From Komagataeibacter sp. FNDCF1 (lineage in GTDB: Bacteria; Pseudomonadota; Alphaproteobacteria; Acetobacterales; Acetobacteraceae), in assembly GCF_021295335.1 (NCBI RefSeq), contig NZ_JAIWOT010000001.1, forward strand, positions 1,553,001-1,617,000: a stretch of DNA of 64,000 bases. Reading direction: 5' to 3'. The translations under genes were made by a program, and so were the position numbers. Below are positions 1-64,000 of the stretch, one piece after another; position 1 is the first letter of the stretch, and the number at the start of each line of letters is the position of its first letter. The notes under the pieces were generated by a model. That model was not told where the DNA came from. It did no database searches and worked only from the letters and a program-made list of their open reading frames with translations.

Positions 1-206
1 AGGGTCATCTGCACGCTGTCACAGCTTGAGAACGCAATGCCGTGCACGGCAAACCGCGCGCGCACGTTTTCCGGCAGGGCCGCCAGCAGGTCACCACCCC
101 CAAGGCTTGTGCCGATTTCGGCATAATCGACCGTATCACGCGGGTCCGTTGCCTGCCGGGCAATGGTGCCCCCGGTGGATATGATGGCTATGACAGGTCG
201 CTGCAT
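1..206 (-). CDS. L-asparaginase/glutaminase family protein, N-terminal fragment
   Basis: The first 68 codons of a gene that runs off the left edge of the window. The protein opens with a short hydrophobic strand followed by STGGTIA, the signature of the asparaginase/glutaminase family whose first Thr is the nucleophile. A later SVQMT segment sits where the family has a substrate-pocket strand. The family hydrolyses L-asparagine (and some L-glutamine) to the acid plus ammonia. The ATG was chosen because it directly precedes the conserved strand and has a purine-rich GAGA just upstream. No signal peptide is visible, which suggests a cytosolic enzyme. It lies 93 bp downstream of the SfnB-like gene on the same strand and may share its transcript. 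Family is secure; substrate preference cannot be judged from this fragment. Confidence 0.8.
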   Translation of the reverse strand, partial: MQRPVIAIISTGGTIARQATDPRDTVDYAEIGTSLGGGDLLAALPENVRARFAVHGIAFSSCDSVQMT

Positions 207-299
207 TCTCTCGTTTTCCCCTGATCCGGTCGGTCAGTGCGATCAATCACGCACGTCGTGATCCCTGTCAAATGGTGCCTGCCTGCTGCCACGGGTCGC

Positions 300-1565
300 C
301 TACTGGTAAAGCCCCGGCTCCGGCATCCAGCCGGTCAGAAGGTGCTGGCCGATCTCGGCATTTTTCCAATCGACGGGGTCGTGCAGGGACACGGTGCGGG
401 CATCGCGCCAGTAACGGTCAAAGCCATTGGCGGCATCCGTTCCCCGCGCGCCTGCCGCCGCCGGTGCATCACCGGCCGCACGCAGGGCCGCGCGCGTGGC
501 GACCGAACGGGCAGCGCTGGCCGCCATGGCCACCGCGTTGCGCGATACATGGCCCTGTTCATAGCGGTCCAGCATGCGGCCTGCTTCCATCACCGCGCAG
601 TACGCGCCAAACAGGTCGGCCCCGATCTCACCAAGCAGGCGGCGCACGTAAGGGTCCTGATCGGCACTTTCCACCCCTGCCGCCCCCCATGGGCGGGCCT
701 GCCGGGGCACGAACGCACATGCGGCCTGCAACGCGCCAATGCCGATACCGGTCAGGATCGCACTGAAGCCGGCCTGAAAACGCGGTGCGACATGCCGGGG
801 CAGATCAGCATCGGGGGCAAGCGCGTTCCACCTGTCATCCACCCGCACGTCTTGCAGTGTCACGGTGCCGGAATCGGTGGCGCGCTGGCCCATGCGGTTC
901 CAGTCATGGTGAAAGACAAGACCCGGCGCGTCACGGGGCACCAGGTCCATGCGCACGCCTGCGCGCACGGCACCCGCCTGCTGCGCCGCCACCGGATCGA
1001 ATGACGAAACCGCCACCAGGTCGGCACCCGACGCGCCCGTGGCATAGATCTTGCGACCTGATATGAAATGCATGCCCCCGGGGCCGGGTTGCGCCAGTGT
1101 CTGCAGGAAGCTGTCAGCCGTACGCCCGTTCTCGGCCACGGCCATGCCCAGAATGACCTGATCGCCCACGACACGGGCCGCCAGTTCCCTTTTCAGTGCA
1201 GTGGGCGCGTAGACAAAGATTTCCCGCAGCAGGTCATCATGTACCTTGCAGATCTGGGCCACCGCCGGGTCCGCCACGGCGATGCGCAGCATGAGTTCAA
1301 GCGAAAGCTCCTGCGACAGCCCCATCCCGCCCCACCGCACGGGCACGGCCAGGGCAAGGATGCCGGTGGGCTTCAGGGCCGCGATGGCCTGATGGGGATA
1401 GCCGCCAGTGCGGTCACGCTGTGCCGCCGTGGGCGCGATGACGGTGTCGAGCACATGCTGGACACGCAGCAGGACCTCCCCCGCAGCCCCGCTTACGGGG
1501 CGCGGCGGCAGCAGGTCACGCAGCAGGGGCGGCAGGCTACGCCCGCCGGTCGGCAATGTCGTCAT
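300..1565 (-). CDS. SfnB/DszC-type acyl-CoA dehydrogenase-fold flavin monooxygenase homologue
   Basis: 421 aa with the acyl-CoA dehydrogenase fold: an N-terminal helical domain with a GGMGLS segment, a middle beta domain (FISGRKIYATGASGAD, then a GTVTLQDVRVDD strand), and a C-terminal helical bundle. The spacing and the WNRMGQRATDSGTVTL segment fit the branch containing SfnB, DszC and related FMNH2-dependent monooxygenases used to obtain sulfur from organic sulfones rather than the beta-oxidation dehydrogenases. It would act in the cytosol and need reduced flavin from a separate reductase, which is not visible here. It lies 57 bp downstream of an MFS exporter and 93 bp upstream of an asparaginase, all on the minus strand. 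Substrate is unknown, and an ordinary acyl-CoA dehydrogenase remains possible. Confidence 0.7.
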   Translation of the reverse strand: MTTLPTGGRSLPPLLRDLLPPRPVSGAAGEVLLRVQHVLDTVIAPTAAQRDRTGGYPHQAIAALKPTGILALAVPVRWGGMGLSQELSLELMLRIAVADPAVAQICKVHDDLLREIFVYAPTALKRELAARVVGDQVILGMAVAENGRTADSFLQTLAQPGPGGMHFISGRKIYATGASGADLVAVSSFDPVAAQQAGAVRAGVRMDLVPRDAPGLVFHHDWNRMGQRATDSGTVTLQDVRVDDRWNALAPDADLPRHVAPRFQAGFSAILTGIGIGALQAACAFVPRQARPWGAAGVESADQDPYVRRLLGEIGADLFGAYCAVMEAGRMLDRYEQGHVSRNAVAMAASAARSVATRAALRAAGDAPAAAGARGTDAANGFDRYWRDARTVSLHDPVDWKNAEIGQHLLTGWMPEPGLYQ

Positions 1566-1622
1566 GCCGTACGATAGGAAAGATGGAACGGGCCGGCAAC
1601 CACCCTGCCCCGCCGCCGCCCG

Positions 1623-2849
1623 CTAGCCGCCGGCCTGCCTGCGGGCGGCGGCGCGGATGTCACTGAGCGTGAGCAGCCAGATCACGAAGCCGCCCATGGC
1701 CAGGGACGCACCAACCCAGCCCACGGATGACCAGCCCAGCCCGGCGCTGATCGCCAGGCCACCCAGCGCGGGGCCGATGGCATTGGCCATGTTGAACGCG
1801 CTCTGGTTCATGGCGGCGGCCAGCGCCTGCGCATCCACCGCCACACTGAGCAGCCGCGACTGGATGACGGTGCCCAGACCACCACCGCACCCGATCATGA
1901 ACACGATGGGCATCATGCCCCATACGGAATGCACGGAACCGGGAAAGCCCGCCAGCGCCGCCGCATTGACCAGAAGCGTGCCGCCAATGGTGGGCATCAT
2001 CTTCCTGTCCGCAGCCCACGCGCAGGCCATGGTGCCCACCGTCATGCCCACGCCAAACACGGCCAGCATGACCGGGGTCATGTAGGCAGGGGCATGCGTC
2101 ACCTCCTCCAGTATGGAGGCAAGGTAGGTATAGACACAGAAAATACCGCCAAACCCCACAACGCCGATGCCCAGCGTAAGCCAGACCTGCCGGTTGCGCA
2201 GGGCGCGTATTTCGGTCATGGCGCTGGCATGCGGGCGCGGCGGGTCAAGGGGCACGAAGCGCATGATCAGCAGCATGGTAATGAAAGCCAGACCCGCGAT
2301 CAGCACGAAGGCCCAGCGCCACCCCACAAGCATGCCCAGACCATTGGCCATGGGCACGCCACCGATCGTGGCGATGGTCAGGCCCAGTACCACGCGCGCC
2401 ACCGCCTGCGTGCGCCGGTTGATCGGCACCATCGAGGATGCGACAATGCCCGCCGTACCGAAATAGGCCCCGTGCGGCAGGCCGCTCATGAAACGGCACA
2501 GCAGCAGCAGCAGGTAATTGGGCGCCACCGCGGTCAGCCCGTTGCCGATCACGTACATGACCATCATGCCGATCAGCAGGTATTTGCGGCTCTGCCTGGC
2601 ACCCAGCATGGCGATAAGCGGCGCGCCGACGCACACGCCCGCCGCATAGGCCTCGATCGCATGTCCCGCCTGCGGCACGGTGACGTGCATGTCCGCCGAG
2701 ATCATGGGGACGAGGCTCATGGCCGCGAATTCCGCGGTGCCAATGGCAAAACCACCCAATGCCAGAATGAAGAAAATCAGGCCGGGGCCAACGGTGCCAC
2801 GAACGGACGCGTCCGTTCCCGCACCCGGGTTGGTCGTTTTATCTGTCAT
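1623..2849 (-). CDS. MFS transporter, AraJ/YdhP-like drug or sugar efflux family
   Basis: 408 aa with about twelve hydrophobic segments. The first segment contains GGFAIGTAEFAAMSLVP, and the loop after it leads into a helix with VCVGAPLIAMLGARQSR, the pattern of the AraJ/NepI/YdhP branch of 12-helix proton-driven exporters. Inner-membrane location. The family exports arabinose, purine nucleosides or drugs, so the substrate cannot be named. It is the first gene of a minus-strand run MFS - flavin monooxygenase - asparaginase with short gaps (57 and 93 bp). A paralogue of the same branch lies at 54166-55398 and shares the GxGEFA-type first helix. Confidence 0.85.
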   Translation of the reverse strand: MTDKTTNPGAGTDASVRGTVGPGLIFFILALGGFAIGTAEFAAMSLVPMISADMHVTVPQAGHAIEAYAAGVCVGAPLIAMLGARQSRKYLLIGMMVMYVIGNGLTAVAPNYLLLLLCRFMSGLPHGAYFGTAGIVASSMVPINRRTQAVARVVLGLTIATIGGVPMANGLGMLVGWRWAFVLIAGLAFITMLLIMRFVPLDPPRPHASAMTEIRALRNRQVWLTLGIGVVGFGGIFCVYTYLASILEEVTHAPAYMTPVMLAVFGVGMTVGTMACAWAADRKMMPTIGGTLLVNAAALAGFPGSVHSVWGMMPIVFMIGCGGGLGTVIQSRLLSVAVDAQALAAAMNQSAFNMANAIGPALGGLAISAGLGWSSVGWVGASLAMGGFVIWLLTLSDIRAAARRQAGG

Positions 2850-3185
2850 GCATCTGCTCGGGACAAAAAGTAAGAAAGCGCACTGCGCACACTGTTACTT
2901 TTGGCCGATACACCCATGCACGACAGCCTACAAGCCCGCATGGAACATGAAGTCCATATCTTCAGGCCATGCCCGTCAGGTAAAACACACGCAAGCAGCG
3001 TCATCCACCAGAATCATGGACGTGCCAATACCAGTATCCGCCTGCCCGGCGCGTTGCGTGCAGGCATGAAAAAAGACGCCGAAGCGCCTGTCATATCCAT
3101 ATTCAGGAAGCCGCCACCCGCCGGCCATTCCCACATTGTCGTGGGAATTCCGGCTGGAGGGGCATCAGGGTGAAAACCCCGAAGC
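2850..3185. other. intergenic region with one hairpin
   Basis: 336 bp between the start of the MFS gene and the end of the small membrane peptide gene. It should hold the promoter of the MFS gene at its left end. The only structure I see is the hairpin near 3121-3153. Open frames here have no recognisable protein and look like chance reading in GC-rich DNA. Confidence 0.5.
3121..3153 (-). terminator. hairpin downstream of the 43-aa peptide gene
   Basis: Inverted repeat ATTCCCAC / GTGGGAAT around a 6-nt loop, extended by CCGG on both sides after a small bulge. It lies 33 bp past the stop of the minus-strand peptide gene, so it can stop that transcript, but no T-tract follows on that strand. 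Confidence 0.35.
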
Positions 3186-3317
3186 TCAGGCAGCGCGATC
3201 GGACACGATGGTGGCAACCATCAGGGCGGCGATCATGGGCAGGAAAGCAACCATGGTCAGGGAAGACATGGCGTTGACGGAGTGGGCGATCATGGTGCTG
3301 ACATTTGCGATGAACAT
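3186..3317 (-). CDS. small single-pass membrane peptide, 43 aa, unknown function
   Basis: A 43-codon frame starting MFIANVST and ending VSDRAA. About 21 uncharged residues in the second half form one transmembrane helix, with the charged residues only at the C-terminal tip. The start is supported by a good ribosome-binding site, GAGGAAAAAGAAA directly before ATG. The upstream DNA is AT-rich and contains an 11-bp perfect inverted repeat at 3560-3593. No family recognised. Size, hydrophobicity and isolated position are like small stress-induced membrane proteins or a toxin peptide, but nothing proves either. The ribosome-binding site is the main reason to call it a gene. Confidence 0.45.
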   Translation of the reverse strand: MFIANVSTMIAHSVNAMSSLTMVAFLPMIAALMVATIVSDRAA

Positions 3318-3559
3318 TTTCTTTTTCCTCTGGTGTCGAGTTGATAAGCCGGAAGGAACACCAGAACCGAAATACAGGCAACGGAAATAATCCGTATTTT
3401 CTTGAACTCGGCAGATCATTACATATTAATGACAGTATGCATGTCCAACAAATATTCAAAACCACCAGGCAGCCTTCGTCCTGTTCCGGACAGGGCCAAC
3501 AGAAACGCCACAAAAAGCAGCAAACCAGATTTTGCATCTGGAAAAGGGCACAAGCCTTC

Positions 3560-3593
3560 GGTTAAAAATTATGCAAATGCACAATTTTTAACC
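3560..3593. repeat. perfect 11-bp inverted repeat with 12-nt loop
   Basis: GGTTAAAAATT and AATTTTTAACC flank a 12-nt spacer that itself contains two TGCA-type steps (ATGCAAATGCAC). It lies about 240 bp upstream of the 43-aa peptide start. It could be an operator for a dimeric regulator or an RNA hairpin in the 5' leader. Confidence 0.6.
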
Positions 3594-3738
3594 ATATGAC
3601 ATCACGTTTTTGTGATATTTGCTGCTGATTTTTTGCCCCGTTCCCATCCCGTGGATGGAGGGCTGTGCACGCATATGAAACGTGTCTGTAAAAAACAGTC
3701 GTATTTTCAATAATCTGTACGCGGGCTTCCGTCCAGCC

Positions 3739-3780
3739 TAAAAAGCAGGCCTTCCATCATTAACGATGGGAAGGACCTGC
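3739..3780 (-). terminator. rho-independent terminator of the decarboxylase gene
   Basis: On the minus strand the arms GCAGGTCCTTCCCATC and GATGGAAGGCCTGC pair around a short AT-rich loop and are followed by TTTTT. It lies 20 bp after the stop codon of the thiamine-diphosphate decarboxylase. Confidence 0.8.
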
Positions 3781-3799
3781 CGCCCCTGATACAGCCGCT

Positions 3800-5467
3800 T
3801 CAGATCTGGTCGGGGGTTTCGATTCCATAATCGTACCGGCGCACCGCCGCCCCCATTGTCGCCATCGCGGGGGGAGCATCCATGGGGGTGAAACCTACCT
3901 CCACAAACGCAATGCCCTGATGTCGCCCGGCCTGCTCCAGCGCCACATCCAGTTCCGCGACACTGTCGACCTTAAGCGACAGCGGCACCGCATCGGGGCC
4001 GAAGGCCGCTGGCAGGCGCGCATAATCCCAGTTGGCAATGTCGTTATAGGCCGCCTGTGGCCCAAGGATCATCCGCTCGATGGTGTAGCCACCATTATTG
4101 ATCAGGAAGATCGTGACATTGCATCCGTGCCGCAGCAGGGTCGAGAGTTCCTGCGCGGTCATCTGGAACGATCCATCACCAATGAACAGCACATGCCGCC
4201 GGTGGGGTGCTGCCAGACACGCGCCCAGACACGCCGGCAGGGAATAGCCGATGGCAGCCCACACCGGCTGCACCAGCAGGCTGCACCCGGCTGGCAGGCG
4301 CGCCTGCAGCATGGCCACCATGGACGAACCGTTATCCGCCACCACCACATCGCCCGGACGCAGGAACGCCTCGACCCTGGGCCAGAACGCAGCCTGTTCC
4401 CATGCCTGCGTGGCGGGGGCCGCCACGGGCGCCGGCTGTAGCGGCAACCGGGCGCGCGCATGCGGCAGGGCCGCCAGTTTTTGCAAGACCGCATCCAGCA
4501 GGTCGGGCGCGGTCATGCCCTGAAAGTTTTCTCCATCGCAGGTCAGGCTGAAAGGCTGGATATCGACCAGCGCATCGCTGCCCACCTGCTGCGAAAAATA
4601 GCCGGACGTGGAATCAACGAACCTGATACCCAGCCCGATCACGCAATCGGCCCCCTGCACGTAATCGGCCACATGCGGGGCGGAAGCACGGCCGCCATAG
4701 GCCCCCAGCCATTCACGCCCGGACTCCGGCATGATGGTGCGCGCGGTGGACAGGGCGGCGTAGGGAATGCCGTACTGGGCGCATAACTGCTGCACGCGCT
4801 CCGCCAGGCCATACTGCCGCACCATGCCATCGACCAGCACCACCGGCTGACGGGCCTGCCTGATCCGCTGCACGACACGGTCCGCGGCACGACTGACAAG
4901 GCGGGGGTCGGACATCAGGGCCGCAGGGAGCGGCGCGGGAACATCCACCTCGACATAACAGATATCGGATGGAAACTGGATATAAACTGGCCGCCTGAGG
5001 GTCTGCACGGCATGGAGCACGCGGTCCGTCTCGGCCACGGCGCTGGCGGGGTGCAGGCGGGCCGTCGCCGCGACAAACTGCTGGTAGCAGGTCATGACGT
5101 TGTCATAATTGCCATCGGCGAGCGTATGGTGCACCAGCGCGCGCGACTGGATGGCATGCCACGGCGGCATGCCGGAAATCACCACCACCGGCACGCCTTC
5201 GGCACATGCGCCCGCCACGGCGGACAGGGCCGACAGGTCCCCCACCCCGTACGTGACCAGCACCGCGCCAATGCCAGCCAGCCGTGCATCGCCATCCGCC
5301 GCATAGGCCGCATTGAGTTCATTACAGGTACCGATGAACGTGATACCCGGCGTACGTTCGATCAGTTCAAGGAATTCGAGATTGTAGTCACCGGGCACAC
5401 CATAAATGCGCGAAACACCGATATGCCGGAGCCTGTCCAGCAGCATACTTCCGATTGATCCGCGCAT
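3800..5467 (-). CDS. thiamine-diphosphate-dependent 2-oxoacid decarboxylase (pyruvate/indolepyruvate decarboxylase type)
   Basis: 555 aa, the usual length for pyruvate and indolepyruvate decarboxylases. Family catalytic residues are visible: Asp in GVPGDYN and Glu in CNELNAAYAADG near the N-terminus, the His pair in VHHTLADG, the ThDP/Mg motif from GDGS (about residue 430) to NNGGYT (about 460), and the Glu of GYTIE. It removes CO2 from a 2-oxoacid to give an aldehyde in the cytosol. The N-terminus (YGVPGDYNLEFLEL) looks closer to indolepyruvate/phenylpyruvate decarboxylases than to the fermentative Acetobacter PDC as I remember it, so the substrate is open. A radical SAM gene ends 51 bp upstream on the same strand, suggesting co-transcription. 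A clear terminator follows. Confidence 0.88.
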   Translation of the reverse strand: MRGSIGSMLLDRLRHIGVSRIYGVPGDYNLEFLELIERTPGITFIGTCNELNAAYAADGDARLAGIGAVLVTYGVGDLSALSAVAGACAEGVPVVVISGMPPWHAIQSRALVHHTLADGNYDNVMTCYQQFVAATARLHPASAVAETDRVLHAVQTLRRPVYIQFPSDICYVEVDVPAPLPAALMSDPRLVSRAADRVVQRIRQARQPVVLVDGMVRQYGLAERVQQLCAQYGIPYAALSTARTIMPESGREWLGAYGGRASAPHVADYVQGADCVIGLGIRFVDSTSGYFSQQVGSDALVDIQPFSLTCDGENFQGMTAPDLLDAVLQKLAALPHARARLPLQPAPVAAPATQAWEQAAFWPRVEAFLRPGDVVVADNGSSMVAMLQARLPAGCSLLVQPVWAAIGYSLPACLGACLAAPHRRHVLFIGDGSFQMTAQELSTLLRHGCNVTIFLINNGGYTIERMILGPQAAYNDIANWDYARLPAAFGPDAVPLSLKVDSVAELDVALEQAGRHQGIAFVEVGFTPMDAPPAMATMGAAVRRYDYGIETPDQI

Positions 5468-5518
5468 GCCTCATATCCCTACCTGTTGGCGGCCGGGCCA
5501 GGAGCGGCCGGGCCGATA

Positions 5519-6859
5519 TCAGTAGATATCAAAATCATTGTTTCCCGTAGATGAAAAGGCCATGCGCCGTTCCGCCATGTTCAGGATCCATGATGACATG
5601 TCCGAACGCGTGCGCGGGAATGGCAGGCGATGGACCATGGAACGCATGCTGTAGAATTTGCGATACATGTTCTGGATACGCTGTTCCATCTGTACCGGCG
5701 TGCAGTTCTTGGGCCATATATGGCACACCTGCCCCGGCCAGCGGTCGATGTCATCGGGGTCGATGATGCGGTCCGCCTTCTTCATCCGCTCGAACAGGGC
5801 GGTGCCCCGGGTCGGGGTCAGGATGTTGAAATAGGCGGCCGGGACCTTGTGCGCCTCCAGGAAGGAGAGCGTCGCCTCGTACACATCGGGGTGTTCGTCA
5901 TCATAGCCGAAGATGAAGTTGAGCGAATAGCTGATGTCACGCCTGCGCAGGTTATCGAACATCTCCCCGTAGCGGCTGGCCTTGTTCCACCCCTTTTTCA
6001 TGCCCTGAAGCATTTCCTCGTCGATGCTTTCAATACCGATATTGACATGCATCACGCCGCTGCGCCGGGCCAGATCAAGGAAGCTGGTATCGAGGCATAG
6101 ATTGGACGACCACAGGGTGGACCAGCGGATCTTCAGCGGCACCAGACCTTCCATCAGTTCCATCGCGCGGCTTTTCTTGCCGCCGAAATTACTTTCACCA
6201 AAGAAGAAATGACTGCCCTTGTTCTTTATCCTCTCCAGTTCGTCCACCATCTGGTCCACCGGGCGCCAGCGATAGCGGCCGCCAAGATAGAAGCGCTCCG
6301 AACAGAAATCGCACACGAACGGACACCCGCGCGAAGATTGCACGGCAAATGTGCGGAAAGGCCCGAACTTCTTCAGGTCCAGCAGGTCGTAACGCGGTGG
6401 CGGAAGGTCGTTGAGTTCCTTGAGCGGCGTGGCACGGTAGATCTTCTGCAGCCGGTCGGCGGCTGCATCTTCCAGCATCGTGCGCCAGATGGGTTCGGCT
6501 TCGCCCACGCCCACGGCGTCACAATATTCGGCCGCCTCATCGGCATAGAAGAAGACATGCGGCCCGCCCATCAGCACCTTGACCCCCCGGCGACGGAATG
6601 CGGCCGCGATATCGTAGGCGCGTGGGGAATGCAGGGTCCAGGCGGTCAGCGCCACCACATCGACCGGCACGTCGAAGTCGATATCCTCCAGCTGTTCGTC
6701 CAGCAGGGTGACAGTCCATTCCGGCGGGGTCAGGGCGGCAAGGTATGGCAGCGCCAGTGGTACCATCTGTCGTCGTCTGGTCTTGAAAATGGTCCGGTCG
6801 GTCTTGGAACGGTAATGCGAGGGCTGGATGATCAGCAGCTTTAGGTCTGTCTTTGACAT
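5519..6859 (-). CDS. B12-binding-domain radical SAM protein
   Basis: 446 aa. Residues 1-150 form an alternating alpha/beta domain typical of the cobalamin-binding region of class B radical SAM enzymes (GGPHVFF, then GVGEAEPIW). The radical SAM core follows, with the [4Fe-4S] cysteines in GCPFVCDFC (CxxxCxxC, about 179-186), a later GESNFGGKK segment and a typical NIGIESIDEEMLQGMKKG stretch. Such enzymes often methylate unactivated carbons or remodel lipids and cofactors using SAM. The usual DxHxxG cobalamin ligand motif is not seen, as in several members of this class. The decarboxylase starts 51 bp downstream on the same strand. Hopanoid-type relatives (HpnJ, HpnR) are possible, but I cannot assign it to one. 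Upstream DNA is AT-rich and probably holds the promoter. Confidence 0.85.
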   Translation of the reverse strand: MSKTDLKLLIIQPSHYRSKTDRTIFKTRRRQMVPLALPYLAALTPPEWTVTLLDEQLEDIDFDVPVDVVALTAWTLHSPRAYDIAAAFRRRGVKVLMGGPHVFFYADEAAEYCDAVGVGEAEPIWRTMLEDAAADRLQKIYRATPLKELNDLPPPRYDLLDLKKFGPFRTFAVQSSRGCPFVCDFCSERFYLGGRYRWRPVDQMVDELERIKNKGSHFFFGESNFGGKKSRAMELMEGLVPLKIRWSTLWSSNLCLDTSFLDLARRSGVMHVNIGIESIDEEMLQGMKKGWNKASRYGEMFDNLRRRDISYSLNFIFGYDDEHPDVYEATLSFLEAHKVPAAYFNILTPTRGTALFERMKKADRIIDPDDIDRWPGQVCHIWPKNCTPVQMEQRIQNMYRKFYSMRSMVHRLPFPRTRSDMSSWILNMAERRMAFSSTGNNDFDIY

Positions 6860-7186
6860 GCTTCGGCTCTATGGACTTGGATGTGAAGAAATATCCTGAA
6901 CAAATAAATTCCGGGCATATCGTACGATTCCTGTCCCAAATGTCCACCACACGAAATAATCACCATCCCTTCACGCCTGAAGCGTATTGAATATTCACAT
7001 TGCATATATCAAAAAATTTTATGATTATTTATTTACTTATTACTTTTATTACTTTTTTATTATTTATATAAATTCAGATTACTGCAAACCCTGAACCCGT
7101 CAGAACATATGCCGCACATATCTGCTTTCAGGGTGCTGCATAACTCTGTCATGCCGCGCACCAGGCCGAAGCCCGTGTCCGCATGC
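6860..7186. other. AT-rich intergenic region upstream of the radical SAM gene
   Basis: About 330 bp. The stretch near 7011-7080 is almost pure A/T with repeated TTATTACTTT-like words, in sharp contrast to the GC-rich genes on both sides. It probably contains the radical SAM promoter. No gene is supported. Confidence 0.5.
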
Positions 7187-7223
7187 AAAAAAGCCCATCC
7201 GGTCATGTCACCACCGGATGGGC
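7187..7223 (-). terminator. rho-independent terminator after the ppdK regulatory gene
   Basis: Perfect 11-bp arms GCCCATCCGGT / ACCGGATGGGC with a 9-nt loop, followed on the minus strand by TTTTTTG. It lies just past the stop of the PPDK regulatory protein, so it likely ends the ppdK operon. Confidence 0.88.
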
Positions 7224-7237
7224 CCCTGTTTGGTCAG

Positions 7238-8107
7238 CTACCGGCCGGCCACACCATCATGTTCAAGCATGTCAATGATGGCAGCCGCCGTTTCCTCCAC
7301 CGAACGGTGGGTCACGTTTATGACCGGCCATCTGTACCGGGCGCACAGGCGACGCGCCCAGTTCAGTTCTTCCTGCACGTTCTGGGGGTCGATATAGGGT
7401 TTGACCGATGTTTCCGACATGCCGGGCGTAGCCATGGACCGGCCCGGCAGCATCATGCCCACCCGTGAGCGCCGTATTTCCAGCAGGGTATAGGGATCGA
7501 TCGTCAGCCCCACCACAAGACCCGGAAAATCCGCCAGTTCCGCTGGCAATGGCGCATGCGGAACCAGCGGGATGTTGGCCGCCCGGATACCCCGGTTGGC
7601 AAGGTAGAAGCAGGTTGGGGTCTTGGATGTGCGTGACACACCCACAAGGATCACGTCCGCCTTTGCAAGATCGGTGGCCTTCTGCCCGTCATCATGGGCG
7701 ATGACATACTGCATCGCATCAATCCGGCGGCGATAGCTCTCATCCATCACATACTGGCCGCCGGGGTGGCGTTCGGCCACGATTCCGGTCTGCTGTTCCA
7801 AAAAATGGATGGTGCCATCAAGGATATTCTTGACCTGCACCCCGATGCGCGCGCATCCCACCCGCAGCATGGTCTGCAGATCGGGCGAGGTCAGCGATGA
7901 CAGCACAGGCCCCGGCTCATCCCTGATCCCCGTCAGCACACGTGCGACCTGCACGCGCGTACGGACAAGGTTCCAGTTACGCGGGGCGAATTCCGCATCC
8001 TGAAACTGCGCGCCACAGGCACGCATGACAGCTTCCAGCGCCTGGCCTGTCGCTTCGGATACAAGATGCAGAATGATTGGCGGACTGCTCATGATCCTGC
8101 CTGACAT
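7238..8107 (-). CDS. bifunctional PPDK/PEP synthase regulatory kinase-phosphatase (DUF299 family)
   Basis: 289 aa. The N-terminal half begins ILHLVSEATGQALEAVMRA, typical of the family. The P-loop-like GVSRTSKTPTCFYLANRG (about residues 155-172) is the ADP-binding signature of these unusual kinases. Members use ADP to phosphorylate a Thr beside the catalytic His of pyruvate phosphate dikinase or PEP synthase, switching it off, and use phosphate to reverse this. Its partner ppdK ends 84 bp upstream on the same strand, which supports a PPDK target. Cytosolic. A strong terminator follows. The second Met (codon 6) is an alternative start, but its AGGA would be too close. Confidence 0.9.
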   Translation of the reverse strand: MSGRIMSSPPIILHLVSEATGQALEAVMRACGAQFQDAEFAPRNWNLVRTRVQVARVLTGIRDEPGPVLSSLTSPDLQTMLRVGCARIGVQVKNILDGTIHFLEQQTGIVAERHPGGQYVMDESYRRRIDAMQYVIAHDDGQKATDLAKADVILVGVSRTSKTPTCFYLANRGIRAANIPLVPHAPLPAELADFPGLVVGLTIDPYTLLEIRRSRVGMMLPGRSMATPGMSETSVKPYIDPQNVQEELNWARRLCARYRWPVINVTHRSVEETAAAIIDMLEHDGVAGR

Positions 8108-8191
8108 GGCGCCCCGCCACCCGTGGGCGGAAGAGCGCCATTTTTTACGGCGTTGATACCTGGCGGGCCACGCATGGCCCGCGGGCCGTGC

Positions 8192-10867
8192 TCAGGCCGG
8201 GCTGGTGGTCTTCTGGCGCGTGGCCAGCGCGGCCTGTGCCGCCGCCAGGCGGGCCACGGGCACGCGGAAGGGCGAGCACGAGACATAATCCAGCCCGACT
8301 TCATCAAAGAACGCGATGGAATCCGGGTCACCACCATGCTCGCCACAGATGCCCAGCTTCAGGTCAGGGGCGGTCTGCCGCCCCCTCTCCACCCCAAGGC
8401 GCACAAGCGCGCCCACGCCATCACGGTCGATGGACACGAACGGGTCGCGCGGCAGCAGGCCGTGATCAACGTAGTACGGCAGGAACGAACCCGCATCATC
8501 ACGCGACAGGCCAAACGTGGTCTGGGTCAGGTCGTTGGTACCAAACGAGAAGAAATCGGCATATTCCGCGATCTGGTCCGCCTGCAGGGCGGCACGGGGC
8601 AGTTCGATCATGGTGCCGATGGAGTAGTTGAGGTTTGTCCCTTCCTCCTGCAGCACGCGGGCGATCTCGTCCTCGGCGGCACGGCGGGTGGTGGCCAGTT
8701 CGGCCTTTGTCGCCACCAGCGGGATCATGATCTCGGGGTGGATGGGCCTGCCCAGTTCCTTTTCCACCAGCACCGCCGCCTGGATCAGTGCACGGACCTG
8801 CATGGCATAGATTTCCGGGCTGGTCAGACCAAGGCGGCAGCCACGGTGGCCCAGCATCGGATTGGTTTCCGCCAGTGCGGCGCAGCGGGCACGCACGTCG
8901 TCAACGCTTTTACCCAGCGCCTGTGCGACCTCGGCCATCTCGGCGTCGGCATGCGGCAGGAATTCATGCAGCGGCGGGTCAAGCAGGCGCACCGTGACCG
9001 GCAACCCGGCCATGATGCGGAACAGGCTGGCAAAATCATCGCGCTGGAACGGCAGCAGGGCGGCAATGGCCTTCTGGCGCACGCTTTCCTCATCGGCGAT
9101 GATCATCTGGCGGACAAAGCCGATGCGGTCGGGGCCGAAGAACATGTGCTCGGTCCGGGCCAAGCCAATCCCCTCCGCGCCAAAACGGCGTGCGGTGCGC
9201 GCGTCATCCGGCGTTTCGGCATTGGCACGCACGCCCAGGCGGCGCACGGCGTCCGCCCAGCCCATGAGCGTGTTGAAATCATCCGACAGCACGGGTTCGA
9301 TGGTGGGCACGCGCCCCAGGTAGACCGCGCCCGTCCCGCCATCGAGCGTGATCCATTCGCCCTGCGCCACGGTATGCGGGCCGACCGTCATGGTGCCTGC
9401 CGCGTAATCGACATGGATACTGCCTGCGCCCGCCACGCATACGCGGCCCATGCCGCGCGCCACCACGGCGGCGTGCGAGGTCATGCCGCCACGGGTGGTC
9501 AGCACGCCACGGGCTGCGTGCATGCCGTGCACGTCCTCGGGCGAGGTCTCGATACGGACGAGGATCACGTCCTCCCCCTTCGCCGCGCGGGCTTCGCATT
9601 CCTCCGCCGTGAACACCACGGCACCGGCAGCCGCACCGGGTGATGCGGGCAGGCCACGGGTCAGCTGCACGCGCTCGGCCCTGGGGTCAAGCGTGGGATG
9701 CAGCAGCTGGTCAAGCGATGCGGCGGGCACGCGCTGGATGGCTTCTTCCTGCGTGATCAGACCTTCGCGCGCCATGTCGATGGCGATCTTGAGCGCCGCA
9801 GCCGCCGTGCGCTTGCCGTTGCGGGTCTGGAGAATGTACAGGACGTTGCGCTGGACGGTGAATTCGATGTCCTGCATGTCCTTGTAATGGGTCTCCAGTA
9901 TGGAGCGCACGCGCAGCAGTTCGCCATAGGCCTGCGGAAGGGCGGTCTCCATCGGGTGCTGGCCGGCTTCGGCACGCGCACAGGCCATGGGCTGCGGTGT
10001 GCGGATGCCCGCCACCACGTCCTCGCCCTGCGCGTTGATCAGGTATTCACCGTAGAAGATGTTCTCACCCGTTGACGGGTCGCGGGTGAAGCACACGCCG
10101 GTGGCACAGTCATCACCCATGTTGCCGAACACCATGGACTGCACGTTGACCGCCGTCCCCCACGAGGCCGGGATCTCATGCAGCTTGCGGTACGTATTGG
10201 CGCGCGGGTTCATCCACGACCCGAGCACGGCGCCGATCGCGCCCCACAGCTGGTCCTGCGGACTGGTGGGGAATGCGGTGCCGGTATGGGTGGTGATGAT
10301 GTGATGATAATCGACCACGATCGTACGCCACTGTCCGGCGGTGATGGCGGTATCATCTTCCACCTTGCTGGCGCGCTTGAACTGCTCGAGCACGTCCTCG
10401 AAATGGTGGTGGGGCACGCCCATCACGACCGAGCCGTACATCTGGATGAACCGGCGGTAGCTGTCCCACGCGAAGCGCTCATCGCCCGAGGAACGGGCCA
10501 GACCTTCAACCGTCTGGTCATTCAGGCCCAGATTGAGCACGGTATCCATCATGCCCGGCATGGACACGCGCGCACCCGACCGTACCGAGACCAGAAGCGG
10601 GGCTTCGGGGTCACCAAAGCGCAGGCCCATCGACTGCTCGATGCGCTGCAGGGCGGCATCCACCTGCGCCTTCAGCGCATCGGGATATTTCCGGCCATTT
10701 TCATAAAAGGCCGAACAGACTTCCGTCGTAATGGTAAAGCCTGGCGGCACCGGAAGGCCATTCGCCGCCATTTCGGCCAGATTGGCGCCTTTGCCACCCA
10801 GGAGGTTGCGCATGTCCGCGCGCCCTTCGTTCAGGCCACTTCCGAAGCTGTAAACCCATTTGGTCAT
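8192..10867 (-). CDS. ppdK: pyruvate, phosphate dikinase
   Basis: 891 aa, normal for bacterial PPDK. The N-terminal ATP-grasp domain starts KWVYSFGSG and includes LLGGKGANLAEM. The swivelling phosphohistidine domain carries GGMTSHAAVVARGMG with the catalytic His near 464. The C-terminal PEP/pyruvate TIM barrel contains GIGLARTEHMFF, FSFGTNDLTQTTFG and GICGEHGGDP. It interconverts pyruvate + ATP + Pi and PEP + AMP + PPi. In acetic acid bacteria this allows gluconeogenesis from lactate, pyruvate or other C3 compounds. It is followed by its regulatory kinase/phosphatase. The 547-bp upstream region is shared with the divergent DUF3311/symporter pair, itself a candidate organic-acid importer, which fits the pathway. 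Confidence 0.97.
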   Translation of the reverse strand: MTKWVYSFGSGLNEGRADMRNLLGGKGANLAEMAANGLPVPPGFTITTEVCSAFYENGRKYPDALKAQVDAALQRIEQSMGLRFGDPEAPLLVSVRSGARVSMPGMMDTVLNLGLNDQTVEGLARSSGDERFAWDSYRRFIQMYGSVVMGVPHHHFEDVLEQFKRASKVEDDTAITAGQWRTIVVDYHHIITTHTGTAFPTSPQDQLWGAIGAVLGSWMNPRANTYRKLHEIPASWGTAVNVQSMVFGNMGDDCATGVCFTRDPSTGENIFYGEYLINAQGEDVVAGIRTPQPMACARAEAGQHPMETALPQAYGELLRVRSILETHYKDMQDIEFTVQRNVLYILQTRNGKRTAAAALKIAIDMAREGLITQEEAIQRVPAASLDQLLHPTLDPRAERVQLTRGLPASPGAAAGAVVFTAEECEARAAKGEDVILVRIETSPEDVHGMHAARGVLTTRGGMTSHAAVVARGMGRVCVAGAGSIHVDYAAGTMTVGPHTVAQGEWITLDGGTGAVYLGRVPTIEPVLSDDFNTLMGWADAVRRLGVRANAETPDDARTARRFGAEGIGLARTEHMFFGPDRIGFVRQMIIADEESVRQKAIAALLPFQRDDFASLFRIMAGLPVTVRLLDPPLHEFLPHADAEMAEVAQALGKSVDDVRARCAALAETNPMLGHRGCRLGLTSPEIYAMQVRALIQAAVLVEKELGRPIHPEIMIPLVATKAELATTRRAAEDEIARVLQEEGTNLNYSIGTMIELPRAALQADQIAEYADFFSFGTNDLTQTTFGLSRDDAGSFLPYYVDHGLLPRDPFVSIDRDGVGALVRLGVERGRQTAPDLKLGICGEHGGDPDSIAFFDEVGLDYVSCSPFRVPVARLAAAQAALATRQKTTSPA

Positions 10868-11414
10868 GTCTGTTCGTTCCTACACGCGTCGGTCTGTCAG
10901 AAATCGCGCCTGGTCCGGAACAGGGCAAAAAACAGGCGACCGCGCCATTAGTATTGTTTGTTGTTGGCAGGTCCGGGATAAGAAAATAACCGCCACTTCC
11001 ATATACGGGCAATCACTATTTTAGCTTCGCATGCGGACAGCCGCGTGCTGTCCGCCATGATGCAGCGGTGGGGGCGCCCAGCCCCTTCCATGATAAAATC
11101 TTTTAATAACAATGCATTGATTGTTAAAATCCAGCTTGCGGAACAGGGCTGCCGGTGCAACGGAATTGGTTATATTATTTTTTGTGATTTTAGTTATAAC
11201 TTATGTGAATTAATTTGCACATTATCCGCATTCCGTATTGCCACACTATTTTCCTTGTGCATTGCAGCAAAATTCTTGCGCGGCGCACAATAAAAAAATG
11301 TAATTACAAATACTCCTTCAAAAATACTTGCACTCCTTCCTGATTATGTTGACACTCTGCTGCCGCTTAATAAAAAGCCCTTCCGGCCAGATAAAAACAA
11401 GAAGTACGGTCAAC
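10868..11414. other. divergent intergenic region between ppdK and the DUF3311/symporter operon
   Basis: 547 bp that must contain outward promoters for ppdK (minus) and the transport pair (plus). The middle part, about 11080-11400, is AT-rich. No recognisable gene. I could not assign clear -35/-10 boxes or a regulator site. Confidence 0.5.
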
Positions 11415-11591
11415 ATGAAGAAAACCCTGTTCCTTCTGCTGCCTTTTGCGGGGCTCCTGTGGGTGCCGCTCTATAACCGGCATGACCCGAGCCTGTTCGG
11501 TTTCCCGTTTTTCTACTGGTACCAGCTTGCCTGGGTGCCGGTCACCTCCGTCCTTATCTGGATGGCCTGGAAGTCGGACCGTCAGTCATGA
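11415..11591 (+). CDS. DUF3311 small membrane protein, symporter partner
   Basis: 58 aa with two hydrophobic segments, LFLLLPFAGLLWVPLY and WYQLAWVPVTSVLIWMAW, joined by a short NRHDPSLFGFPFFYWYQ loop. This matches the DUF3311 family, small proteins encoded directly before sodium:solute symporters. Its TGA overlaps the symporter ATG by 4 bp (ATGA), so translation is coupled. It probably acts as an accessory subunit or assembly partner of the symporter in the inner membrane. The direct role is not known. Confidence 0.85.
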   Translation: MKKTLFLLLPFAGLLWVPLYNRHDPSLFGFPFFYWYQLAWVPVTSVLIWMAWKSDRQS

Positions 11592-13099
11592 ATACACTGT
11601 CCATTCCCGATCATGCCGCCACTGGCGTGTTCGTCTTCTGTTTTGTCGCCACCATCGTGCTGGGCAGTACCGTCCGGCTGTGGCGGCCGCTGCTGAACCG
11701 GCGCAGGGCCACAACCAGCCACACGGCGGATGAAGAATGGGGGCTGGGCGGCCGTGAATTCGGCGCCTGGGTCACATGGTTCCTGGTGGGGGGGGATTTC
11801 TATACCGCCTACACCGTGATTGCCGTGCCCGCCCTTGTCTATTCCACGGGGGGATTCGGCTTCTTCGCACTGCCCTACACCATTATCGTCTATCCGTTCA
11901 TCTTCGCGGTCATGCCCCGGCTGTGGACCATTGCGCGCGATGGCGGCCATGCCACGGCGGCCGATATCGTGCGTGCGCGTTTTGGCAGCCGGACGCTGGA
12001 ACTTGCGGTGGCGCTGAGCGGGCTGGTCGCGGTACTGCCCTATATCGCATTGCAGCTTATCGGCATCCGCACCGTGATCGAGGCGCTGGGCCTTACCGGC
12101 ATGCTGCCGCTGCTCATCGCCTTTGTCTCCCTTGCCGCCTATACTTGGCTTGGCGGGCTGCATGCACCGGCCCTGACCGCCTTTATCAAGGATATCATGA
12201 TTTATATCGCGGTACTGGCGGCCGTCATTATCGTGCCAATCCATCTGGGTGGGTACGGCGCCATGTTCCATGCGGCGGCCCGCCACCTGCCCCCCGTGCC
12301 GGACGGGCATATCGTCGCACAGGGGCAGACGGTGCCCTATGCCACGCTTGCGCTGTCATCCGCCTTTGCCGCGTTCCTGTACCCGCACACCCTGACGGGC
12401 ATCCTGGCCGCGAAATCCGCCGATACGATCCGGCAGAACGCGGTCTTCCTGCCGGTCTATACCATCGTGCTGGGACTGATCGCGCTACTGGGGCTGATGG
12501 CGCATGCGGCGGGCATTGTCACCACATCGTCATCACAGGTGGTGCCGCAGCTTTTCCTGGCCATCTTTCCGTCATGGTTCGCCGGTTTCTGCTTTGCGGC
12601 AATTGCCGTTGGCGCGCTGGTACCGGCCTCGGTCATGGCCATCGGCGCGGCCAACCTGATCATGCACAACATCCTGCCCGGCCGAGGCGAATCGGTAACC
12701 GGGTCAAGGATTGCAGGATTCGGGGTCAAGGTCGGTGCGCTGATCTGCGTGATGTTCCTGAATGCCCGATTCGCAATCGACCTGCAGCTGCTGGGTGGCG
12801 TCATCATCCTGCAGACATTTCCCGCACTGATCATGGGACTGCTGCCGCTGCGCCTGCCCGCACCGGCGCTGGTGGCGGGGTGGGTCATCGGGTCGGTCTC
12901 GGGGCTGGGACTTTGCTGGATGGATGGTCTCAAACCGGTTCATCCCGTGGCCTTCGCAGGCTTCTCGGCTTCGGTTTCCACCGGGTTGCTGGCGCTGGCC
13001 ATCAATATTGCCGTCACCTTCGCACTGGGATCGGTCATCAGGATTGCCCTTGGGGCCTCCCCCGCCACCCTGCGTACGGGGCCCGGCCTGCGGCGGTAG
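11588..13099 (+). CDS. sodium:solute symporter (SSS family), monocarboxylate-type
   Basis: 503 aa with about 13 hydrophobic segments. Early SSS features are present: GGREFGAWVTWFLVGGDFYTAYT, resembling the helix 1-2 region of the MctP/PanF-like branch, followed by RFGSRTLELAV. The family couples import of organic acids, amino acids or sugars to Na+ or H+. The coupling with a DUF3311 protein and the head-to-head position with ppdK suggest a monocarboxylate such as lactate, pyruvate or acetate, but this is inference from context. Inner membrane. A stem without a T-tract follows the stop codon. Confidence 0.85.
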   Translation: MNTLSIPDHAATGVFVFCFVATIVLGSTVRLWRPLLNRRRATTSHTADEEWGLGGREFGAWVTWFLVGGDFYTAYTVIAVPALVYSTGGFGFFALPYTIIVYPFIFAVMPRLWTIARDGGHATAADIVRARFGSRTLELAVALSGLVAVLPYIALQLIGIRTVIEALGLTGMLPLLIAFVSLAAYTWLGGLHAPALTAFIKDIMIYIAVLAAVIIVPIHLGGYGAMFHAAARHLPPVPDGHIVAQGQTVPYATLALSSAFAAFLYPHTLTGILAAKSADTIRQNAVFLPVYTIVLGLIALLGLMAHAAGIVTTSSSQVVPQLFLAIFPSWFAGFCFAAIAVGALVPASVMAIGAANLIMHNILPGRGESVTGSRIAGFGVKVGALICVMFLNARFAIDLQLLGGVIILQTFPALIMGLLPLRLPAPALVAGWVIGSVSGLGLCWMDGLKPVHPVAFAGFSASVSTGLLALAINIAVTFALGSVIRIALGASPATLRTGPGLRR

Positions 13100-13445
13100 C
13101 CCTATCTCCCTTCATGCGGCCGGAACTGGCCGCATGAAGCCTTCCCGCCCCATTTGCGATCGCGGCAGCAAAGCGGGAACAGGGCATGAAAGGGCAGGAC
13201 AGCCATGGCCCTGCCGCCGGTTACCCTGGACGGCAATTTTCGGGAACCGGCCATTCAATAGGGAAATGTTGCCTGCGAAGTTTTCCGCAGAATGCTTCAG
13301 GAAATACCGCTTTTTTTGAAGGAAGGCGGTATCCATGAAATTTTATCTTTATTTATCAGTGACCTGATCAGAAGCGTGCCCTGATGCCTAAAGGGGCCTG
13401 CCGCCATTCTGACGCACACACCGCAGGAAAAAGGCGTCCGCAGGG
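13100..13445. other. intergenic region between convergent symporter and bfd genes
   Basis: 346 bp. It holds the hairpin at 13110-13139 and a second small inverted repeat, ATACCGC (13304-13310) / GCGGTAT (13326-13332), next to a T7 run. This second repeat could stop transcription from either side. No supported gene. Confidence 0.45.
13110..13139 (+). terminator. hairpin after the SSS symporter
   Basis: Perfect 12-bp arms CTTCATGCGGCC / GGCCGCATGAAG with a 6-nt loop, 10 bp past the symporter stop codon. There is no T-tract, so it may be an mRNA 3' stabiliser or a weak terminator. Confidence 0.55.
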
Positions 13446-13667
13446 TCAGACTGCATTCATCTGCGCCCCCATATGCGCGGCCTCCGGCACGGCCATGCGG
13501 CCCTGACGGACCATCTGCCGCAGCAGGCAGACCACACCGGGCACGCAATTGCCGCACTGGGCGCGGCATCCCTTTGATTCATAAACTTCCTTTGGTCTTA
13601 CAGCCCCGTTTTTCACGGCGGCTTCCACATCGGTGTCGGTCAGCATATTGCAGGAGCAGACAAACAT
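13446..13667 (-). CDS. bfd: bacterioferritin-associated ferredoxin
   Basis: 73 aa. Cys4, Cys6, Cys38 and Cys41 give the CxC...CxxC [2Fe-2S] arrangement of Bfd (MFVCSCNM and AQCGNCVPG). Bfd passes electrons to bacterioferritin to release stored iron in the cytosol under iron limitation. The C-terminal tail, rich in Met and Ala, is longer than the core. A Fur-like site lies about 43 bp upstream of the start (13710-13724), matching the usual iron control of bfd. No bacterioferritin gene is in the window. Confidence 0.93.
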   Translation of the reverse strand: MFVCSCNMLTDTDVEAAVKNGAVRPKEVYESKGCRAQCGNCVPGVVCLLRQMVRQGRMAVPEAAHMGAQMNAV

Positions 13668-13709
13668 TTATCCATCCCATTCATGATGTGCCCGCAGCAT
13701 AATCACGAA

Positions 13710-13724
13710 TGAGAACAAATCGCA
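13710..13724 (-). promoter_or_regulatory. candidate Fur box upstream of bfd
   Basis: Read on the minus strand the site is TGCGATTTGTTCTCA, close to the alphaproteobacterial Fur pattern TGCGAATNATTCTCA. Its position just upstream of bfd makes sense biologically. The consensus is recalled from the literature and no scan was run. Confidence 0.45.
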
Positions 13725-13937
13725 ATACAATTAATAATCATTCCTGACTCTTTCCTTCATCCCTCCCATACCTTCCGGACATTCCTGTTTTCATTACCGT
13801 TATGTTCGATAATATCATTACGAAATCTATCACGACCCACAGGGAGCATTTTCCCGGCACGGGCCGGACGCCTATGCTGGCGGCTGATGGTGCAGGTCTG
13901 TCCGTGCGCCGCCTGTTTTCATTTCCACGAGGATACC

Positions 13938-14909
13938 ATGACCCGTTCCCCTCCCGCACCGATCAGCCATATCTTTGCCGCCCACGAATATTATGACATC
14001 AGGGCCGAGCTGGAAAAACGTCCCGGCGCCCTGCCCTGCACCCAGGTCGACACGTTCGCTCAGCTGGAGCAGATTGTGCCGGAGGCGGAAGTGCTGGTGG
14101 TGTCCATGCTGTGGCAAAACAGCCTGCTGGAACGCGCCCCCAAACTCCGGCTGATCCAGTCAATCAGTTCCGGCGTGGAACAGTTCGATCTGGACAGGCT
14201 GAAAGAACGCGGCATCCGCCTGTGCAACGCACGCGGCGCCAACGCATCCGCCGTAGCGGAACATGCGCTTGCACTCCTGCTCAATCTGGCACGGCGCCTG
14301 TATGAAGCACGCGACAACCAGAACAGGGCCCGCTGGTCCGGCACGGGAACGGACCAGCGCCCGCGCCTGCGTGAACTGACCGGCAGCACGGTCCTGATCA
14401 TCGGCATGGGCAGCATCGGGGACCAACTGGCACGACTGTGCCTGGCATTGGGCCTGCAGGTCAGCGGCATGCGCCACAGCCCGCGCCCGCTTGATGTACC
14501 GGGCGTGACACAGGTCGATGCCGCTGGCCTGCATGCGGCCATAAGCCAGGCGGACTACATTGTCCTGACCTGCCCCCTGACGGAGCAGACTACCGGGCTG
14601 ATGAACCAGGCCGCCTTTGCCGCCATGAAGCCCGATGCGTGCCTGATCAACGTCGCGCGCGGGCGCGTGGTGGAAGAAGCCGCACTGGTCGATGCCCTGC
14701 GCGCCGGGCGCATCCGTGGTGCCGCCATTGATACCTATGCCACCGAACCCCTGCCCCCGCAGTCCCCGCTCTGGACGCTTCCCAATCTGGTCATGACCAG
14801 CCATGTCGCGGGGGAGACACAGTTCTACGAACGCAATGTCGTTGATATCCTGCTCCAGAACATCACGGCCATCGAGACGGGGGGCACGCTGGTCAACCAG
14901 ATCATCTGA
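13938..14909 (+). CDS. D-2-hydroxyacid dehydrogenase (NAD(P)-dependent)
   Basis: 323 aa from the ATG with GAGGATACC just upstream. An N-terminal catalytic-domain segment is followed by a Rossmann domain with VLIIGMGSIGDQLARL (GxGxxG, about residue 155). The catalytic Arg lies in NVARGRVV (about 237), the acidic residue is carried by the YATEPLP stretch, and the His is in MTSHVAGE (about 288). The family reduces 2-oxoacids to D-2-hydroxyacids; members include glyoxylate/hydroxypyruvate, phosphoglycerate and formate-type enzymes, so the substrate is open. Cytosolic. It stands alone between bfd (divergent) and the Rrf2 regulator. Confidence 0.88.
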   Translation: MTRSPPAPISHIFAAHEYYDIRAELEKRPGALPCTQVDTFAQLEQIVPEAEVLVVSMLWQNSLLERAPKLRLIQSISSGVEQFDLDRLKERGIRLCNARGANASAVAEHALALLLNLARRLYEARDNQNRARWSGTGTDQRPRLRELTGSTVLIIGMGSIGDQLARLCLALGLQVSGMRHSPRPLDVPGVTQVDAAGLHAAISQADYIVLTCPLTEQTTGLMNQAAFAAMKPDACLINVARGRVVEEAALVDALRAGRIRGAAIDTYATEPLPPQSPLWTLPNLVMTSHVAGETQFYERNVVDILLQNITAIETGGTLVNQII

Positions 14910-15039
14910 CATGGGGGTGCCCCGGCACCTGCCCGCACGGGGATGGAGCGGAACCGGTTCAGGATCGTGCCCCCCGCTCCACCATGGTGACAGCATCCGT
15001 GCGCACCATCATGTCTGCCCGCATATGAACGCGACGTTA

Positions 15040-15062
15040 TTATTTCCGGCCTCTGGAAATAA
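15040..15062. promoter_or_regulatory. candidate operator: 8-bp inverted repeat before the Rrf2 regulator
   Basis: TTATTTCC, 7 nt, GGAAATAA is a perfect inverted repeat. It ends 26 bp upstream of the regulator ATG, the right place for autoregulation. It does not match the classical NsrR half-site well. Confidence 0.4.
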
Positions 15063-15088
15063 AATGCAGATTGTATATACCTTTCAGC

Positions 15089-15544
15089 ATGCGCCTGACC
15101 CTGCATACCGATTATGCCCTGAGAACACTGGTGTACCTGGGCGTCCATGCCGATCGCCTCGCCTCCATCCGTGAGGTTGCGCTTGTGTACGGCATTTCGG
15201 AAAACCATCTGGTCAAGATCATCCACAAGCTGGGACAGGGCGGCTTTGTCGAAACCATCCGGGGCCGCAACGGTGGCCTGCGGCTGGGCCGGCCCGCCAC
15301 GTCCATCCTCATCGGGGATGTGGTGCGCCATACGGAAGAAGACCTGGCGCTGGTCGCCTGCATGCACCCCGCCGGGCGCTGCGACAGCGCGCGGAAAACC
15401 TGCATACTGGCCGATGCCTGCCATCTGCGCGGCGTGCTGGGGAAGGCGCTGGGGTCCTTTGTCGCGGTGCTCGATCGTTACACCCTTGCCGATGTCATAA
15501 CGGACAGCGAACGCCTGCGCCTGCGTGCCCCCACCGCAATGTGA
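15089..15544 (+). CDS. Rrf2-family regulator, NsrR-like [Fe-S] sensor
   Basis: 151 aa. The winged HTH begins MRLTLHTDYALRTLVYLG and continues with YGISENHLVKIIHKL and a GRNGGLRLG wing, the NsrR arrangement. Three Cys follow in CMHPAGRC...CILADAC; the Rrf2 [2Fe-2S] sensors have three conserved Cys in this region. NsrR-type proteins repress nitric-oxide defence genes until NO damages the cluster. The ATG was chosen because conservation begins there; an upstream in-frame TTG at 15071 is possible. The next gene is an aldehyde dehydrogenase rather than an obvious NO-detoxifying gene, so the targets are unknown. Confidence 0.85.
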   Translation: MRLTLHTDYALRTLVYLGVHADRLASIREVALVYGISENHLVKIIHKLGQGGFVETIRGRNGGLRLGRPATSILIGDVVRHTEEDLALVACMHPAGRCDSARKTCILADACHLRGVLGKALGSFVAVLDRYTLADVITDSERLRLRAPTAM

Positions 15545-15793
15545 GCGGCATTGCCCGTTTCTGGCCATTGTATCAGCAGACGATCCATGCCCGGATGGGT
15601 CAGGCAGAAACCCCTTTGGCCTTCCCGCCATGGTCGCGGCGGGCGCGGCCGGGTGTTCAGTAACCCGGACCGTGGTCGCTCCATCTGCCGGCCACGCTTT
15701 TGCCCGGCGGCGCGGTTGATGGTAAATGAAACGATTCTTGCACGCGCGCCCGTGGAATATATAGTTGACGAAACTCTGAGGAATATACTGCTT

Positions 15794-17185
15794 ATGGCTT
15801 ACGCTACGACCAACCCTTACACCGGGGAAAAGCTGAAGACCTTCCCCGACGCCACGGATCAGGAAGTCGAGACCGCACTGACCGACGCCTATGATGCCTT
15901 CAAGGCCTGGCGTCACACCTCCTTTGCGGAACGTGCGAAGGTCATGACGGCCGCAGCTCAGATTCTGCGCCGCGATATCGACAAATACGCCAGGCTGATC
16001 ACGCTGGAGATGGGCAAGATCTACGCCGAAGCCAAGGCGGAGACCATCCTTTCGGCTGAAATCTTTGAATACTACGCCGCCAAGGCCGAAGAACTGCTTG
16101 CCCCCGAAAAGCTGCCAGTCGCCAATGCGGCCGAAGGCGACGCCACACTGATCCACCAGCCGCAGGGCATTGTCTTCGCGGTCGAGCCGTGGAACTTCCC
16201 CTACTATCAGGTCGCCCGCATCATCGCGCCCCAGCTTTCCGCCGGGAATACGGTGCTGCTCAAGCATGCCTCCAACGTACCGCAGTGCGCCGCCGCCTTT
16301 GACACGCTGATGCAGGAAGCAGGGCTGCCCAAGGGTGCGTTCCGCAACCTGTATGCCGCACGCCACCATACCGGCGTGATCCTGAGCGACCCGCGCGTGT
16401 GCGGCGTGGCGCTGACCGGTTCCGAAGGGGCGGGCACCATCATCGCGGGCATCGCCGCCAAGGCGCTCAAGAAATCCACGATGGAGCTGGGTGGTTCCGA
16501 CGCCTTCATCGTGCTGGATGACGCGGATCTGGAAAAGACCGTGAAATGGGCCGTGTTCGGCCGCCACTGGAATGCGGGCCAGGTGTGCGTCTCGGCCAAG
16601 CGTATCATCGTGGCGGATGCCATCTATGACCGATTTGTCGAGATGTACAAGAAGGGCGTTGCCGAACTGAAGGCTGGCGACCCGATGGACCCGGCCACCC
16701 AGCTTGCGCCCCTGTCCTCGCAGAAGGCCGCAGATGACCTGATGGCCCAGGTTGAGGAAGCGAAGAAGCACGGTGCGCATGTGGAAGTCATCGGCGCGCC
16801 GGTTCCGGAAAAGGGTGCCTTCTTCCGCCCCATGCTCATGACCAACCTGCACAAGGACAATGAAGCCCGGCTGTGGGAATTCTTTGGTCCCGTGACGCAG
16901 CTTTACCGCGCCAAGGACGATGCCGATGCCATCCGCATCGCCAATGATTCTCCCTATGGCCTGGGTGGTTCGGTGTTTACCAAGGACACCAAGCGCGGCG
17001 TGAAGGTTGCGGAGCAGATTTATACCGGCATGGTGTACGTCAACCATCCGACCATGGTTAAGGCCGACCTGCCGTTCGGTGGCGTGGCGCGTTCGGGCTA
17101 CGGGCGTGAACTGATTGGCCTTGGCATCAAGGAATTCGTCAATCACAAGCTGATTGACGTTGTGGATATTGATGCGCCGTTCTGA
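15794..17185 (+). CDS. NAD(P)-dependent succinate-semialdehyde dehydrogenase-type aldehyde dehydrogenase
   Basis: 463 aa, the short form of the family seen in Sad/GabD2-like enzymes. Catalytic residues: Asn in VEPWNFPYY, Glu in STMELGGSD, and Cys in NAGQVCVSAKR (about residue 263). The N-terminus AYATTNPYTGEKLKTFPDATD is typical of succinate-semialdehyde dehydrogenases. It would oxidise succinate semialdehyde to succinate in the cytosol, which could supply a TCA bypass via 2-oxoglutarate decarboxylation or GABA breakdown. No decarboxylase or transaminase lies nearby. An in-frame extension upstream is open, but the family N-terminus and GAGG favour this ATG. Confidence 0.85.
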   Translation: MAYATTNPYTGEKLKTFPDATDQEVETALTDAYDAFKAWRHTSFAERAKVMTAAAQILRRDIDKYARLITLEMGKIYAEAKAETILSAEIFEYYAAKAEELLAPEKLPVANAAEGDATLIHQPQGIVFAVEPWNFPYYQVARIIAPQLSAGNTVLLKHASNVPQCAAAFDTLMQEAGLPKGAFRNLYAARHHTGVILSDPRVCGVALTGSEGAGTIIAGIAAKALKKSTMELGGSDAFIVLDDADLEKTVKWAVFGRHWNAGQVCVSAKRIIVADAIYDRFVEMYKKGVAELKAGDPMDPATQLAPLSSQKAADDLMAQVEEAKKHGAHVEVIGAPVPEKGAFFRPMLMTNLHKDNEARLWEFFGPVTQLYRAKDDADAIRIANDSPYGLGGSVFTKDTKRGVKVAEQIYTGMVYVNHPTMVKADLPFGGVARSGYGRELIGLGIKEFVNHKLIDVVDIDAPF

Positions 17186-17247
17186 TCGGCAGCATCACCA
17201 GATCCGTAACGCCGGCCATTGACCCGACCCGGGCAATGGCCCATTCC

Positions 17248-17273
17248 GGTTCCCCGCCCTGGTGGCGGGGACC
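17248..17273 (+). terminator. hairpin after the semialdehyde dehydrogenase
   Basis: TCCCCGCC / GGCGGGGA arms with a 5-nt loop, extended by GG/CC after a one-base bulge. It lies 63 bp past the stop. No T-tract follows. Confidence 0.4.
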
Positions 17274-17382
17274 AGTCTGCTTTCCGCCATGCAATGCGTG
17301 CGGGATGCCCACGCCATGGTTCCATGAAAACCATCCGGATGGCGGCGTTTGATACACCGGGCCATGCCGTTCTTTTCATGAC

Positions 17383-17949
17383 CTATGGGTGGAAAATATT
17401 TTCCGGTGCGAAAATGCGCCGTATCGTCCCCTCGATTCCAAGGTGACATCCATGGAACAGGCAGGCGATACACCCCACGCAGGGTAACAGGTAGATCCAT
17501 AATGGATGGGGAACCGGCCCGCATTTACGCCCGACCATGACCCCGCCTGCACAGCCCACCATACAGCCGATCACGACTTCCAGCAGCGTATGTGCATGCA
17601 GCATCAGTCGCGTCTGGCCGATGACAAGCCCCACCGCCAGCACCGACGGCAGCATGAGGGCAGGAAACCGGGCAAACCATCCCTGTCCCATCATGAACAG
17701 CAGGCCGCCATATACCACACAGGCAGCCGCGACATGGCCACTGGGACTGATGATCGGCACATGGACGAACCATGCGTAGTACAGCCCCGCAATCTTGAGC
17801 AGCAGCATGAAGGCCAGCACCAGACTGGCCGTGAGCACCCACACGGCGGCCCCGCGCCACCAGCCACGCAGGAGCATGACAAGCCCTCCCACTGCCAGCA
17901 CCGGCAGGATGACACCCTGATCCGCAAAATCGGTGATGAAACGCATCAT
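17383..17949 (-). CDS. PAP2-family membrane phosphatase-like protein
   Basis: About 188 aa from the Met-Met start, with around five hydrophobic helices. It contains SPSGH, the second PAP2 motif, and TRLMLHAHTLLEV, a fit to the third motif (R-x5-H-x3-D/E, with Glu in the last position). The first motif (KX6RP) is poorly conserved, so activity is uncertain. PAP2 enzymes remove phosphate from lipid phosphates such as undecaprenyl diphosphate or phosphatidate at the outer face of the inner membrane. It follows the cytochrome subunit of the FAD dehydrogenase on the same strand with a gap of over 200 bp, so the two are probably not co-transcribed. Upstream in-frame starts at 17979 and 18048 exist. 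Confidence 0.65.
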   Translation of the reverse strand: MMRFITDFADQGVILPVLAVGGLVMLLRGWWRGAAVWVLTASLVLAFMLLLKIAGLYYAWFVHVPIISPSGHVAAACVVYGGLLFMMGQGWFARFPALMLPSVLAVGLVIGQTRLMLHAHTLLEVVIGCMVGCAGGVMVGRKCGPVPHPLWIYLLPCVGCIACLFHGCHLGIEGTIRRIFAPENIFHP

Positions 17950-18180
17950 GATGATAGGGCCACCCCGCCTGTCTGGCATGTCACACGTCCGGCCATCCAG
18001 GCCGCATGGCTGTCCCCTGCCAGGCTGCATGAGGCACAACCATGCCATGCCCGGTCATACCGGCGGGCGCGCATACCCTTTTGCGAATCAGCAGCAGGAC
18101 AGGCAGGCATCCCGGAATATCCACTTCGGGATATTGATGTCCCGGCAGTCCCGCTACAGGACCGCCGGGCCGGGGCCATT

Positions 18181-19506
18181 TTATGGTGACTTGGGCAACT
18201 GCCTGCGCATTTTCTCCACCAGGTCGGGGGTCACGCCGTGATCCCCGCTGCCAAAGGTCGCGGTAACGTAATTGACCACGCTGGCAATTTCCGCGTTGCT
18301 CAGGCGCTGCACATCGGAATTCTGGTCAAAACCGGGCATATGGACATGCAGCCCGCCTGCCGTGCGGTCCACGCCACTCAGCACGGTCATGATCAGGTTA
18401 TCCGGACGGGCGGAACCCACGGCCGAGTTATGGAACAGCGACGGCGCATAATGATCGCTGGTACCCGCCCCATCGGTGCCATGGCAGGCGGCACAGTTGG
18501 CGTCATATATATGGGCGCCATCCATTTCATCCAGCTTGTCAATACGGGTCAGTTCGCCACTGCGGATATCAGGCGCGTCCATCGCCTTGCCCGCCTGTTC
18601 ACGCGGGGTGTGCTCGGCTTCGTCATCCTTTGCCGGCACCTGCAGGATGTAGGCGGCAAGCGCATGCAGGTCCGCATCGGTCAGGTGGCTGGTGCTGTGT
18701 TCCACCGCCTCTCCCATCGGGCCTGCGGCCTGGCTCAGGCCATCGACATGCCCGGTCCTGAGATACTGGACCAGGTTGTCCTCGCTCCAGTTTCCGATGC
18801 CCGCCGTCTTGCTGGACGTGATGTTGGGCGCGTACCAGCCCAGCAGCGACGCACCGGCAAGATAGCTGTCTTCCTTTTCGCTCAGCATGATGTTGCGTGG
18901 CGTGTGGCAGGTGCTGCAATGCGCCAGCGCGTTGGCCAGGTACTTGCCACGACGCATCTTGTCAAACGTGGCGGAATCCCCTGTTTCAGGCGGCACGCTG
19001 CCTGCAACCATGTTCCACGCCGCCATGGTTATGCGCAGGTTGGCGGGAAAGTTCAGTTCGGTCACGGGGGGTGATTCGGCCACCGGCTTCACCCCGTGCA
19101 TGAACCATGCATACAGCGCCTTCACATCATCATCCGTCATGCCGGAATACGACACGTAGGGCATGGCGGGGTAGAGGCGGTTGCCGTCACGACGGATGCC
19201 GTGGCGCAGGCTCTTCTCGAAATCCTCTTCCGTATATCTGCCAATACCGTGCTCGGGATCGGGCGTGATGTTGGTGGTTATGACATCGCCCATGGGCGTG
19301 GTGATGCGCAGGCCACCGGCAAACGGCTTGCCACCGGGTGCCGTGTGGCAGGCCACGCAGTCGCCTGCCGTGGCAATATATTCCCCACGGGCCAGAAGAT
19401 CGGCTGAAGGCTGGTCATCCGCCTGCGCGTGCAGGGGAGTCAGGGAGGCGAGTGCGGTGCCCGCGGTCAGGATCGACCACAGGATCTTGCGTGTCACATC
19501 AGGCAT
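18181..19506 (-). CDS. triheme cytochrome c subunit of a membrane-bound FAD dehydrogenase
   Basis: 441 aa with a signal peptide (ILWSILTAGTALASLTPLHAQA) and three CxxCH heme sites: CVACH (about 52), CSTCH (about 194) and CAACH (about 337). Triheme cytochromes of this type anchor FAD dehydrogenases such as gluconate, sorbitol, fructose or 2-ketogluconate dehydrogenase to the periplasmic face and pass electrons to ubiquinone. Its start overlaps the end of the flavoprotein gene by 8 bp, so the subunits are translationally coupled in S-L-C order. The sequence fits a quinone-reducing subunit; the partner substrate is set by the flavoprotein. Confidence 0.92.
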   Translation of the reverse strand: MPDVTRKILWSILTAGTALASLTPLHAQADDQPSADLLARGEYIATAGDCVACHTAPGGKPFAGGLRITTPMGDVITTNITPDPEHGIGRYTEEDFEKSLRHGIRRDGNRLYPAMPYVSYSGMTDDDVKALYAWFMHGVKPVAESPPVTELNFPANLRITMAAWNMVAGSVPPETGDSATFDKMRRGKYLANALAHCSTCHTPRNIMLSEKEDSYLAGASLLGWYAPNITSSKTAGIGNWSEDNLVQYLRTGHVDGLSQAAGPMGEAVEHSTSHLTDADLHALAAYILQVPAKDDEAEHTPREQAGKAMDAPDIRSGELTRIDKLDEMDGAHIYDANCAACHGTDGAGTSDHYAPSLFHNSAVGSARPDNLIMTVLSGVDRTAGGLHVHMPGFDQNSDVQRLSNAEIASVVNYVTATFGSGDHGVTPDLVEKMRRQLPKSP

Positions 19507-21136
19507 GAGCGAGTTCTTTTTTCAGCGTGTCGGCAACGCGCAGGGCAAGCGCCGCGACTGTCAGTGTGATATTGCCGGTTCCGACCGATGAAAAGACGGA
19601 CGAACTCGCGATAAACAGGTTCTCGTGGTCATGCGTGCGGCAGAAGCCATCGACCACGGAATCCTTGGGGTCCGTGCCCATGATGGTGCTGCCCGCGGGA
19701 TGGTCCTGCGGGAAGTAGCCCGGTGTCCACTGTTCGTCAGTACCATGCATGAGGCCGATGAGATCGCGGAACAGGCCACGCGTGTGCTCGCAGCTCTTAA
19801 CCGTGTATTCCGGCAGCTTGTAATAGACTTCCGGATGCGGGATGCCCAGCACATCCTTGTGCGTGCTGCTGAGGGTAAGGCGGTTGTCCGGATCGGCCAG
19901 CCCTTCGTTATGGCTGAACAGCCGCACCGTATGGGACGCCAGATAGCGGATCTGCTCCTCCAGTTCCCGGCCGACATAGCCCTTGGAAATGGCAAGGGCG
20001 GTGGCAAGGTCCACCTGGTTGTCATCGACCATGTGCACGAGATAGGCCCCACGCTCCGTGCGCCAGTCGCCATCACGGAAATTGTCGATCACGTTGGTCT
20101 CGAGCGGGCCGCGACCGGGCCACAGCGCCTTGTCCCCGCTGATGAAGCTGACCTGCACGCCGGTATGGTCCATCATGTTGCGACCGACATGGCCGGAACT
20201 GTTGGCGATCCCCGTCGGGCTCTGCTCATCGGCGGAAACCAGCAGCAGCTTTGCCGTTTCGATGCAATGGGCGGCAATGACGAAGTATTTGCCGGTCACG
20301 CGGTGCGATCCCTTGTCGGGATCATAGTAATGCACGGCCGTCACGCGCTTGTTGGCGCTGTCACGCTCGATCTTGTACACGACCGCATTGGGCACGAACT
20401 TCGCCCCCGCCGCCTCAGCGTGATAGACCGAATAGCTGCCATTGTACATGGCACCGATCGGACAGATCGGCATGCAGTTGTTGTGGCCTTCGCATGTGGG
20501 CCGGTTATCATAGGGGCGGGTGTTGCGGGCCTGTGGTTCATGCACCACGCGGTAGGGCGTCTTCTCGCTGATCAGCTGGCGGAACTGGCGGGCTGCGTAG
20601 GAAATGGGCAGCGCCTCCATCGGGTAAGGCTGCCTGCGCGGGGAACCGAGATCCTCCTTGGCGGGGTCCGGGCCGCATACCCCCATCATCACCTCGGCCT
20701 GATAGTAGAACGGCTCCAGGTCATCATATTTCAGCGCCCAGTCACGCCCCTGGCCATAGCGGGTCTTCAGTTCGAAATCCGATGGCAGGTAACGCCACGC
20801 GCAACCCGCCCAGTGCCATGTCGTGCCACCCATCATGCGCAGATAGACCTGCTGGTAGGCTTCGGCATCCGGGCCGGTCGTGTGCAGGTAATCGTTCGGC
20901 GTGATCTGGTTGGGGGGATGCTCCGCCCACGGCACGCACGGGAACGGCTCCTGATAGGATGGCTTGTTTTCCAGATTGCGGAAGTTCTCGACAAAATGCT
21001 GGCGGTCAACGCGCGGCCCCGCCTCAAGCACGATGACGGAAATGCCCGCGCGCGCCAGTTCATTGGCAATGGAACTGCCGGCAACGCCGGAACCGACGAT
21101 CACGACGTCGGCGGAAAGTTCTTGGTCGGAAGGCAT
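19499..21136 (-). CDS. GMC-family FAD dehydrogenase large subunit (sorbitol/gluconate/fructose dehydrogenase type)
   Basis: 545 aa. The ADP-binding fold begins DVVIVGSGVAGSSIANELA. The central region has GGTTWHWAGCAWRYLPSDFE and RPTCEGHNNCMPICPIGAMYNG, close to the pattern recalled for fructose dehydrogenase large subunit. The GMC C-terminus carries HPAGSTIMGTDP and GNITLTVAALALRVADTL. It oxidises a sugar, sugar alcohol or sugar acid at the periplasmic face, with electrons going to the coupled triheme cytochrome. It has no signal peptide; such subunits are exported with the Tat-dependent small subunit, encoded just upstream. The CxxxxxxxCxxxC cluster may hold a [3Fe-4S] centre, as reported for gluconate and glucose dehydrogenases. 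Substrate not resolvable here. Confidence 0.92.
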   Translation of the reverse strand: MPSDQELSADVVIVGSGVAGSSIANELARAGISVIVLEAGPRVDRQHFVENFRNLENKPSYQEPFPCVPWAEHPPNQITPNDYLHTTGPDAEAYQQVYLRMMGGTTWHWAGCAWRYLPSDFELKTRYGQGRDWALKYDDLEPFYYQAEVMMGVCGPDPAKEDLGSPRRQPYPMEALPISYAARQFRQLISEKTPYRVVHEPQARNTRPYDNRPTCEGHNNCMPICPIGAMYNGSYSVYHAEAAGAKFVPNAVVYKIERDSANKRVTAVHYYDPDKGSHRVTGKYFVIAAHCIETAKLLLVSADEQSPTGIANSSGHVGRNMMDHTGVQVSFISGDKALWPGRGPLETNVIDNFRDGDWRTERGAYLVHMVDDNQVDLATALAISKGYVGRELEEQIRYLASHTVRLFSHNEGLADPDNRLTLSSTHKDVLGIPHPEVYYKLPEYTVKSCEHTRGLFRDLIGLMHGTDEQWTPGYFPQDHPAGSTIMGTDPKDSVVDGFCRTHDHENLFIASSSVFSSVGTGNITLTVAALALRVADTLKKELAHA

Positions 21137-21155
21137 GGAGGATGCTCCGGTAATA

Positions 21156-21785
21156 TCAGGTGGGTTCTATAATGAATTTTGAAGGCGACAGGGCCGCCTT
21201 GCCGGTGGGCACCGCCACTTCCGGCGGGGTCTGGGTCCAGTAGAACGGACCGCCTGCCGCATATGTCTTGGGATAGATGGCGTCCTTGGTGATGTCGAAC
21301 ATCAGCGCGGAGCGGTAGACCACCACCTTATGGTCGGCCAGCCCGCGGTACCAGCCGGTCATGATGTCATGGACGACATCCTTGAACACGGGGTCCGCGT
21401 GTTCGGCGGCGGCGGCCAGTTCGCTGGCCGTGCCGAAGGTACCGCCGGTCATGATGTCATGCAGCTTGCGGATATGCTCACGCCGTTCCGGCACGGCATG
21501 CACGATGCCCGCGTAAAGCGCCTGGCCAATGCGGGCATCCAGCGTATCGCGGTCGGTCAGGCGCTGCGAGAGCGCCATGAACAGCGCGACCTCCGCATCC
21601 CCCCCCGTGCCTGCTGGCGCCGGGTCGGCGGCCAGGCCCCGGCCCGCCCCGACGGTCACGGCCGTAGCCCCCATGGCGCCCAGCAGCACGTCACGGCGCG
21701 ACATGCGCAACATTCGGTTCAGCCGGGCCGTATTGGGGGTGGAAAGATGAATACTGGCGGGAAAACGGGGCCGGTCTGCAGCCAT
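21156..21785 (-). CDS. small (gamma) subunit of FAD dehydrogenase with Tat signal
   Basis: 209 aa from the ATG preceded by GAGAGG. A Tat signal (MSRRDVLLGAMGATAVTVGAG) is followed by a gluconate 2-dehydrogenase subunit 3 domain with LTDRDTLDARIGQALYAGI, then MTGWYRGL and a C-terminal AGGPFYWTQTPP. This subunit carries the complex to the periplasm through the Tat system and stabilises the flavoprotein. First gene of the S-L-C operon, with a gap of 19 bp to the large subunit. A 6-bp inverted repeat at 21919-21939 lies upstream. Confidence 0.9.
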   Translation of the reverse strand: MAADRPRFPASIHLSTPNTARLNRMLRMSRRDVLLGAMGATAVTVGAGRGLAADPAPAGTGGDAEVALFMALSQRLTDRDTLDARIGQALYAGIVHAVPERREHIRKLHDIMTGGTFGTASELAAAAEHADPVFKDVVHDIMTGWYRGLADHKVVVYRSALMFDITKDAIYPKTYAAGGPFYWTQTPPEVAVPTGKAALSPSKFIIEPT

Positions 21786-22590
21786 CTGGCGTTGCCTCTC
21801 ATGCACGTTGGTCCAGCAGGGATGCCGGGGGATACAGGCATGGCCATGCAGGATGCAATAATGCAACCACCGATACCGTTACTCAACGCGGTCCCGCAAC
21901 CTTTTATATCCCTATATTAACGTATGGCAGCCTTACGTTTATTGAACATAATATCCGTAACGGGCATAATTGACATGTTTTGAAAAATATATTCCCAATA
22001 TAAATTACAGAAAACTGCCAGAAATCATGCGCAAAACACCATGCGGGCAGGACCAGTTCCGGATAGCCCGAGTAAATCATGACCAGAAAAACCCTGAAAA
22101 TCTGCGGTTTCCTGTATGGGTATGCGATTCATTTCCGGTCATGGCGTTGTTATTACGCTTTTTTGACGCATATTTATGGAAAACAATTTAATTTATCTAA
22201 TTTCTTAAATTTACTTATTTATTAAAAACATCTATCCGGATGCAAATGGAAAAATCGTATTACTCCTCCCCTGCCCTTCCTATTATTTCCAGACAGACAT
22301 TCTATTCTATCATTCCACCGGGTCAGGATGTCACAAATCTTTCATATACCAGACGCCCGGCAGGGGGCGACAGCAATCCGAACCTGCGCTAGGCTGGCTT
22401 GCGGCATATCCGTTTGATCATGCATCCCGCACGTCGCCATCCCCGCAACCCTTGTAGCAGGACGTCCTTCCTCCACCCGGGACCGGGGTATCTGGCCACC
22501 AGTCAGTCCATTCCATGCACGCCATACGGCAGGGCCGGTGCCTTGCGCCACTGCGTGGCCCTGCCCCCTGAAGGAAAAGATCACAGGCCC
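21786..22590. other. long divergent intergenic region before the FAD dehydrogenase operon and the phosphodiesterase
   Basis: 805 bp. The part at about 21905-22335 is AT-rich and should hold the promoter of the dehydrogenase operon (minus). The right part is GC-rich with only chance frames. A 6-bp inverted repeat with 9-nt spacer (21919-21939) is the only structured site I see. Confidence 0.45.
21919..21939. promoter_or_regulatory. candidate operator upstream of the FAD dehydrogenase operon
   Basis: AACGTA, 9 nt, TACGTT, about 135 bp upstream of the small-subunit start. The centre-to-centre spacing is right for a dimeric regulator. No known consensus matched. Confidence 0.3.
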
Positions 22591-23706
22591 ATGCTGACAC
22601 GCCGAAAGGCCCTGACAGGCACCCTGCTGGGGATGACCCTTCTTGCCAACCGCCAGGCCAGGGGGGCGCCGTCGCTTGTACCGCAGCCCCTGCTCATGGC
22701 GCATCGCGGGGCCTCCGCATTGCGGCCCGAGCACACGCTTGCAGCCTATGCCCGGGCCATCATGGATGGTGCCGACTATATCGAACCCGATCTGGTACCG
22801 ACCCGGGACGGGGTGCTGGTCTGCCGGCATGAAAGCAATATCGCCGGAACCACCGATGTCGCCACCCGTCCGGAGTTCGCCAGCCGCCGGCGCACGCTGA
22901 AAATCGACGGAGAGGACGAGACAGGCTGGTTCACCACCGATTTCACGCTTGCTGAACTCAAGACCCTCCGTGCCCGTGAGCGACTGCCTGACATACGCCC
23001 CCATAACACACGCTATGACGGGCATTTCGATATTCCGACCTTTGAAGAAGTCATTGATTTCGTGGCAGCATTATCGGCCACGCTGTCCAGCCAGCAGGGG
23101 CGCGTGATCGGGCTGATACCCGAGATCAAGAACTCCACCCATTTCCACAGGCTGGGCCTGGCGCCTGAAGACATATTCCTGCGCACCATCGCCGCGCATG
23201 AATACACACGCTCCTGCCCGCTGGAAATCCAGTCCTTCGAGACCGCCAATCTGCGCACGCTGTATGGCAGGGTAAAGGCCATCAACCCGCAGGCGCGCAT
23301 CATGCTGCTGATGGGGGAACGCAGCGATATCGTGCCGGATACGCTGGCATCGGGCAGGACGTTGAAATTTGGTGATCTCATGACGGTCGAGGGGCTGCGT
23401 GGCGTGCGGCAGTATGCCGATGTGATCGGCCCCTCCAACACGGACATCATTCCGCGCGACGCATCGGGCGCGTGGCTTGAACCCACGACACTGATTGATG
23501 ACGCGCACCGCGCGGGGCTACTGGTCCATTCCTATACCTTCCGGCCGGAAAACCATTTCCTGCCCGCGCAACTGCGTAACGGGGATGGTGACAGTGCCCG
23601 GAACCCGCACGGTTCCATTGCCGAGATCCGGCGCTCCCTCGACCTGGGGCTGGATGGTTTCTTTACCGATGACCCGGCCATTGGCCGCCTGGCGCTGCGG
23701 AACTGA
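22591..23706 (+). CDS. glpQ: exported glycerophosphodiester phosphodiesterase
   Basis: 371 aa. The N-terminus LTRRKALTGTLLGMTLLANRQARG is a Tat-like signal (RRK-A-L followed by a hydrophobic run). The GDPD core begins LMAHRGASALRPEHTLAAYARAI, followed by DYIEPDLVPTRDGVLVCRHE; His of HRG, Glu/Asp of EPD and the later His are the metal/catalytic residues. Later PEIKNSTHF and a C-terminal GLDGFFTDDPAIG match periplasmic GlpQ. It hydrolyses deacylated phospholipids to glycerol-3-phosphate and an alcohol. Chosen start has AAGGA 15 nt upstream. It stands alone on the plus strand. Confidence 0.92.
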   Translation: MLTRRKALTGTLLGMTLLANRQARGAPSLVPQPLLMAHRGASALRPEHTLAAYARAIMDGADYIEPDLVPTRDGVLVCRHESNIAGTTDVATRPEFASRRRTLKIDGEDETGWFTTDFTLAELKTLRARERLPDIRPHNTRYDGHFDIPTFEEVIDFVAALSATLSSQQGRVIGLIPEIKNSTHFHRLGLAPEDIFLRTIAAHEYTRSCPLEIQSFETANLRTLYGRVKAINPQARIMLLMGERSDIVPDTLASGRTLKFGDLMTVEGLRGVRQYADVIGPSNTDIIPRDASGAWLEPTTLIDDAHRAGLLVHSYTFRPENHFLPAQLRNGDGDSARNPHGSIAEIRRSLDLGLDGFFTDDPAIGRLALRN

Positions 23707-23865
23707 AGCCCGGCGCGGCAATACCCGGGCCATGCGCCCCCCGACACGTGGAAAAACCGCCCGGCATGGCCTGCGCCCGCCCTGCCGGGTCATACATCCC
23801 GCAGGCCAGCCGCCCGTCACGCCAGGCCGGTCGTTCCCCATCAGTCACCTCCGGCCATGTGGTCT

Positions 23866-24681
23866 TTACTGCCGGGCGGGCTGCCGGCGCACGATCCGCG
23901 TGGCGATGATCATGACGGACAGCGTGATGCCCCATGCAAGGAGCTGGATGCCCATGGGCCGGTCCGAATAGCCAAACAGCGCCTTGGCCGCGCGGCCCGC
24001 CATGCTGCCATCGGACAGCAGCCACGACGTATCCCATATTTCATAACCAAGGGCGGGCAGCAGGTCATCGCCCGCCAGCAGGGCTGCCGCCTGGCTGGCC
24101 ATGCCCGCGGCTAGAAAGGCGATCAGCAGCCCGGTCACGGCAAACAGCCGGTGCAGCGGGATCACGATCAGCCCGCGATACAGCAGCCACGACAGCGCTG
24201 CCCCCGCAAGGATACCCAGCGCGCCACCACCAAGCATGGCCAGCGGCCCGGAATGGGTGGATACGGCAATACCGTACAGGAACAGCACGACCTCCATCCC
24301 CTCCCGCAGAACGGCCACGGCAACCACCACCGCCATGGCGGCAAGCGAACGCTCGCCAGAAGCGACTTCCGCCCCCAGCGCCTTCATGTCGCCTGCCATC
24401 TCACGACCGTGGCGGGTCATCCAGATCATATGCCACCCCAGCATGAGCACGGCGAGGCACAGGATGGTGGCGGAAAAAACGTCCTGCCCGTTGCCCGACA
24501 GAGCCGCCGACAGGCTCCCGGCAAAAACCGCGACAATCGCCGCCCCCACCACACCGGCGGCAATGCCACCGGCCACCCAGCGCCCACGCCCCGGAATGCC
24601 CTGCGTCGCCGCCAGCACGATTCCGACAACAAGGCCTGCTTCCATGACTTCACGGAAAACGATCAGCAGACTTCCCAGCAT
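23866..24681 (-). CDS. FTR1-family iron permease
   Basis: 271 aa with about seven hydrophobic helices. The two REXXE-type iron-binding motifs are visible as REVMEAG near residue 10 and REGMEVVLF in the fourth helix region. FTR1/EfeU permeases import iron across the inner membrane. It starts only 2 bp after the stop of a secreted cupredoxin-type protein, so the two are one operon, replacing the EfeO/EfeB arrangement of other bacteria. A Fur-like site lies upstream of the pair. Ferric or ferrous substrate cannot be told. Confidence 0.9.
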   Translation of the reverse strand: MLGSLLIVFREVMEAGLVVGIVLAATQGIPGRGRWVAGGIAAGVVGAAIVAVFAGSLSAALSGNGQDVFSATILCLAVLMLGWHMIWMTRHGREMAGDMKALGAEVASGERSLAAMAVVVAVAVLREGMEVVLFLYGIAVSTHSGPLAMLGGGALGILAGAALSWLLYRGLIVIPLHRLFAVTGLLIAFLAAGMASQAAALLAGDDLLPALGYEIWDTSWLLSDGSMAGRAAKALFGYSDRPMGIQLLAWGITLSVMIIATRIVRRQPARQ

Positions 24682-24683
24682 GT

Positions 24684-25025
24684 TCAGGGCTCCTGCGTTA
24701 CGGTTACGGTACCCGTTGCCTGATCGGGATGATAGTCATCGAAGAACTTGTAGGTGCCGGGATGCAGCGGGCCTGCATGCACCGTGATCGTGCCGCCCTG
24801 GACCACGATCTTCTCGAATTTCAGGTCGTAGCTCTCGAATTCGTCCGTCGTGTCGTCATGGTTGTCCAGCACGATCAGGAAACGCTGCCCGGCGGGAACG
24901 CTGAAATGGTCCGGCGTGAAATGGTGGTCGCGCACTTCCAGATGCACCGGATCCTGGGCGCGGGCATGCGGCATGAAAATGCATGCGGCAAGGCAGAGGG
25001 TGAGGACAACACTTACATGACGCAT
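24684..25025 (-). CDS. secreted cupredoxin-domain protein (EfeO N-domain-like), iron uptake partner
   Basis: 113 aa. Signal peptide MRHVSVVLTLCLAACIF followed by a single cupredoxin-like beta domain containing DHHFTPDHFSVPAGQRF, FESYDLKFEK and GTYKFFDDYHP. The last segment resembles the metal-binding loop of EfeO/P19-linked cupredoxins, but the standard type-1 copper Cys is absent. The start was chosen by AGGAG about 8 nt upstream; in-frame ATGs further upstream lack this. It probably delivers or oxidises iron for the FTR1 permease encoded directly after it. Confidence 0.8.
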   Translation of the reverse strand: MRHVSVVLTLCLAACIFMPHARAQDPVHLEVRDHHFTPDHFSVPAGQRFLIVLDNHDDTTDEFESYDLKFEKIVVQGGTITVHAGPLHPGTYKFFDDYHPDQATGTVTVTQEP

Positions 25026-25614
25026 GCGGGACACTCCTGTCATACCGCACATAATATGCGACTAATTATTACTGTCAATTTCTGGCATGATCATGCCGGA
25101 CCTGCTTGCCCACGCTGGGCGCGCACGGTCCGGCAATCACGACAGGAATGTACCGCCGCCTGCTGACCAGTCCCGCAATCAGCAATCAGCAGCCTGTTCA
25201 GTCTTTCGCATCAGACGGACGGAGAACAGCCCCGTGCACTGCGCCGGTCGTGCTGGCCTGCGTTCGCAACATCGACAACCTTGGCGCCATGGCCGGTGCG
25301 GTCGCGCGCAGTGCACAGAAACATGCTGGCCTGAACATCCTGCCCGAATACTGCCCCCGATGTGACCGATGCGCCGCCGGGCGCATCTCGCCGCAATGGC
25401 CGGGCGGACGGGTTCGATCCGGATGGATTACGGGACCACGCCCGCGCCGTGCACGAACGGATTGGCCTGCAACCCTGCGCCCGGCCATGCCTTAACTTCC
25501 TGTTATCGGAGCCGTGGTGCCGGAATGCGGGGAAAGCAGACATCTTCGCCAGCCTTCCAGCACGACCCCATGTCACACGCTTCCATGTCGTACCCGTATG
25601 AAAAAGGCTGCCCC
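25026..25614. other. intergenic region, possibly with a decayed reading frame
   Basis: 589 bp between the divergent cupredoxin and glutathione S-transferase genes. Different frames show fragments that look protein-like (for example NIDNLGAMAGAVARSAQKHA near 25270-25330 and GLRDHARAVHERIG near 25425-25465), with no single continuous frame. It may be a frameshifted remnant, but no family is recognised. The left end holds a Fur-like site. Confidence 0.3.
25056..25072. promoter_or_regulatory. candidate Fur box upstream of the iron-uptake pair
   Basis: TGCGACTAATTATTA shares the TGCGA-N-T-N2-TT-N-T-N-A pattern with the site before bfd. It lies about 31-47 bp upstream of the cupredoxin start, suitable for repression. 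Weak as a single site; the shared pattern strengthens it. Confidence 0.35.
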
Positions 25615-26310
25615 ATGCTGACCGTGCATCATCTGGACAATTCCCGTTCGCAACGGATCCTGTGGCTACTCGAAGAACTGGAACTGCCTTACGATATCCA
25701 TTTCTACAGACGCGACCCGAAAACCATGCAGGCCCCGCAATCCCTGCGCCGCATCCACCCGCTGGGCAAGGCCCCTATCCTGACCGACACGGATGGCGAC
25801 GTGACGCTGGCTGAAAGCGGGGCCATCATCGAATACATCCTGGCAAAATACGGCAATGGCCGGCTGGCGCCCGAACCGGGCACGCCCGCGCATACGCGCT
25901 TCATCTACTGGCTGCATTATGCCGAAGGCTCCGCCATGCCGCCGCTGCTGCTCAAGCTGGTCTTCGGCCTGCTGCCAGGCCGCGTGCCGTGGCCGCTTCG
26001 CCCCTTTGCCGCGCTGATTGCAAAGGGCGCGCAGACACAGGTCATCAACCCGCAGGTCAGGCTGCACATGGATTACTGGGAACAGACGCTGGCGGCCAGC
26101 GAATGGTTCGCGGGCCCCGAATTCACCGCCGCCGACATCCAGATGAGCTTCCCGCTCGAAGCCGCCGCCGCCCGGGCCGGCGCGCTGACCGGTCGCCCCC
26201 ATATCGGCCCGTTCCTGCGCCGCATCCATGCGCGACCGGCCTACCAGCGCGCCCTTGTCCGTGGTGGTTCCTACAGCTTCGCCACGGCGGGCAACACCAC
26301 ACCGGGCTGA
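25615..26310 (+). CDS. glutathione S-transferase
   Basis: 231 aa. The N-terminal thioredoxin-like domain begins MLTVHHLDNSRSQRILWLLEEL, with Ser in the SRSQR position typical of bacterial GSTs, the cis-Pro in LGKAPILTD and the ESGAIIEYIL glutathione-binding stretch. The C-terminal helical domain includes PEFTAADIQMSFPLEAA. It conjugates glutathione to electrophiles or reduces peroxides in the cytosol. Two upstream in-frame Met codons exist, but conservation starts here. A second GST in the window (36146-37687) is broken by an insertion element; the two are only distantly similar. Confidence 0.9.
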   Translation: MLTVHHLDNSRSQRILWLLEELELPYDIHFYRRDPKTMQAPQSLRRIHPLGKAPILTDTDGDVTLAESGAIIEYILAKYGNGRLAPEPGTPAHTRFIYWLHYAEGSAMPPLLLKLVFGLLPGRVPWPLRPFAALIAKGAQTQVINPQVRLHMDYWEQTLAASEWFAGPEFTAADIQMSFPLEAAAARAGALTGRPHIGPFLRRIHARPAYQRALVRGGSYSFATAGNTTPG

Positions 26311-26431
26311 TTATTATCCCCTCCGGCCGGGACGGCGCACCGCCGCACCGCAATCATGCTGCCCATGCCCCGGTTTACGCGGCAGGGCCGTTTGTATTAA
26401 GTGCGCCGACAGTTCCAGCCCCAGAGGATCC

Positions 26432-28054
26432 ATGATTCGTCTCGACAGCATCAGCAAGCATAACGGCCAGCGCCTGGTCTTTATCGAGGCATCCGCCGCC
26501 CTGCAGAAGGGGGAAAAGATCGGGCTGGTCGGCCCCAATGGTGCGGGCAAGACCACGCTTTTCCGCATGATCACGGGGCAGGAAGAACCCGATGAGGGCC
26601 AGATCCTGGTTGATCGTGGCACAACCATCGGCTTCTTCAGCCAGGACGTGGGCGAGATGACGGGCCGCAGCGCCGTGGCCGAGGTCATGGAAGGCGCGGG
26701 GGCGGTATCGGAAGTGGCCCGCGAACTCGCCACGCTGGAAAACGCGCTGGCCGACCCCGAGCAGGCCGACCGGCTCGAGGAAATCCTTGAACGCTTTGGC
26801 GAGGTGCAGGCCCGCTTCGAGGAACTGGGCGGCTACGCGCTGGACAGCAGGGCGCGCGAGGTGCTGCATGGCCTGGGTTTCAGCCAGGACATGATGGATG
26901 GGGATGTCAGCCGCCTGTCGGGCGGGTGGAAGATGCGCGTGGCGCTGGGCCGCATCCTGCTCATGCGCCCCGACGTGATGCTGCTGGATGAACCAAGCAA
27001 CCATCTGGATCTGGAAAGCCTGATCTGGCTGGAGCAGTTTCTGGCAGGCTATGACGGCGCGCTGCTCATGACATCGCATGACCGGGCGTTCATGAACCGG
27101 GTCATCAACAAGGTGATCGAGATTGATGGCGGCGGCCTGACCAGTTTCTCGGGTGATTACGAGTTCTATGAACAGCAGCGCGCCCAGAACGAGAAGCAGC
27201 AGCAGGCCCAGTTCGAACGCCAGCAGGCGGCACTGGCCAAGGAAATCAACTTCATCGAACGCTTCAAGGCCCGCGCCTCGCACGCAGCCCAGGTGCAGAG
27301 CCGGGTCAAGAAGCTGGAAAAGATCGACCGCGTGGAGCCCCCCAAGCGGCGGCAGGCGGTCAGCTTCGAGTTCCAGCCCGCCCCCCGCTCGGGCGAGGAC
27401 GTGGTCAGGCTGCGTGGCGTGGACAAGCGTTACGGCAGCCGCGTGATCTACCACGATCTTGACCTGCTGGTGCGCCGCAGGGAACGGTGCTGCATCCTTG
27501 GCGTCAATGGCGCGGGCAAGTCCACCCTGCTCAAGCTGGTAACCGGCACGACCGAACCCGATGCCGGCACGGTCACGCTGGGAGGCAGCGTGAAGATGGG
27601 CTATTTCGCCCAGCACGCCATGGATCTGCTGGATGGCGGCCGCACGGTGTTCGAGACGCTGGACGATGCCTTCCCGCTGGCCAGCCAGGGTTCGCTGCGG
27701 GCGCTTGCGGGCAGCTTCGGGTTTTCGGGCGATGAGGTGGAAAAAAGCTGCCGCGTACTTTCGGGTGGTGAGAAGGCACGGCTGGTCATGGCGCTCATGC
27801 TGTTCGACCCGCCCAATTTTCTGGTGCTGGATGAACCGACCAACCATCTGGACATCGCCACCAAGGAAATGCTGATCACCGCCCTTGCACGGTACGAAGG
27901 CACCATGCTGTTCGTTTCGCATGACCGGCATTTCCTCTCCGCCCTGTCCAACCGGGTGCTGGAACTGACACCGGACGGCATTCACCAGTATGATGGTGGC
28001 TATACGGAATATGTTGCCCGCACCGGGCAGGAAGCACCGGGGCTGCATGCCTGA
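26432..28054 (+). CDS. ABC-F family ATPase
   Basis: 540 aa with two ATP-binding cassettes and no membrane segments. First cassette: Walker A GPNGAGKTT (about residue 35), signature LSGGWKMRVALGR and Walker B LLLDEPSNHLDLES. An inter-domain linker rich in Gln/Glu/Arg follows. Second cassette: GVNGAGKST, LSGGEKARLVMALM and LVLDEPTNHLDI. ABC-F proteins bind the ribosome E site and help clear stalled or difficult translation. The start has AGAGGATCC just upstream. It follows the GST gene on the same strand by about 120 bp. I cannot distinguish EttA/Uup/YheS/YbiT sub-branches. Confidence 0.93.
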   Translation: MIRLDSISKHNGQRLVFIEASAALQKGEKIGLVGPNGAGKTTLFRMITGQEEPDEGQILVDRGTTIGFFSQDVGEMTGRSAVAEVMEGAGAVSEVARELATLENALADPEQADRLEEILERFGEVQARFEELGGYALDSRAREVLHGLGFSQDMMDGDVSRLSGGWKMRVALGRILLMRPDVMLLDEPSNHLDLESLIWLEQFLAGYDGALLMTSHDRAFMNRVINKVIEIDGGGLTSFSGDYEFYEQQRAQNEKQQQAQFERQQAALAKEINFIERFKARASHAAQVQSRVKKLEKIDRVEPPKRRQAVSFEFQPAPRSGEDVVRLRGVDKRYGSRVIYHDLDLLVRRRERCCILGVNGAGKSTLLKLVTGTTEPDAGTVTLGGSVKMGYFAQHAMDLLDGGRTVFETLDDAFPLASQGSLRALAGSFGFSGDEVEKSCRVLSGGEKARLVMALMLFDPPNFLVLDEPTNHLDIATKEMLITALARYEGTMLFVSHDRHFLSALSNRVLELTPDGIHQYDGGYTEYVARTGQEAPGLHA

Positions 28055-28124
28055 ATACAGGCAGGGGGACGGTTCTGGCCGTTATGCAGGAAAATCCTGC
28101 CATGCCTGATGATATCACCTTGAT

Positions 28125-28144
28125 AATACCATAGGGGGGTATAA
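28125..28144. promoter_or_regulatory. candidate CsoR operator before copA
   Basis: ATACC-ATAGGGG-GGTAT: an inverted repeat flanking a G-tract, the typical architecture of CsoR/RcnR operators. It ends 32 bp upstream of the copA start and overlaps the likely -10 element (TATAAC). The csoR gene lies in the same operon. Confidence 0.65.
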
Positions 28145-28175
28145 CGTCCGGACGATGTGCAGACGGAGCGGACCC

Positions 28176-30554
28176 ATGCCCCAGACCCTTGCTTTCCCTG
28201 TTGGCGGCATGTCATGCGCCGCCTGCGCCGCACGTATCGAAAAGGTCCTGAACCGGCAGGCAGGGGTGCATGCCACCGCCAACCTTGCCACCGGGCACGT
28301 GCAGGTGACGCTGGACACACCTGACGCTACACCGGAAAACGTGGTCGCAGCCATCCGCAGGGCCGGATTTACGGTGGGGGAACAGGCCATCGACCTGTCC
28401 ATAACCGGCATGTCATGCGCGGCCTGCGCGGCCCGGATCGAGAAAGTGCTGGGCCGCCTGCCCCTGACACACGTCAGTGTCAATCTTGCCACCGGGCGTG
28501 CGCATGTCGTTTTCGTGCCTGGCGTGACCGATGCCGCAACCCTGATCGCCCGTATTGAAAAGGCGGGCTACGGCGCGAAACCCGTTGAGGATATGCCACA
28601 GGTCGACCCCCGCGCGGCACGCATGCGGGAATGGCGCGCTGCATGCCGCCAGTTTGGCCTGACGCTTGTGCTGTCGCTTCCCTTCTGGGTCCAGATGGTG
28701 CTGATGCTGGCAGGCTCCATGCGCATGATGCCCGGCTGGCTGCAATGGATGCTGGCAACGCCCGTGCAGTTCTACTGCGCGCGGCAGATGTACCAGCGCG
28801 CATGGCATGCGCTGCGCGGTGGCGGGGCGAACATGGATGTACTGGTCGTGCTGGGCACCGGTATCGCCTATGGCTTCAGTGCGGTCGTGATCATGCTGGG
28901 CCTGCGCCAGCCGGTTTACTTCGAGGCCAGTGTCACGATCATCACACTGATCTCGCTGGGCAGGCTCATGGAAAACCGTGCACGGAACCAGACTGGCGCG
29001 GGTCTGGAAAGCCTTCTGCGGCTGCAGCCCCGGCTTGCCCATGTGCAGGTCGGGAATACCGTTGTGGACCGGCCCGTGGCTGATATGCGCGTGGGCGATG
29101 TGTTCCTTGTCCGCCCCGGCGAGAACATTCCGGTCGATGGCACGGTCACGCAGGGCGCATCGGATGTCAACGAAGCCATGCTGACGGGTGAGAGCCTGCC
29201 CGTGCTCAAGCAGCCGGGCAGCACAATCTTTGGCGGCACAACCAATACCACGGGCGCATTGCGCGCAACAGCCACCGGCGTGGGCCGCGACACGGCGCTG
29301 GCCCATATCGTGCGGATGGTGGAGCAGGCCCAGGGGTCGAAGGCCGCGGTGCAGCGGCTGGTGGACAGGATATCCAGCATCTTCGTGCCGACCGTACTGG
29401 CCATCGCGCTTGTGACCCTTTTGGCAGGGTGGTTTGTTACCGGCAATGCGGGGTGGAGCATCGTCTCCGCCGTATCGGTTCTGGTGATCGCCTGCCCGTG
29501 CTCGCTGGGTCTTGCAACGCCTACGGCCATCATGGTGGGCACCGGACTGGGTGCGCGGGCGGGCATCCTGTTCCGCAACGCCGATGCGCTGGAACAGGCA
29601 CAGAAGCTGACCACCCTGATCATGGACAAGACCGGCACGCTGACACAGGGCAGGCCGGATGTGAGCGATGTCCTGCCCATGCCCGGGGTTACGGAACATG
29701 CCCTGCTGGCCACGGCGCATGCGCTGGAACACAATTCCGAACACCCGCTGGCCCGCGCCATCGTGGCGCATGCGCTGGCAGGTGGCGTGGCCGCGGCCCC
29801 CGCAACGGATTTTACCGCCATACCGGGCATGGGGGTTACCGCGCGGATTAGCGGCGTGACGGCGTGCCTTGGCTCACCCCGCTTCCTGGCGGACAGCAAT
29901 GTCGTGCAGGACACCACCCTGACCGACCGGCTGGAACAGGAAGGCAAGACCACGATTGGTGTCGCCATGGATGGGCGGCTCATGGGTTACATCGCCCTGT
30001 CCGACCGGCTGCGCCCCGATGCGGCAGCAACCGTCAGCATGCTCAGGGCCGCCGGGATCAGGGTCATCATGCTGACGGGTGACAACGCGCGTACGGCCCG
30101 GGTGGTGGCCCGCCAGGTGGGGGTGGATGACTACCGCGCGGGCGTGCTGCCAGCCGACAAGGCGCAGGCGGTCACGAAATACCGCGCCGGAAACGCCGTG
30201 GTCGGCATGGTGGGGGATGGGATAAACGACGCCCCCGCGCTGGCGGCGGCGGATGTCGGCTTCGCCATCGGGGGCGGGGCCGCCATTGCGCTGGATACCG
30301 CCGACATCATCCTGATGCGTAGCGAACTGGCCAGTGTGCCGGATGCCATTGCCCTCTCGCGCGCAACGATCGCCAAGATCCGCCAGAACCTGTTCTTTGC
30401 CTTCATCTACAACATTCTCGGCCTGCCGCTGGCGGCTTTCGGGCTGCTCAACCCGATTGTGGCAGGGGCCGCCATGGCCATGAGTTCCGTATCCGTTGTC
30501 TGCAACTCGCTCCTGCTCAACCGCTGGAAACCACGCTCCCGCCCCGTTGCCTGA
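28176..30554 (+). CDS. copA: copper-exporting P1B-type ATPase
   Basis: 792 aa. Two N-terminal heavy-metal domains carry GMSCAACAARIEKVL (about residues 11 and 80). The transmembrane part includes the metal site CPCSLGLATPTA (about 439), the CPC motif of Cu+ ATPases. DKTGTLT (about 484) holds the phosphorylated Asp, HPLARAIV the ATP-binding HP motif, and GDGINDAPALAAADVG (about 678) the hinge. It exports Cu+ from the cytosol to the periplasm, where the oxidase at 31586 can act. The start was chosen because the first metal domain follows directly. A CsoR-type operator sits upstream and csoR follows at 100 bp. Confidence 0.97.
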   Translation: MPQTLAFPVGGMSCAACAARIEKVLNRQAGVHATANLATGHVQVTLDTPDATPENVVAAIRRAGFTVGEQAIDLSITGMSCAACAARIEKVLGRLPLTHVSVNLATGRAHVVFVPGVTDAATLIARIEKAGYGAKPVEDMPQVDPRAARMREWRAACRQFGLTLVLSLPFWVQMVLMLAGSMRMMPGWLQWMLATPVQFYCARQMYQRAWHALRGGGANMDVLVVLGTGIAYGFSAVVIMLGLRQPVYFEASVTIITLISLGRLMENRARNQTGAGLESLLRLQPRLAHVQVGNTVVDRPVADMRVGDVFLVRPGENIPVDGTVTQGASDVNEAMLTGESLPVLKQPGSTIFGGTTNTTGALRATATGVGRDTALAHIVRMVEQAQGSKAAVQRLVDRISSIFVPTVLAIALVTLLAGWFVTGNAGWSIVSAVSVLVIACPCSLGLATPTAIMVGTGLGARAGILFRNADALEQAQKLTTLIMDKTGTLTQGRPDVSDVLPMPGVTEHALLATAHALEHNSEHPLARAIVAHALAGGVAAAPATDFTAIPGMGVTARISGVTACLGSPRFLADSNVVQDTTLTDRLEQEGKTTIGVAMDGRLMGYIALSDRLRPDAAATVSMLRAAGIRVIMLTGDNARTARVVARQVGVDDYRAGVLPADKAQAVTKYRAGNAVVGMVGDGINDAPALAAADVGFAIGGGAAIALDTADIILMRSELASVPDAIALSRATIAKIRQNLFFAFIYNILGLPLAAFGLLNPIVAGAAMAMSSVSVVCNSLLLNRWKPRSRPVA

Positions 30555-30653
30555 ACTCCGGACCGGCGCCGGTTTCACGGCCCGGCGGGCATGCGTGGCA
30601 TTGGCCACCCCAGGCTGGTATCGTGGCCCCGACATGACCCGGAGGAACATTGA

Positions 30654-30995
30654 ATGGCCGATAACCGGCAGGCTGTAGAGGAACCCGCCAACTGCGCGCA
30701 CTGTGCCCCGCCATCCGGCGGGAAAAAGGTCGAACAGCCCAACAAGAAAGCCCTGATCAACCGCATGCGCCGTATCGAAGGCCAGATGGGCGGCGTACGG
30801 AACATGATCGAGGAGGATCGTTACTGCGTTGATATCCTGACCCAGGTCTCGGCCATAAAGGCCGCGCTGGACGGGGTCGCCATCCAGATCCTGTCCAGCC
30901 ACGCCAAAGGCTGCGTGCGCGCCGCAGTACTGGAGGATGGCGGTGATGATGTGATTGAGGAAATGCTGGAAATCGTGCGCAAGCTGATCCGCTGA
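30654..30995 (+). CDS. csoR: copper-sensing repressor, CsoR/FrmR family
   Basis: 113 aa, all-helical. The core has RMRRIEGQMGGVRNMIEEDRYCVDILTQVSAIKAAL and SSHAKGCV, giving the Cys (about 57), His (about 82) and Cys (about 86) Cu+ ligands of CsoR (C-H-C). The first 30 residues hold an extra CAHC pair not typical of the family, a possible additional metal site. Apo-CsoR represses DNA with C/G-tract inverted repeats; copper releases it. It lies 99 bp after copA, between two matching candidate operators (28125-28144 and 31063-31082). Confidence 0.9.
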   Translation: MADNRQAVEEPANCAHCAPPSGGKKVEQPNKKALINRMRRIEGQMGGVRNMIEEDRYCVDILTQVSAIKAALDGVAIQILSSHAKGCVRAAVLEDGGDDVIEEMLEIVRKLIR

Positions 30996-31062
30996 CAGAT
31001 GCGACGGGCCCGTACATGGCACCATACGCGGTTACACCGGCAAAGCCGAGAAAACGCTTTCC

Positions 31063-31082
31063 ATATGCCCCCCATGGGTATT
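31063..31082. promoter_or_regulatory. second candidate CsoR operator before the copper oxidase group
   Basis: The 20-bp site reads ATATG-CCCCCC-ATGGGTATT. On the opposite strand the copA site reads ATACC-CCCC-TATGGTAT, so both share ATA, a C-tract, an ATGG step and GTATT. It is followed at once by TATAAA, a good -10 element, and lies 47 bp upstream of the secreted-protein gene. Confidence 0.55.
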
Positions 31083-31129
31083 ATAAAAACCGTGTTTGCG
31101 CGTGGTCCATCTGTGCACGGGAGCCCTGA

Positions 31130-31507
31130 ATGGTCAGGACACATGGCCGGATCTGGATTGGTCTGCTGGCCTGGCTGCTGGTACAGGCCGGGTTGCTGGT
31201 CGGTTCCATTCCCGTACCGGCGCAGGCCCGCACGCCCCTGATCACCTGTACACAGACCGACGAACCACAATGCATGACGGCGGCGGCCCATGCCACGCAC
31301 ATGGCGCACATGCACCACAGGCAGCCATCGGGCAGCGAGACATGCTGCCATGTCCATGCGGCCACGGATATTCCATCCCCCACCACGCCGTACCTGATTG
31401 CCCGCCCCATTGCGGGTAACGGGGCCTTCATACCCCACAGACAGGTCCAGCCCGCGGGCAGCGACCGGCTGCCCCTGCTGCGCCCGCCAAGGAACCGGAA
31501 CGCATAG
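31130..31507 (+). CDS. small secreted protein rich in His, Met and Cys, copper locus
   Basis: 125 aa. Signal-like start (IGLLAWLLVQAGLLVGS) with probable cleavage after PAQA. The mature part holds HATHMAHMHH, CCHVH and scattered Met/Cys, giving many soft-metal ligands, then a Pro/Arg-rich tail. No family recognised. Its place between csoR and the multicopper oxidase, downstream of a candidate CsoR site, suggests a periplasmic copper buffer or chaperone, but this is inference. Start supported by GGGAG 6 nt upstream. Confidence 0.6.
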   Translation: MVRTHGRIWIGLLAWLLVQAGLLVGSIPVPAQARTPLITCTQTDEPQCMTAAAHATHMAHMHHRQPSGSETCCHVHAATDIPSPTTPYLIARPIAGNGAFIPHRQVQPAGSDRLPLLRPPRNRNA

Positions 31508-31585
31508 GCGCCGCAGGGCACCTTCCATGCCCCCGGTGGCCTGGCGCCACCGGGTTCCTGACCGTTTCACCTCCGGATTTTCCTC

Positions 31586-33526
31586 ATGCATATTCCCACG
31601 CGCATGCGCGGTGGCCTGACACGCCGCCGTTTCGTGACGGGGCTGGGCGCGGGCGGCCTTGTCGCGGCCCTGCCCCGCCTGTCCCATGCCCATGGCGGGC
31701 CCACGGGCATGGTTCCAGCCACATCCCGTGCCGCATGGAACCTGAATGTCGGCCGCACCCGCATCACGATTGATGACAAGACACTCCATGCTCCCTGCAT
31801 CGGGGGGCAGGTCCCCGGCCCCATCCTGCGCTGGCGGGAGGGGGATACGCTTGCCCTGACGGTAACCAATACGCTCAGGGATGAAGATACATCCATCCAC
31901 TGGCACGGCATCCGCCTGCCGTACAACATGGATGGCGTACCGGGGCTGAGCTTTACCGGCATCCCGCCGGGTGAAAGCTTTACCTACCGCTTTCCCGTAA
32001 GCCAGAGCGGAACCTACTGGTACCACAGCCATTCCGGCATGCAGGAGGCACAGGGGCTGTACGGTGCGGTGGTGATCGACCCCCTGCGCCCCGACCCCCA
32101 TGCCTGCGCGCGCGATTACGTGATCGTACTGTCCGAATGGACGGATGTGTCCCCCATGGACATGATCAGCAATCTCAAGATGCAGGATGACTACTATGTC
32201 TTCCGCCAGCGTACGGCAGCCTCCCTTGCGCATGACGCACGGGCGGCGGGCGGCCTGCTGCCTGCGCTAAGGGACCGGCTGGCCTGGTCACGCATGCGCA
32301 TGGCGGCAACCGATATTTCAGATGTGACCGGCATCATCTACACCTATCTCATGAACGGTCATGCCCCGGACATGAACTGGAGCGGACTGTTCCGCCCCGG
32401 CGAGCGGGTACGGCTGCGCTTCATCAATGCATCGTCCATGACCTTTTTCGATATCCGCATACCGGGGCTGGAAATGCTGGTGGTGCAGGCGGACGGCAAC
32501 GAAGTCGAACCCGTGCCGGTGGACGAATTCCGCATCGGGGTGGCGGAAACCTATGACGTGATCGTCCAGCCACGCGAGAACACGGCCTATACCATCTTTG
32601 CCCAGAGCGAGGACCGCACCGGCCATGCCCGCGGCACGCTGGCCCCCCGCCCCGGCATGGTCGGCCCGATCCCGCCCATGGACCCGCGCCCGGTGCGCAC
32701 CATGGTCGATATGGGCATGGGCGACATGAAACCGGGCAGCGGCATGAAGGGCATGGCCATGCCGGACGAAACACCGGGCCACACCATGCAGCACACGGAC
32801 ATGGCGGACATGAAGCCGGACCACGGCATGCAGCATATGGACATGCCGGATACGAAGCCGGACCACGCCACGAAGCCCATGGACATGACGGGCATGAAAC
32901 AGGGCCACGACATGCAGGACATGGACATGTCGGACATGGAAATGGACGACAGCATGCCGGGTATGGACAAGGGACATGCCATGCCTGCGGATACGCCCGT
33001 GCTGGAAATCGATGACCCGGGACCACCGCCACTGAACGTGGAAAACCAGAATGTGGCCCGCATGCCGGTCAACCGCTTGGGCAGCCCCGGCGACGGGCTG
33101 GAGAACAATGGCCGCCGCGTGCTGAATTACCGGCAGCTGCGCGCCACCCGGCCCGGCACGGACCCGCGCCCGCCCACGCGTGAGATCATCCTGCACCTGA
33201 CCGGCAACATGGAACGCTACATATGGGGCTTCAATGGCCGGAAGTTTTCCGAATCCGGGCCAATCCGCCTGAAGCGCAACGAACGGGTGCGCTTTACCCT
33301 GATCAATGACACGATGATGGAACACCCGATCCACCTGCATGGGCTGTGGAGCGAACTGGAAAACGGACAGGGGGATTACCGCCCGTACAAGCACACCATC
33401 ATCTCCCAGCCCGGCTCCCGGCTGAGCTATCTGGTCACCGCCGATGCGCCGGGCATGTGGGCCTATCACTGCCATCTGATGCTACATATGGAACTGGGCA
33501 TGTTCCGCACGGTGATCGTGGAATGA
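31586..33526 (+). CDS. copA: periplasmic multicopper oxidase of copper resistance (PcoA/CopA type)
   Basis: 646 aa. Tat signal RRRFVTGLGAGGLVAALPRLSHAHG. Three cupredoxin domains carry the copper sites: HWHGIRLP (about 108), HSHSG (about 147), HPIHLHGLW (about 579) and HCHLMLHMELGM (about 627). Between domains 2 and 3 (about 371-468) lies a long Met/His/Asp-rich repeat (MDM, HTDM, KPDHGMQHMDM units), much longer than a simple loop and likely to bind Cu+. The enzyme oxidises toxic Cu+ to Cu2+ in the periplasm. It shares a 4-bp ATGA overlap with copB. Symbol copA is the resistance gene, not the ATPase. Confidence 0.92.
   Translation: MHIPTRMRGGLTRRRFVTGLGAGGLVAALPRLSHAHGGPTGMVPATSRAAWNLNVGRTRITIDDKTLHAPCIGGQVPGPILRWREGDTLALTVTNTLRDEDTSIHWHGIRLPYNMDGVPGLSFTGIPPGESFTYRFPVSQSGTYWYHSHSGMQEAQGLYGAVVIDPLRPDPHACARDYVIVLSEWTDVSPMDMISNLKMQDDYYVFRQRTAASLAHDARAAGGLLPALRDRLAWSRMRMAATDISDVTGIIYTYLMNGHAPDMNWSGLFRPGERVRLRFINASSMTFFDIRIPGLEMLVVQADGNEVEPVPVDEFRIGVAETYDVIVQPRENTAYTIFAQSEDRTGHARGTLAPRPGMVGPIPPMDPRPVRTMVDMGMGDMKPGSGMKGMAMPDETPGHTMQHTDMADMKPDHGMQHMDMPDTKPDHATKPMDMTGMKQGHDMQDMDMSDMEMDDSMPGMDKGHAMPADTPVLEIDDPGPPPLNVENQNVARMPVNRLGSPGDGLENNGRRVLNYRQLRATRPGTDPRPPTREIILHLTGNMERYIWGFNGRKFSESGPIRLKRNERVRFTLINDTMMEHPIHLHGLWSELENGQGDYRPYKHTIISQPGSRLSYLVTADAPGMWAYHCHLMLHMELGMFRTVIVE
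32700..32990 (+). repeat. Met/His/Asp-rich degenerate repeat inside the multicopper oxidase
   Basis: Encodes about 97 residues of imperfect units such as HTMQHTDMADMKPDH, GMQHMDMPDTKPDH and ATKPMDMTGMKQGH, each about 14-16 residues. The DNA repeats loosely (ATGGACATG-type words), so unit number may vary between strains. Confidence 0.7.
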
Positions 33527-34410
33527 GGCGCGTGATCCAGATCGTGGCCCTGCTGTCACTGTCATCCGGCATGGGCGCGACCGCACTGGCGCAGCCCACC
33601 AGTCCAGGCAGCACCAGCACCAGCACCAGCACCAGCACCAGCACCAGCACCAGCACCAGCATGGTTGCCACGGGCATGGCCATTCACAAGGGGCCCCGTC
33701 GCGCTCCCGCCTATCATGCCGCCGATGCGCCATCCACCACGCCGGTGGTCTATCTGGGCAACATGAAACCGGTCATGGACCATGCCCGCTACTTCCACGG
33801 CATCATGGATGAACTGGAGGGACGTTATTCCCCCAATGGAACGGACTTCCGCTGGGATGGGGAAGCGTGGTACGGCACCGACTACAATAGAATCTGGCTG
33901 AAATCGGAAGGTACTCTGGAACGGGGGCGGCTGCATGACGGGGATCATGAACTGCTGTACAGCCGGGCAATCTCATCCTATTTCAACCTGCAGGGCGGCG
34001 TGCGCGCGGATATTGATGACGGCCCGACCCGCACATGGGGCGCGCTGGGGGTGCAGGGGCTTGCCCTTTACCAGTTCGAATTCCAGGCCACGGCCTATGT
34101 CAGTGACCGGGGCCGGTTTGCCACCCGGATCGAGGGTTCATATGATTTCCTGCTGACCAACCGGCTGATCCTGCAGCCCCAGGCGGAATTCAACCTCTAT
34201 ACAAAATCCGATCCCGCGCGGCAGGTTGGCGCGGGGCTGTCCGATGTCGATACCGGGCTGCGGCTGCGTTATGAAATATGGCGCAAATTCGCACCCTATG
34301 TTGCCGTATCCTATTCCGGTTACCTGACACAGGCGCGCCGGATCGTGCACGACCAGCATGATGAGACAGGTTCGCTGCGGTTCAGCTTCGGCGTTCGTGG
34401 CTGGTTCTGA
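33523..34410 (+). CDS. copB: copper resistance outer-membrane protein B
   Basis: 295 aa. Signal peptide IQIVALLSLSSGMGATALAQ, then a Ser-Thr repeat tract, then the CopB/PcoB domain with FRWDGEAWYGTDYNRIWLKSEG, ELLYSRAISSYFNLQGG and a C-terminal AFGVRGWF-like end (SFGVRGWF), which fits an outer-membrane beta barrel. It is thought to bind or export copper at the outer membrane, working with the oxidase. The ATG overlaps the oxidase stop (ATGA), so the two are coupled. The N-terminal Met/His-rich region seen in many CopB proteins is replaced here by the Ser-Thr tract. Confidence 0.9.
   Translation: MRRVIQIVALLSLSSGMGATALAQPTSPGSTSTSTSTSTSTSTSTSMVATGMAIHKGPRRAPAYHAADAPSTTPVVYLGNMKPVMDHARYFHGIMDELEGRYSPNGTDFRWDGEAWYGTDYNRIWLKSEGTLERGRLHDGDHELLYSRAISSYFNLQGGVRADIDDGPTRTWGALGVQGLALYQFEFQATAYVSDRGRFATRIEGSYDFLLTNRLILQPQAEFNLYTKSDPARQVGAGLSDVDTGLRLRYEIWRKFAPYVAVSYSGYLTQARRIVHDQHDETGSLRFSFGVRGWF
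33610..33660 (+). repeat. AGCACC hexanucleotide microsatellite in copB
   Basis: 51 bp, 8.5 copies of AGCACC, encoding an alternating Ser-Thr tract right after the signal peptide. Copy-number change would alter linker length but keep the frame. Confidence 0.9.
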
Positions 34411-34563
34411 TACGCCTGCACCACAAGCACGCCCTGCCGGTCCTGCACCGGCAGGGGCCTTGCGGGCATATGCGGGGCGGAAAGGCTGCGCGCCATCAAC
34501 CGAACCGAAAGATTTTCAGGAAATGATGGGTCTGTTCCCCATGCTCCGAAATGGAATTTCCCG

Positions 34564-36015
34564 ATGCCCCCCAGGATCGCCCGGCGCAGTTTCTTTAATA
34601 TCAATTACGTCATTATCATCTGCATACTGCCCATTACAGTAAGTAAAAATGGTTCCTGCGCAGATAATTACGATATCGAGATCATCCCTTCCGGCAATAT
34701 TCCCGCACATGACATTGCAGGCGCCCCCGCACACCTGATCCACGCCGACGAACAGCCGGACGCCAATACCCCAGAAGACGGCAGGGTGGTTGAAAGCGCG
34801 CGCAACGGCGTGTCGCTTTACCGTTATACGCAAAATAACATGCGCCTGACATCCAATTTGTTCAGCCAGTTTGAAAATCGCTACAACGGCCCCCTCCATC
34901 CCGACCAGAACAATGTCTGGTTCTATTCCACGACCGGCGTGGACACGGCGTTCAACCCGGTCAGGGGCTATCAGGGCAATACGTCCACGCTGCGCCTGGA
35001 CCTCAACGGTTTCAGCCAGGCGGCGGCAGGCAGTTTTGATATCGCGCTCCAGTCCAATGCCTACCGCCATGGCACTGCATGGACATGGGGCAACCTGAGC
35101 GTGATCGAGGAACTGACCAACGAGATGCTGCGCGCGCATGATACACAGGAATGGGTGGGGGAATGGGACCTGTCGGGTTTTGGCAATGACAGTCCGGCCT
35201 CCGCCCATAACCCGATGGCAGCGTTGCGGCATGGCTTCGTGTTTTCCACATGGAACAGTGGCGGTGGCTATGGCACGCAATGGCAGGCGGCCCACACCTA
35301 CAGGCAGGGAGATGCGGTGGAGGCCGGGATTGACGGCACGCTCTACTCCTTCATCGCCGTGCGCGGCGGTGTGTCGGGCGGCATGCCCCCGCCCTTTGCC
35401 GTGACAGCGGACCCGGCGCAGATCACCAGCCCCGACACCGGGCATGCCATACCCGACGGGACCCTGGCATGGGCGTTCAACGGCCGCATGCTCATGCAGG
35501 TCGGGTGCATGATCTGCATCAGCTACCAGCCCGACATGCTGCATGCCCCCGACAGGGGCATGCCGGCCGACCCCAGGACGGGAAAACGCATTCCCGTGGC
35601 CTTTGGCACCCTGCTTACGGGCGATGCGCCGGTGTACAATGCGGCACTGGATTTCAGCGTACTGCCCTATCTGGACGGCGTGCATGTCTTTACCCGCACA
35701 CAGCGCGACAGTTACCTGGATTTCTCGGCGGATGGCACGACGGGGGGACGGAACAACCATCTTCTGGGCTATGACAGTGCCCTGCACACCCTGACCTACA
35801 GGGTACGGGGCGCAACCGTGCTGAGCATAAGGGATGACGGAACACTCGTCTCCGCCGCCCCCGCGCGGATGCCCGTCATGACGCGCGCGCGGATCCGCAC
35901 CCTTCCCGCGCCGCAGCCGGGCATGGAAATATATGACAGCGATGATGATGCGCCAGCACTCTACACGCACGGGGGCTGGAAACTGATCCCGCTCGCCCCC
36001 ATGCCCCATGGATAG
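34564..36015 (+). CDS. exported protein with phage-tail-like segments, unknown function
   Basis: 483 aa. The N-terminus has a hydrophobic run (INYVIIICILPITV) like a signal or anchor. The middle holds beta-rich text (TGVDTAFNPVRGYQGNTSTL) and WQAAHTYRQGDAVEA...TLYSFIAVRGGVSG, which resembles the small carbohydrate-binding modules in phage tail and tail-fibre proteins. The end, MEIYDSDDDAPALYTHGGWKLIPL, also resembles tail-fibre termini. No other phage genes are nearby. It sits between copB and the IS-split GST, separated by 153 and 130 bp. A surface or secreted glycan-binding role is possible; function is unknown. Confidence 0.55.
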   Translation: MPPRIARRSFFNINYVIIICILPITVSKNGSCADNYDIEIIPSGNIPAHDIAGAPAHLIHADEQPDANTPEDGRVVESARNGVSLYRYTQNNMRLTSNLFSQFENRYNGPLHPDQNNVWFYSTTGVDTAFNPVRGYQGNTSTLRLDLNGFSQAAAGSFDIALQSNAYRHGTAWTWGNLSVIEELTNEMLRAHDTQEWVGEWDLSGFGNDSPASAHNPMAALRHGFVFSTWNSGGGYGTQWQAAHTYRQGDAVEAGIDGTLYSFIAVRGGVSGGMPPPFAVTADPAQITSPDTGHAIPDGTLAWAFNGRMLMQVGCMICISYQPDMLHAPDRGMPADPRTGKRIPVAFGTLLTGDAPVYNAALDFSVLPYLDGVHVFTRTQRDSYLDFSADGTTGGRNNHLLGYDSALHTLTYRVRGATVLSIRDDGTLVSAAPARMPVMTRARIRTLPAPQPGMEIYDSDDDAPALYTHGGWKLIPLAPMPHG

Positions 36016-36019
36016 GTAA

Positions 36020-37208
<1,189 letters not shown>

Positions 37209-37798
37209 TTAAGATAAACCCGCGTGGTGCGGTGCCTGCACTGGAAATCGCCCCCGGTGTCGTCCTGACCCAGAATGTTGCGGTCCTGCCCTATATTGGC
37301 GAGCAGTCGGACATTGCCGCCTTCCGCCCGCCTGCCGGTTCGGTGGAACAGGCCCGGCTGCTTGAAGCGCTGGGCTTCTGCGAGGATGTGCATGGTGCCT
37401 TTGGCCCGCTTTTCGCACCGGATGTGCCCGATGTGCTGCGTGCGCGGCTTCTGGCCGGGATCGCGCGCCGGATGGGCCAGCTTGAAGCCGCACTGGAAGC
37501 CAGCAGCAACGGCTATTTCCTGCCGACCGGCTTCACGCAGGCGGATGCCCTGATCGCGGTTATCCTGAGCTGGGCCCCGCATGTGAACGTGGATATCTCG
37601 GCCTATCCGAAAGCTGCCGCCCTGCAGGAACGGGTTTTTGCCCGCCCGGCCGCGCAGAAAGCCCTGAAAGCGGAAGGCCTGGCCTGATCCGGACAGGGAT
37701 GGCAGGGGCGTACCGTCCCCTGCCGGCCCGTTGCTGGCTGGTGGGCGCCCGCCCCGCATCGGACATATGCCAGACCACAGTCATGCACGGGCAGGCGT

Positions 37799-38353
37799 TT
37801 ACGGGACGGCAATCACCATGATTTCGATCTCGGGGCCTGTGCCTGCGCTCAGTTCGATGACGGATCGCCCGGCAGGCAGCTCAAAGTCCACCATTTTCCC
37901 GATCCCGCTGCATACCGGACCGTGCTCATGGTGAACGGAGGCAATCGCCTCCCCCGCGCGCACCACGTCCAGCCATGCCCTGGCACCCAGCATGATCCGG
38001 TATGTGCCCGGCATGGGGGCTTCAAACACCACCATGCCACCTGAACTGCCCTGAGCCGCCGGGTGCGTGGGTGGCAGGGCATATTTTACCTCCTCTACCG
38101 GATGAAGCCGGGCCATGACCGCACGACCGGGCATCAGGATCACGTTCTTCATCCCCGCCCCGTTCACCGCAGCCATCACGGGCGCGGGGGCAGCCCAGTC
38201 ACGCAGGTCATCGGGCAGTTCTGCCATTGCGCCATTACATGTGTTCCGGGCGTCCTGCGTGCCCGGCTCCGCCGCCCGCACCTGCGTGCCCACGCCACAG
38301 GGGGCCAGCGCCAGCATGGCCACCAGCATTCCCCGTTTCATATTCACGCCCAT
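37799..38353 (-). CDS. exported protein of unknown function
   Basis: 184 aa from the ATG preceded by AAGGGAACGG. A signal peptide (MKRGMLVAMLALAPCGVGTQVRA) is followed by a small beta-rich domain with LPPTHPAAQGSSGGMVVFEAP, GTYRIMLGARAWLDVV and a C-terminal GRSVIELSAGTGPEIEIMVI. This reads like a pre-peptidase C-terminal-type or other jelly-roll domain, with two Cys (NTCNG, GPVCSG) that may form a disulfide. No family assigned. It lies convergent with the split GST. Confidence 0.65.
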   Translation of the reverse strand: MGVNMKRGMLVAMLALAPCGVGTQVRAAEPGTQDARNTCNGAMAELPDDLRDWAAPAPVMAAVNGAGMKNVILMPGRAVMARLHPVEEVKYALPPTHPAAQGSSGGMVVFEAPMPGTYRIMLGARAWLDVVRAGEAIASVHHEHGPVCSGIGKMVDFELPAGRSVIELSAGTGPEIEIMVIAVP

Positions 38354-38697
38354 ACCGTTCCCTTCATGCATCCAGTGACTGTATCCTATATGATATGGAT
38401 CTGCGGATGGCCAATCCGATCAGTCCGGCATGCTGGCCTCGGCGGGAAAGACATGCGGCACACGATGACAGCCGCGCCGTGCGTGGTTTACGGGCCAGTC
38501 CGCAATGGTCATGCCCTGTCTTGCAGCATCCCGTTCTGAAACGGCCGTTGCATGATAAAAAATGCCGTCCCGCCCGCGTGTACAGATCCGTATCCCCGTC
38601 GTTGATGCAGGCCGCCCGCATACCCGCTTCATCCGGATGAAACAATTTATAAACATATCCATCCTATGAAAAACCGTATGATTCCCGGGATACGGAC
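38354..38697. other. divergent intergenic region
   Basis: 344 bp between the exported unknown (minus) and the fucosyltransferase-like gene (plus). It must hold both promoters. No supported gene or clear site seen. Confidence 0.45.
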
Positions 38698-40113
38698 ATG
38701 ACGCCAATCGGATATAACGGTATCAATCTGGGCCTGACCAACCAGAAAATAGCCTTTATCGGGCTGGTACACAGGGCGCTGAGAGAAAACAGACCGGTCT
38801 GTCTGCCGCCTTTCCTTTCTTATGAAATTGGCAGGACATCAGACAGAATCTTTCCATTCCGGGAAGTATTCCGGGTTCCTGAAATAACCCGGATACTGGA
38901 CGCATTTTCCATAAAATGGACGACGGACCACGATTTCGAAGCTGTCGATGGTTGGCATTCCTTCATGGAAGGTGCCGAAATATTCGGTGCGACCGGCCGG
39001 CAGGGCCCGGCTGCGCTGACCGGCCTGACCTGCCAGCTGGTCCATAACCTGCGGCCAACCAGCAAGGTGATGGCAATAAAAGATGAAATAAATAAAAAAA
39101 TACATCAGGACATGGGCATCCATTTCTGTGTGCAGATGCGTATAGAAAAAGACTGGGAAACCTATACCAATACAGTACTGGAAACGGCTTCAGGCAAAAA
39201 CGAGAGAAACCTGCCCACCCCGGATGAAATAATAATCAGGACCCGGGCCCTGTTCGGAAGCGATTTTTCTTCCGCCTATGTGCTGTGTGATGAACGGAAC
39301 CTGCCTGCCAGCAAGGAAACCATACGGGAAAGCATCCTGCACAGGCATAATGTCAGACTCTACTGGAAATCGGACTTCATCAGTATGGACAGCATGGAAA
39401 ACCTGCTGCTTTCCATGGTGGATTTTGAAGTGGCCCTGGCATCCCCCTTTTTTATCGGAACCAGCCGTTCGACCTTTTCATGCTTTGTGGGGTTTGAGAA
39501 ATTCTGCCGCCAGCGCGCATCATTTTCGGGCCATTACATATACAACGCACCGGGGCGGAGCATTGTGGAACGGCGCGATAATGGTACCGGCATGGACCCC
39601 GCCGCTGCCTGCGACATGCTTTACAGACGCGCACCGCTCTTCCCACCGCCCGCCACCCGCCTGCACGTTGCCATGACATTACAGGCCCATATCGCGATCA
39701 TCGGCGATTTCGAAAGCACGAACTGCGCGACAAGGGGCCTGCACAGTGGCGAACTGGTGGCGGGTGCGCCCGACGGACCGGCCGCCCGGCATATTGAAGG
39801 ATTTGCCCTGCACGCACCCGACACGTCTCCCCTGCTTGAATACCGTGTGCTGCTTCATGACAATACATGGAGCGACTGGCACCGCAGCGGCACGTATGCC
39901 GGAACCTATGGCCAGTCCCTGCCCATCCGTGGGTTTGGCGTACGCGTAACCGGCCCTGCCATGTTCAATACGGGGTGCATCTACGCCGGACGGTTTTCCG
40001 ACACGCAGGATACCGTCATGGCGCATGATGGTGAGAACTGCCAGTCGCGAAGCAGGCAGGGGAAACTGTTGTGCATGACCCTGTATTTTTATGAAAAACG
40101 CAGATTTTCATAA
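38698..40113 (+). CDS. putative O-fucosyltransferase-like protein with C-terminal ChW-type repeat
   Basis: 471 aa. Near residue 140 GIHFCVQMRIEKDW gives an HxxxxR...D pattern like the sugar-nucleotide site of GDP-fucose-type glycosyltransferases. FFIGTSRSTFSCFVGFEKF near 255 resembles the acceptor/nucleotide loop of these families. The C-terminus (about 379-418) has LEYRVLLHDNTWSDW and GTYAGTYGQSLPIRGFGVRV, a close fit to the ChW (clostridial hydrophobic W) repeat: Y-R, a W-W pair, AGT-GQ and a closing hydrophobic strand. ChW repeats are surface or cell-wall modules, unusual in acetic acid bacteria. No signal peptide. Start has GGGATACGG upstream. Enzyme class is tentative. Confidence 0.55.
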   Translation: MTPIGYNGINLGLTNQKIAFIGLVHRALRENRPVCLPPFLSYEIGRTSDRIFPFREVFRVPEITRILDAFSIKWTTDHDFEAVDGWHSFMEGAEIFGATGRQGPAALTGLTCQLVHNLRPTSKVMAIKDEINKKIHQDMGIHFCVQMRIEKDWETYTNTVLETASGKNERNLPTPDEIIIRTRALFGSDFSSAYVLCDERNLPASKETIRESILHRHNVRLYWKSDFISMDSMENLLLSMVDFEVALASPFFIGTSRSTFSCFVGFEKFCRQRASFSGHYIYNAPGRSIVERRDNGTGMDPAAACDMLYRRAPLFPPPATRLHVAMTLQAHIAIIGDFESTNCATRGLHSGELVAGAPDGPAARHIEGFALHAPDTSPLLEYRVLLHDNTWSDWHRSGTYAGTYGQSLPIRGFGVRVTGPAMFNTGCIYAGRFSDTQDTVMAHDGENCQSRSRQGKLLCMTLYFYEKRRFS

Positions 40114-40201
40114 AAATTGCGATACCTGCGCCGGGGTCTGCACGGTTTCCATCCCGGCCGCCATCTGCCGGAGGCCGGGCGTGCTCCCCGATGGGAATGG
40201 T

Positions 40202-41104
40202 TCATGTCCGTTCGAAAAAACACCGCGTCATCTCCCCCATGACCAGCCGCCCCGCGAACGAGGCCGGGCGCGTGCGGTTTGTGACCAGCGCCAGCATCAT
40301 GGGTGAAAGACGCCTGTCCGTAATCGGTGTAAAGCACAGGGTTCCCGCCCGCACTTCTTCCATCACGTCCAGACTGCTCAGTATGCCTGCCCCCAGTCCC
40401 TCGGCCACAAGGGATCTGAGCATCTGGATATTATCCGCCGAGGCCGCGACCGAGATGGGCATGTCCAGCCCCGCCAGCAGCACATCCAGTTCATGGCGCA
40501 GGGCCAGCGGCGCCTCGGGCATGACAAGCGCATAATTCGCACACTGGCTGATCCGCGCACCCTGCCGCGCCGCAAGGGGGTGGCCGGGCAGGGTCACAAA
40601 CCCCAGTGAAACAGGGGAACTGCCCACCACCACCAGATCCCGCATCATGGGCGGGTCCAGCATCAGGCCATAATCGGCCTTTCCTGCGGTTATGGCGGCG
40701 GCGATATCCCGGTTATCGAGTATGTTGGCCCGGATGGTAATGCCCGGATGGCTCTGGCGCAGCGCGCGGAACAGGCGGGGCATCGGGCCACAGGCAAGGG
40801 CCGAGATCATGGCGACTGTCACATGCCCCCGCCGCAGGCCCTGCAGGTCGGCAATCTGCTGGCGTACCCGCTCCATGCCGCGGGTCCAGTTCCGTCCCTC
40901 CGCCAGCAGGCATTCACCCGCGGGCGTCAGGCGCAGGCCCGATGGCAGCCGCTCGAACAGCGGCACGCCCAGTGCTGCTTCACCGTTGAGTATCTGCCGG
41001 TCTATGGCGGATGCGGCGATGCGCAGTTCCTCGGATGCGCGGCGAATGGAGCCGAACCGGGCCACCACCATGAAATAACGCATGAAACGTGAAAAAACCG
41101 GCAT
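40202..41104 (-). CDS. LysR-family transcriptional regulator
   Basis: 300 aa. N-terminal winged HTH at about residues 18-60 (GSIRRASEELRIAASAIDRQI and LFERLPSGLRLTPAGE). The C-terminal two-lobe effector domain contains TVAMISALACGPMPRLFRALRQ and PLALRHELDVLLAGL. LysR proteins usually sense a small molecule and control the divergent neighbour. Here that is a Rieske oxygenase starting 82 bp away on the plus strand. The intergenic DNA has an ATAT-TATG-ATAT step near 41141-41151 that may be part of a binding site. Confidence 0.92.
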   Translation of the reverse strand: MPVFSRFMRYFMVVARFGSIRRASEELRIAASAIDRQILNGEAALGVPLFERLPSGLRLTPAGECLLAEGRNWTRGMERVRQQIADLQGLRRGHVTVAMISALACGPMPRLFRALRQSHPGITIRANILDNRDIAAAITAGKADYGLMLDPPMMRDLVVVGSSPVSLGFVTLPGHPLAARQGARISQCANYALVMPEAPLALRHELDVLLAGLDMPISVAASADNIQMLRSLVAEGLGAGILSSLDVMEEVRAGTLCFTPITDRRLSPMMLALVTNRTRPASFAGRLVMGEMTRCFFERT

Positions 41105-41185
41105 GGTACACCCGCTCTCTTTTTGCGAACGGTCAAAACGATATTATGATATATACGCGAACGGGCGGATCGGGAAAGATCAGCC

Positions 41186-42289
41186 GTGACCCATGCTTTC
41201 CCCGGGATGACCGCCATGCCCACAACCGCCCCCGCTACCGATCAGCTTCCGCGCAACTGCACCTTTGAACCCGATGACTGGAAGATCCTGGCGCGCTTCT
41301 GGTACCCTGTCGCCCTTGAGCGTGACATCGGGGACAGACCGGTCGCGGCCATGCTGCTGGATGAACCGCTGGTGGTCTATCGCGCGGGAGAGGACATTGT
41401 CGTCGCGCATGACCTGTGCCCCCATCGGGGCGTGCCACTCAGCCTGGGGTCGGGTGATGGCACGGGCATCGCCTGTGCCTATCACGGTTTCCGCTTCGGG
41501 GCGGCGGGGCGCTGCGTGCGTATTCCCGCGCATCCCGATAACGCCATCCCGTCCAGGATGAACCTGCGGACGTATCCCGTTGTCAGACGCTACGGGCTGG
41601 TATGGACCTGCCTGCGGCCGGATGGCCAGTGGCCACGGGATGCCGCCACGATATCCGCCAGTGCCGACATTCCCCTCATGCCACACTGGAATGACGCGGG
41701 CTTCCAGCAGATCGTATGTCCGTCCATCGACATCCACGGATTTGCCGGGCGGCAGATGGAGGGCTTTCTTGATGTTGCCCATTTCGCCTTCGTGCATACC
41801 GCAACCTTCGCCGATGCCAACAACCCGGTCGTGCCCGCCTACAGGCCGGTACGGACGGACAAGGGGTTTGAAGTGGAATACCGCAGCACCGTGAGCAACT
41901 ACCCCATAGGGCTGGCCGACCGGGGGCGCCCCGGGTTTGAATGGCTGCGTCATTTCCGCACCCACCTGCCCTTTACCGCCACCCTGACCATTCATTTCCC
42001 CGATGACGGGCGGCTGGTGATCATGAATGCGGCCGCACCGGTTTCGGCACGGATCACACGTCTGTTCGTGCCCATCTGCCGCAATTTCGATACCGACCAG
42101 CCGGTGCAGGACGTATATGACTTCAACCGGCGCGTGTTCGAGGAAGACAAGGCCATTGTCGAATCCCAGAAGCCGGAATGCCTGCCCCTTGACCCGAAAC
42201 TGGAAGCCCATGTCCCTGCCGACCGCAGTTCCATAGCCTACCGCCGGGGGCTGCGTGACCTTGGGCTGAGCCGCTTCTTCATTTCCTGA
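41186..42289 (+). CDS. Rieske non-heme iron ring-hydroxylating/demethylating oxygenase
   Basis: 367 aa from a GTG preceded by GGGAAAGA; ATGs at codons 8 and 11 are alternatives. The Rieske cluster ligands are CPHRG (about 77) and CAYHG (about 96), with the usual 17-residue gap. The mononuclear iron site reads EGFLDVAHFAFVH (D-x2-H-x4-H). The C-terminal domain keeps LPLDPKLEAHVPADRSS. Members such as vanillate demethylase or toluenesulfonate oxygenase remove methyl groups or hydroxylate aromatic acids. No ferredoxin or reductase gene is next to it, so it must use a partner elsewhere. A LysR gene is divergent. Confidence 0.88.
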   Translation: MTHAFPGMTAMPTTAPATDQLPRNCTFEPDDWKILARFWYPVALERDIGDRPVAAMLLDEPLVVYRAGEDIVVAHDLCPHRGVPLSLGSGDGTGIACAYHGFRFGAAGRCVRIPAHPDNAIPSRMNLRTYPVVRRYGLVWTCLRPDGQWPRDAATISASADIPLMPHWNDAGFQQIVCPSIDIHGFAGRQMEGFLDVAHFAFVHTATFADANNPVVPAYRPVRTDKGFEVEYRSTVSNYPIGLADRGRPGFEWLRHFRTHLPFTATLTIHFPDDGRLVIMNAAAPVSARITRLFVPICRNFDTDQPVQDVYDFNRRVFEEDKAIVESQKPECLPLDPKLEAHVPADRSSIAYRRGLRDLGLSRFFIS

Positions 42290-42595
42290 ACCCATGTTCC
42301 GGCGCGTCAGGCCGGGTTACGATCCAGGGGACAGGACTTTGCCAGCATCCATGCGTATCATCTGCCCACGGCAGCCACATGGACGATAACCGGACCCCGT
42401 ATGACTGATCCCTTCACCACGCGCGCACCGTGCAGTACCACTACCGGTGCGGCCAGGTTATGGTCCGGCATGGTGAAAGGCTGATGGTGGGACGCAGGGG
42501 CGGACGTGCTGCTGCTATCACCATTCCGTTCGTGCTGCCCCGGGCCGAGCAGGACCATCTGATGGCGCTGACACGCAGGGTGCAGGCGCATTGCA
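42290..42595. other. intergenic region after the oxygenase
   Basis: 306 bp with several short open frames on both strands but none with a good start and a recognisable protein. I see no terminator or other structured site. Confidence 0.4.
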
Positions 42596-42982
42596 TCAAA
42601 GCACGGCAATGCGATCCCGCCACCGACCACATGGTGGAATTTCTGAAAAGTGGTTGGTGTGTAAGGGCTGGATGACCATAACGCCCTTGTCACGCCTGAC
42701 GGCCAGATGGGCCCGTACCAGGGCCCTTTTTTCGCATTCGTGGCACCACGTGCCATGCGGCAAATGCCAGTGGGGAAAACACCAGCGGAAGAAATGATCA
42801 TGCCCGCCGGGCTGCCTGTGCCGGTGCTGAAACATGGGGACACGGGCAGTCATGATCCTGAACTGACCGACCCGGACCCTGATCCGGCCACGGTGGCATT
42901 GACGACCCTGACCATGGGGCGCGCATTCAACGATTGCGGCACGCAGGCCGGGTGTACACTCCTCATGGTCGGACTGGCTCAT
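42596..42982 (-). CDS. possible small His/Cys-rich protein, unknown
   Basis: 128 aa. Start MSQSDHEECTPGLRAAI preceded by GGAGG at a 6-nt spacer, the best feature of this frame. The middle is very rich in His, Trp and Cys (HDHFFRWCFPHWHLPHGTWCHECEK), which could bind metals, but a fortuitous or frameshifted frame is equally possible because codon use is not typical and no family is recognised. It stands alone, with no operon partner. Confidence 0.3.
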   Translation of the reverse strand: MSQSDHEECTPGLRAAIVECAPHGQGRQCHRGRIRVRVGQFRIMTARVPMFQHRHRQPGGHDHFFRWCFPHWHLPHGTWCHECEKRALVRAHLAVRRDKGVMVIQPLHTNHFSEIPPCGRWRDRIAVL

Positions 42983-43568
42983 GCTGTGCCTCCGTGCGAC
43001 ATGCAGGTCACGAAATAAAAAACATATCAGCCGACCGGTAACAGACAGGACCTGCGGCCACACGCGGCACCGACCGCATGCGATCCGGCACGCCACGGAT
43101 GCCGCCCGACTCAGGAAAGGCGATGACGGGATGCATTTCACCAACCCGCCAGATTCATAAACACCTGAATATATTTTATTTTCCTACATTCATAACCTGT
43201 TGATATATATAATTTTACACTGTGTTCCTTATGGCACCAGATGCACACCTCACGGTTACGTTACCTGTTTTGCGCTTGCCGTACCAGTCCGGTCTATATA
43301 TCGATGAATACAGATGGTTCCCCGATACTGCACCGGGGCGTGTCCGGGATACCGTGCAGTCTGGAGGGAAATCATGCCCACCTGATCCATATGATCATGA
43401 TCTGTGATTCTGGATCCGGCCATGAATATTTTCCATGCCGCACCGTACCAGGGGGCACACCATGCCTTCGCCTTGTTTATACTTTCAGAAACGGGAAACG
43501 CGCATAAATATCATGCATTCTCTGCGTTTTACATGGTTTCTGAAGAATTGTACTGAAGGAATATTCTC
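42983..43568. other. long intergenic region upstream of the aldehyde dehydrogenase
   Basis: 586 bp. The middle (about 43150-43230) is strongly AT-rich, with TTGATATATA followed by TTTTACACTG, a possible promoter. Short frames here have no recognisable product. The right end carries GAAGGAATATTCTC before the aldehyde dehydrogenase start. Confidence 0.45.
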
Positions 43569-45080
43569 ATGTCAGTAGACAGCCTTACGGCGGCCCCGCC
43601 GTTCAAGTCCCGCTATGGCAACTATATTGGCGGCAAATGGGTGGCCCCCGTTGATGGTCATTACCTGACCAATACCTCCCCCGTGGATGGCCGCGTGCTG
43701 TGCGAAGTGCCTGCTTCCACCGCAGCCGACGTGGAACTGGCACTGGATGCCGCGCACAAGGCCAAGGCCGCATGGGGTGAGATGGCGCCGGCCGACCGCG
43801 CGCTGATCCTGCTCAAGGCAGCGGACATCATGGAGAAGAACCTTGATCTTCTCGCCCGCGCCGAGACATGGGACAACGGCAAGCCCATCCGCGAGACGCT
43901 GACCGCCGACATCCCGCTGGCCATCGACCATTTCCGTTACTTCGCCGGCTGCATCCGTGCGCAGGAAGGCACGCTGAGCGAGATCGACGCCACCACCATC
44001 GCCTACCATTTCCACGAACCGCTAGGCGTCGTGGCCCAGATCATTCCGTGGAACTTCCCGCTGCTGATGGGTTCGTGGAAGCTGGCCCCCGCACTGGTCG
44101 CCGGTAACTGCGTGGTCATGAAGCCCGCCGAAAGCACGCCCGCTTCCATGCTGGTGCTGATGGAACTGATCGGTGACCTGTTCCCGCCCGGCACGCTGAA
44201 CATCGTCAACGGCCTGGGCCGCGACGTGGGCGCCGCCCTGTCCAACAGCGACCGCATTGCCAAGATCGCCTTCACCGGTTCCACCCCGACCGGCAAGATG
44301 ATCGCGCATGCTGCCGCCGAACACCTGATCCCGGCAACGCTGGAACTGGGTGGCAAGTCGCCGAACATCTTCTTTGCCGACATCATGGACAAGGATGACG
44401 ATTACCTGGACAAGGCGATCGAAGGCTTCACCATGTTCGCGCTCAACCAGGGCCAGATCTGCTCCTGCCCCAGCCGTGCGCTGGTGCATGAATCGATCTA
44501 CGAGAAGTTCATGGAACGCACCCTGCCCCGCATCAAGGCGATCCGCCAGGGCAACCCGCTGGACCCCAACACCATGATGGGTGCCCAGAACTCCCACGGT
44601 CATCAGGAAAAGATCCTGTCCTACATCGATATCGGCAAGGGCGAAGGCGCCCAGCTGCTGACCGGTGGCGGCCGTCCCGACCTTGGTGGCGACCTGAACA
44701 ACGGGTGCTACGTGCAGCCGACCGTGTTCAAGGGCGACAACAAGATGCGCATCTTCCAGGAAGAAATCTTTGGCCCGGTTCTGGCCGTGACCACCTTCAA
44801 GACGGAAGAAGAAGCGCTGGCCATCGCCAACGACACCCCCTTCGGCCTTGGCTCGGGTGTGTGGAGCCGCGATGCCAACACCTGCTACCGCATGGGCCGC
44901 GGGCTTGAAGCGGGTCGCGTATGGATCAACTGCTACCATGTCTATCCCGCGCATGCGGCATTTGGTGGCTACAAGAAGTCCGGCATCGGACGCGAGACCC
45001 ACAAGATGGTGCTCGAACACTACCAGCAGACCAAGAACATGCTGGTCAGCTACAGCGAGAAGAAGCGCGGCTTCTTTTGA
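43569..45080 (+). CDS. exaC: NAD-dependent aldehyde dehydrogenase, ExaC/AcoD type
   Basis: 503 aa. The N-terminus [16 protein letters not shown] and the [37 protein letters not shown] stretch are diagnostic of the ExaC/AcoD group used for acetaldehyde oxidation. Catalytic Asn in IPWNFPLL, Glu in TLELGGKSP and Cys in [13 protein letters not shown] (about residue 298). It oxidises acetaldehyde to acetate in the cytosol with NAD+, complementing the periplasmic PQQ/heme system of acetic acid bacteria. The type II NADH dehydrogenase gene follows by about 190 bp and can reoxidise the NADH. A hairpin at 45122-45156 separates them. Confidence 0.93.
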
Positions 45081-45121
45081 TGCCGGGGCGGTGAAAACCG
45101 CCACACCCTGAGCGACAGGCA

Positions 45122-45156
45122 GGACGGCCGGGCCGGGTTTACCGGCTCGGCCGTCC
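45122..45156 (+). terminator. hairpin after exaC
   Basis: GGACGGCCGGGCCGG / CCGGCTCGGCCGTCC arms with one mismatch and a 5-nt loop. It lies 42 bp after the stop. No T-tract, so it may be partial. Confidence 0.55.
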
Positions 45157-45272
45157 GGTGTCGTACCCATGCCGACAGGGTAGGAGCAGACGGATTTTTT
45201 TTGATTTAATGCATGCAGCAGGTTTTCCCCCCGGGGGCGGGGTGCTGTGCGGCAGGGTTGGAGGAATGTAGG

Positions 45273-46553
45273 ATGGCACAAAAGTTTCGGGTCGTTATCG
45301 TTGGGGGGGGCGTAGCCGGACTGGCGCTGGCTACCCGGCTGGGCAATTCCATCGGCAAGTCGGGGCGTGCGGAAATCACGCTGGTCGACAAGAGCTTCGC
45401 CCATGTCTGGAAGCCCATGCTGCACTGCTTTGCCGCAGGCACGGCCGCCAACGAAAATGACCGCATCAGCTTCCTCTCGCAGGCCAGTCGCCACCATTTC
45501 GAATTCTGGCCCGGTGAGATCTCGGGCATGGACCGCACGGCCAAGACCATTACACTTGCCCCCGTTGTCGAGCCCACGGGCGAAGTCATACTGGATGAGC
45601 GCAAGCTGCAGTATGACGCGCTGGTCCTGTCGATTGGCAGCCGCGCGAATGATTTCGGCACCCCCGGCGTGGCCGAGCACTGCCTGTTCATTGACAACCT
45701 TGTCGAGGCCAACGGCTTCAACGAGCGTTTCCGCATGGAACTGCTCAAGGCGTTTGGCAATAACGAGGAACTGGACATCGCCATTGTCGGCGGCGGCGCC
45801 ACCGGCACGCAGCTTGCGGCCGAACTGCACAAGGCGCTGGATCTTGCCTCGCTCTACAGCTTCGGCAAGAAGCCGCCCAAGCTGAAGATCACCCTGCTTG
45901 AGGCAGGGCCGCGCATCCTGCCCGCCTTCCCCGAAGCCGTTTCCGCCGCGGCACAGAAAGAACTGGAAGCAATCGGGGTGACCGTGCAGACATCGGCCAT
46001 GGTCAGTGGCGCGGATGAAAAGGGTTTCATGCTCAAGGATGGCACGCGCATCCCCGCCACGCTGCGCGTCTGGGCCGCAGGCGTGAAGGCACCCGATGTC
46101 ACGCGCAAATTCGGTGAGCTGAAGCTTTCACGCTCCGGCCAGCTTGAAGTGCGCCCCACACTGCAGCTGGTAGAAGATGACAACATCTTCGCCATGGGTG
46201 ACTGCGCCTTCATTGCCGAAAAGCCTGTTGCCCCGACCGCGCAGGCCGCACGCCAGCAGGCGCACCATCTGGCCCGCCATATTCCCGCATGGATCAATGG
46301 CCGGCCGCTGCCAGCCTTCGCCTTTCATAACAAGGGCGCGGTGGTGGCACTGGGTGACTATAACGGCTGGGGCACGTTCCCCGGTGGCAAGGTATTCGGT
46401 GGTGGCTGGCTGCGTGGCATCAGCGCGCGCATGGTCCATCTCATGCTGTACCGCCAGCACCAGTTCGAACTTTACGGCACGTTCCGTGGCCTGATGTCGT
46501 GCTTGGTGGACTGGCTGGATGTATTTGTCCGCCCCTCCGTCCGGCTGGACTGA
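45273..46553 (+). CDS. ndh: type II NADH:quinone oxidoreductase
   Basis: 426 aa. Two dinucleotide folds: FRVVIVGGGVAGLALATRLG (FAD) and LDIAIVGGGATGTQLAAEL (NADH). The C-terminal membrane-associated part has GDYNGWGTFPGGKVFGGGWLRG and a hydrophobic, basic end typical of NDH-2. GDCAFIAEKPVAPTAQAARQQAHHLARHI is the quinone/FAD stretch. It oxidises NADH on the inner face of the membrane without pumping protons. Start chosen by GGAGGAATGTAGG. A strong terminator follows. It can reoxidise NADH from the upstream aldehyde dehydrogenase. Confidence 0.93.
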   Translation: MAQKFRVVIVGGGVAGLALATRLGNSIGKSGRAEITLVDKSFAHVWKPMLHCFAAGTAANENDRISFLSQASRHHFEFWPGEISGMDRTAKTITLAPVVEPTGEVILDERKLQYDALVLSIGSRANDFGTPGVAEHCLFIDNLVEANGFNERFRMELLKAFGNNEELDIAIVGGGATGTQLAAELHKALDLASLYSFGKKPPKLKITLLEAGPRILPAFPEAVSAAAQKELEAIGVTVQTSAMVSGADEKGFMLKDGTRIPATLRVWAAGVKAPDVTRKFGELKLSRSGQLEVRPTLQLVEDDNIFAMGDCAFIAEKPVAPTAQAARQQAHHLARHIPAWINGRPLPAFAFHNKGAVVALGDYNGWGTFPGGKVFGGGWLRGISARMVHLMLYRQHQFELYGTFRGLMSCLVDWLDVFVRPSVRLD

Positions 46554-46602
46554 AGCCGTCTGCCCCGGCTGCGATATGCTTCCGGCGCCCTGCTTCTTCT
46601 GT

Positions 46603-46634
46603 TGCCGCATGCCCCCGGGCATGCGGCATTTTTT
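46603..46634 (+). terminator. rho-independent terminator after ndh
   Basis: Perfect 12-bp arms TGCCGCATGCCC / GGGCATGCGGCA with a 2-nt loop, followed by TTTTTTA. 49 bp past the stop of ndh. Confidence 0.92.
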
Positions 46635-46750
46635 ATGATAGCCACGTCCTGTCGCCCCACCTGCCTGCATGCCGGGCACGGGGTGTCTGCTTGCCTGTCT
46701 GTCAGGCACATGGTTATAACACGGTTCACGATGACAGCAGCGAGGATGAA

Positions 46751-46954
46751 ATGAAAGTCAGCGCACGTAACCAGCTTTCGGGCCGGATCACCAAGATTGT
46801 AAAGGGTGCGACGACATCCCACGTCAGCATCGATATCGGCGGCAGTACCATCACGGCTTCCATCACCAATGAAGCGGTGGATGACCTGAATCTCAAGGTC
46901 GGCGAGGCCGCCACCGCAATCATCAAGGCATCTGACGTCATGGTGGGTGTCTGA
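46751..46954 (+). CDS. mop: molybdopterin/molybdate-binding TOBE protein (Mop)
   Basis: 67 aa. The whole protein is one TOBE/Mop domain: KVSARNQLSGRITKIVKGATTSHVSIDIGG...ITNEAVDDLNLKVGEAATAIIKASDVMVG. Mop proteins form hexamers storing molybdate in the cytosol. The start has GAGGATGA directly before it. It stands alone with no modABC transporter nearby. A weak hairpin follows. Confidence 0.92.
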   Translation: MKVSARNQLSGRITKIVKGATTSHVSIDIGGSTITASITNEAVDDLNLKVGEAATAIIKASDVMVGV

Positions 46955-47042
46955 GCACTCCATCCAACCACGCCCGCATCGGGTTCTCGCCTGACAGAAC
47001 CCGCGCGGGAGCGGCCGGAGCGCCATTGCACGAAATGGCCGC

Positions 47043-47066
47043 CAGCCCCCTGTAAACAGGGGCTGG
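47043..47066 (+). terminator. hairpin between mop and msrC
   Basis: CAGCCCC-TGT / ACAGGGGCTG arms with one bulged C and a 2-nt loop, about 90 bp past mop. No T-tract. Confidence 0.35.
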
Positions 47067-47129
47067 TTGACCCGGCGGCATAATCATGCCCGGTGAGCGG
47101 AATTCACGCATGACAGAGGATAAAGATCC

Positions 47130-47600
47130 ATGGCTGCCCCCACCTCGCGCCTGACCCCCGCTGACCTGGCACCAGGTGTTGCGTCCCTGCTGGCTGGCGA
47201 GACGGACCTGATTGCCAACATGGCGAATATTGCTGCCCTTGTGTATGAGGCCCTGCCGGATGTGAACTGGGCAGGCTTCTATTTGTGGAAGGAAGGCGAA
47301 CTGGTGCTCGGCCCGTTCCAGGGGCGGGTGGCGTGCACGCGCATCGCAGCAGGCAAAGGCGTATGCGGAACCGCCGCGCGGGACCGGGTAACGCTGGTCG
47401 TGCCCGATGTGCACGCCTTTCCCGGCCATATCGCCTGTGACGCGGCATCCGCCTCGGAAATCGTGGTGCCCATACTGGTGGGAGATCGCTTGCTGGGGGT
47501 GCTGGATATCGACAGTCCGCGCCGGGAACGCTTCACCCTGGCCGACCAGACCATGGTGGAGGCAATCGTGGCCTTGCTGGTGCGGTCCATTCCCGCATGA
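47130..47600 (+). CDS. msrC: free methionine-(R)-sulfoxide reductase (GAF domain)
   Basis: 156 aa, one GAF domain. The three family Cys are seen in GRVACTRI, KGVCGTAA and HIACDAASAS; these are the catalytic and resolving Cys of fRMsr. VPILVGDRLLGVLDIDSP is the usual closing stretch. It reduces free Met-(R)-sulfoxide in the cytosol with thioredoxin. Stand-alone gene; context does not add more. Confidence 0.92.
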   Translation: MAAPTSRLTPADLAPGVASLLAGETDLIANMANIAALVYEALPDVNWAGFYLWKEGELVLGPFQGRVACTRIAAGKGVCGTAARDRVTLVVPDVHAFPGHIACDAASASEIVVPILVGDRLLGVLDIDSPRRERFTLADQTMVEAIVALLVRSIPA

Positions 47601-47675
47601 CGATGGCATCCATGCAACCACGGTAACGACCTGCCAGCATGCCGTTCACTGTAAAAGGGCCGTACCCGCCTGCCC

Positions 47676-48560
47676 CTATGCCAAAGACGGGGCGGCAGGG
47701 CTGCCGAAGCGTATGCACCGGGAAAATCTTTCCGGAATCATGACGAACTGATAGGCTTCACGCCGGAAGCAGAAGAAGCCGTTTTCATCCCGGATGATTT
47801 CGGATGTCAGGGATGACAGTTTTTCAGCAAAATCGAACCGGTCCAGCACGCCCCGCCCCAGCATGTCCAGGACGGGATGGAAGGTGTAATTGAAAAATTT
47901 TTCCGTCTCGCTATAATGATGCGAGTTCTTCATCTTTTTTTTGTCTTTCCATACATTGTTCCTGTTTTTCATATGTCTGTTCATGGCTGTATTGTAGTCG
48001 AACAGCTTGATATGGAAATTGTACAGGTCCGGATCGAATGCAGGTTCCCTGTCAACATAATGAAGCCCTTCGGACCATCGCGTTGGTATCCTGCTGATCA
48101 GCGTCTTGCATTCATATGATGTAAAGATGGCATATTTCCGCTGCTCCAGCATGGCCTGGCTGAAATCTATGGGGTATTCACGGTCAAGGGCATGTACGAC
48201 ATTCAGCCCTATGGCCGTCCTGTAATCGGACAGGCCCCTGCGGGCATAATCTTTCAGGTCCTTGTATTTGTCAGGGTCAGCCACCAGAATTTCATCACAA
48301 TCTGTAATGATGACCGCATCATAACTGCGCAGCAGCAGCGCATGCAGGGACGACAGCACGGCGGATTTGTCGATATCATCAAAGGGCGCGTATGGCAGGT
48401 GAATGATGTTGACGCCGCGCAGGTCGACATCGGGCTGCCGGGTGGAGCCCGCGTCAACAATGTAGATATTTTCCCGGCCGCAGGATTCCCCGTAATGGTT
48501 CAGCCAGATGCGCAGGTTTATATCTTCATTGAATATATATGTCGCGGCGGCAATCTTCAT
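47676..48560 (-). CDS. glycosyltransferase family 2-like protein
   Basis: 294 aa, no membrane segment. Starts MKIAAATYIFNEDINLRIWLNHYG, the YNEx nucleotide-sugar site of GT-A enzymes; IITDCDEILVAD (about residue 88) gives the DxD metal site. RKYAIFTSYECKTLISRI and a basic/aromatic C-terminal part complete a GT2/GT92-like fold. Likely transfers a sugar to a polysaccharide or glycoprotein. Start supported by AGGGGGAAC. It is divergent from a second glycosyltransferase-like gene across a 299-bp gap. Confidence 0.75.
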   Translation of the reverse strand: MKIAAATYIFNEDINLRIWLNHYGESCGRENIYIVDAGSTRQPDVDLRGVNIIHLPYAPFDDIDKSAVLSSLHALLLRSYDAVIITDCDEILVADPDKYKDLKDYARRGLSDYRTAIGLNVVHALDREYPIDFSQAMLEQRKYAIFTSYECKTLISRIPTRWSEGLHYVDREPAFDPDLYNFHIKLFDYNTAMNRHMKNRNNVWKDKKKMKNSHHYSETEKFFNYTFHPVLDMLGRGVLDRFDFAEKLSSLTSEIIRDENGFFCFRREAYQFVMIPERFSRCIRFGSPAAPSLA

Positions 48561-48859
48561 GACATGTTCCCCCTAATTTTTTCTTTTCACATACCTGTAA
48601 AAAACGTCCGTTCCTGTCCGGATTTTATTTAAAATTTACTACCATTTTGCTAAGCCGCTCCCGAACCCGGCGGGAACAGAAAAAATCCCTGAATTTCGTA
48701 TCGTTACGATGCGTGACCCACCGGTCGCGCAGGATGATGCAGGGCCGGACTTTCCTGAATATTAACGGATATTCCCTATCATCATCCCGCCATGGACTTT
48801 CATGAATCATGTCCGGCCGGACGCGACGCTTATGTCATTATCTGTTTTTTACATAGGGT

Positions 48860-50641
48860 ATGTTTCGGATATTTATGATGGATACATCAAACATGGACAG
48901 GAAAGAACCTTATGCCCTGATGAGCTTCCATGGTTCCGTCATGGTCATGCGCGACGGCGTCTGCCAGTTACAGGACCCGCGCAACGTAACCCCCGATGAC
49001 TGCCTGCACATTCAGCCCGAAAACATCCGTCTGGGTAAAACCATCATCAATTCCAGGAGCTTCTCGACGGATTTCCACACCGGCCGCGACACCGTTTCAT
49101 TTTCCCATGGCGGCACATTCCTGACGGCGGAAGCCGATGGCAGCCTGACCACCACCGCGACCGCATGCCAGGCGTGGGAGCACTTCCGTCTTGTGCCGCT
49201 TTCGTCCCTTGTCACGTTCCATGCCGCCATGCAGGCATTCTGGCGGGCGGAGGATGACAGCATCCGGGTCCGTGGCGTGCATATCCATACCCTGCCCGAT
49301 TTCTGGATACGCTTCGGCCCCTTCCGGTTCCCGCTGGAACAGATTGACCAGGTGATGAAAGACGGGACAGTCACAATCGGGAAATCCCTCTCCGCAACCC
49401 CGCATGACCTTGTGTTCCATCATGACACATCGCCTGCCGGCCACACGCCCGTCATCTGGATCAAACCGCTGGGCAATACGGCCAACCGGGCCATGCAGTA
49501 CCTTGTTGCACGGCACATCCAGCACAGCGTGCCCCATGCGACGATAGAAAACATATTCCTGCCGGAATGGAATATTGATACCCGTACACCGCCGCTTCCG
49601 CTTGAAAACGGGTGCCGGCTCGGGTGGGACCGGTTCTGGATCGACATCGCGGGACTGGCGGACTGCCTGCGGCGCGGGGTGATCGAGACGCTTTTCCTGG
49701 ACAGTTTCAGTTTCAATATCGACCATATCCCCCCGCGTGCCATATGCAGGCGGATCCTGCCTGCCACCACCATGGCGGAAGATGTGGAGGTATTCGGCCC
49801 CGATACGATCGTGTGCAACATCCGGGCGGGGGAAGTACTGGAGAACGCCCATCCCGACTATATTGTCCTGCCGCCAGAATATTACAGGCTTGTCGTACAG
49901 GACTGTGGTCTGGAACCGGTCTTCTTTGGCCAGCTGGATGACAATGCCTATGTGGACTCCCTCCGCCGGGCCTTCCCCCATGCCCGGTTCATACATGGCC
50001 GGGGGCCGGAGCATGATTTTGCCGTACTCCAGCGTGCGGCGAACATTGCCATTTCGGTCAGTACGTTCTCGTGGCTTGCCGCATGGCTGGGATCAGCCCA
50101 GAGGGTGTACATGCCGCTGGGGGGCATGTTCAATCCCAACCAGAACAAGCTGCAGAACTTCATGCCACTGGAAGAGCAGGATTTCCGGTTTGTCCTGCTT
50201 CCCACCTGTCAGGCAGAAAACCTGTACCGCAACCCGGAGCAATTTTTCCACAAACAGGCGTTCCTGGGGCACAATGCCCGTATCCTGACCCGCGGGCAGG
50301 CCAGGAAACTGCTGGACAGAAGCCGCCGGCACTGGCCCCCGCAGCCGCTGGTCTACGGCTTTGATGCCGCCTATTACACGGCGGCGCATCCTGAAGTGCA
50401 GGATGAATTACACAACGGCCTGCCCAGCGCACTGGAGCATTACATGCATAATGGCTTCCATCGCGGGTATGCTCCCCATCCGTTCGATGCGACGTTTTAC
50501 GGCATGACCCATCCGGATGCGGCGCTGGCGGTTGCACAAGGTCATTATGCCTCGCTTCACGAACATTATCAGAAAAAGGGCATCTTCCTGGGTTATGAAG
50601 CCTGCCCCGCCGGGAAACGGGACCAGACAGGACAGAACTGA
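48860..50641 (+). CDS. GT11-like (fucosyltransferase-type) protein with C-terminal repeats
   Basis: 593 aa. VIWIKPLGNTANRAMQYLVARHIQ (about 206-230) matches the GxLGNQMFQYA motif of GT11 alpha-1,2-fucosyltransferases. VCNIRAGEVLENAHPDYIVL recalls their HxRRGDY stretch and ISVSTFSWLAAWLGSAQ their SxxSFSWW loop. The last 100 residues carry two units of an FDAxYYxxxHPxVxxxxxxG...HYxxxG pattern, a repeat often added to surface glycosyltransferases. N-terminal 190 residues are not recognised. Likely builds an exopolysaccharide or modifies surface glycans. The codon-12 Met is an alternative start. Confidence 0.6.
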   Translation: MFRIFMMDTSNMDRKEPYALMSFHGSVMVMRDGVCQLQDPRNVTPDDCLHIQPENIRLGKTIINSRSFSTDFHTGRDTVSFSHGGTFLTAEADGSLTTTATACQAWEHFRLVPLSSLVTFHAAMQAFWRAEDDSIRVRGVHIHTLPDFWIRFGPFRFPLEQIDQVMKDGTVTIGKSLSATPHDLVFHHDTSPAGHTPVIWIKPLGNTANRAMQYLVARHIQHSVPHATIENIFLPEWNIDTRTPPLPLENGCRLGWDRFWIDIAGLADCLRRGVIETLFLDSFSFNIDHIPPRAICRRILPATTMAEDVEVFGPDTIVCNIRAGEVLENAHPDYIVLPPEYYRLVVQDCGLEPVFFGQLDDNAYVDSLRRAFPHARFIHGRGPEHDFAVLQRAANIAISVSTFSWLAAWLGSAQRVYMPLGGMFNPNQNKLQNFMPLEEQDFRFVLLPTCQAENLYRNPEQFFHKQAFLGHNARILTRGQARKLLDRSRRHWPPQPLVYGFDAAYYTAAHPEVQDELHNGLPSALEHYMHNGFHRGYAPHPFDATFYGMTHPDAALAVAQGHYASLHEHYQKKGIFLGYEACPAGKRDQTGQN

Positions 50642-50983
50642 TCCCTTTTCGTACCGTGATGTTGGTTGCGTTCCCTGTTGGTGGATGTGCACGGTGTGAT
50701 GGCATGATGGTCTGGCATCATCCGTGGGATCAGGCAGCGTATTCCCTGCTGAATGGGGCGTCCGGTGGCTGCGGATGCTGCATGAGACCGGACTGGAGCC
50801 CCGGGGCCGTCCACCAGCCGTGCCGGCATGTGGGATGAATGCCGTTCTCATTCCGCTTTCCGGTGTGGTCATGTGGAGCCTGCGCCGCCATAATGCCGTC
50901 CGACGTTGATGGATCCGTGATGGAGGATGAGCCGACCGGCCCATGCCCGCATGGACAGGGCTGACAGGGAGCGGCAGGCAGGC
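50642..50983. other. intergenic region before mdaB
   Basis: 342 bp on the plus strand with several chance frames and no recognisable protein. It should hold the mdaB promoter; no clear boxes seen. Confidence 0.45.
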
Positions 50984-51574
50984 ATGAAAAAACTTTTGCT
51001 TCTTAATGGCGGAAAGGCATTTGGCCATTCACATGGGCGGCTGAACGCCACATTGCATGACATCGCTCTCGAACAGCTTTCCCTTGCCGGTTTTGCGCTG
51101 CGCGCCACAACCATTGATGCAGGCTATGACGTAGCGCACGAAGTCGACAGCTATCTGTGGGCCGATGCCGTCATTTACCAGTTCCCCGGATGGTGGATGG
51201 GTGAACCATGGATTGTAAAACGGTACATGGATGAAGTCCTGACCGCGGGTCATGGCATCCTGTATGCCAATGATGGCCGCTCGCGCGCCCATCCCGAGCG
51301 GAAATACGGTTCGGGCGGCCTGTCACAGGGCAAGCGTTACATGATCTCGACCACATGGAACGCCCCGGAAGATGCCTTTACCGATCCCGGCCAGTTTTTT
51401 GAAGGCAAGGGCATTGATGGTGTCTTCTTTCCCTTTCACAAGGCGCATGCCTTCCTGGGCATGACGGCACTGCCCACCTTCATGGCCAACAATGTCATCA
51501 AGGCCCCGTCGGTCGAGGCAACGACCGCCCGGTACCGTACCCATCTGGCCCAGGTTTTCGGCCAGGCGGAATAG
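50984..51574 (+). CDS. mdaB: NAD(P)H quinone reductase (MdaB family)
   Basis: 196 aa. Flavodoxin-like fold starting KKLLLLNGGKAFGHSHGRLN, with WADAVIYQFPGWWMGEPWIVKRYMDEV and GKRYMISTTWNAPEDAF as MdaB hallmarks. It reduces quinones by two electrons in the cytosol, protecting from redox stress. The start was placed at the Met before the first strand; an upstream in-frame Met is not conserved. Monocistronic. Confidence 0.92.
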   Translation: MKKLLLLNGGKAFGHSHGRLNATLHDIALEQLSLAGFALRATTIDAGYDVAHEVDSYLWADAVIYQFPGWWMGEPWIVKRYMDEVLTAGHGILYANDGRSRAHPERKYGSGGLSQGKRYMISTTWNAPEDAFTDPGQFFEGKGIDGVFFPFHKAHAFLGMTALPTFMANNVIKAPSVEATTARYRTHLAQVFGQAE

Positions 51575-51754
51575 CGGAGCCAGGTCATGGGTCCGGTCCA
51601 CTGACACAGTGGGTCCATCCCATGAAAGCATGGCTGCGGCGGGCAAAAAACCGGCTGCCCGCACGACTACCAGCGCGGCCGACGCACAACCCGCCGCCAG
51701 AGCGTCATCCTGCCGGGTCGTGGTCCGGGGTGTGGAGCATGCGCGGCTTAAGGC

Positions 51755-52408
51755 TTACATCTGCGCACTTTCACGCAGTCGCGGCAGGTCGATGGTCAGA
51801 TGATGCATGTCGCGTCGATGGATGATTTTCCTGCGCTCCAGAATACCCAGCGCCCGGCTGACACTTTCGGTTGCAACACCCATGTAATCCGCGATGTCGG
51901 GGCGGCTCATGGGCAGTTTCATGATCCGGGTCTGCGGGTCGAAACACCGGCTGTTGCTGCAGCATTCCAGCAGGAAGGCAACCACTTTCGTCACCACGTC
52001 ATATTTGGCCATCAGGATGATGCGATGCTGCTGCAGGCTGATTTCGGCTGTCGCCCTGAGCAGGAACCTGTTCTGCATGTCCGGCCGCGACAGGAGCAGC
52101 GTATGCAGCTTCCCGGTCTGGAAACGCACGATGCTCCCCTGCCCCAGCATATCGGCATTATTGGAATAGCGCCCGTCCCGGGCTATGCCAAACACATCAT
52201 CTGCCCAGCGGAAGGCCAGTACCTGCCGCTTCCCATCCAGCAGGTCGTGGGATATGCGCACGACGCCATTTTCAACCATGTACATATGGGTACTGGCATC
52301 TCCCTGCCGGAAAAGCTTGGTACCCGCCCTGACATCCATGGCTTCACCAATTGCCATGAGCGCGCTTCGATCAGCAGGCGTCAGGGCAAAAATGACTGAT
52401 GCACTCAT
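51755..52408 (-). CDS. Crp/Fnr-family regulator without [4Fe-4S] cysteines
   Basis: 217 aa. N-terminal cyclic-nucleotide-binding-like barrel (AGTKLFRQGDASTHMYMVENGVVRI), a dimer helix, and a C-terminal HTH MSRPDIADYMGVATESVSRALGILERRKII. The N-terminal Cys cluster of true Fnr is missing; two Cys appear only in ECCSNSRC in the middle. It is thus more like FixK/DNR or a redox-tuned Crp. It would regulate respiratory or stress genes. No obvious target next to it. Confidence 0.9.
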   Translation of the reverse strand: MSASVIFALTPADRSALMAIGEAMDVRAGTKLFRQGDASTHMYMVENGVVRISHDLLDGKRQVLAFRWADDVFGIARDGRYSNNADMLGQGSIVRFQTGKLHTLLLSRPDMQNRFLLRATAEISLQQHRIILMAKYDVVTKVVAFLLECCSNSRCFDPQTRIMKLPMSRPDIADYMGVATESVSRALGILERRKIIHRRDMHHLTIDLPRLRESAQM

Positions 52409-52520
52409 TGTTCACTTTCAATCCATGCATTGCGTACGTCACCGGAGCATGTTGCGCGCCATGGAGGTCAGGCTCCCGTTCCCCTGCATGGAACAAGGAC
52501 CCGCCACAGACCCTTATCCG

Positions 52521-53225
52521 TTACAAACCCGGCACGATATTGTCCTGCTGGCCCGACCGCCTGGCTCCCCTGTCCTGCTGATGGGTCTGGATGACTGTTT
52601 CAAACACGGACCAGCAGGTGTCAAAGAACCGTTCCTTGTCCGCCTCCGTCGCAAATGCGCAACGCCCGACCAGCGCCACGCGGAAGGGCCAGCCGGCGAT
52701 CATGCCGGTCAGGCCATGGGCCAGATGGTCCAGCCACGCGGCTTCCTCCGGTTTGTCACCCCTGCCCAGCGCCTTGCCCAGCAGGCTTATGATATGTTCG
52801 TAGAACGTCCTGCCGATTTCGTCGCCAAGACTGTCCAGCAGGGCGGGAATACGCTGCCCGTCAGCAATCAGCACGCGGTATGTTTCCACCGTTTCCGGGA
52901 TCAGGGAGAATTCCAGGAACCGCCAGACAAGCTGGCGCAGCGCGAGGACCGGATCGGAGGGGGAAAGCGACGCCTCATGCATCGCATCGACCAGATGCTG
53001 GCAGCGTTCCCGCACAACAGCCTTGAACAGTTCTTCCTTCGATGAGTAGCGCCGGTAGATGGTGGCCTTGCTGCATCCCACCATGCGTGCGATCCGCTCC
53101 ACTGCCGTAGCGGCATAGCCGTCAGCAAGGAAAGCCTGTGTCGCGATGTCGAGCACGGCGCGATCCAGTTCTTCGGTACCTTCGATGGAAGGCCTGCCAC
53201 AGGACTTGTGAACGGATAGGGCCAT
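52521..53225 (-). CDS. TetR/AcrR-family regulator
   Basis: 234 aa. N-terminal HTH with ELDRAVLDIATQAFLADGYAATAVERIARMVGCSKATIYRRYSSKEELFKAVV, the typical TetR pattern. The C-terminal ligand domain has ADGQRIPALLDSLGDEIGRTFYEHI. It often represses a nearby efflux pump; none lies directly beside it. Start supported by GGGAG. It starts 43 bp from the end of the exported unknown gene upstream on the same strand, so the two could be co-transcribed. Confidence 0.92.
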   Translation of the reverse strand: MALSVHKSCGRPSIEGTEELDRAVLDIATQAFLADGYAATAVERIARMVGCSKATIYRRYSSKEELFKAVVRERCQHLVDAMHEASLSPSDPVLALRQLVWRFLEFSLIPETVETYRVLIADGQRIPALLDSLGDEIGRTFYEHIISLLGKALGRGDKPEEAAWLDHLAHGLTGMIAGWPFRVALVGRCAFATEADKERFFDTCWSVFETVIQTHQQDRGARRSGQQDNIVPGL

Positions 53226-53267
53226 CGCTTTTCAAACTCTCCCGGTTTCAACCATTGCAATGATGCA

Positions 53268-53816
53268 TTACGGCTGCACCCTATCCGCCTGCATGTGAAA
53301 ATGCAGCCGTGAAACCTGTCCCGACAGCTGGGCCCCGTGGCTGCGGCCGGAAAACCGGATATCAACTCCGCGTGCATTTTCCATGACAATGCCAACAGGC
53401 CCATGGCCGATCGTGGCCGTGCCACCTATTGTCCAGTAGGTGCCATTAAAATCGCTTACGCGCGCCAGGTTGTGCACACAGCCCTGACCGGACAGGCCCG
53501 CGCCACCCAGTGACAGCATGCCCCCGCCCCGCACGGTAAAGGGATAGTCATGCACCCCGTCATGCAGGACGCCCCGCCCCCACACATAGCCGACCATGAA
53601 GCTGACCTGCCGGACGGACAGGTCGATGCGTGCATCACCTGCCCCACATTCCGCATATGCCCGGGCCGGATGGGATACGACGCAGGCCCCCAGCGCGAAC
53701 AGGCCCACCCCCCCGAGGACATGACCCAGAAGATGGCCACGGCACGGAAATACACGGCGGGGCGCGCTGCCTGCCCCGTTGCCACGCCACCAATCCATAA
53801 TATCCAGCCTGCCCAT
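53268..53816 (-). CDS. exported beta-rich protein, weakly DUF1134/EipA-like
   Basis: 182 aa. A long N-terminal arm with basic residues and a hydrophobic run (LLGHVLGGVGLFALGACVV) ends near a possible cleavage after ARAYA. The mature part, VGYVWGRGVLHDGVHDYPFTVRGGG...NLARVSDFNGTYWTIGGTATIG...RGVDIRFSG, has the Gly-rich, beta-strand pattern of DUF1134/EipA-like envelope proteins. The fit is partial. No known function here; EipA of Brucella supports envelope integrity. Confidence 0.55.
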   Translation of the reverse strand: MGRLDIMDWWRGNGAGSAPRRVFPCRGHLLGHVLGGVGLFALGACVVSHPARAYAECGAGDARIDLSVRQVSFMVGYVWGRGVLHDGVHDYPFTVRGGGMLSLGGAGLSGQGCVHNLARVSDFNGTYWTIGGTATIGHGPVGIVMENARGVDIRFSGRSHGAQLSGQVSRLHFHMQADRVQP

Positions 53817-54165
53817 ATGATCCTATTCCGCCAGGACAGCCCATGCTTGCCTGCATCATGTCGCGCCGCCAAAAGAACGGTACGGTATCGTTTTATAAAT
53901 TGACGTACCGCCTGTCAACGCACACGGCAAAAAACCTTTCCTTGACGGTTCGGCGGCAGGCGTCACGCCCCTGTCCCGTACGGATGTCCGGTTCCATACC
54001 GGATCGAGATCATGAGATCTGCCATGCCATTACCCGGGCAGGAGCCGATGGCGGGCAGAATGGGGCGGCACACCGCCCAAACAGAAACGGGCGGCCCTGC
54101 AGGCCGCCCGTCCCGAACATGATTGCAGACCGCCTGTCCGCGCCCGGCATCGGGGCGCCAGCGGG
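53817..54165. other. intergenic region with the terminator of the second MFS gene
   Basis: 349 bp. The right part holds the hairpin at 54078-54110. No supported gene. Confidence 0.45.
54078..54110 (-). terminator. terminator after the second MFS gene
   Basis: Arms CGGGCGGCC / GGCCGCCCG with a 5-nt loop; on the minus strand GTTTCTGTTTG follows. 56 bp past the stop codon. Confidence 0.7.
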
Positions 54166-55398
54166 TCAGTCGATCGCGCCACGCACTTCCGTCACGCCAC
54201 TGCGCCTGAGCAGCGCCATGGCCAGAAGGTAGACCACAAGCCCACCGGCCGACAGCAGGGCCCCGCCAATACCCAGCGAACCATAACCAAACCGGTTGGC
54301 CAGCAGGAAACTGCCCAGCGACGCCCCGAGTGCATTGGCAATGTTGAATGCGGAGTGGTTGAGCGAGGCCGCCAGCGTCTGGGCATCACCCGCAAAATCC
54401 ATGAGCCGTGTCTGCAATGCCGGGCCAAGCGCATTCACAAAGGCCGGGACCAGCAGCACATCAATCATGAGCCCCGTCTCGTTATGCAGTACGGCAGGAA
54501 AGACAAGCATGACACCTGCACTCCCGGCCAGCGCGACAAGTGCCGCAAGATCGAGATTACGGTCAACCAGCCACGCCCCCGCATTCGCCCCGATCAGCAT
54601 GCCCGCGCCGCATACGATCATGTACACCATGATCCGCCATTCCGGCACATGCGTGACGTTCTGCAGCACGCTGGTAAGATAGGTATAGATGGCGAACATC
54701 CCGCCAAAGCCGATGGCCGCCGTCAGTAATGTAAGCAGGAGCTGGGTATTGGCCAGCGCCCTGATCTCACGCAATGGGGAATTCGCGCGGTTAGGTGTAT
54801 CGGCCGGTATGAAGCGCCATATGCCCGCCACGGTCACGAAGCCCAGCGCCGCGATGATCAGGTAGGCGATCCGCCAGCCAAAATGGTCGGCGGCAAAGGT
54901 TGAAAATGGCGCGCCCACCAGCGTGGAAATGGCGATGCCGGACAGGATGCGCCCCACGGCCCAGCCCCGCCGCGCCCGTTCCACCATGGAAGCCCCCACC
55001 AGCGCCGAAATCCCGATCAGGGCGCCATGGGGCAGACCGGTGATGAAGCGGGCGATTTCCACAAGCCCCGGCGTAGGCATGGCCACACTCAGGATATTGG
55101 CAAACCCGAACAGCGCGAACAGCAGCAGCAGCAGTTCCCGACGCGACAGCCGCGCCCCCAGGATGGTAATGAGCGGCGCGCCCACCACCACGCCCAGCGC
55201 ATAGGCGGTAATGGCATGCCCGGCATCGGATGCCGACAGGCCCAGCGATGCCGCGAATTCCGGCAGCATGCCCATAATGGCGAATTCCCCCGTTCCGACC
55301 ACGAACGTGCCGAAAGTAAGGATGAAAAAAGCGGCGCTACGGCCATGCGGGGGCGTGATGGGCATGGCGCCGCCAGAAGTGGACACGGTTTCTGTCAT
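54166..55398 (-). CDS. MFS transporter, AraJ/YdhP-like family
   Basis: 410 aa with twelve helices. The start AAFFILTFGTFVVGTGEFAIMGMLPEFAASLGLSASDAGHAITAYALGVVVGAPLI is the YdhP/NepI/AraJ pattern. It likely exports a sugar, nucleoside or drug. It begins just 33 bp after the GlcG-like gene (same strand), so the two are probably one operon under the IclR regulator that lies next. A paralogue is at 1623-2849. Confidence 0.88.
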   Translation of the reverse strand: MTETVSTSGGAMPITPPHGRSAAFFILTFGTFVVGTGEFAIMGMLPEFAASLGLSASDAGHAITAYALGVVVGAPLITILGARLSRRELLLLLFALFGFANILSVAMPTPGLVEIARFITGLPHGALIGISALVGASMVERARRGWAVGRILSGIAISTLVGAPFSTFAADHFGWRIAYLIIAALGFVTVAGIWRFIPADTPNRANSPLREIRALANTQLLLTLLTAAIGFGGMFAIYTYLTSVLQNVTHVPEWRIMVYMIVCGAGMLIGANAGAWLVDRNLDLAALVALAGSAGVMLVFPAVLHNETGLMIDVLLVPAFVNALGPALQTRLMDFAGDAQTLAASLNHSAFNIANALGASLGSFLLANRFGYGSLGIGGALLSAGGLVVYLLAMALLRRSGVTEVRGAID

Positions 55399-55431
55399 CT
55401 TGAAGGGTCCGGCAGAAGGGAGAAAAACGGG

Positions 55432-55830
55432 TCAGGCCGACAGCATCGCTGCGGCAGTACGGGCAATATCGATATCATCCTGCGTACTCGCGCCCGAGAC
55501 ACCCATCCCGCCCAGCATTGTGCCATCGGCCGCCCTGAGCACGATGCCACCGCCAAAGCTGGTCAGGCCGCCATTGGTGTTTTCAAGCGTGTAGGCTTCA
55601 CCGCCGGGGTGGCCGATCCGGGCAAAGTCGGCGCTATCCATCTGGAACAGCACGGCGGTGCGGGCCTTGCGGCTGGCGACATCGATCACGCCCAGCGGCG
55701 CGCCATCCATGCGGATGAACGCCACCGGCCAGGCGGCCGCATCAAGGATGGAGATACACACACGCACCCCCCGCCTGCGGGCTTCGTCGAGGGCAGCATC
55801 AAGCAGGGTGGTCGCCTGGGAGAGTTTCAT
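55432..55830 (-). CDS. GlcG/HbpS-family (DUF336) protein
   Basis: 132 aa. The whole protein is one DUF336 domain: LSQATTLLDAALDEARRRGVRVCISILDAA, FIRMDGAPLGVIDVASRKARTAV and GGGIVLRAADGTMLGGMGVSGAS. GlcG of the glycolate locus and HbpS are relatives; heme binding has been shown for HbpS but is not proven for most. Start at the Met before LSQA, with GGAAAA upstream. It precedes the MFS gene at 33 bp and follows the divergent-or-upstream IclR gene (88 bp). Confidence 0.85.
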   Translation of the reverse strand: MKLSQATTLLDAALDEARRRGVRVCISILDAAAWPVAFIRMDGAPLGVIDVASRKARTAVLFQMDSADFARIGHPGGEAYTLENTNGGLTSFGGGIVLRAADGTMLGGMGVSGASTQDDIDIARTAAAMLSA

Positions 55831-55917
55831 GACATGTTTTCCGAACATTCAGGGTCAAAGCCGCAAAATAGCCATGGCCCGGGCCGGACGTAACGCGCCA
55901 ATGTCCGAAATCCCGAT

Positions 55918-56658
55918 TTATTCAACACTGTTGAATGTGGCCTGCTCCACATGCTTCATCATCATCCATGCCATCCGGACCAGCCGGTAACGCGGCAGGT
56001 CCGCCGCAGGGCCGGTCAGGGCGATGCTCGCGCGCACCTCCCCGTTTTCCCGCCATGGCACCGCCACCCCGTGCTCACCAGGGCGATAGGCTTCAATATC
56101 CAGGGCGTATCCCCTGATTCTGACCGTCTCGATCTCCTGCAGGACCGCCGCGTCAAGCGCATGGGCGCGGGTTGTGCGCAGCCGCCTGCCCAGGCCGGGC
56201 ATGAACGCCAGGAAGACAAGCCCCACCGCTGATCCCTCCAGTGCCTCGCGCCGCCGCAGGCGGGATGCGCACACCACCGGGTCGTGCAGGCCCACGATAT
56301 CCAGATAGACCGCCTCATCCCCGCTGGGCACGCCCAGATAGACGGTTGCCCCGCTTGCATGGGCAATGGCTTCCAGCGTAGGGCGCATGCGGGTGCGCAG
56401 CCCGTCGTCATCACCCGCGATGCGCGACAGGTTGAGGATGCGCCCACCCAGATGATAGCGCATGTCCCCCGGCCTGCGCTGCACGTAGCCCAAATGATCA
56501 AGGGTGCGCAGGATATTATGGATGGTGGTCTTGCCAATGCCGGAAATGGCGGCGATCTGCCACAGATGCGCGCTGCCACCTTCCTGTGCGATAATTTCCA
56601 GAATGGCGGCGGACCGTTCTATGGACTGGATCAGCCTGGGCGTCTTTCCCACGGGCAC
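55918..56658 (-). CDS. IclR-family transcriptional regulator
   Basis: 246 aa from a GTG preceded by GGGAGATGA. N-terminal HTH: IQSIERSAAILEIIAQEGG...WQIAAISGIGKTTIHNILRTLDHLGYVQR. The C-terminal effector domain has SGATVYLGVPSGDEAVYLDIVG and RIRGYALDIEAYRPGEHGVAVP. IclR proteins sense small acids or aromatics. Same strand and upstream of the GlcG/MFS pair, so it probably controls it. Confidence 0.92.
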   Translation of the reverse strand: MPVGKTPRLIQSIERSAAILEIIAQEGGSAHLWQIAAISGIGKTTIHNILRTLDHLGYVQRRPGDMRYHLGGRILNLSRIAGDDDGLRTRMRPTLEAIAHASGATVYLGVPSGDEAVYLDIVGLHDPVVCASRLRRREALEGSAVGLVFLAFMPGLGRRLRTTRAHALDAAVLQEIETVRIRGYALDIEAYRPGEHGVAVPWRENGEVRASIALTGPAADLPRYRLVRMAWMMMKHVEQATFNSVE

Positions 56659-56913
56659 TCATCTCCCTTCCCCGCATGCATTCTGCCGCGCCGGATTTCA
56701 CGCAGTCCGGATTCAACATGGCTGGATACACGCATTCACCACCGGGCGCGTCGGCACAAGTGAAAATATCCGCCACTGGGGGCAGGCGTCCATCATGGGG
56801 CTTTTGCGATGTGTGATCCGATTGCTGCGGGGAAGGCATGGACACCATGGCGCAGGATTGAGACAAGACAGACCGGACCACGCCCGGGCCACAATGATTT
56901 TCTGGAGTTGAGG

Positions 56914-57921
56914 ATGCGCATTCTTGTTACCGGCACGGCCGGGTTCATCGGTTTCCATCTCGCCCGGCGGCTGCTGCGTGACGGCCATGAGGTCACGGGC
57001 ATAGATGGCCTGACCCCCTATTATGATGTGACGCTGAAGCACAGACGCCATGCCATGCTGCGTGAATGCGCACGCTTCACCTGCAACGAATTCATGCTGG
57101 AAGACGCGCAGGCCCTGAACAACGCCTTTACGCAATGCAGGCCGGAACTGGTCATCCATCTCGCGGCGCAGGCGGGCGTACGCTACAGCATCGAGAACCT
57201 GGACAGCTATGTCAGCGCCAACCTGGTGGGATCGTATAACGTGCTGGAGCAGGTCCGCCAGCATGGGGTCCCACATTTCATGATTGCGTCCACATCCTCC
57301 GTCTACGGGGCGAACCGGGAACTGCCCTTTACGGAATCCCAGCGCTGCGACCATCCGCTCAGCCTTTATGCCGCCACCAAGAAAGCAACCGAGGAACTGG
57401 CGCATTCCTATTCCCATATCTGGAAAATTCCGGTCACGGCCTTCCGTTTCTTCACGGTCTATGGCCCATGGGGGCGGCCGGACATGGCGCTGTTCAGGTT
57501 TACGGCCAGCACGCTCGCCGGCATGCCGATTGACGTCTACAACCATGGCAGGATGGAGCGTGATTTCACCTATATTGATGACCTGGTGGAAGCGGTCCGC
57601 CTGTTATCCGCAAAACCGCCGCTCCGGGCGGGTGAAAGCGACCCGGGCGCAAGCCCCGTGGCGCCCTACCGCGTGGTCAATATCGGCAACAGCCAGCCTG
57701 TCAGCCTCATGACGTTCATCCGGGCAATCGAAAAGGCGCTGGGCAGGCCGTGCATCTGCAACTACCTGCCCATGCAGCCCGGTGATATGCCACGCACATG
57801 GGCGGACTGCTCGGCCCTGATGGCACTGACCGGTTTCCGTCCCGCAACATCCGTGCAGGACGGGGTGGCTGCTTTCGTGGCGTGGTACAGGGATTATTAC
57901 GGAATTCCCGCCATCGCCTGA
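56914..57921 (+). CDS. NAD-dependent sugar epimerase, UDP-glucuronate 4-epimerase-like
   Basis: 335 aa. GTAGFIGFHLARRLL gives the NAD site, IDGLTPYYDVTLKHRRHAML is the stretch typical of UDP-glucuronate 4-epimerases, and SSVYGANRELPFTESQ with YAATKKATEELAHSYS holds the Ser/Tyr/Lys catalytic triad. FTVYGPWGRPDMALFRFT also fits. It makes UDP-galacturonate from UDP-glucuronate for lipopolysaccharide or exopolysaccharide. Start supported by GGAGTTGAGG. No other polysaccharide genes directly adjoin. Confidence 0.9.
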   Translation: MRILVTGTAGFIGFHLARRLLRDGHEVTGIDGLTPYYDVTLKHRRHAMLRECARFTCNEFMLEDAQALNNAFTQCRPELVIHLAAQAGVRYSIENLDSYVSANLVGSYNVLEQVRQHGVPHFMIASTSSVYGANRELPFTESQRCDHPLSLYAATKKATEELAHSYSHIWKIPVTAFRFFTVYGPWGRPDMALFRFTASTLAGMPIDVYNHGRMERDFTYIDDLVEAVRLLSAKPPLRAGESDPGASPVAPYRVVNIGNSQPVSLMTFIRAIEKALGRPCICNYLPMQPGDMPRTWADCSALMALTGFRPATSVQDGVAAFVAWYRDYYGIPAIA

Positions 57922-58059
57922 TACATGCGCCCCATGCAGGCGGCACCATGCGACCCGCGGCCTGAAATCCGATGATGCAGCAGCCACGCGCGCTTCGGCG
58001 CAGCATCCTGCCCGCCCATGCGCCTGAACCGCGGCTGCAGGCATACTGCCGGCAGGCCC

Positions 58060-58632
58060 CTATCCTTTCCGGGCCAGCATCTCCATCCTTTTGATGGCCT
58101 GCACCCTGTTTTCCATGGAGAGGGATCTGTACAGCCTGATGATGTTGCCTTCGTCCCTGGTCAGTTCGAAGACGGTTCTTTCATTATCCTGCCCGTTGAG
58201 AAAGACTTCCTCCCCGATACCGAACACGCGCGCAATACGCGAGACGTGCTCGCTGATATTACTGGAACGCCCCGTTTCCCAAAAGGCAATGGCCGACCGC
58301 GACATGCCCAGCATATCGGCAAATGCCTGCTGGCTCAGCCCGGCAGCCCGGCGTAGCAGCTGGATACGCTGCCCGATTTCCCGCGAGGGGGAAAAGCCAT
58401 GAATATCGGTTGCCGACAGACCCTCATCGGAAACGGCATGGCTTTGCTGTATCCATTTGCGAAATCCCAGCAGGGTTGTCATCTGCCGCTTCTGCCCCAC
58501 GGCAGACCCGTCCCGCCTGTGAAACACCACGGCGCCATCGCCTGTGCGATCGATGACCCTTACCTCGCCGCGCGGTGGCGCACCGGTCCATATCTGCCCG
58601 CTTTTCAGGGTCAGTGACGTATTCATGCCCAT
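58060..58632 (-). CDS. XRE-family HTH regulator
   Basis: About 190 aa. An unusual N-terminal part (LKSGQIWTGAPPRGEVRVIDRTGDGAVVFHRRDG) is followed by a Cro/C1-type HTH (EIGQRIQLLRRAAGLSQQAFADMLGMSRSAIAFWETG). A short C-terminal helix bundle ends it. The N-terminal arm looks like a small beta domain placed before the HTH. Two Met starts are close together. It lies just after the Hint-domain gene on the same strand (49 bp), so it may regulate it. Confidence 0.8.
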   Translation of the reverse strand: MGMNTSLTLKSGQIWTGAPPRGEVRVIDRTGDGAVVFHRRDGSAVGQKRQMTTLLGFRKWIQQSHAVSDEGLSATDIHGFSPSREIGQRIQLLRRAAGLSQQAFADMLGMSRSAIAFWETGRSSNISEHVSRIARVFGIGEEVFLNGQDNERTVFELTRDEGNIIRLYRSLSMENRVQAIKRMEMLARKG

Positions 58633-58681
58633 GGGAAGGATGCCCCCCACGTCAGTTCCGCTGGCGTGGGGCACGGCACGA

Positions 58682-60604
58682 TCATGCCGTCAGGCGCAGC
58701 ATGTCGCTTTCCGCCCGGTCTCCTGTCGTCTCCATAAAGGGGCCGCCTGCAATGACTTCCAGGCAGAGCAGCCCCATCAGGGTCGGGTGGCGTTGCCCCA
58801 GTGACAGGTCAGCCTGCCCGCTGGTCCATCGGCAGGGCTTGCCGTCTGAAATGACCACCTCATCATGCCAGCCCGCGGGGGCCACGTCAGTCAGGTGCGT
58901 TGCAAGAGGGTAGGCAGCGCTGCCTTCAAACAGCCTGATCTCCCGGATCAGCACGCCAAGCTGCCGACGGTCATCATGGTATGGCCCGATGGTGTCACAC
59001 GGGCGGCTGGTACGGGACAGGATCCGCACGGCCTGCACGCCCGGCGGGATCATGAATATGGCAAACCCGTTGGCCTGGCGCATGGAGCGGATGACCGCCC
59101 CGCTATCCGCCACCAGATGCAGGTCGGCATCATCTGTAAGGACAGGTTGGGCGGTACGGCTGTCATGGCATGCCGCCTGCGCCCGGGCTTCAAGCTGACG
59201 GTAGACGGGTTCGACCACCGCAGGCGCAACAGCCAGCGGTGCCGCCGCATCCGTGGCCCATGAGCGGACCGGGCCCGCCCCGATGCTGACGACATTGCCC
59301 TGCTGGCGGAAGGTACGCCGGTTACCCGTATCAAGGTAGCTTTCGGTCAGCATGCCATCCGCCATGATGACCGAATGCCGTTCCGTCTCGACATGGTGGT
59401 AATCGTAGGAAGTAATGGAATGGTCGTAAAAGATCGAGCGCCCGTTGACCAGCATGCGGGCCGGCACGAACATGCCATCCATGAGCAGGGAATGTTCAGG
59501 CGTAATCAGCATGTCCCTGTACGGCACGCCATCGGCAATCGCGTCCTGCACAATCCGGACCGGATAACCCGCCTCGTCATCGGGCAGCCCTGCCCGCACC
59601 ACGGTATGGGCCATGCCCGTCCAGACGACCCTGCGGGGCTGCTCCACGCCCCGGTCAAAGGTGACAACCATATCACCCGTAGCAATATCCTGTACCGCGA
59701 CATCGCCCGCCGGCGTCCGGATCATGGAACCGGGCAGGAAGCACACACCGATATCGGTATTGCCATCCACATAGGATATCCGCAGGGGGTTGTCCGCGCT
59801 GCTGTCCGCGGCGTTGTACGTGCCGTTGGCAAGTGTTACGTCATTCGCAAGATTGGTCTGGTATGCGGCAACTTCCGTCCCGTCATTTCCATACAGCGTG
59901 ATCGTTTTGGTGCTGTCGCTGCCGCTTATCGTGTAACCCGTTATCTGGGCCACGGTATTTTTAAGCTGGATCGTATCGACCGATGGGTCGTAGTTATTGA
60001 GCGTAACCCCCTGCACCGTATCAGACGCAATCAGGTTCAGCACCCCGCTGTCGGCATTGAGCACAAGCGTGCCGCCACCGGTCGTGAAATTGACCGTGGA
60101 CCCGGTCAGGATGCTGATAAGATTGGTACTCCCGTCATAGGTACCGCCATAACCGATGTTGATTGTCGAGCCGGACAGCAGGCCAGCTACCAGATTGCCC
60201 GAAAAGGATGCCGTACCGCCGTAAATATTGACGGTATTACCGGAAAGGGCATTGACCAGTATGTTTATGTCCGTCGTGCCACCAATATAGTATGTATTGG
60301 CGCTGATCGCATCGGCCACGACATTGATGGCGCCCGTGCTGCCCGGCATGGAGACATAGGTGCCCCCGATAATGCCCACCAGCGTGGTTACGGAGCCCGA
60401 CCCTGTAACGACATCACCCGTTGGCGCGATCTTGAGGCTCAGCAGGTCGATACCGGTACTGATCCCGTCCAGGGCGGCAATCTGCTGGTCATCGGGTCCC
60501 GTTATCGTCACGTCGTAGGACGTTGTCGTGAGCAGACCGGGAATACCGATCGTGCTGCCGGTTTCGGTATAGCTTACGCCGGAGGCAGTGGTGGTTGTGG
60601 TCAT
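58682..60604 (-). CDS. Hint-domain protein with beta-repeat N-terminus
   Basis: 640 aa from the Met before TTTTTASGVSYTETG. The first 285 residues are Gly/Thr/Ser/Asn-rich beta repeats (STINIGYGGTYDGSTN, NTVNIYGG) like self-associating autotransporter passenger repeats. A Hint domain starts at CFLPGSMIRTPAGDVAVQDI (Cys about 287), continues with PEHSLLMDGMFVPARMLVNG, and a further 150 residues follow. Hint domains self-cleave through an N-terminal Cys; here the C-terminal HN is not obvious. No signal peptide; export could be by type I or other route. An XRE gene follows at 49 bp. Confidence 0.75.
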   Translation of the reverse strand: MTTTTTASGVSYTETGSTIGIPGLLTTTSYDVTITGPDDQQIAALDGISTGIDLLSLKIAPTGDVVTGSGSVTTLVGIIGGTYVSMPGSTGAINVVADAISANTYYIGGTTDINILVNALSGNTVNIYGGTASFSGNLVAGLLSGSTINIGYGGTYDGSTNLISILTGSTVNFTTGGGTLVLNADSGVLNLIASDTVQGVTLNNYDPSVDTIQLKNTVAQITGYTISGSDSTKTITLYGNDGTEVAAYQTNLANDVTLANGTYNAADSSADNPLRISYVDGNTDIGVCFLPGSMIRTPAGDVAVQDIATGDMVVTFDRGVEQPRRVVWTGMAHTVVRAGLPDDEAGYPVRIVQDAIADGVPYRDMLITPEHSLLMDGMFVPARMLVNGRSIFYDHSITSYDYHHVETERHSVIMADGMLTESYLDTGNRRTFRQQGNVVSIGAGPVRSWATDAAAPLAVAPAVVEPVYRQLEARAQAACHDSRTAQPVLTDDADLHLVADSGAVIRSMRQANGFAIFMIPPGVQAVRILSRTSRPCDTIGPYHDDRRQLGVLIREIRLFEGSAAYPLATHLTDVAPAGWHDEVVISDGKPCRWTSGQADLSLGQRHPTLMGLLCLEVIAGGPFMETTGDRAESDMLRLTA

Positions 60605-60775
60605 GTCACGTCCATACCATTCTATATGATGGTATGTGTTTTCATACAGAAAACAAAAAAAACGGTTAACATGGACCACAGTAATGAAAACAGGTCACGC
60701 CCCGGCAGGGGGCGGCGCGTATGGCACGGCCCGGCCCGGGGTGATGACAGCCGGGCAGGATTGCTTTCATATCCG

Positions 60776-61783
60776 TCAGAACTCCAGGCATATCTTGCCG
60801 AAATGCCGATTGCTTTCCTGATGGCGGAAGGCCGCGACAATCTCCTCCAGCGGGAAGACGCGGTCGATGCATGGACGGACATTACTGCTGTCAAGGGCGC
60901 GGATCATGGCCTTCTGGTCCGCCCTGCTGCCCACCAGCACGCCTTGCAGACAGAACTGCTTGAGCAGCATGGGAACGATTTCCAGCCTGCCCGAAACACC
61001 GCTCAGGATACCGATGGTGGAGATGTGACCCGCCACCCGGACCGCGGCCATTGACTGCTCAAGGGTCGTGGCGCCGCCTACTTCGATAATGTGATCGACC
61101 CCCCTGCCGCCGGTCAGGTCCCACGCGGCCTGTCCCCATGTGGGGTTCTGCCGGTAATTGATCACATGGTCCGCCCCGAGTTCACGCAGGCGCTCCAGTT
61201 TTGCATCACTGGAAGATGTCGCAATAACCGTAGCCCCGGCCATTTTTGCAAACTGCAGCGCAAAGATCGATACCCCGCCCGTCCCCTGCACCAGAACCGT
61301 ATTGCCCGGGCCGATCCGGTCATCGACAAACAGCGCACGCCATGCGGTCAGGCCTGCAGTTGTCAGTGTCGCCGCCTCGACATGGGTCCAGCCCCGTGGT
61401 GCATGGGTAAAGGATGTTGACGATGCCGTGACCTCTTCCCGGGCATAGCCGTCAACACCATCACCCGGCACCGTGGCAAAGCCAATCACCTCTGGCGCGC
61501 CGGAAAGCCATGTGGGGAAAAATGTGCTGACAACCCTGTCCCCGGGGGCAAATTCCGTGACCCCCGCCCCGACTTCCACTACTTCGCCCGCGCCGTCAGC
61601 CATGGGGATGCGCGGCGTGTCTGGCCCCCACATTCCACTGACAACGGCATAATCATGATAATTGAGCGAGGAGGCATGCAGCCGTACCCGGATTTCACCG
61701 TGCTCCGGCGCGCGGGCGGACTGCTGTGACATGACAACATTTTCAAAGCCACCGGGCGGCTGCACCACGACTGTCCTGGGCAT
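60776..61783 (-). CDS. MDR-family zinc-independent NAD(P)H oxidoreductase (quinone-oxidoreductase-like)
   Basis: 335 aa from the Met before PRTVVVQPPGGFENV, supported by AGGAAGAG. N-terminal GroES-like domain (ASSLNYHDYAVVSGMWG, MADGAGEVVEVGAGVTEFAPGDRV) without the zinc ligands, then a Rossmann fold with VLVQGTGGVSIFALQFAKMAGATVIATSSSD. It reduces quinones or alkenals with NADPH in the cytosol. Alone on its strand; the Hint gene begins about 170 bp downstream. Confidence 0.9.
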   Translation of the reverse strand: MPRTVVVQPPGGFENVVMSQQSARAPEHGEIRVRLHASSLNYHDYAVVSGMWGPDTPRIPMADGAGEVVEVGAGVTEFAPGDRVVSTFFPTWLSGAPEVIGFATVPGDGVDGYAREEVTASSTSFTHAPRGWTHVEAATLTTAGLTAWRALFVDDRIGPGNTVLVQGTGGVSIFALQFAKMAGATVIATSSSDAKLERLRELGADHVINYRQNPTWGQAAWDLTGGRGVDHIIEVGGATTLEQSMAAVRVAGHISTIGILSGVSGRLEIVPMLLKQFCLQGVLVGSRADQKAMIRALDSSNVRPCIDRVFPLEEIVAAFRHQESNRHFGKICLEF

Positions 61784-62294
61784 GATCGGTCTCTTCCTTG
61801 TTCTGTCCATATCCTGATTATCACATACAGGGAATTATTCTCAATATCCGGGCGATACGGACCAGTCCGCAATGTATATGGCGGATATTCTGTCATAAAA
61901 TTACTTGTACTGATGCTCGGTTATTCATGAACCCCCGTTGTATACCGTCCCGAACGGGTTCCTGCAGGATGAAACCACAAGACGGCGTCCACCACACGGC
62001 ACGGGCGGGAGAACAGGCCATGGCGCCGTGCAGCCCATGACGGGACACAGGCATCAATTGACTTCCGCAATGCCGTGGCTTCATAATATGGATGGCAATG
62101 GACTCTGCCGGATTTCATTCATGAAATCGAACCGCCCGCCGGGCTGATGATTCCTACCCGCCATACCGGTTGTGCGAGGGAGGAGTCTGTCCAGAGTCAT
62201 GTGTCCTGTCATTTCCATCAATCCATATGCAGCCGTGAATGGGCCCGATGGCACTCCATGCCCCTGCCCCATTCCAGCCGGCAGGAGCAGTAAC
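61784..62294. other. divergent intergenic region
   Basis: 511 bp between the oxidoreductase (minus) and the universal stress gene (plus). The left part (61800-61925) is AT-rich. Short frames on both strands show no recognisable product. Confidence 0.45.
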
Positions 62295-63113
62295 ATGCGT
62301 ATTCTCGCCATCCTTGACCGGCTGGATATCGCAGCCTTCATACTGGAGACCACCGGCGAACTGGCCAGCCGCCTGCAATGCCGGGATATCCGGGTACTCC
62401 AGCCCCGGCCCGCGACCGATCCGGATTACCAGAGCCCTGATGAAGGCATGCCCAGCGATGAGGAGCGTACCCGCTTCACGCAGGACATATCCAGGCGGGC
62501 GGCAGGTCTCCACAAGACCTGCCGGGACTGGGCAAAAGCAACCGGCCATGTGGACGACGTGCACTGGGTCGAAACTGCGGGCGATATCCGCCAGATCGTA
62601 GCCCGTGAAGCCGCGGGGGCCGATCTTGTCGTTCTGGGTCGTCCCCGCCCTGCGGACCCCGATTATGCCAGCCAGGCCTTTGCCGGAGCCCTGTATGATG
62701 CACAGGCCGCCGTGGTCGTGGCCCCGCTTCAGCACCATGCAACGGTCGGGGCGCACCCTGTCGTTGCATGGCACCCATCGGCCAAGCTGGAACGCGCAAT
62801 CGAAAGTGTGTGGCCCCTGCTGGAAAAAGCGCAGGCGGTAACAGTCATCATTGGGGAGAACAGGTCGGGCGCCCAGCCGGACCCGGCACTGGTGGGCCGA
62901 CTGCGCGACAGGGGCGTGCCGGTAACCGTGGACCGCTTCATCATCACGGAACGCGACACAGGCGAGCAGATCAGGGCACGCGCGCTATCGGCACGGGGCG
63001 ACCTGCTGGTCATGGGAGCCTATGACCGGCCGTATTTTATTGAATGGCTGTTTGGCGGTCCGACACGGGACATCCTGACCCACGGCACGCTGCCATTACT
63101 AACCCATCACTGA
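62295..63113 (+). CDS. universal stress protein family, two-domain
   Basis: 272 aa. The first domain has RILAILDRLD...ADLVVLGRPRPADPDYASQAFAGALYDAQAAVVVAP; the second ARGDLLVMGAYDRPYFIEWLFGGPTRDILTHGTLPLLTHH, the ATP-binding GGxxR/S-type end of UspA. Tandem USPs act in stress or starvation. Start has GGCAGGAGC. crcB follows by 34 bp, suggesting one transcript, a linkage that may tie stress response to fluoride or halide export. Confidence 0.85.
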   Translation: MRILAILDRLDIAAFILETTGELASRLQCRDIRVLQPRPATDPDYQSPDEGMPSDEERTRFTQDISRRAAGLHKTCRDWAKATGHVDDVHWVETAGDIRQIVAREAAGADLVVLGRPRPADPDYASQAFAGALYDAQAAVVVAPLQHHATVGAHPVVAWHPSAKLERAIESVWPLLEKAQAVTVIIGENRSGAQPDPALVGRLRDRGVPVTVDRFIITERDTGEQIRARALSARGDLLVMGAYDRPYFIEWLFGGPTRDILTHGTLPLLTHH

Positions 63114-63147
63114 AACCCGACACCACGAAAAGAAAGCAACGTTTCCC

Positions 63148-63561
63148 ATGTACGCAAATCTGCCGCCTTCCCTGCTCATTGGTCTTGCCGGTGCGGCAGG
63201 CACGCTCCTGCGTTACTGGATCGGGTTGGCAACCGCGCGCTGGAGCCAGGTTCTGCCGTGGGGTACCATCATGATCAATGTCACCGGTTCCTTTGCAATC
63301 GCCTTCTTTGGCACCCTTACAGCCGCCAGCGGCCGACTGCCCGTGTCGGAAACCGGGCGGCTTGTCTTCATGGTCGGGCTTTGCGGTGGTTATACAACCT
63401 TTTCATCCTTCAGCCTGCAGACCCTTGATCTTCTGAAAAATGGCACCCCCGCGCGGGCAATGCTCAACATAGGGCTATCCGTCACGCTGTGCATGGCCAG
63501 TGTGACCGCAGGCTACATGGCGGCCCAGGCCATCAACGCCTTTCAGGTCAACAAAGACTGA
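63148..63561 (+). CDS. crcB: fluoride efflux channel CrcB/Fluc
   Basis: 137 aa, four helices. GLAGAAGTLLRYWIG, GTIMINVTGSFAIAFFG and GLCGGYTTFSSFSLQTLDLL contain the key Asn and Phe of the fluoride pore and the central Na+ site region. It forms a dual-topology dimer that lets fluoride out of the cell. No fluoride riboswitch is seen in the 34-bp gap; the transcript likely starts before the universal stress gene. Confidence 0.95.
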   Translation: MYANLPPSLLIGLAGAAGTLLRYWIGLATARWSQVLPWGTIMINVTGSFAIAFFGTLTAASGRLPVSETGRLVFMVGLCGGYTTFSSFSLQTLDLLKNGTPARAMLNIGLSVTLCMASVTAGYMAAQAINAFQVNKD

Positions 63562-63661
63562 CCGTCATCCCCCCATCATTCCGAAGCCTGACGCCGCTGG
63601 CATGACATGATACCGGTTGCCAACCGCAACCCTGCCCATGTCACGAACAGGCAGGAGCCCC

Positions 63662-64000
63662 CTATTTTTCCCGGCCGGCCCTTATTTCCTGCAACCGGAT
63701 CACGCTGTTTGCGCCAAGTTCGGTAATAATGTCCGGCATTCCTGGAAATACACGGGTGGGTGCCGGCTGGTTCGCAAACGTGCTCAGTTCCGGAAAGTCG
63801 ACGCCAGCGGCCAGATCGGCCGCCATCATCCCGGCCAGCGTACTTTTGACCGTACCAAGGCCGTTTTCACAGCATGCGGAATAGAGACCTTCTTCAATTT
63901 CCCCGAATGCAGGTACATGATTCCTGCTCAGGCAAAGCCGCCCTGCCCAGCTATATTGCATGGGTATGTCAACAAATTCGGGAAATCTTGCTGCAAACGA
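63662..64000 (-). CDS. FAD-dependent oxidoreductase (DAO family), C-terminal fragment
   Basis: The last 112 residues of a gene that enters from the right edge. The internal MQYSWAGRLCLSRNHVPAFGEIEEGLYSACCENGLGTVKST is the C-terminal FAD/substrate segment of DAO-type enzymes (WAG, then P-x-G, then G-GxG). Family oxidises amines or amino acids. The start lies outside the window. No partner gene is known. Confidence 0.8.
   Translation of the reverse strand, partial: SFAARFPEFVDIPMQYSWAGRLCLSRNHVPAFGEIEEGLYSACCENGLGTVKSTLAGMMAADLAAGVDFPELSTFANQPAPTRVFPGMPDIITELGANSVIRLQEIRAGREK

Follow-up and report, generated by a model that had tools for sequence, protein, structure and literature searches.

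The stretch of DNA that we analysed (the window, 64,000 nucleotides) holds a copper locus in which copA, csoR, a leader gene, an oxidase gene and copB lie in that order, all on the + strand. copA (28176 to 30554) encodes a P1B-type copper ATPase with two HMA domains, as shown by its open reading frame (ORF), profile matches and alignment. Its frame is open from 28155, and the start at 28176 was preferred because GGAG precedes it and the alignment agrees; among the matches listed, K. rhaeticus (L003) was nearest for copA, at 85%. csoR (30654 to 30995) encodes a copper-sensing repressor identified by profile search with PF02583. A 125-residue exported, CutF/CopL-like leader protein (31130 to 31507) is followed by a PcoA/CopA-type multicopper oxidase (31586 to 33526; TIGR01480), whose N-terminus, TRRRFVTG, is twin-arginine-like by eye, and by CopB, copper resistance protein B (33523 to 34410; PF05275). 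Predicted CsoR operators precede copA (site 1, 28125 to 28144, − strand) and the leader gene (site 2, 31063 to 31082, + strand).

Some further features of the region were seen alongside. An FTR1/EfeU-type iron permease lies beside a small cupredoxin-like protein (23866 to 25052, − strand), at a distance of a few kb upstream from the copper locus. The oxidase has a long Met/His/Asp-rich stretch at about 32700 to 33000, where many relatives' matches break. Close to the copB start (about 33610 to 33670), tandem ACCAGC repeats encode a Ser-Thr run and are a candidate for slippage. The oxidase/copB region is also found on an Acetobacter aceti plasmid, as shown by a search of 3752 plasmid records.

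CsoR is the only PF02583 protein encoded in the genome and scored 100.7 bits against a cut-off of 22.8. In a gap-free alignment, its Y57, C58, H83, C87 and E103 fall at the positions that we take to be the C-H-C Cu(I) ligands and the Tyr/Glu second shell of M. tuberculosis CsoR. Solved CsoR structures (4m1p, 4adz and 2hh7) ranked first as matches, with InrS fourth, and among NCBIfam profiles RicR scored higher than FrmR and RcnR, all three below their own cut-offs. By these comparisons the protein appears closest to CsoR rather than to RcnR, FrmR or InrS. As a scan of the window for operators found none in the gap after copA, csoR is probably part of the copA transcript and autoregulated. Outside the PF02583 match, an N-terminal extension of CsoR contains a CxxC pair, NCAHC (residues 13–17, 30690 to 30704), for which the relatives L191, L192 and L193 have CTQC, CVQC and CHHC; this pair is possibly a second metal or redox site.

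Site 1 reads AATACCATAGGGGGGTATAA (reverse complement TTATACCCCCCTATGGTATT) and site 2 reads ATATGCCCCCCATGGGTATT. Direct reading of the sequence placed both sites where the original prediction had put them, with csoR in between. That prediction also stated that, once one site is reverse-complemented, the two share ATA, a six-base C or G tract, ATGG and GTATT. All four elements are present in both sites and, with the C tract as anchor, the tract and GTATT are in register, as is a TAT 5' of the tract; ATA is displaced by two bases and ATGG by one, which means that the resemblance had been slightly overstated. The cores are ATACCATAGGGGGGTAT at site 1 (28126 to 28142) and ATGCCCCCCATGGGTAT at site 2 (31065 to 31081). 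Type 2 CsoR sites, in the part of PMC3902906 available to us, have a 5'-TAC/GTA-3' repeat spanning 9 bases around G tracts. Site 1 has this layout (TAC-N9-GTA, with the G/C tract inside). Site 2 departs from the strict form by one base with the spacing kept (TGC-N9-GTA), and because TGC replaces TAC, our claim of full operator strength is lowered there. By the S. lividans CsoR consensus from the same partial source, ATATACCCCTNAGGGGTATAT, site 1 scored only 13/20, and two unrelated places in the window scored 14.

Searches of the 3.74 Mb genome with ATRCCCCCCNNNGGTAT gave exactly two exact matches, sites 1 and 2, and thus no third regulon member with the exact pattern. When up to two mismatches were allowed, there were 24 + 26 matches versus 16 + 16 for a reversed control pattern, and the looser ATRCCN{3,8}GGTAT gave 40 + 40 versus 21 + 21. 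Genome enrichment was absent for ATACCCNNNNNGGGTAT with up to two mismatches (84 + 84 versus 87 + 87 for the control), and ATANNCCCCCC alone was not significant in the window (1 found versus 0.89 expected). The exact form of the site is specific to the copper locus and loose matches mean little; since loose patterns match often, it is the exact form, together with conservation, that carries the regulon claim. Twelve of the many near matches were checked (L092–L097, L194–L199), of which 11 lie inside an ORF of at least 100 residues on at least one strand and one, L196, lies outside. Within the window, a site at 50111 (PWM score 18.2) was set aside as lying within a 593-codon ORF, and one at 21951 (PWM 14.9) as being without a G/C tract. 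The latter (21951 to 21967) is a weaker operator-like sequence that lies 5' of a − strand gene; next after that gene comes what looks by eye like a GMC-type oxidoreductase.

Both sites are flanked by sequences that we read by eye as promoter elements: CTTGAT (28119 to 28124) and TATAAC (28140 to 28145) at site 1, and CTTTCC (31057 to 31062) and TATTAT (31079 to 31084) at site 2. A sigma-70-like scan of 27950 to 34700 found 3 matches versus 2.2 expected, none on the + strand at either operator and one on the − strand at 31109 to 31080. The −35/−10 placements at both operators are our own reading, for which conservation provides the sole backing.

Conservation was assessed in relatives found by a CsoR search of genome contigs; at least 558 were confirmed, and the best 80 of these were analysed (L002–L037, L039 and L040 are acetic acid bacteria and L038 is Stutzerimonas). 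One yardstick, taken from outside these loci, was the published S. lividans consensus (at least 14/20, within 250 nt upstream), a Streptomyces pattern from a source available in part. By this measure, in the acetic acid bacteria among the best 80 of at least 558 relatives, a site preceded copA in 17/21 and the small gene in 21/24, but csoR in 2/38 and the oxidase in 1/29; in the other taxa of this set the counts were 12/15 for copA, 1/42 for csoR and 0/1 for the oxidase. A PWM, trained on related loci chosen with a similar pattern, scored above 15 in the same best 80 before copA in 18/21 (exceptions L025, L027 and L028), before the small gene in 22/24 (exceptions L020 and L027) and before csoR in 2/38, both of these sites being shared with a divergent copA.

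Alignments made without motif input, from hand-picked close relatives, showed the operator as the main conserved block in 10 leader and 11 copA upstream regions, together with an upstream CTT, a TATA-like element and a ribosome-binding site. Gene order varied: in L029 and L033, copA and csoR are divergent and flank the site, and L031, L032, L035 and L040 have a single site between copA and the leader. Among the matches listed, the equivalents of site 2 lie −64 to −66 from the start codon in six Komagataeibacter and two Acetobacter loci. The original prediction had proposed a scan of related genomes for the shared motif and had named loss of the C tract in related strains as grounds for refuting it. 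The scan found sites kept both upstream of copA and upstream of the unit formed by the small gene, the oxidase and copB, and the tract is kept in Komagataeibacter; in Gluconobacter and Acetobacter it is often split in two, a form that is still type 2. In L101 (G117), which has no leader candidate by the rule given below, the operator lies directly before the oxidase (−43). Conservation in relatives is the strongest argument against chance, and that the likeness of the two sites merely reflects a GC-rich genome is hardly credible: loose patterns do match often, but the exact form occurs only at the copper locus and is kept through different gene orders, and conservation was looked for and found.

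Does the site before the oxidase follow the presence of csoR? A related oxidase is encoded in 60 of 200 family genomes, and a close csoR (1e-30 or better) occurs in 10. A site was called within 850 nt upstream of the oxidase unit at PWM ≥10, and a genome without a CsoR hit had none at 1e-6. The site was present in 9/9 genomes with close csoR and in 0/33 without a CsoR hit (Fisher 2e-9, a value that ignores kinship, the csoR genomes being few and related), and at PWM ≥15 in 8/9 versus 0/33; these PWM figures are partly circular because two of the nine csoR genomes, G184 and G030, match the training loci L014 and L029. By the published consensus, the counts were 8/9 versus 1/33. Rows dropped from the 60 were G073, G174 and G035 (oxidase start not found) and G009 and G059 (contig ends), and 14 rows whose CsoR hits were only weak were placed outside the Fisher test. 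Of these, 3/14 have a site, namely G001, G037 and one of the two G079 copies, which has a CsoR-like gene next to it. The site is present in the csoR genomes of genus g31 (G030 and G117) and absent in G169 of that genus, which is without a CsoR hit. In G022 and G025, csoR and the oxidase share a contig but lie far apart, and the site persists, albeit weak in G025 (10.7). G079 carries two oxidase copies, with the operator only beside its CsoR-like (39% identity) and copA-like genes; the second copy has no site. The aligned CsoR-like segments of G001, G037 and G079 are identical, perhaps through recent transfer.

The single CsoR regulon covering copA, the oxidase and copB, as first proposed, is supported by the sole PF02583 protein, by the conserved sites and by their presence where csoR is present. 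It is a well-supported prediction of a regulon of known kind, and CsoR control of both promoters is very probable. Alternatively, a CueR-like or two-component (e.g. CopRS) regulator might drive both promoters, with CsoR incidental. In E. coli, CueR controls CopA, and in A. tumefaciens a CueR-like activator does so (PMC5057107, in the part available). CueR-like matches that reach 1e-25 or better but stay below the cut-off occur in 5 of the 10 genomes with close csoR. However, CueR had no match in the 3.74 Mb genome, its cut-off was reached by 52 of the 200 family genomes but by none of the 10 with close csoR, and the operator type and position suit a repressor within the spacer, so that we consider another regulator very improbable.

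CsoR systems of this kind have been described elsewhere. The present locus resembles type 2 systems of S. lividans and others (PMC3902906, seen in part) in the TAC-N9-GTA spacing of site 1, the G/C tract inside TA-rich arms and the Cu-type ligand positions, and differs in its unbroken six-base tract, in the TGC arm of site 2 and in having RMRR where RLXR is common in CsoRs. In Bradyrhizobium liaoningense, an alphaproteobacterial CsoR represses a Cu ATPase (PMC5057107, seen in part), as proposed here, and the csoR-cueA box, TATACCCnnnnnGGGTATA, resembles the sites of the Acetobacter and Gluconobacter relatives. Unlike here, csoR and the ATPase gene diverge from one box in that species, and its oxidase gene copA is, in the part of the paper available, not placed under CsoR. 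Among the papers found, titles and abstract openings contained nothing on CsoR in Gluconobacter or acetic acid bacteria.

The off-consensus arm of site 2 recurs in relatives. A hand count among the matches listed included each strain a single time, excluded Gluconobacter, G025, G117 and four Acetobacter sites that the small gene shares with copA (all TGC), and entered the G022 and G048 sites without regard to their neighbours. It gave TGC in 10/13 sites before the small gene versus 0/14 before copA. In these 10 sites the odd arm faces away from the small gene. The TGC arm may allow the second promoter to be opened more readily, or it could mean weak or no binding at site 2. If the latter, site 2 would be a decayed copy, with only the copA operator working and the oxidase controlled by the leader alone or by an unseen regulator. 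Changes to the TAC/GTA dyad abolished detectable binding by S. lividans CsoR (PMC3902906, in the part available), and leaders also exist in genomes without a CsoR hit, e.g. G054, G131 and G169. Against this, the equivalents of site 2 keep their sequence and their distance from the start codon and track csoR presence, and a TGC arm that recurs before the small gene and not before copA argues against decay. We therefore regard a defunct site 2 as improbable.

The first gene of the second transcript had been described in the original prediction simply as encoding a secreted protein. A small exported protein is consistent with its hydrophobic N-terminus, but that description was incomplete, as a probable role as a CutF/CopL-type leader had been overlooked. 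CutF, a small protein that is exported, combines a Cys motif with a proline-rich end (PEPEGPPPRL; PMC8456105) and controls CutO translation in cis via RNA structure (PMC9973294; both papers available in part). The CutF-like rule from PMC9973294 (<150 residues, PP in the last 15, a signal peptide and a same-strand gene within 1000 nt) captures the leader, which has 125 residues, PP at 119–120, a same-strand gene 78 nt on and a signal peptide judged by hydrophobicity only. It has a His/Met-rich stretch, a C-terminal LRPPR and, in place of a CXXXC copper motif, CCHVH; variants of the Cys motif occur among CutF relatives (PMC8456105, in part).

No Pfam or NCBIfam family matched the leader of the window. 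Homologues found by similarity alone had PP near the end and a CC pair in 24/24 cases. In a wider set of 27, partly chosen by PP, invariance was confined to the start Met, an Ala, C72 from the CC pair and P119–P120, the last Pro-Pro. DUF2946 (PF11162) matched 10/27 leaders weakly (best 4e-4) and the CopL profile (NF033807) 5/27 (best 2e-6); the window leader matched neither. With the leader-calling rule, revised ahead of the pairing test after doubtful ORFs at L005 and L125, a leader was found before 55 of the 79 oxidase loci with a located start, and 24 were without. We conclude that the small gene is probably a regulatory leader.

Known leaders are similar in several respects, as far as the parts of the papers available go. 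The CutF-CutO system of Rhodobacter capsulatus (PMC9973294, PMC8456105) likewise has a small exported Cys-motif protein with a C-terminal proline motif before a multicopper oxidase, and RNA structure at the oxidase start. It differs in having CXXXC rather than CCHVH, in its stem-loop between the genes, where the proposed anti-RBS here lies in leader codons after Pro-Pro, and in the CsoR operator found upstream here. In Xanthomonas and Stenotrophomonas, the CopL leader gene is needed for copper-regulated expression of the copper oxidase CopA(B) (PMC9973294); the NCBIfam CopL_fam matches are those to 5/27 leaders, the window leader being without one. CruR of Bordetella pertussis is a copper-sensing leader with a C-terminal proline motif (RAPP) and Rho-dependent termination, in which copper turns the operon off (PMC9426467), and arrest at RAPP has been shown (PMC12992588); the leaders here mostly have P-P-K/R before a detoxification gene. 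The LRPP of the window leader is neither the CutF end nor CruR-type RAPP.

To look for RNA structure at the oxidase start, we compared each leader end with its own and with swapped oxidase starts, because whole-region folding showed no excess stability versus shuffles (z 0.15). The 84 loci, including the window and two strain duplicates (L014/L104 and L029/L107), comprised 55 with a leader, 24 without and 5 in which no start was located, and the 55 were reduced to 37 non-redundant loci. Leader ends paired with the 40 nt 5' of their own oxidase with a total of −584.7 (swaps: mean −474.3, sd 17.6), and with the 25 nt 5' of the ATG with −459.6 (swaps: −332.0, sd 15.3); in both cases 0/20000 swaps were as good, and none was as good when swaps were made within GC quartiles. 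At single loci, only 11 or 14 of the 37 fell below z −1.64.

In Komagataeibacter, the predicted helix is fixed: it joins the ten bases after the second Pro codon to a ten-base stretch whose 3' end is 3 to 5 nt short of the ATG, with 9 or 10 of 10 pairs in 9/9 sequences. The fixed register was used because MAFFT misaligned the oxidase start region, and it was located on the oxidase side with a typed pattern, which brings mild circularity. Three of the 10 pairs changed on both sides (25/500 shuffles reach 3) and 91.3% of positions were paired (9/500 shuffles reach that), while the number of pair types was not above shuffles (288 of 500). Sliding the helix by one base reduced pairing to 76 or 51%, with no double changes. 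In the window, the proposed anti-RBS AGGAACCGGA (31490 to 31499, directly 3' of the second Pro codon) would pair with TCCGGATTTT (31572 to 31581), which ends 4 nt 5' of the oxidase ATG, and a 9-bp hairpin, CCCGGTGGC-CTGGC-GCCACCGGG (31532 to 31554), lies within this proposed long-range helix. The window's own pairing (9/10 pairs) was not significant versus shuffles (z −0.3 and −1.0), and over a longer stretch its best duplex takes another partner, with 18% of swaps as good. Base pairing involving the oxidase start region is thus a family-level proposal, supported by covariation across relatives and weak in the window alone.

The small exported protein might instead be a periplasmic copper-binding or oxidase-maturation factor acting in trans, with the pairing a sign of ordinary translational coupling. 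Its signal-like N-terminus, its His/Met/Cys content and its place before the oxidase are in keeping with such a role, and translational coupling could likewise select for nearby pairing. We nevertheless think a factor acting in trans rather unlikely, given that the invariant residues include a CC-pair Cys and the last Pro-Pro in a set partly chosen by PP, that the Komagataeibacter pairing starts directly after Pro-Pro, and that CutF needs both motifs and its gene works only in cis (PMC9973294, PMC8456105, in the parts available).

The best overall explanation, which we consider quite likely, is that one CsoR controls two transcripts, copA-csoR and leader-oxidase-copB, with a leader layer added on the second. 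Apo-CsoR would sit on a type 2 operator within the −35/−10 spacer of each promoter, and cytoplasmic Cu(I), bound by C58, H83 and C87, would release it, so that both transcripts are made, csoR included as feedback. On the second transcript, the product of the first gene would be an exported leader that contains Cys and His and terminates in R-P-P-R, and the ten bases directly 3' of the Pro-Pro codons would pair with the oxidase start region. The ribosome may pause at Pro-Pro as the nascent leader encounters copper in the periplasm; judging by the size of its footprint, it would then cover the bases that follow. By covering the anti-RBS it would free the oxidase start, as proposed for CutF/CutO; the direction of the copper effect on oxidase translation is what we infer from this scheme. 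Such a leader mechanism at the oxidase is reasonably probable, and two-layer copper control of the oxidase, at the promoter and at translation, is likely.

More tentatively, and at somewhat less than even confidence, acetic acid bacteria may read copper in two compartments before the oxidase is made, sensing cytoplasmic Cu(I) via CsoR at the promoter and periplasmic copper via the nascent exported leader. The recurrent off-consensus TGC arm would set the oxidase promoter apart from that of copA under CsoR, and an anti-RBS built into the leader's own last codons would be masked by the paused ribosome. Because some genomes with leaders lack csoR, CsoR control would be a later addition to an operon that its leader already governed.

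If this is true, copper defence in vinegar- and cellulose-producing bacteria would use one repressor and two promoters, perhaps of different operator strength, with the leader adding a periplasmic check on the oxidase. The covariation points to particular bases as the anti-RBS in a leader of the CutF kind, so that a few point changes in a harmless bacterium could test the mechanism, and parts of the locus could become copper-inducible expression tools for acetic acid bacteria. It is the leader layer that raises the interest of the locus, as it would place two copper checks on one oxidase.
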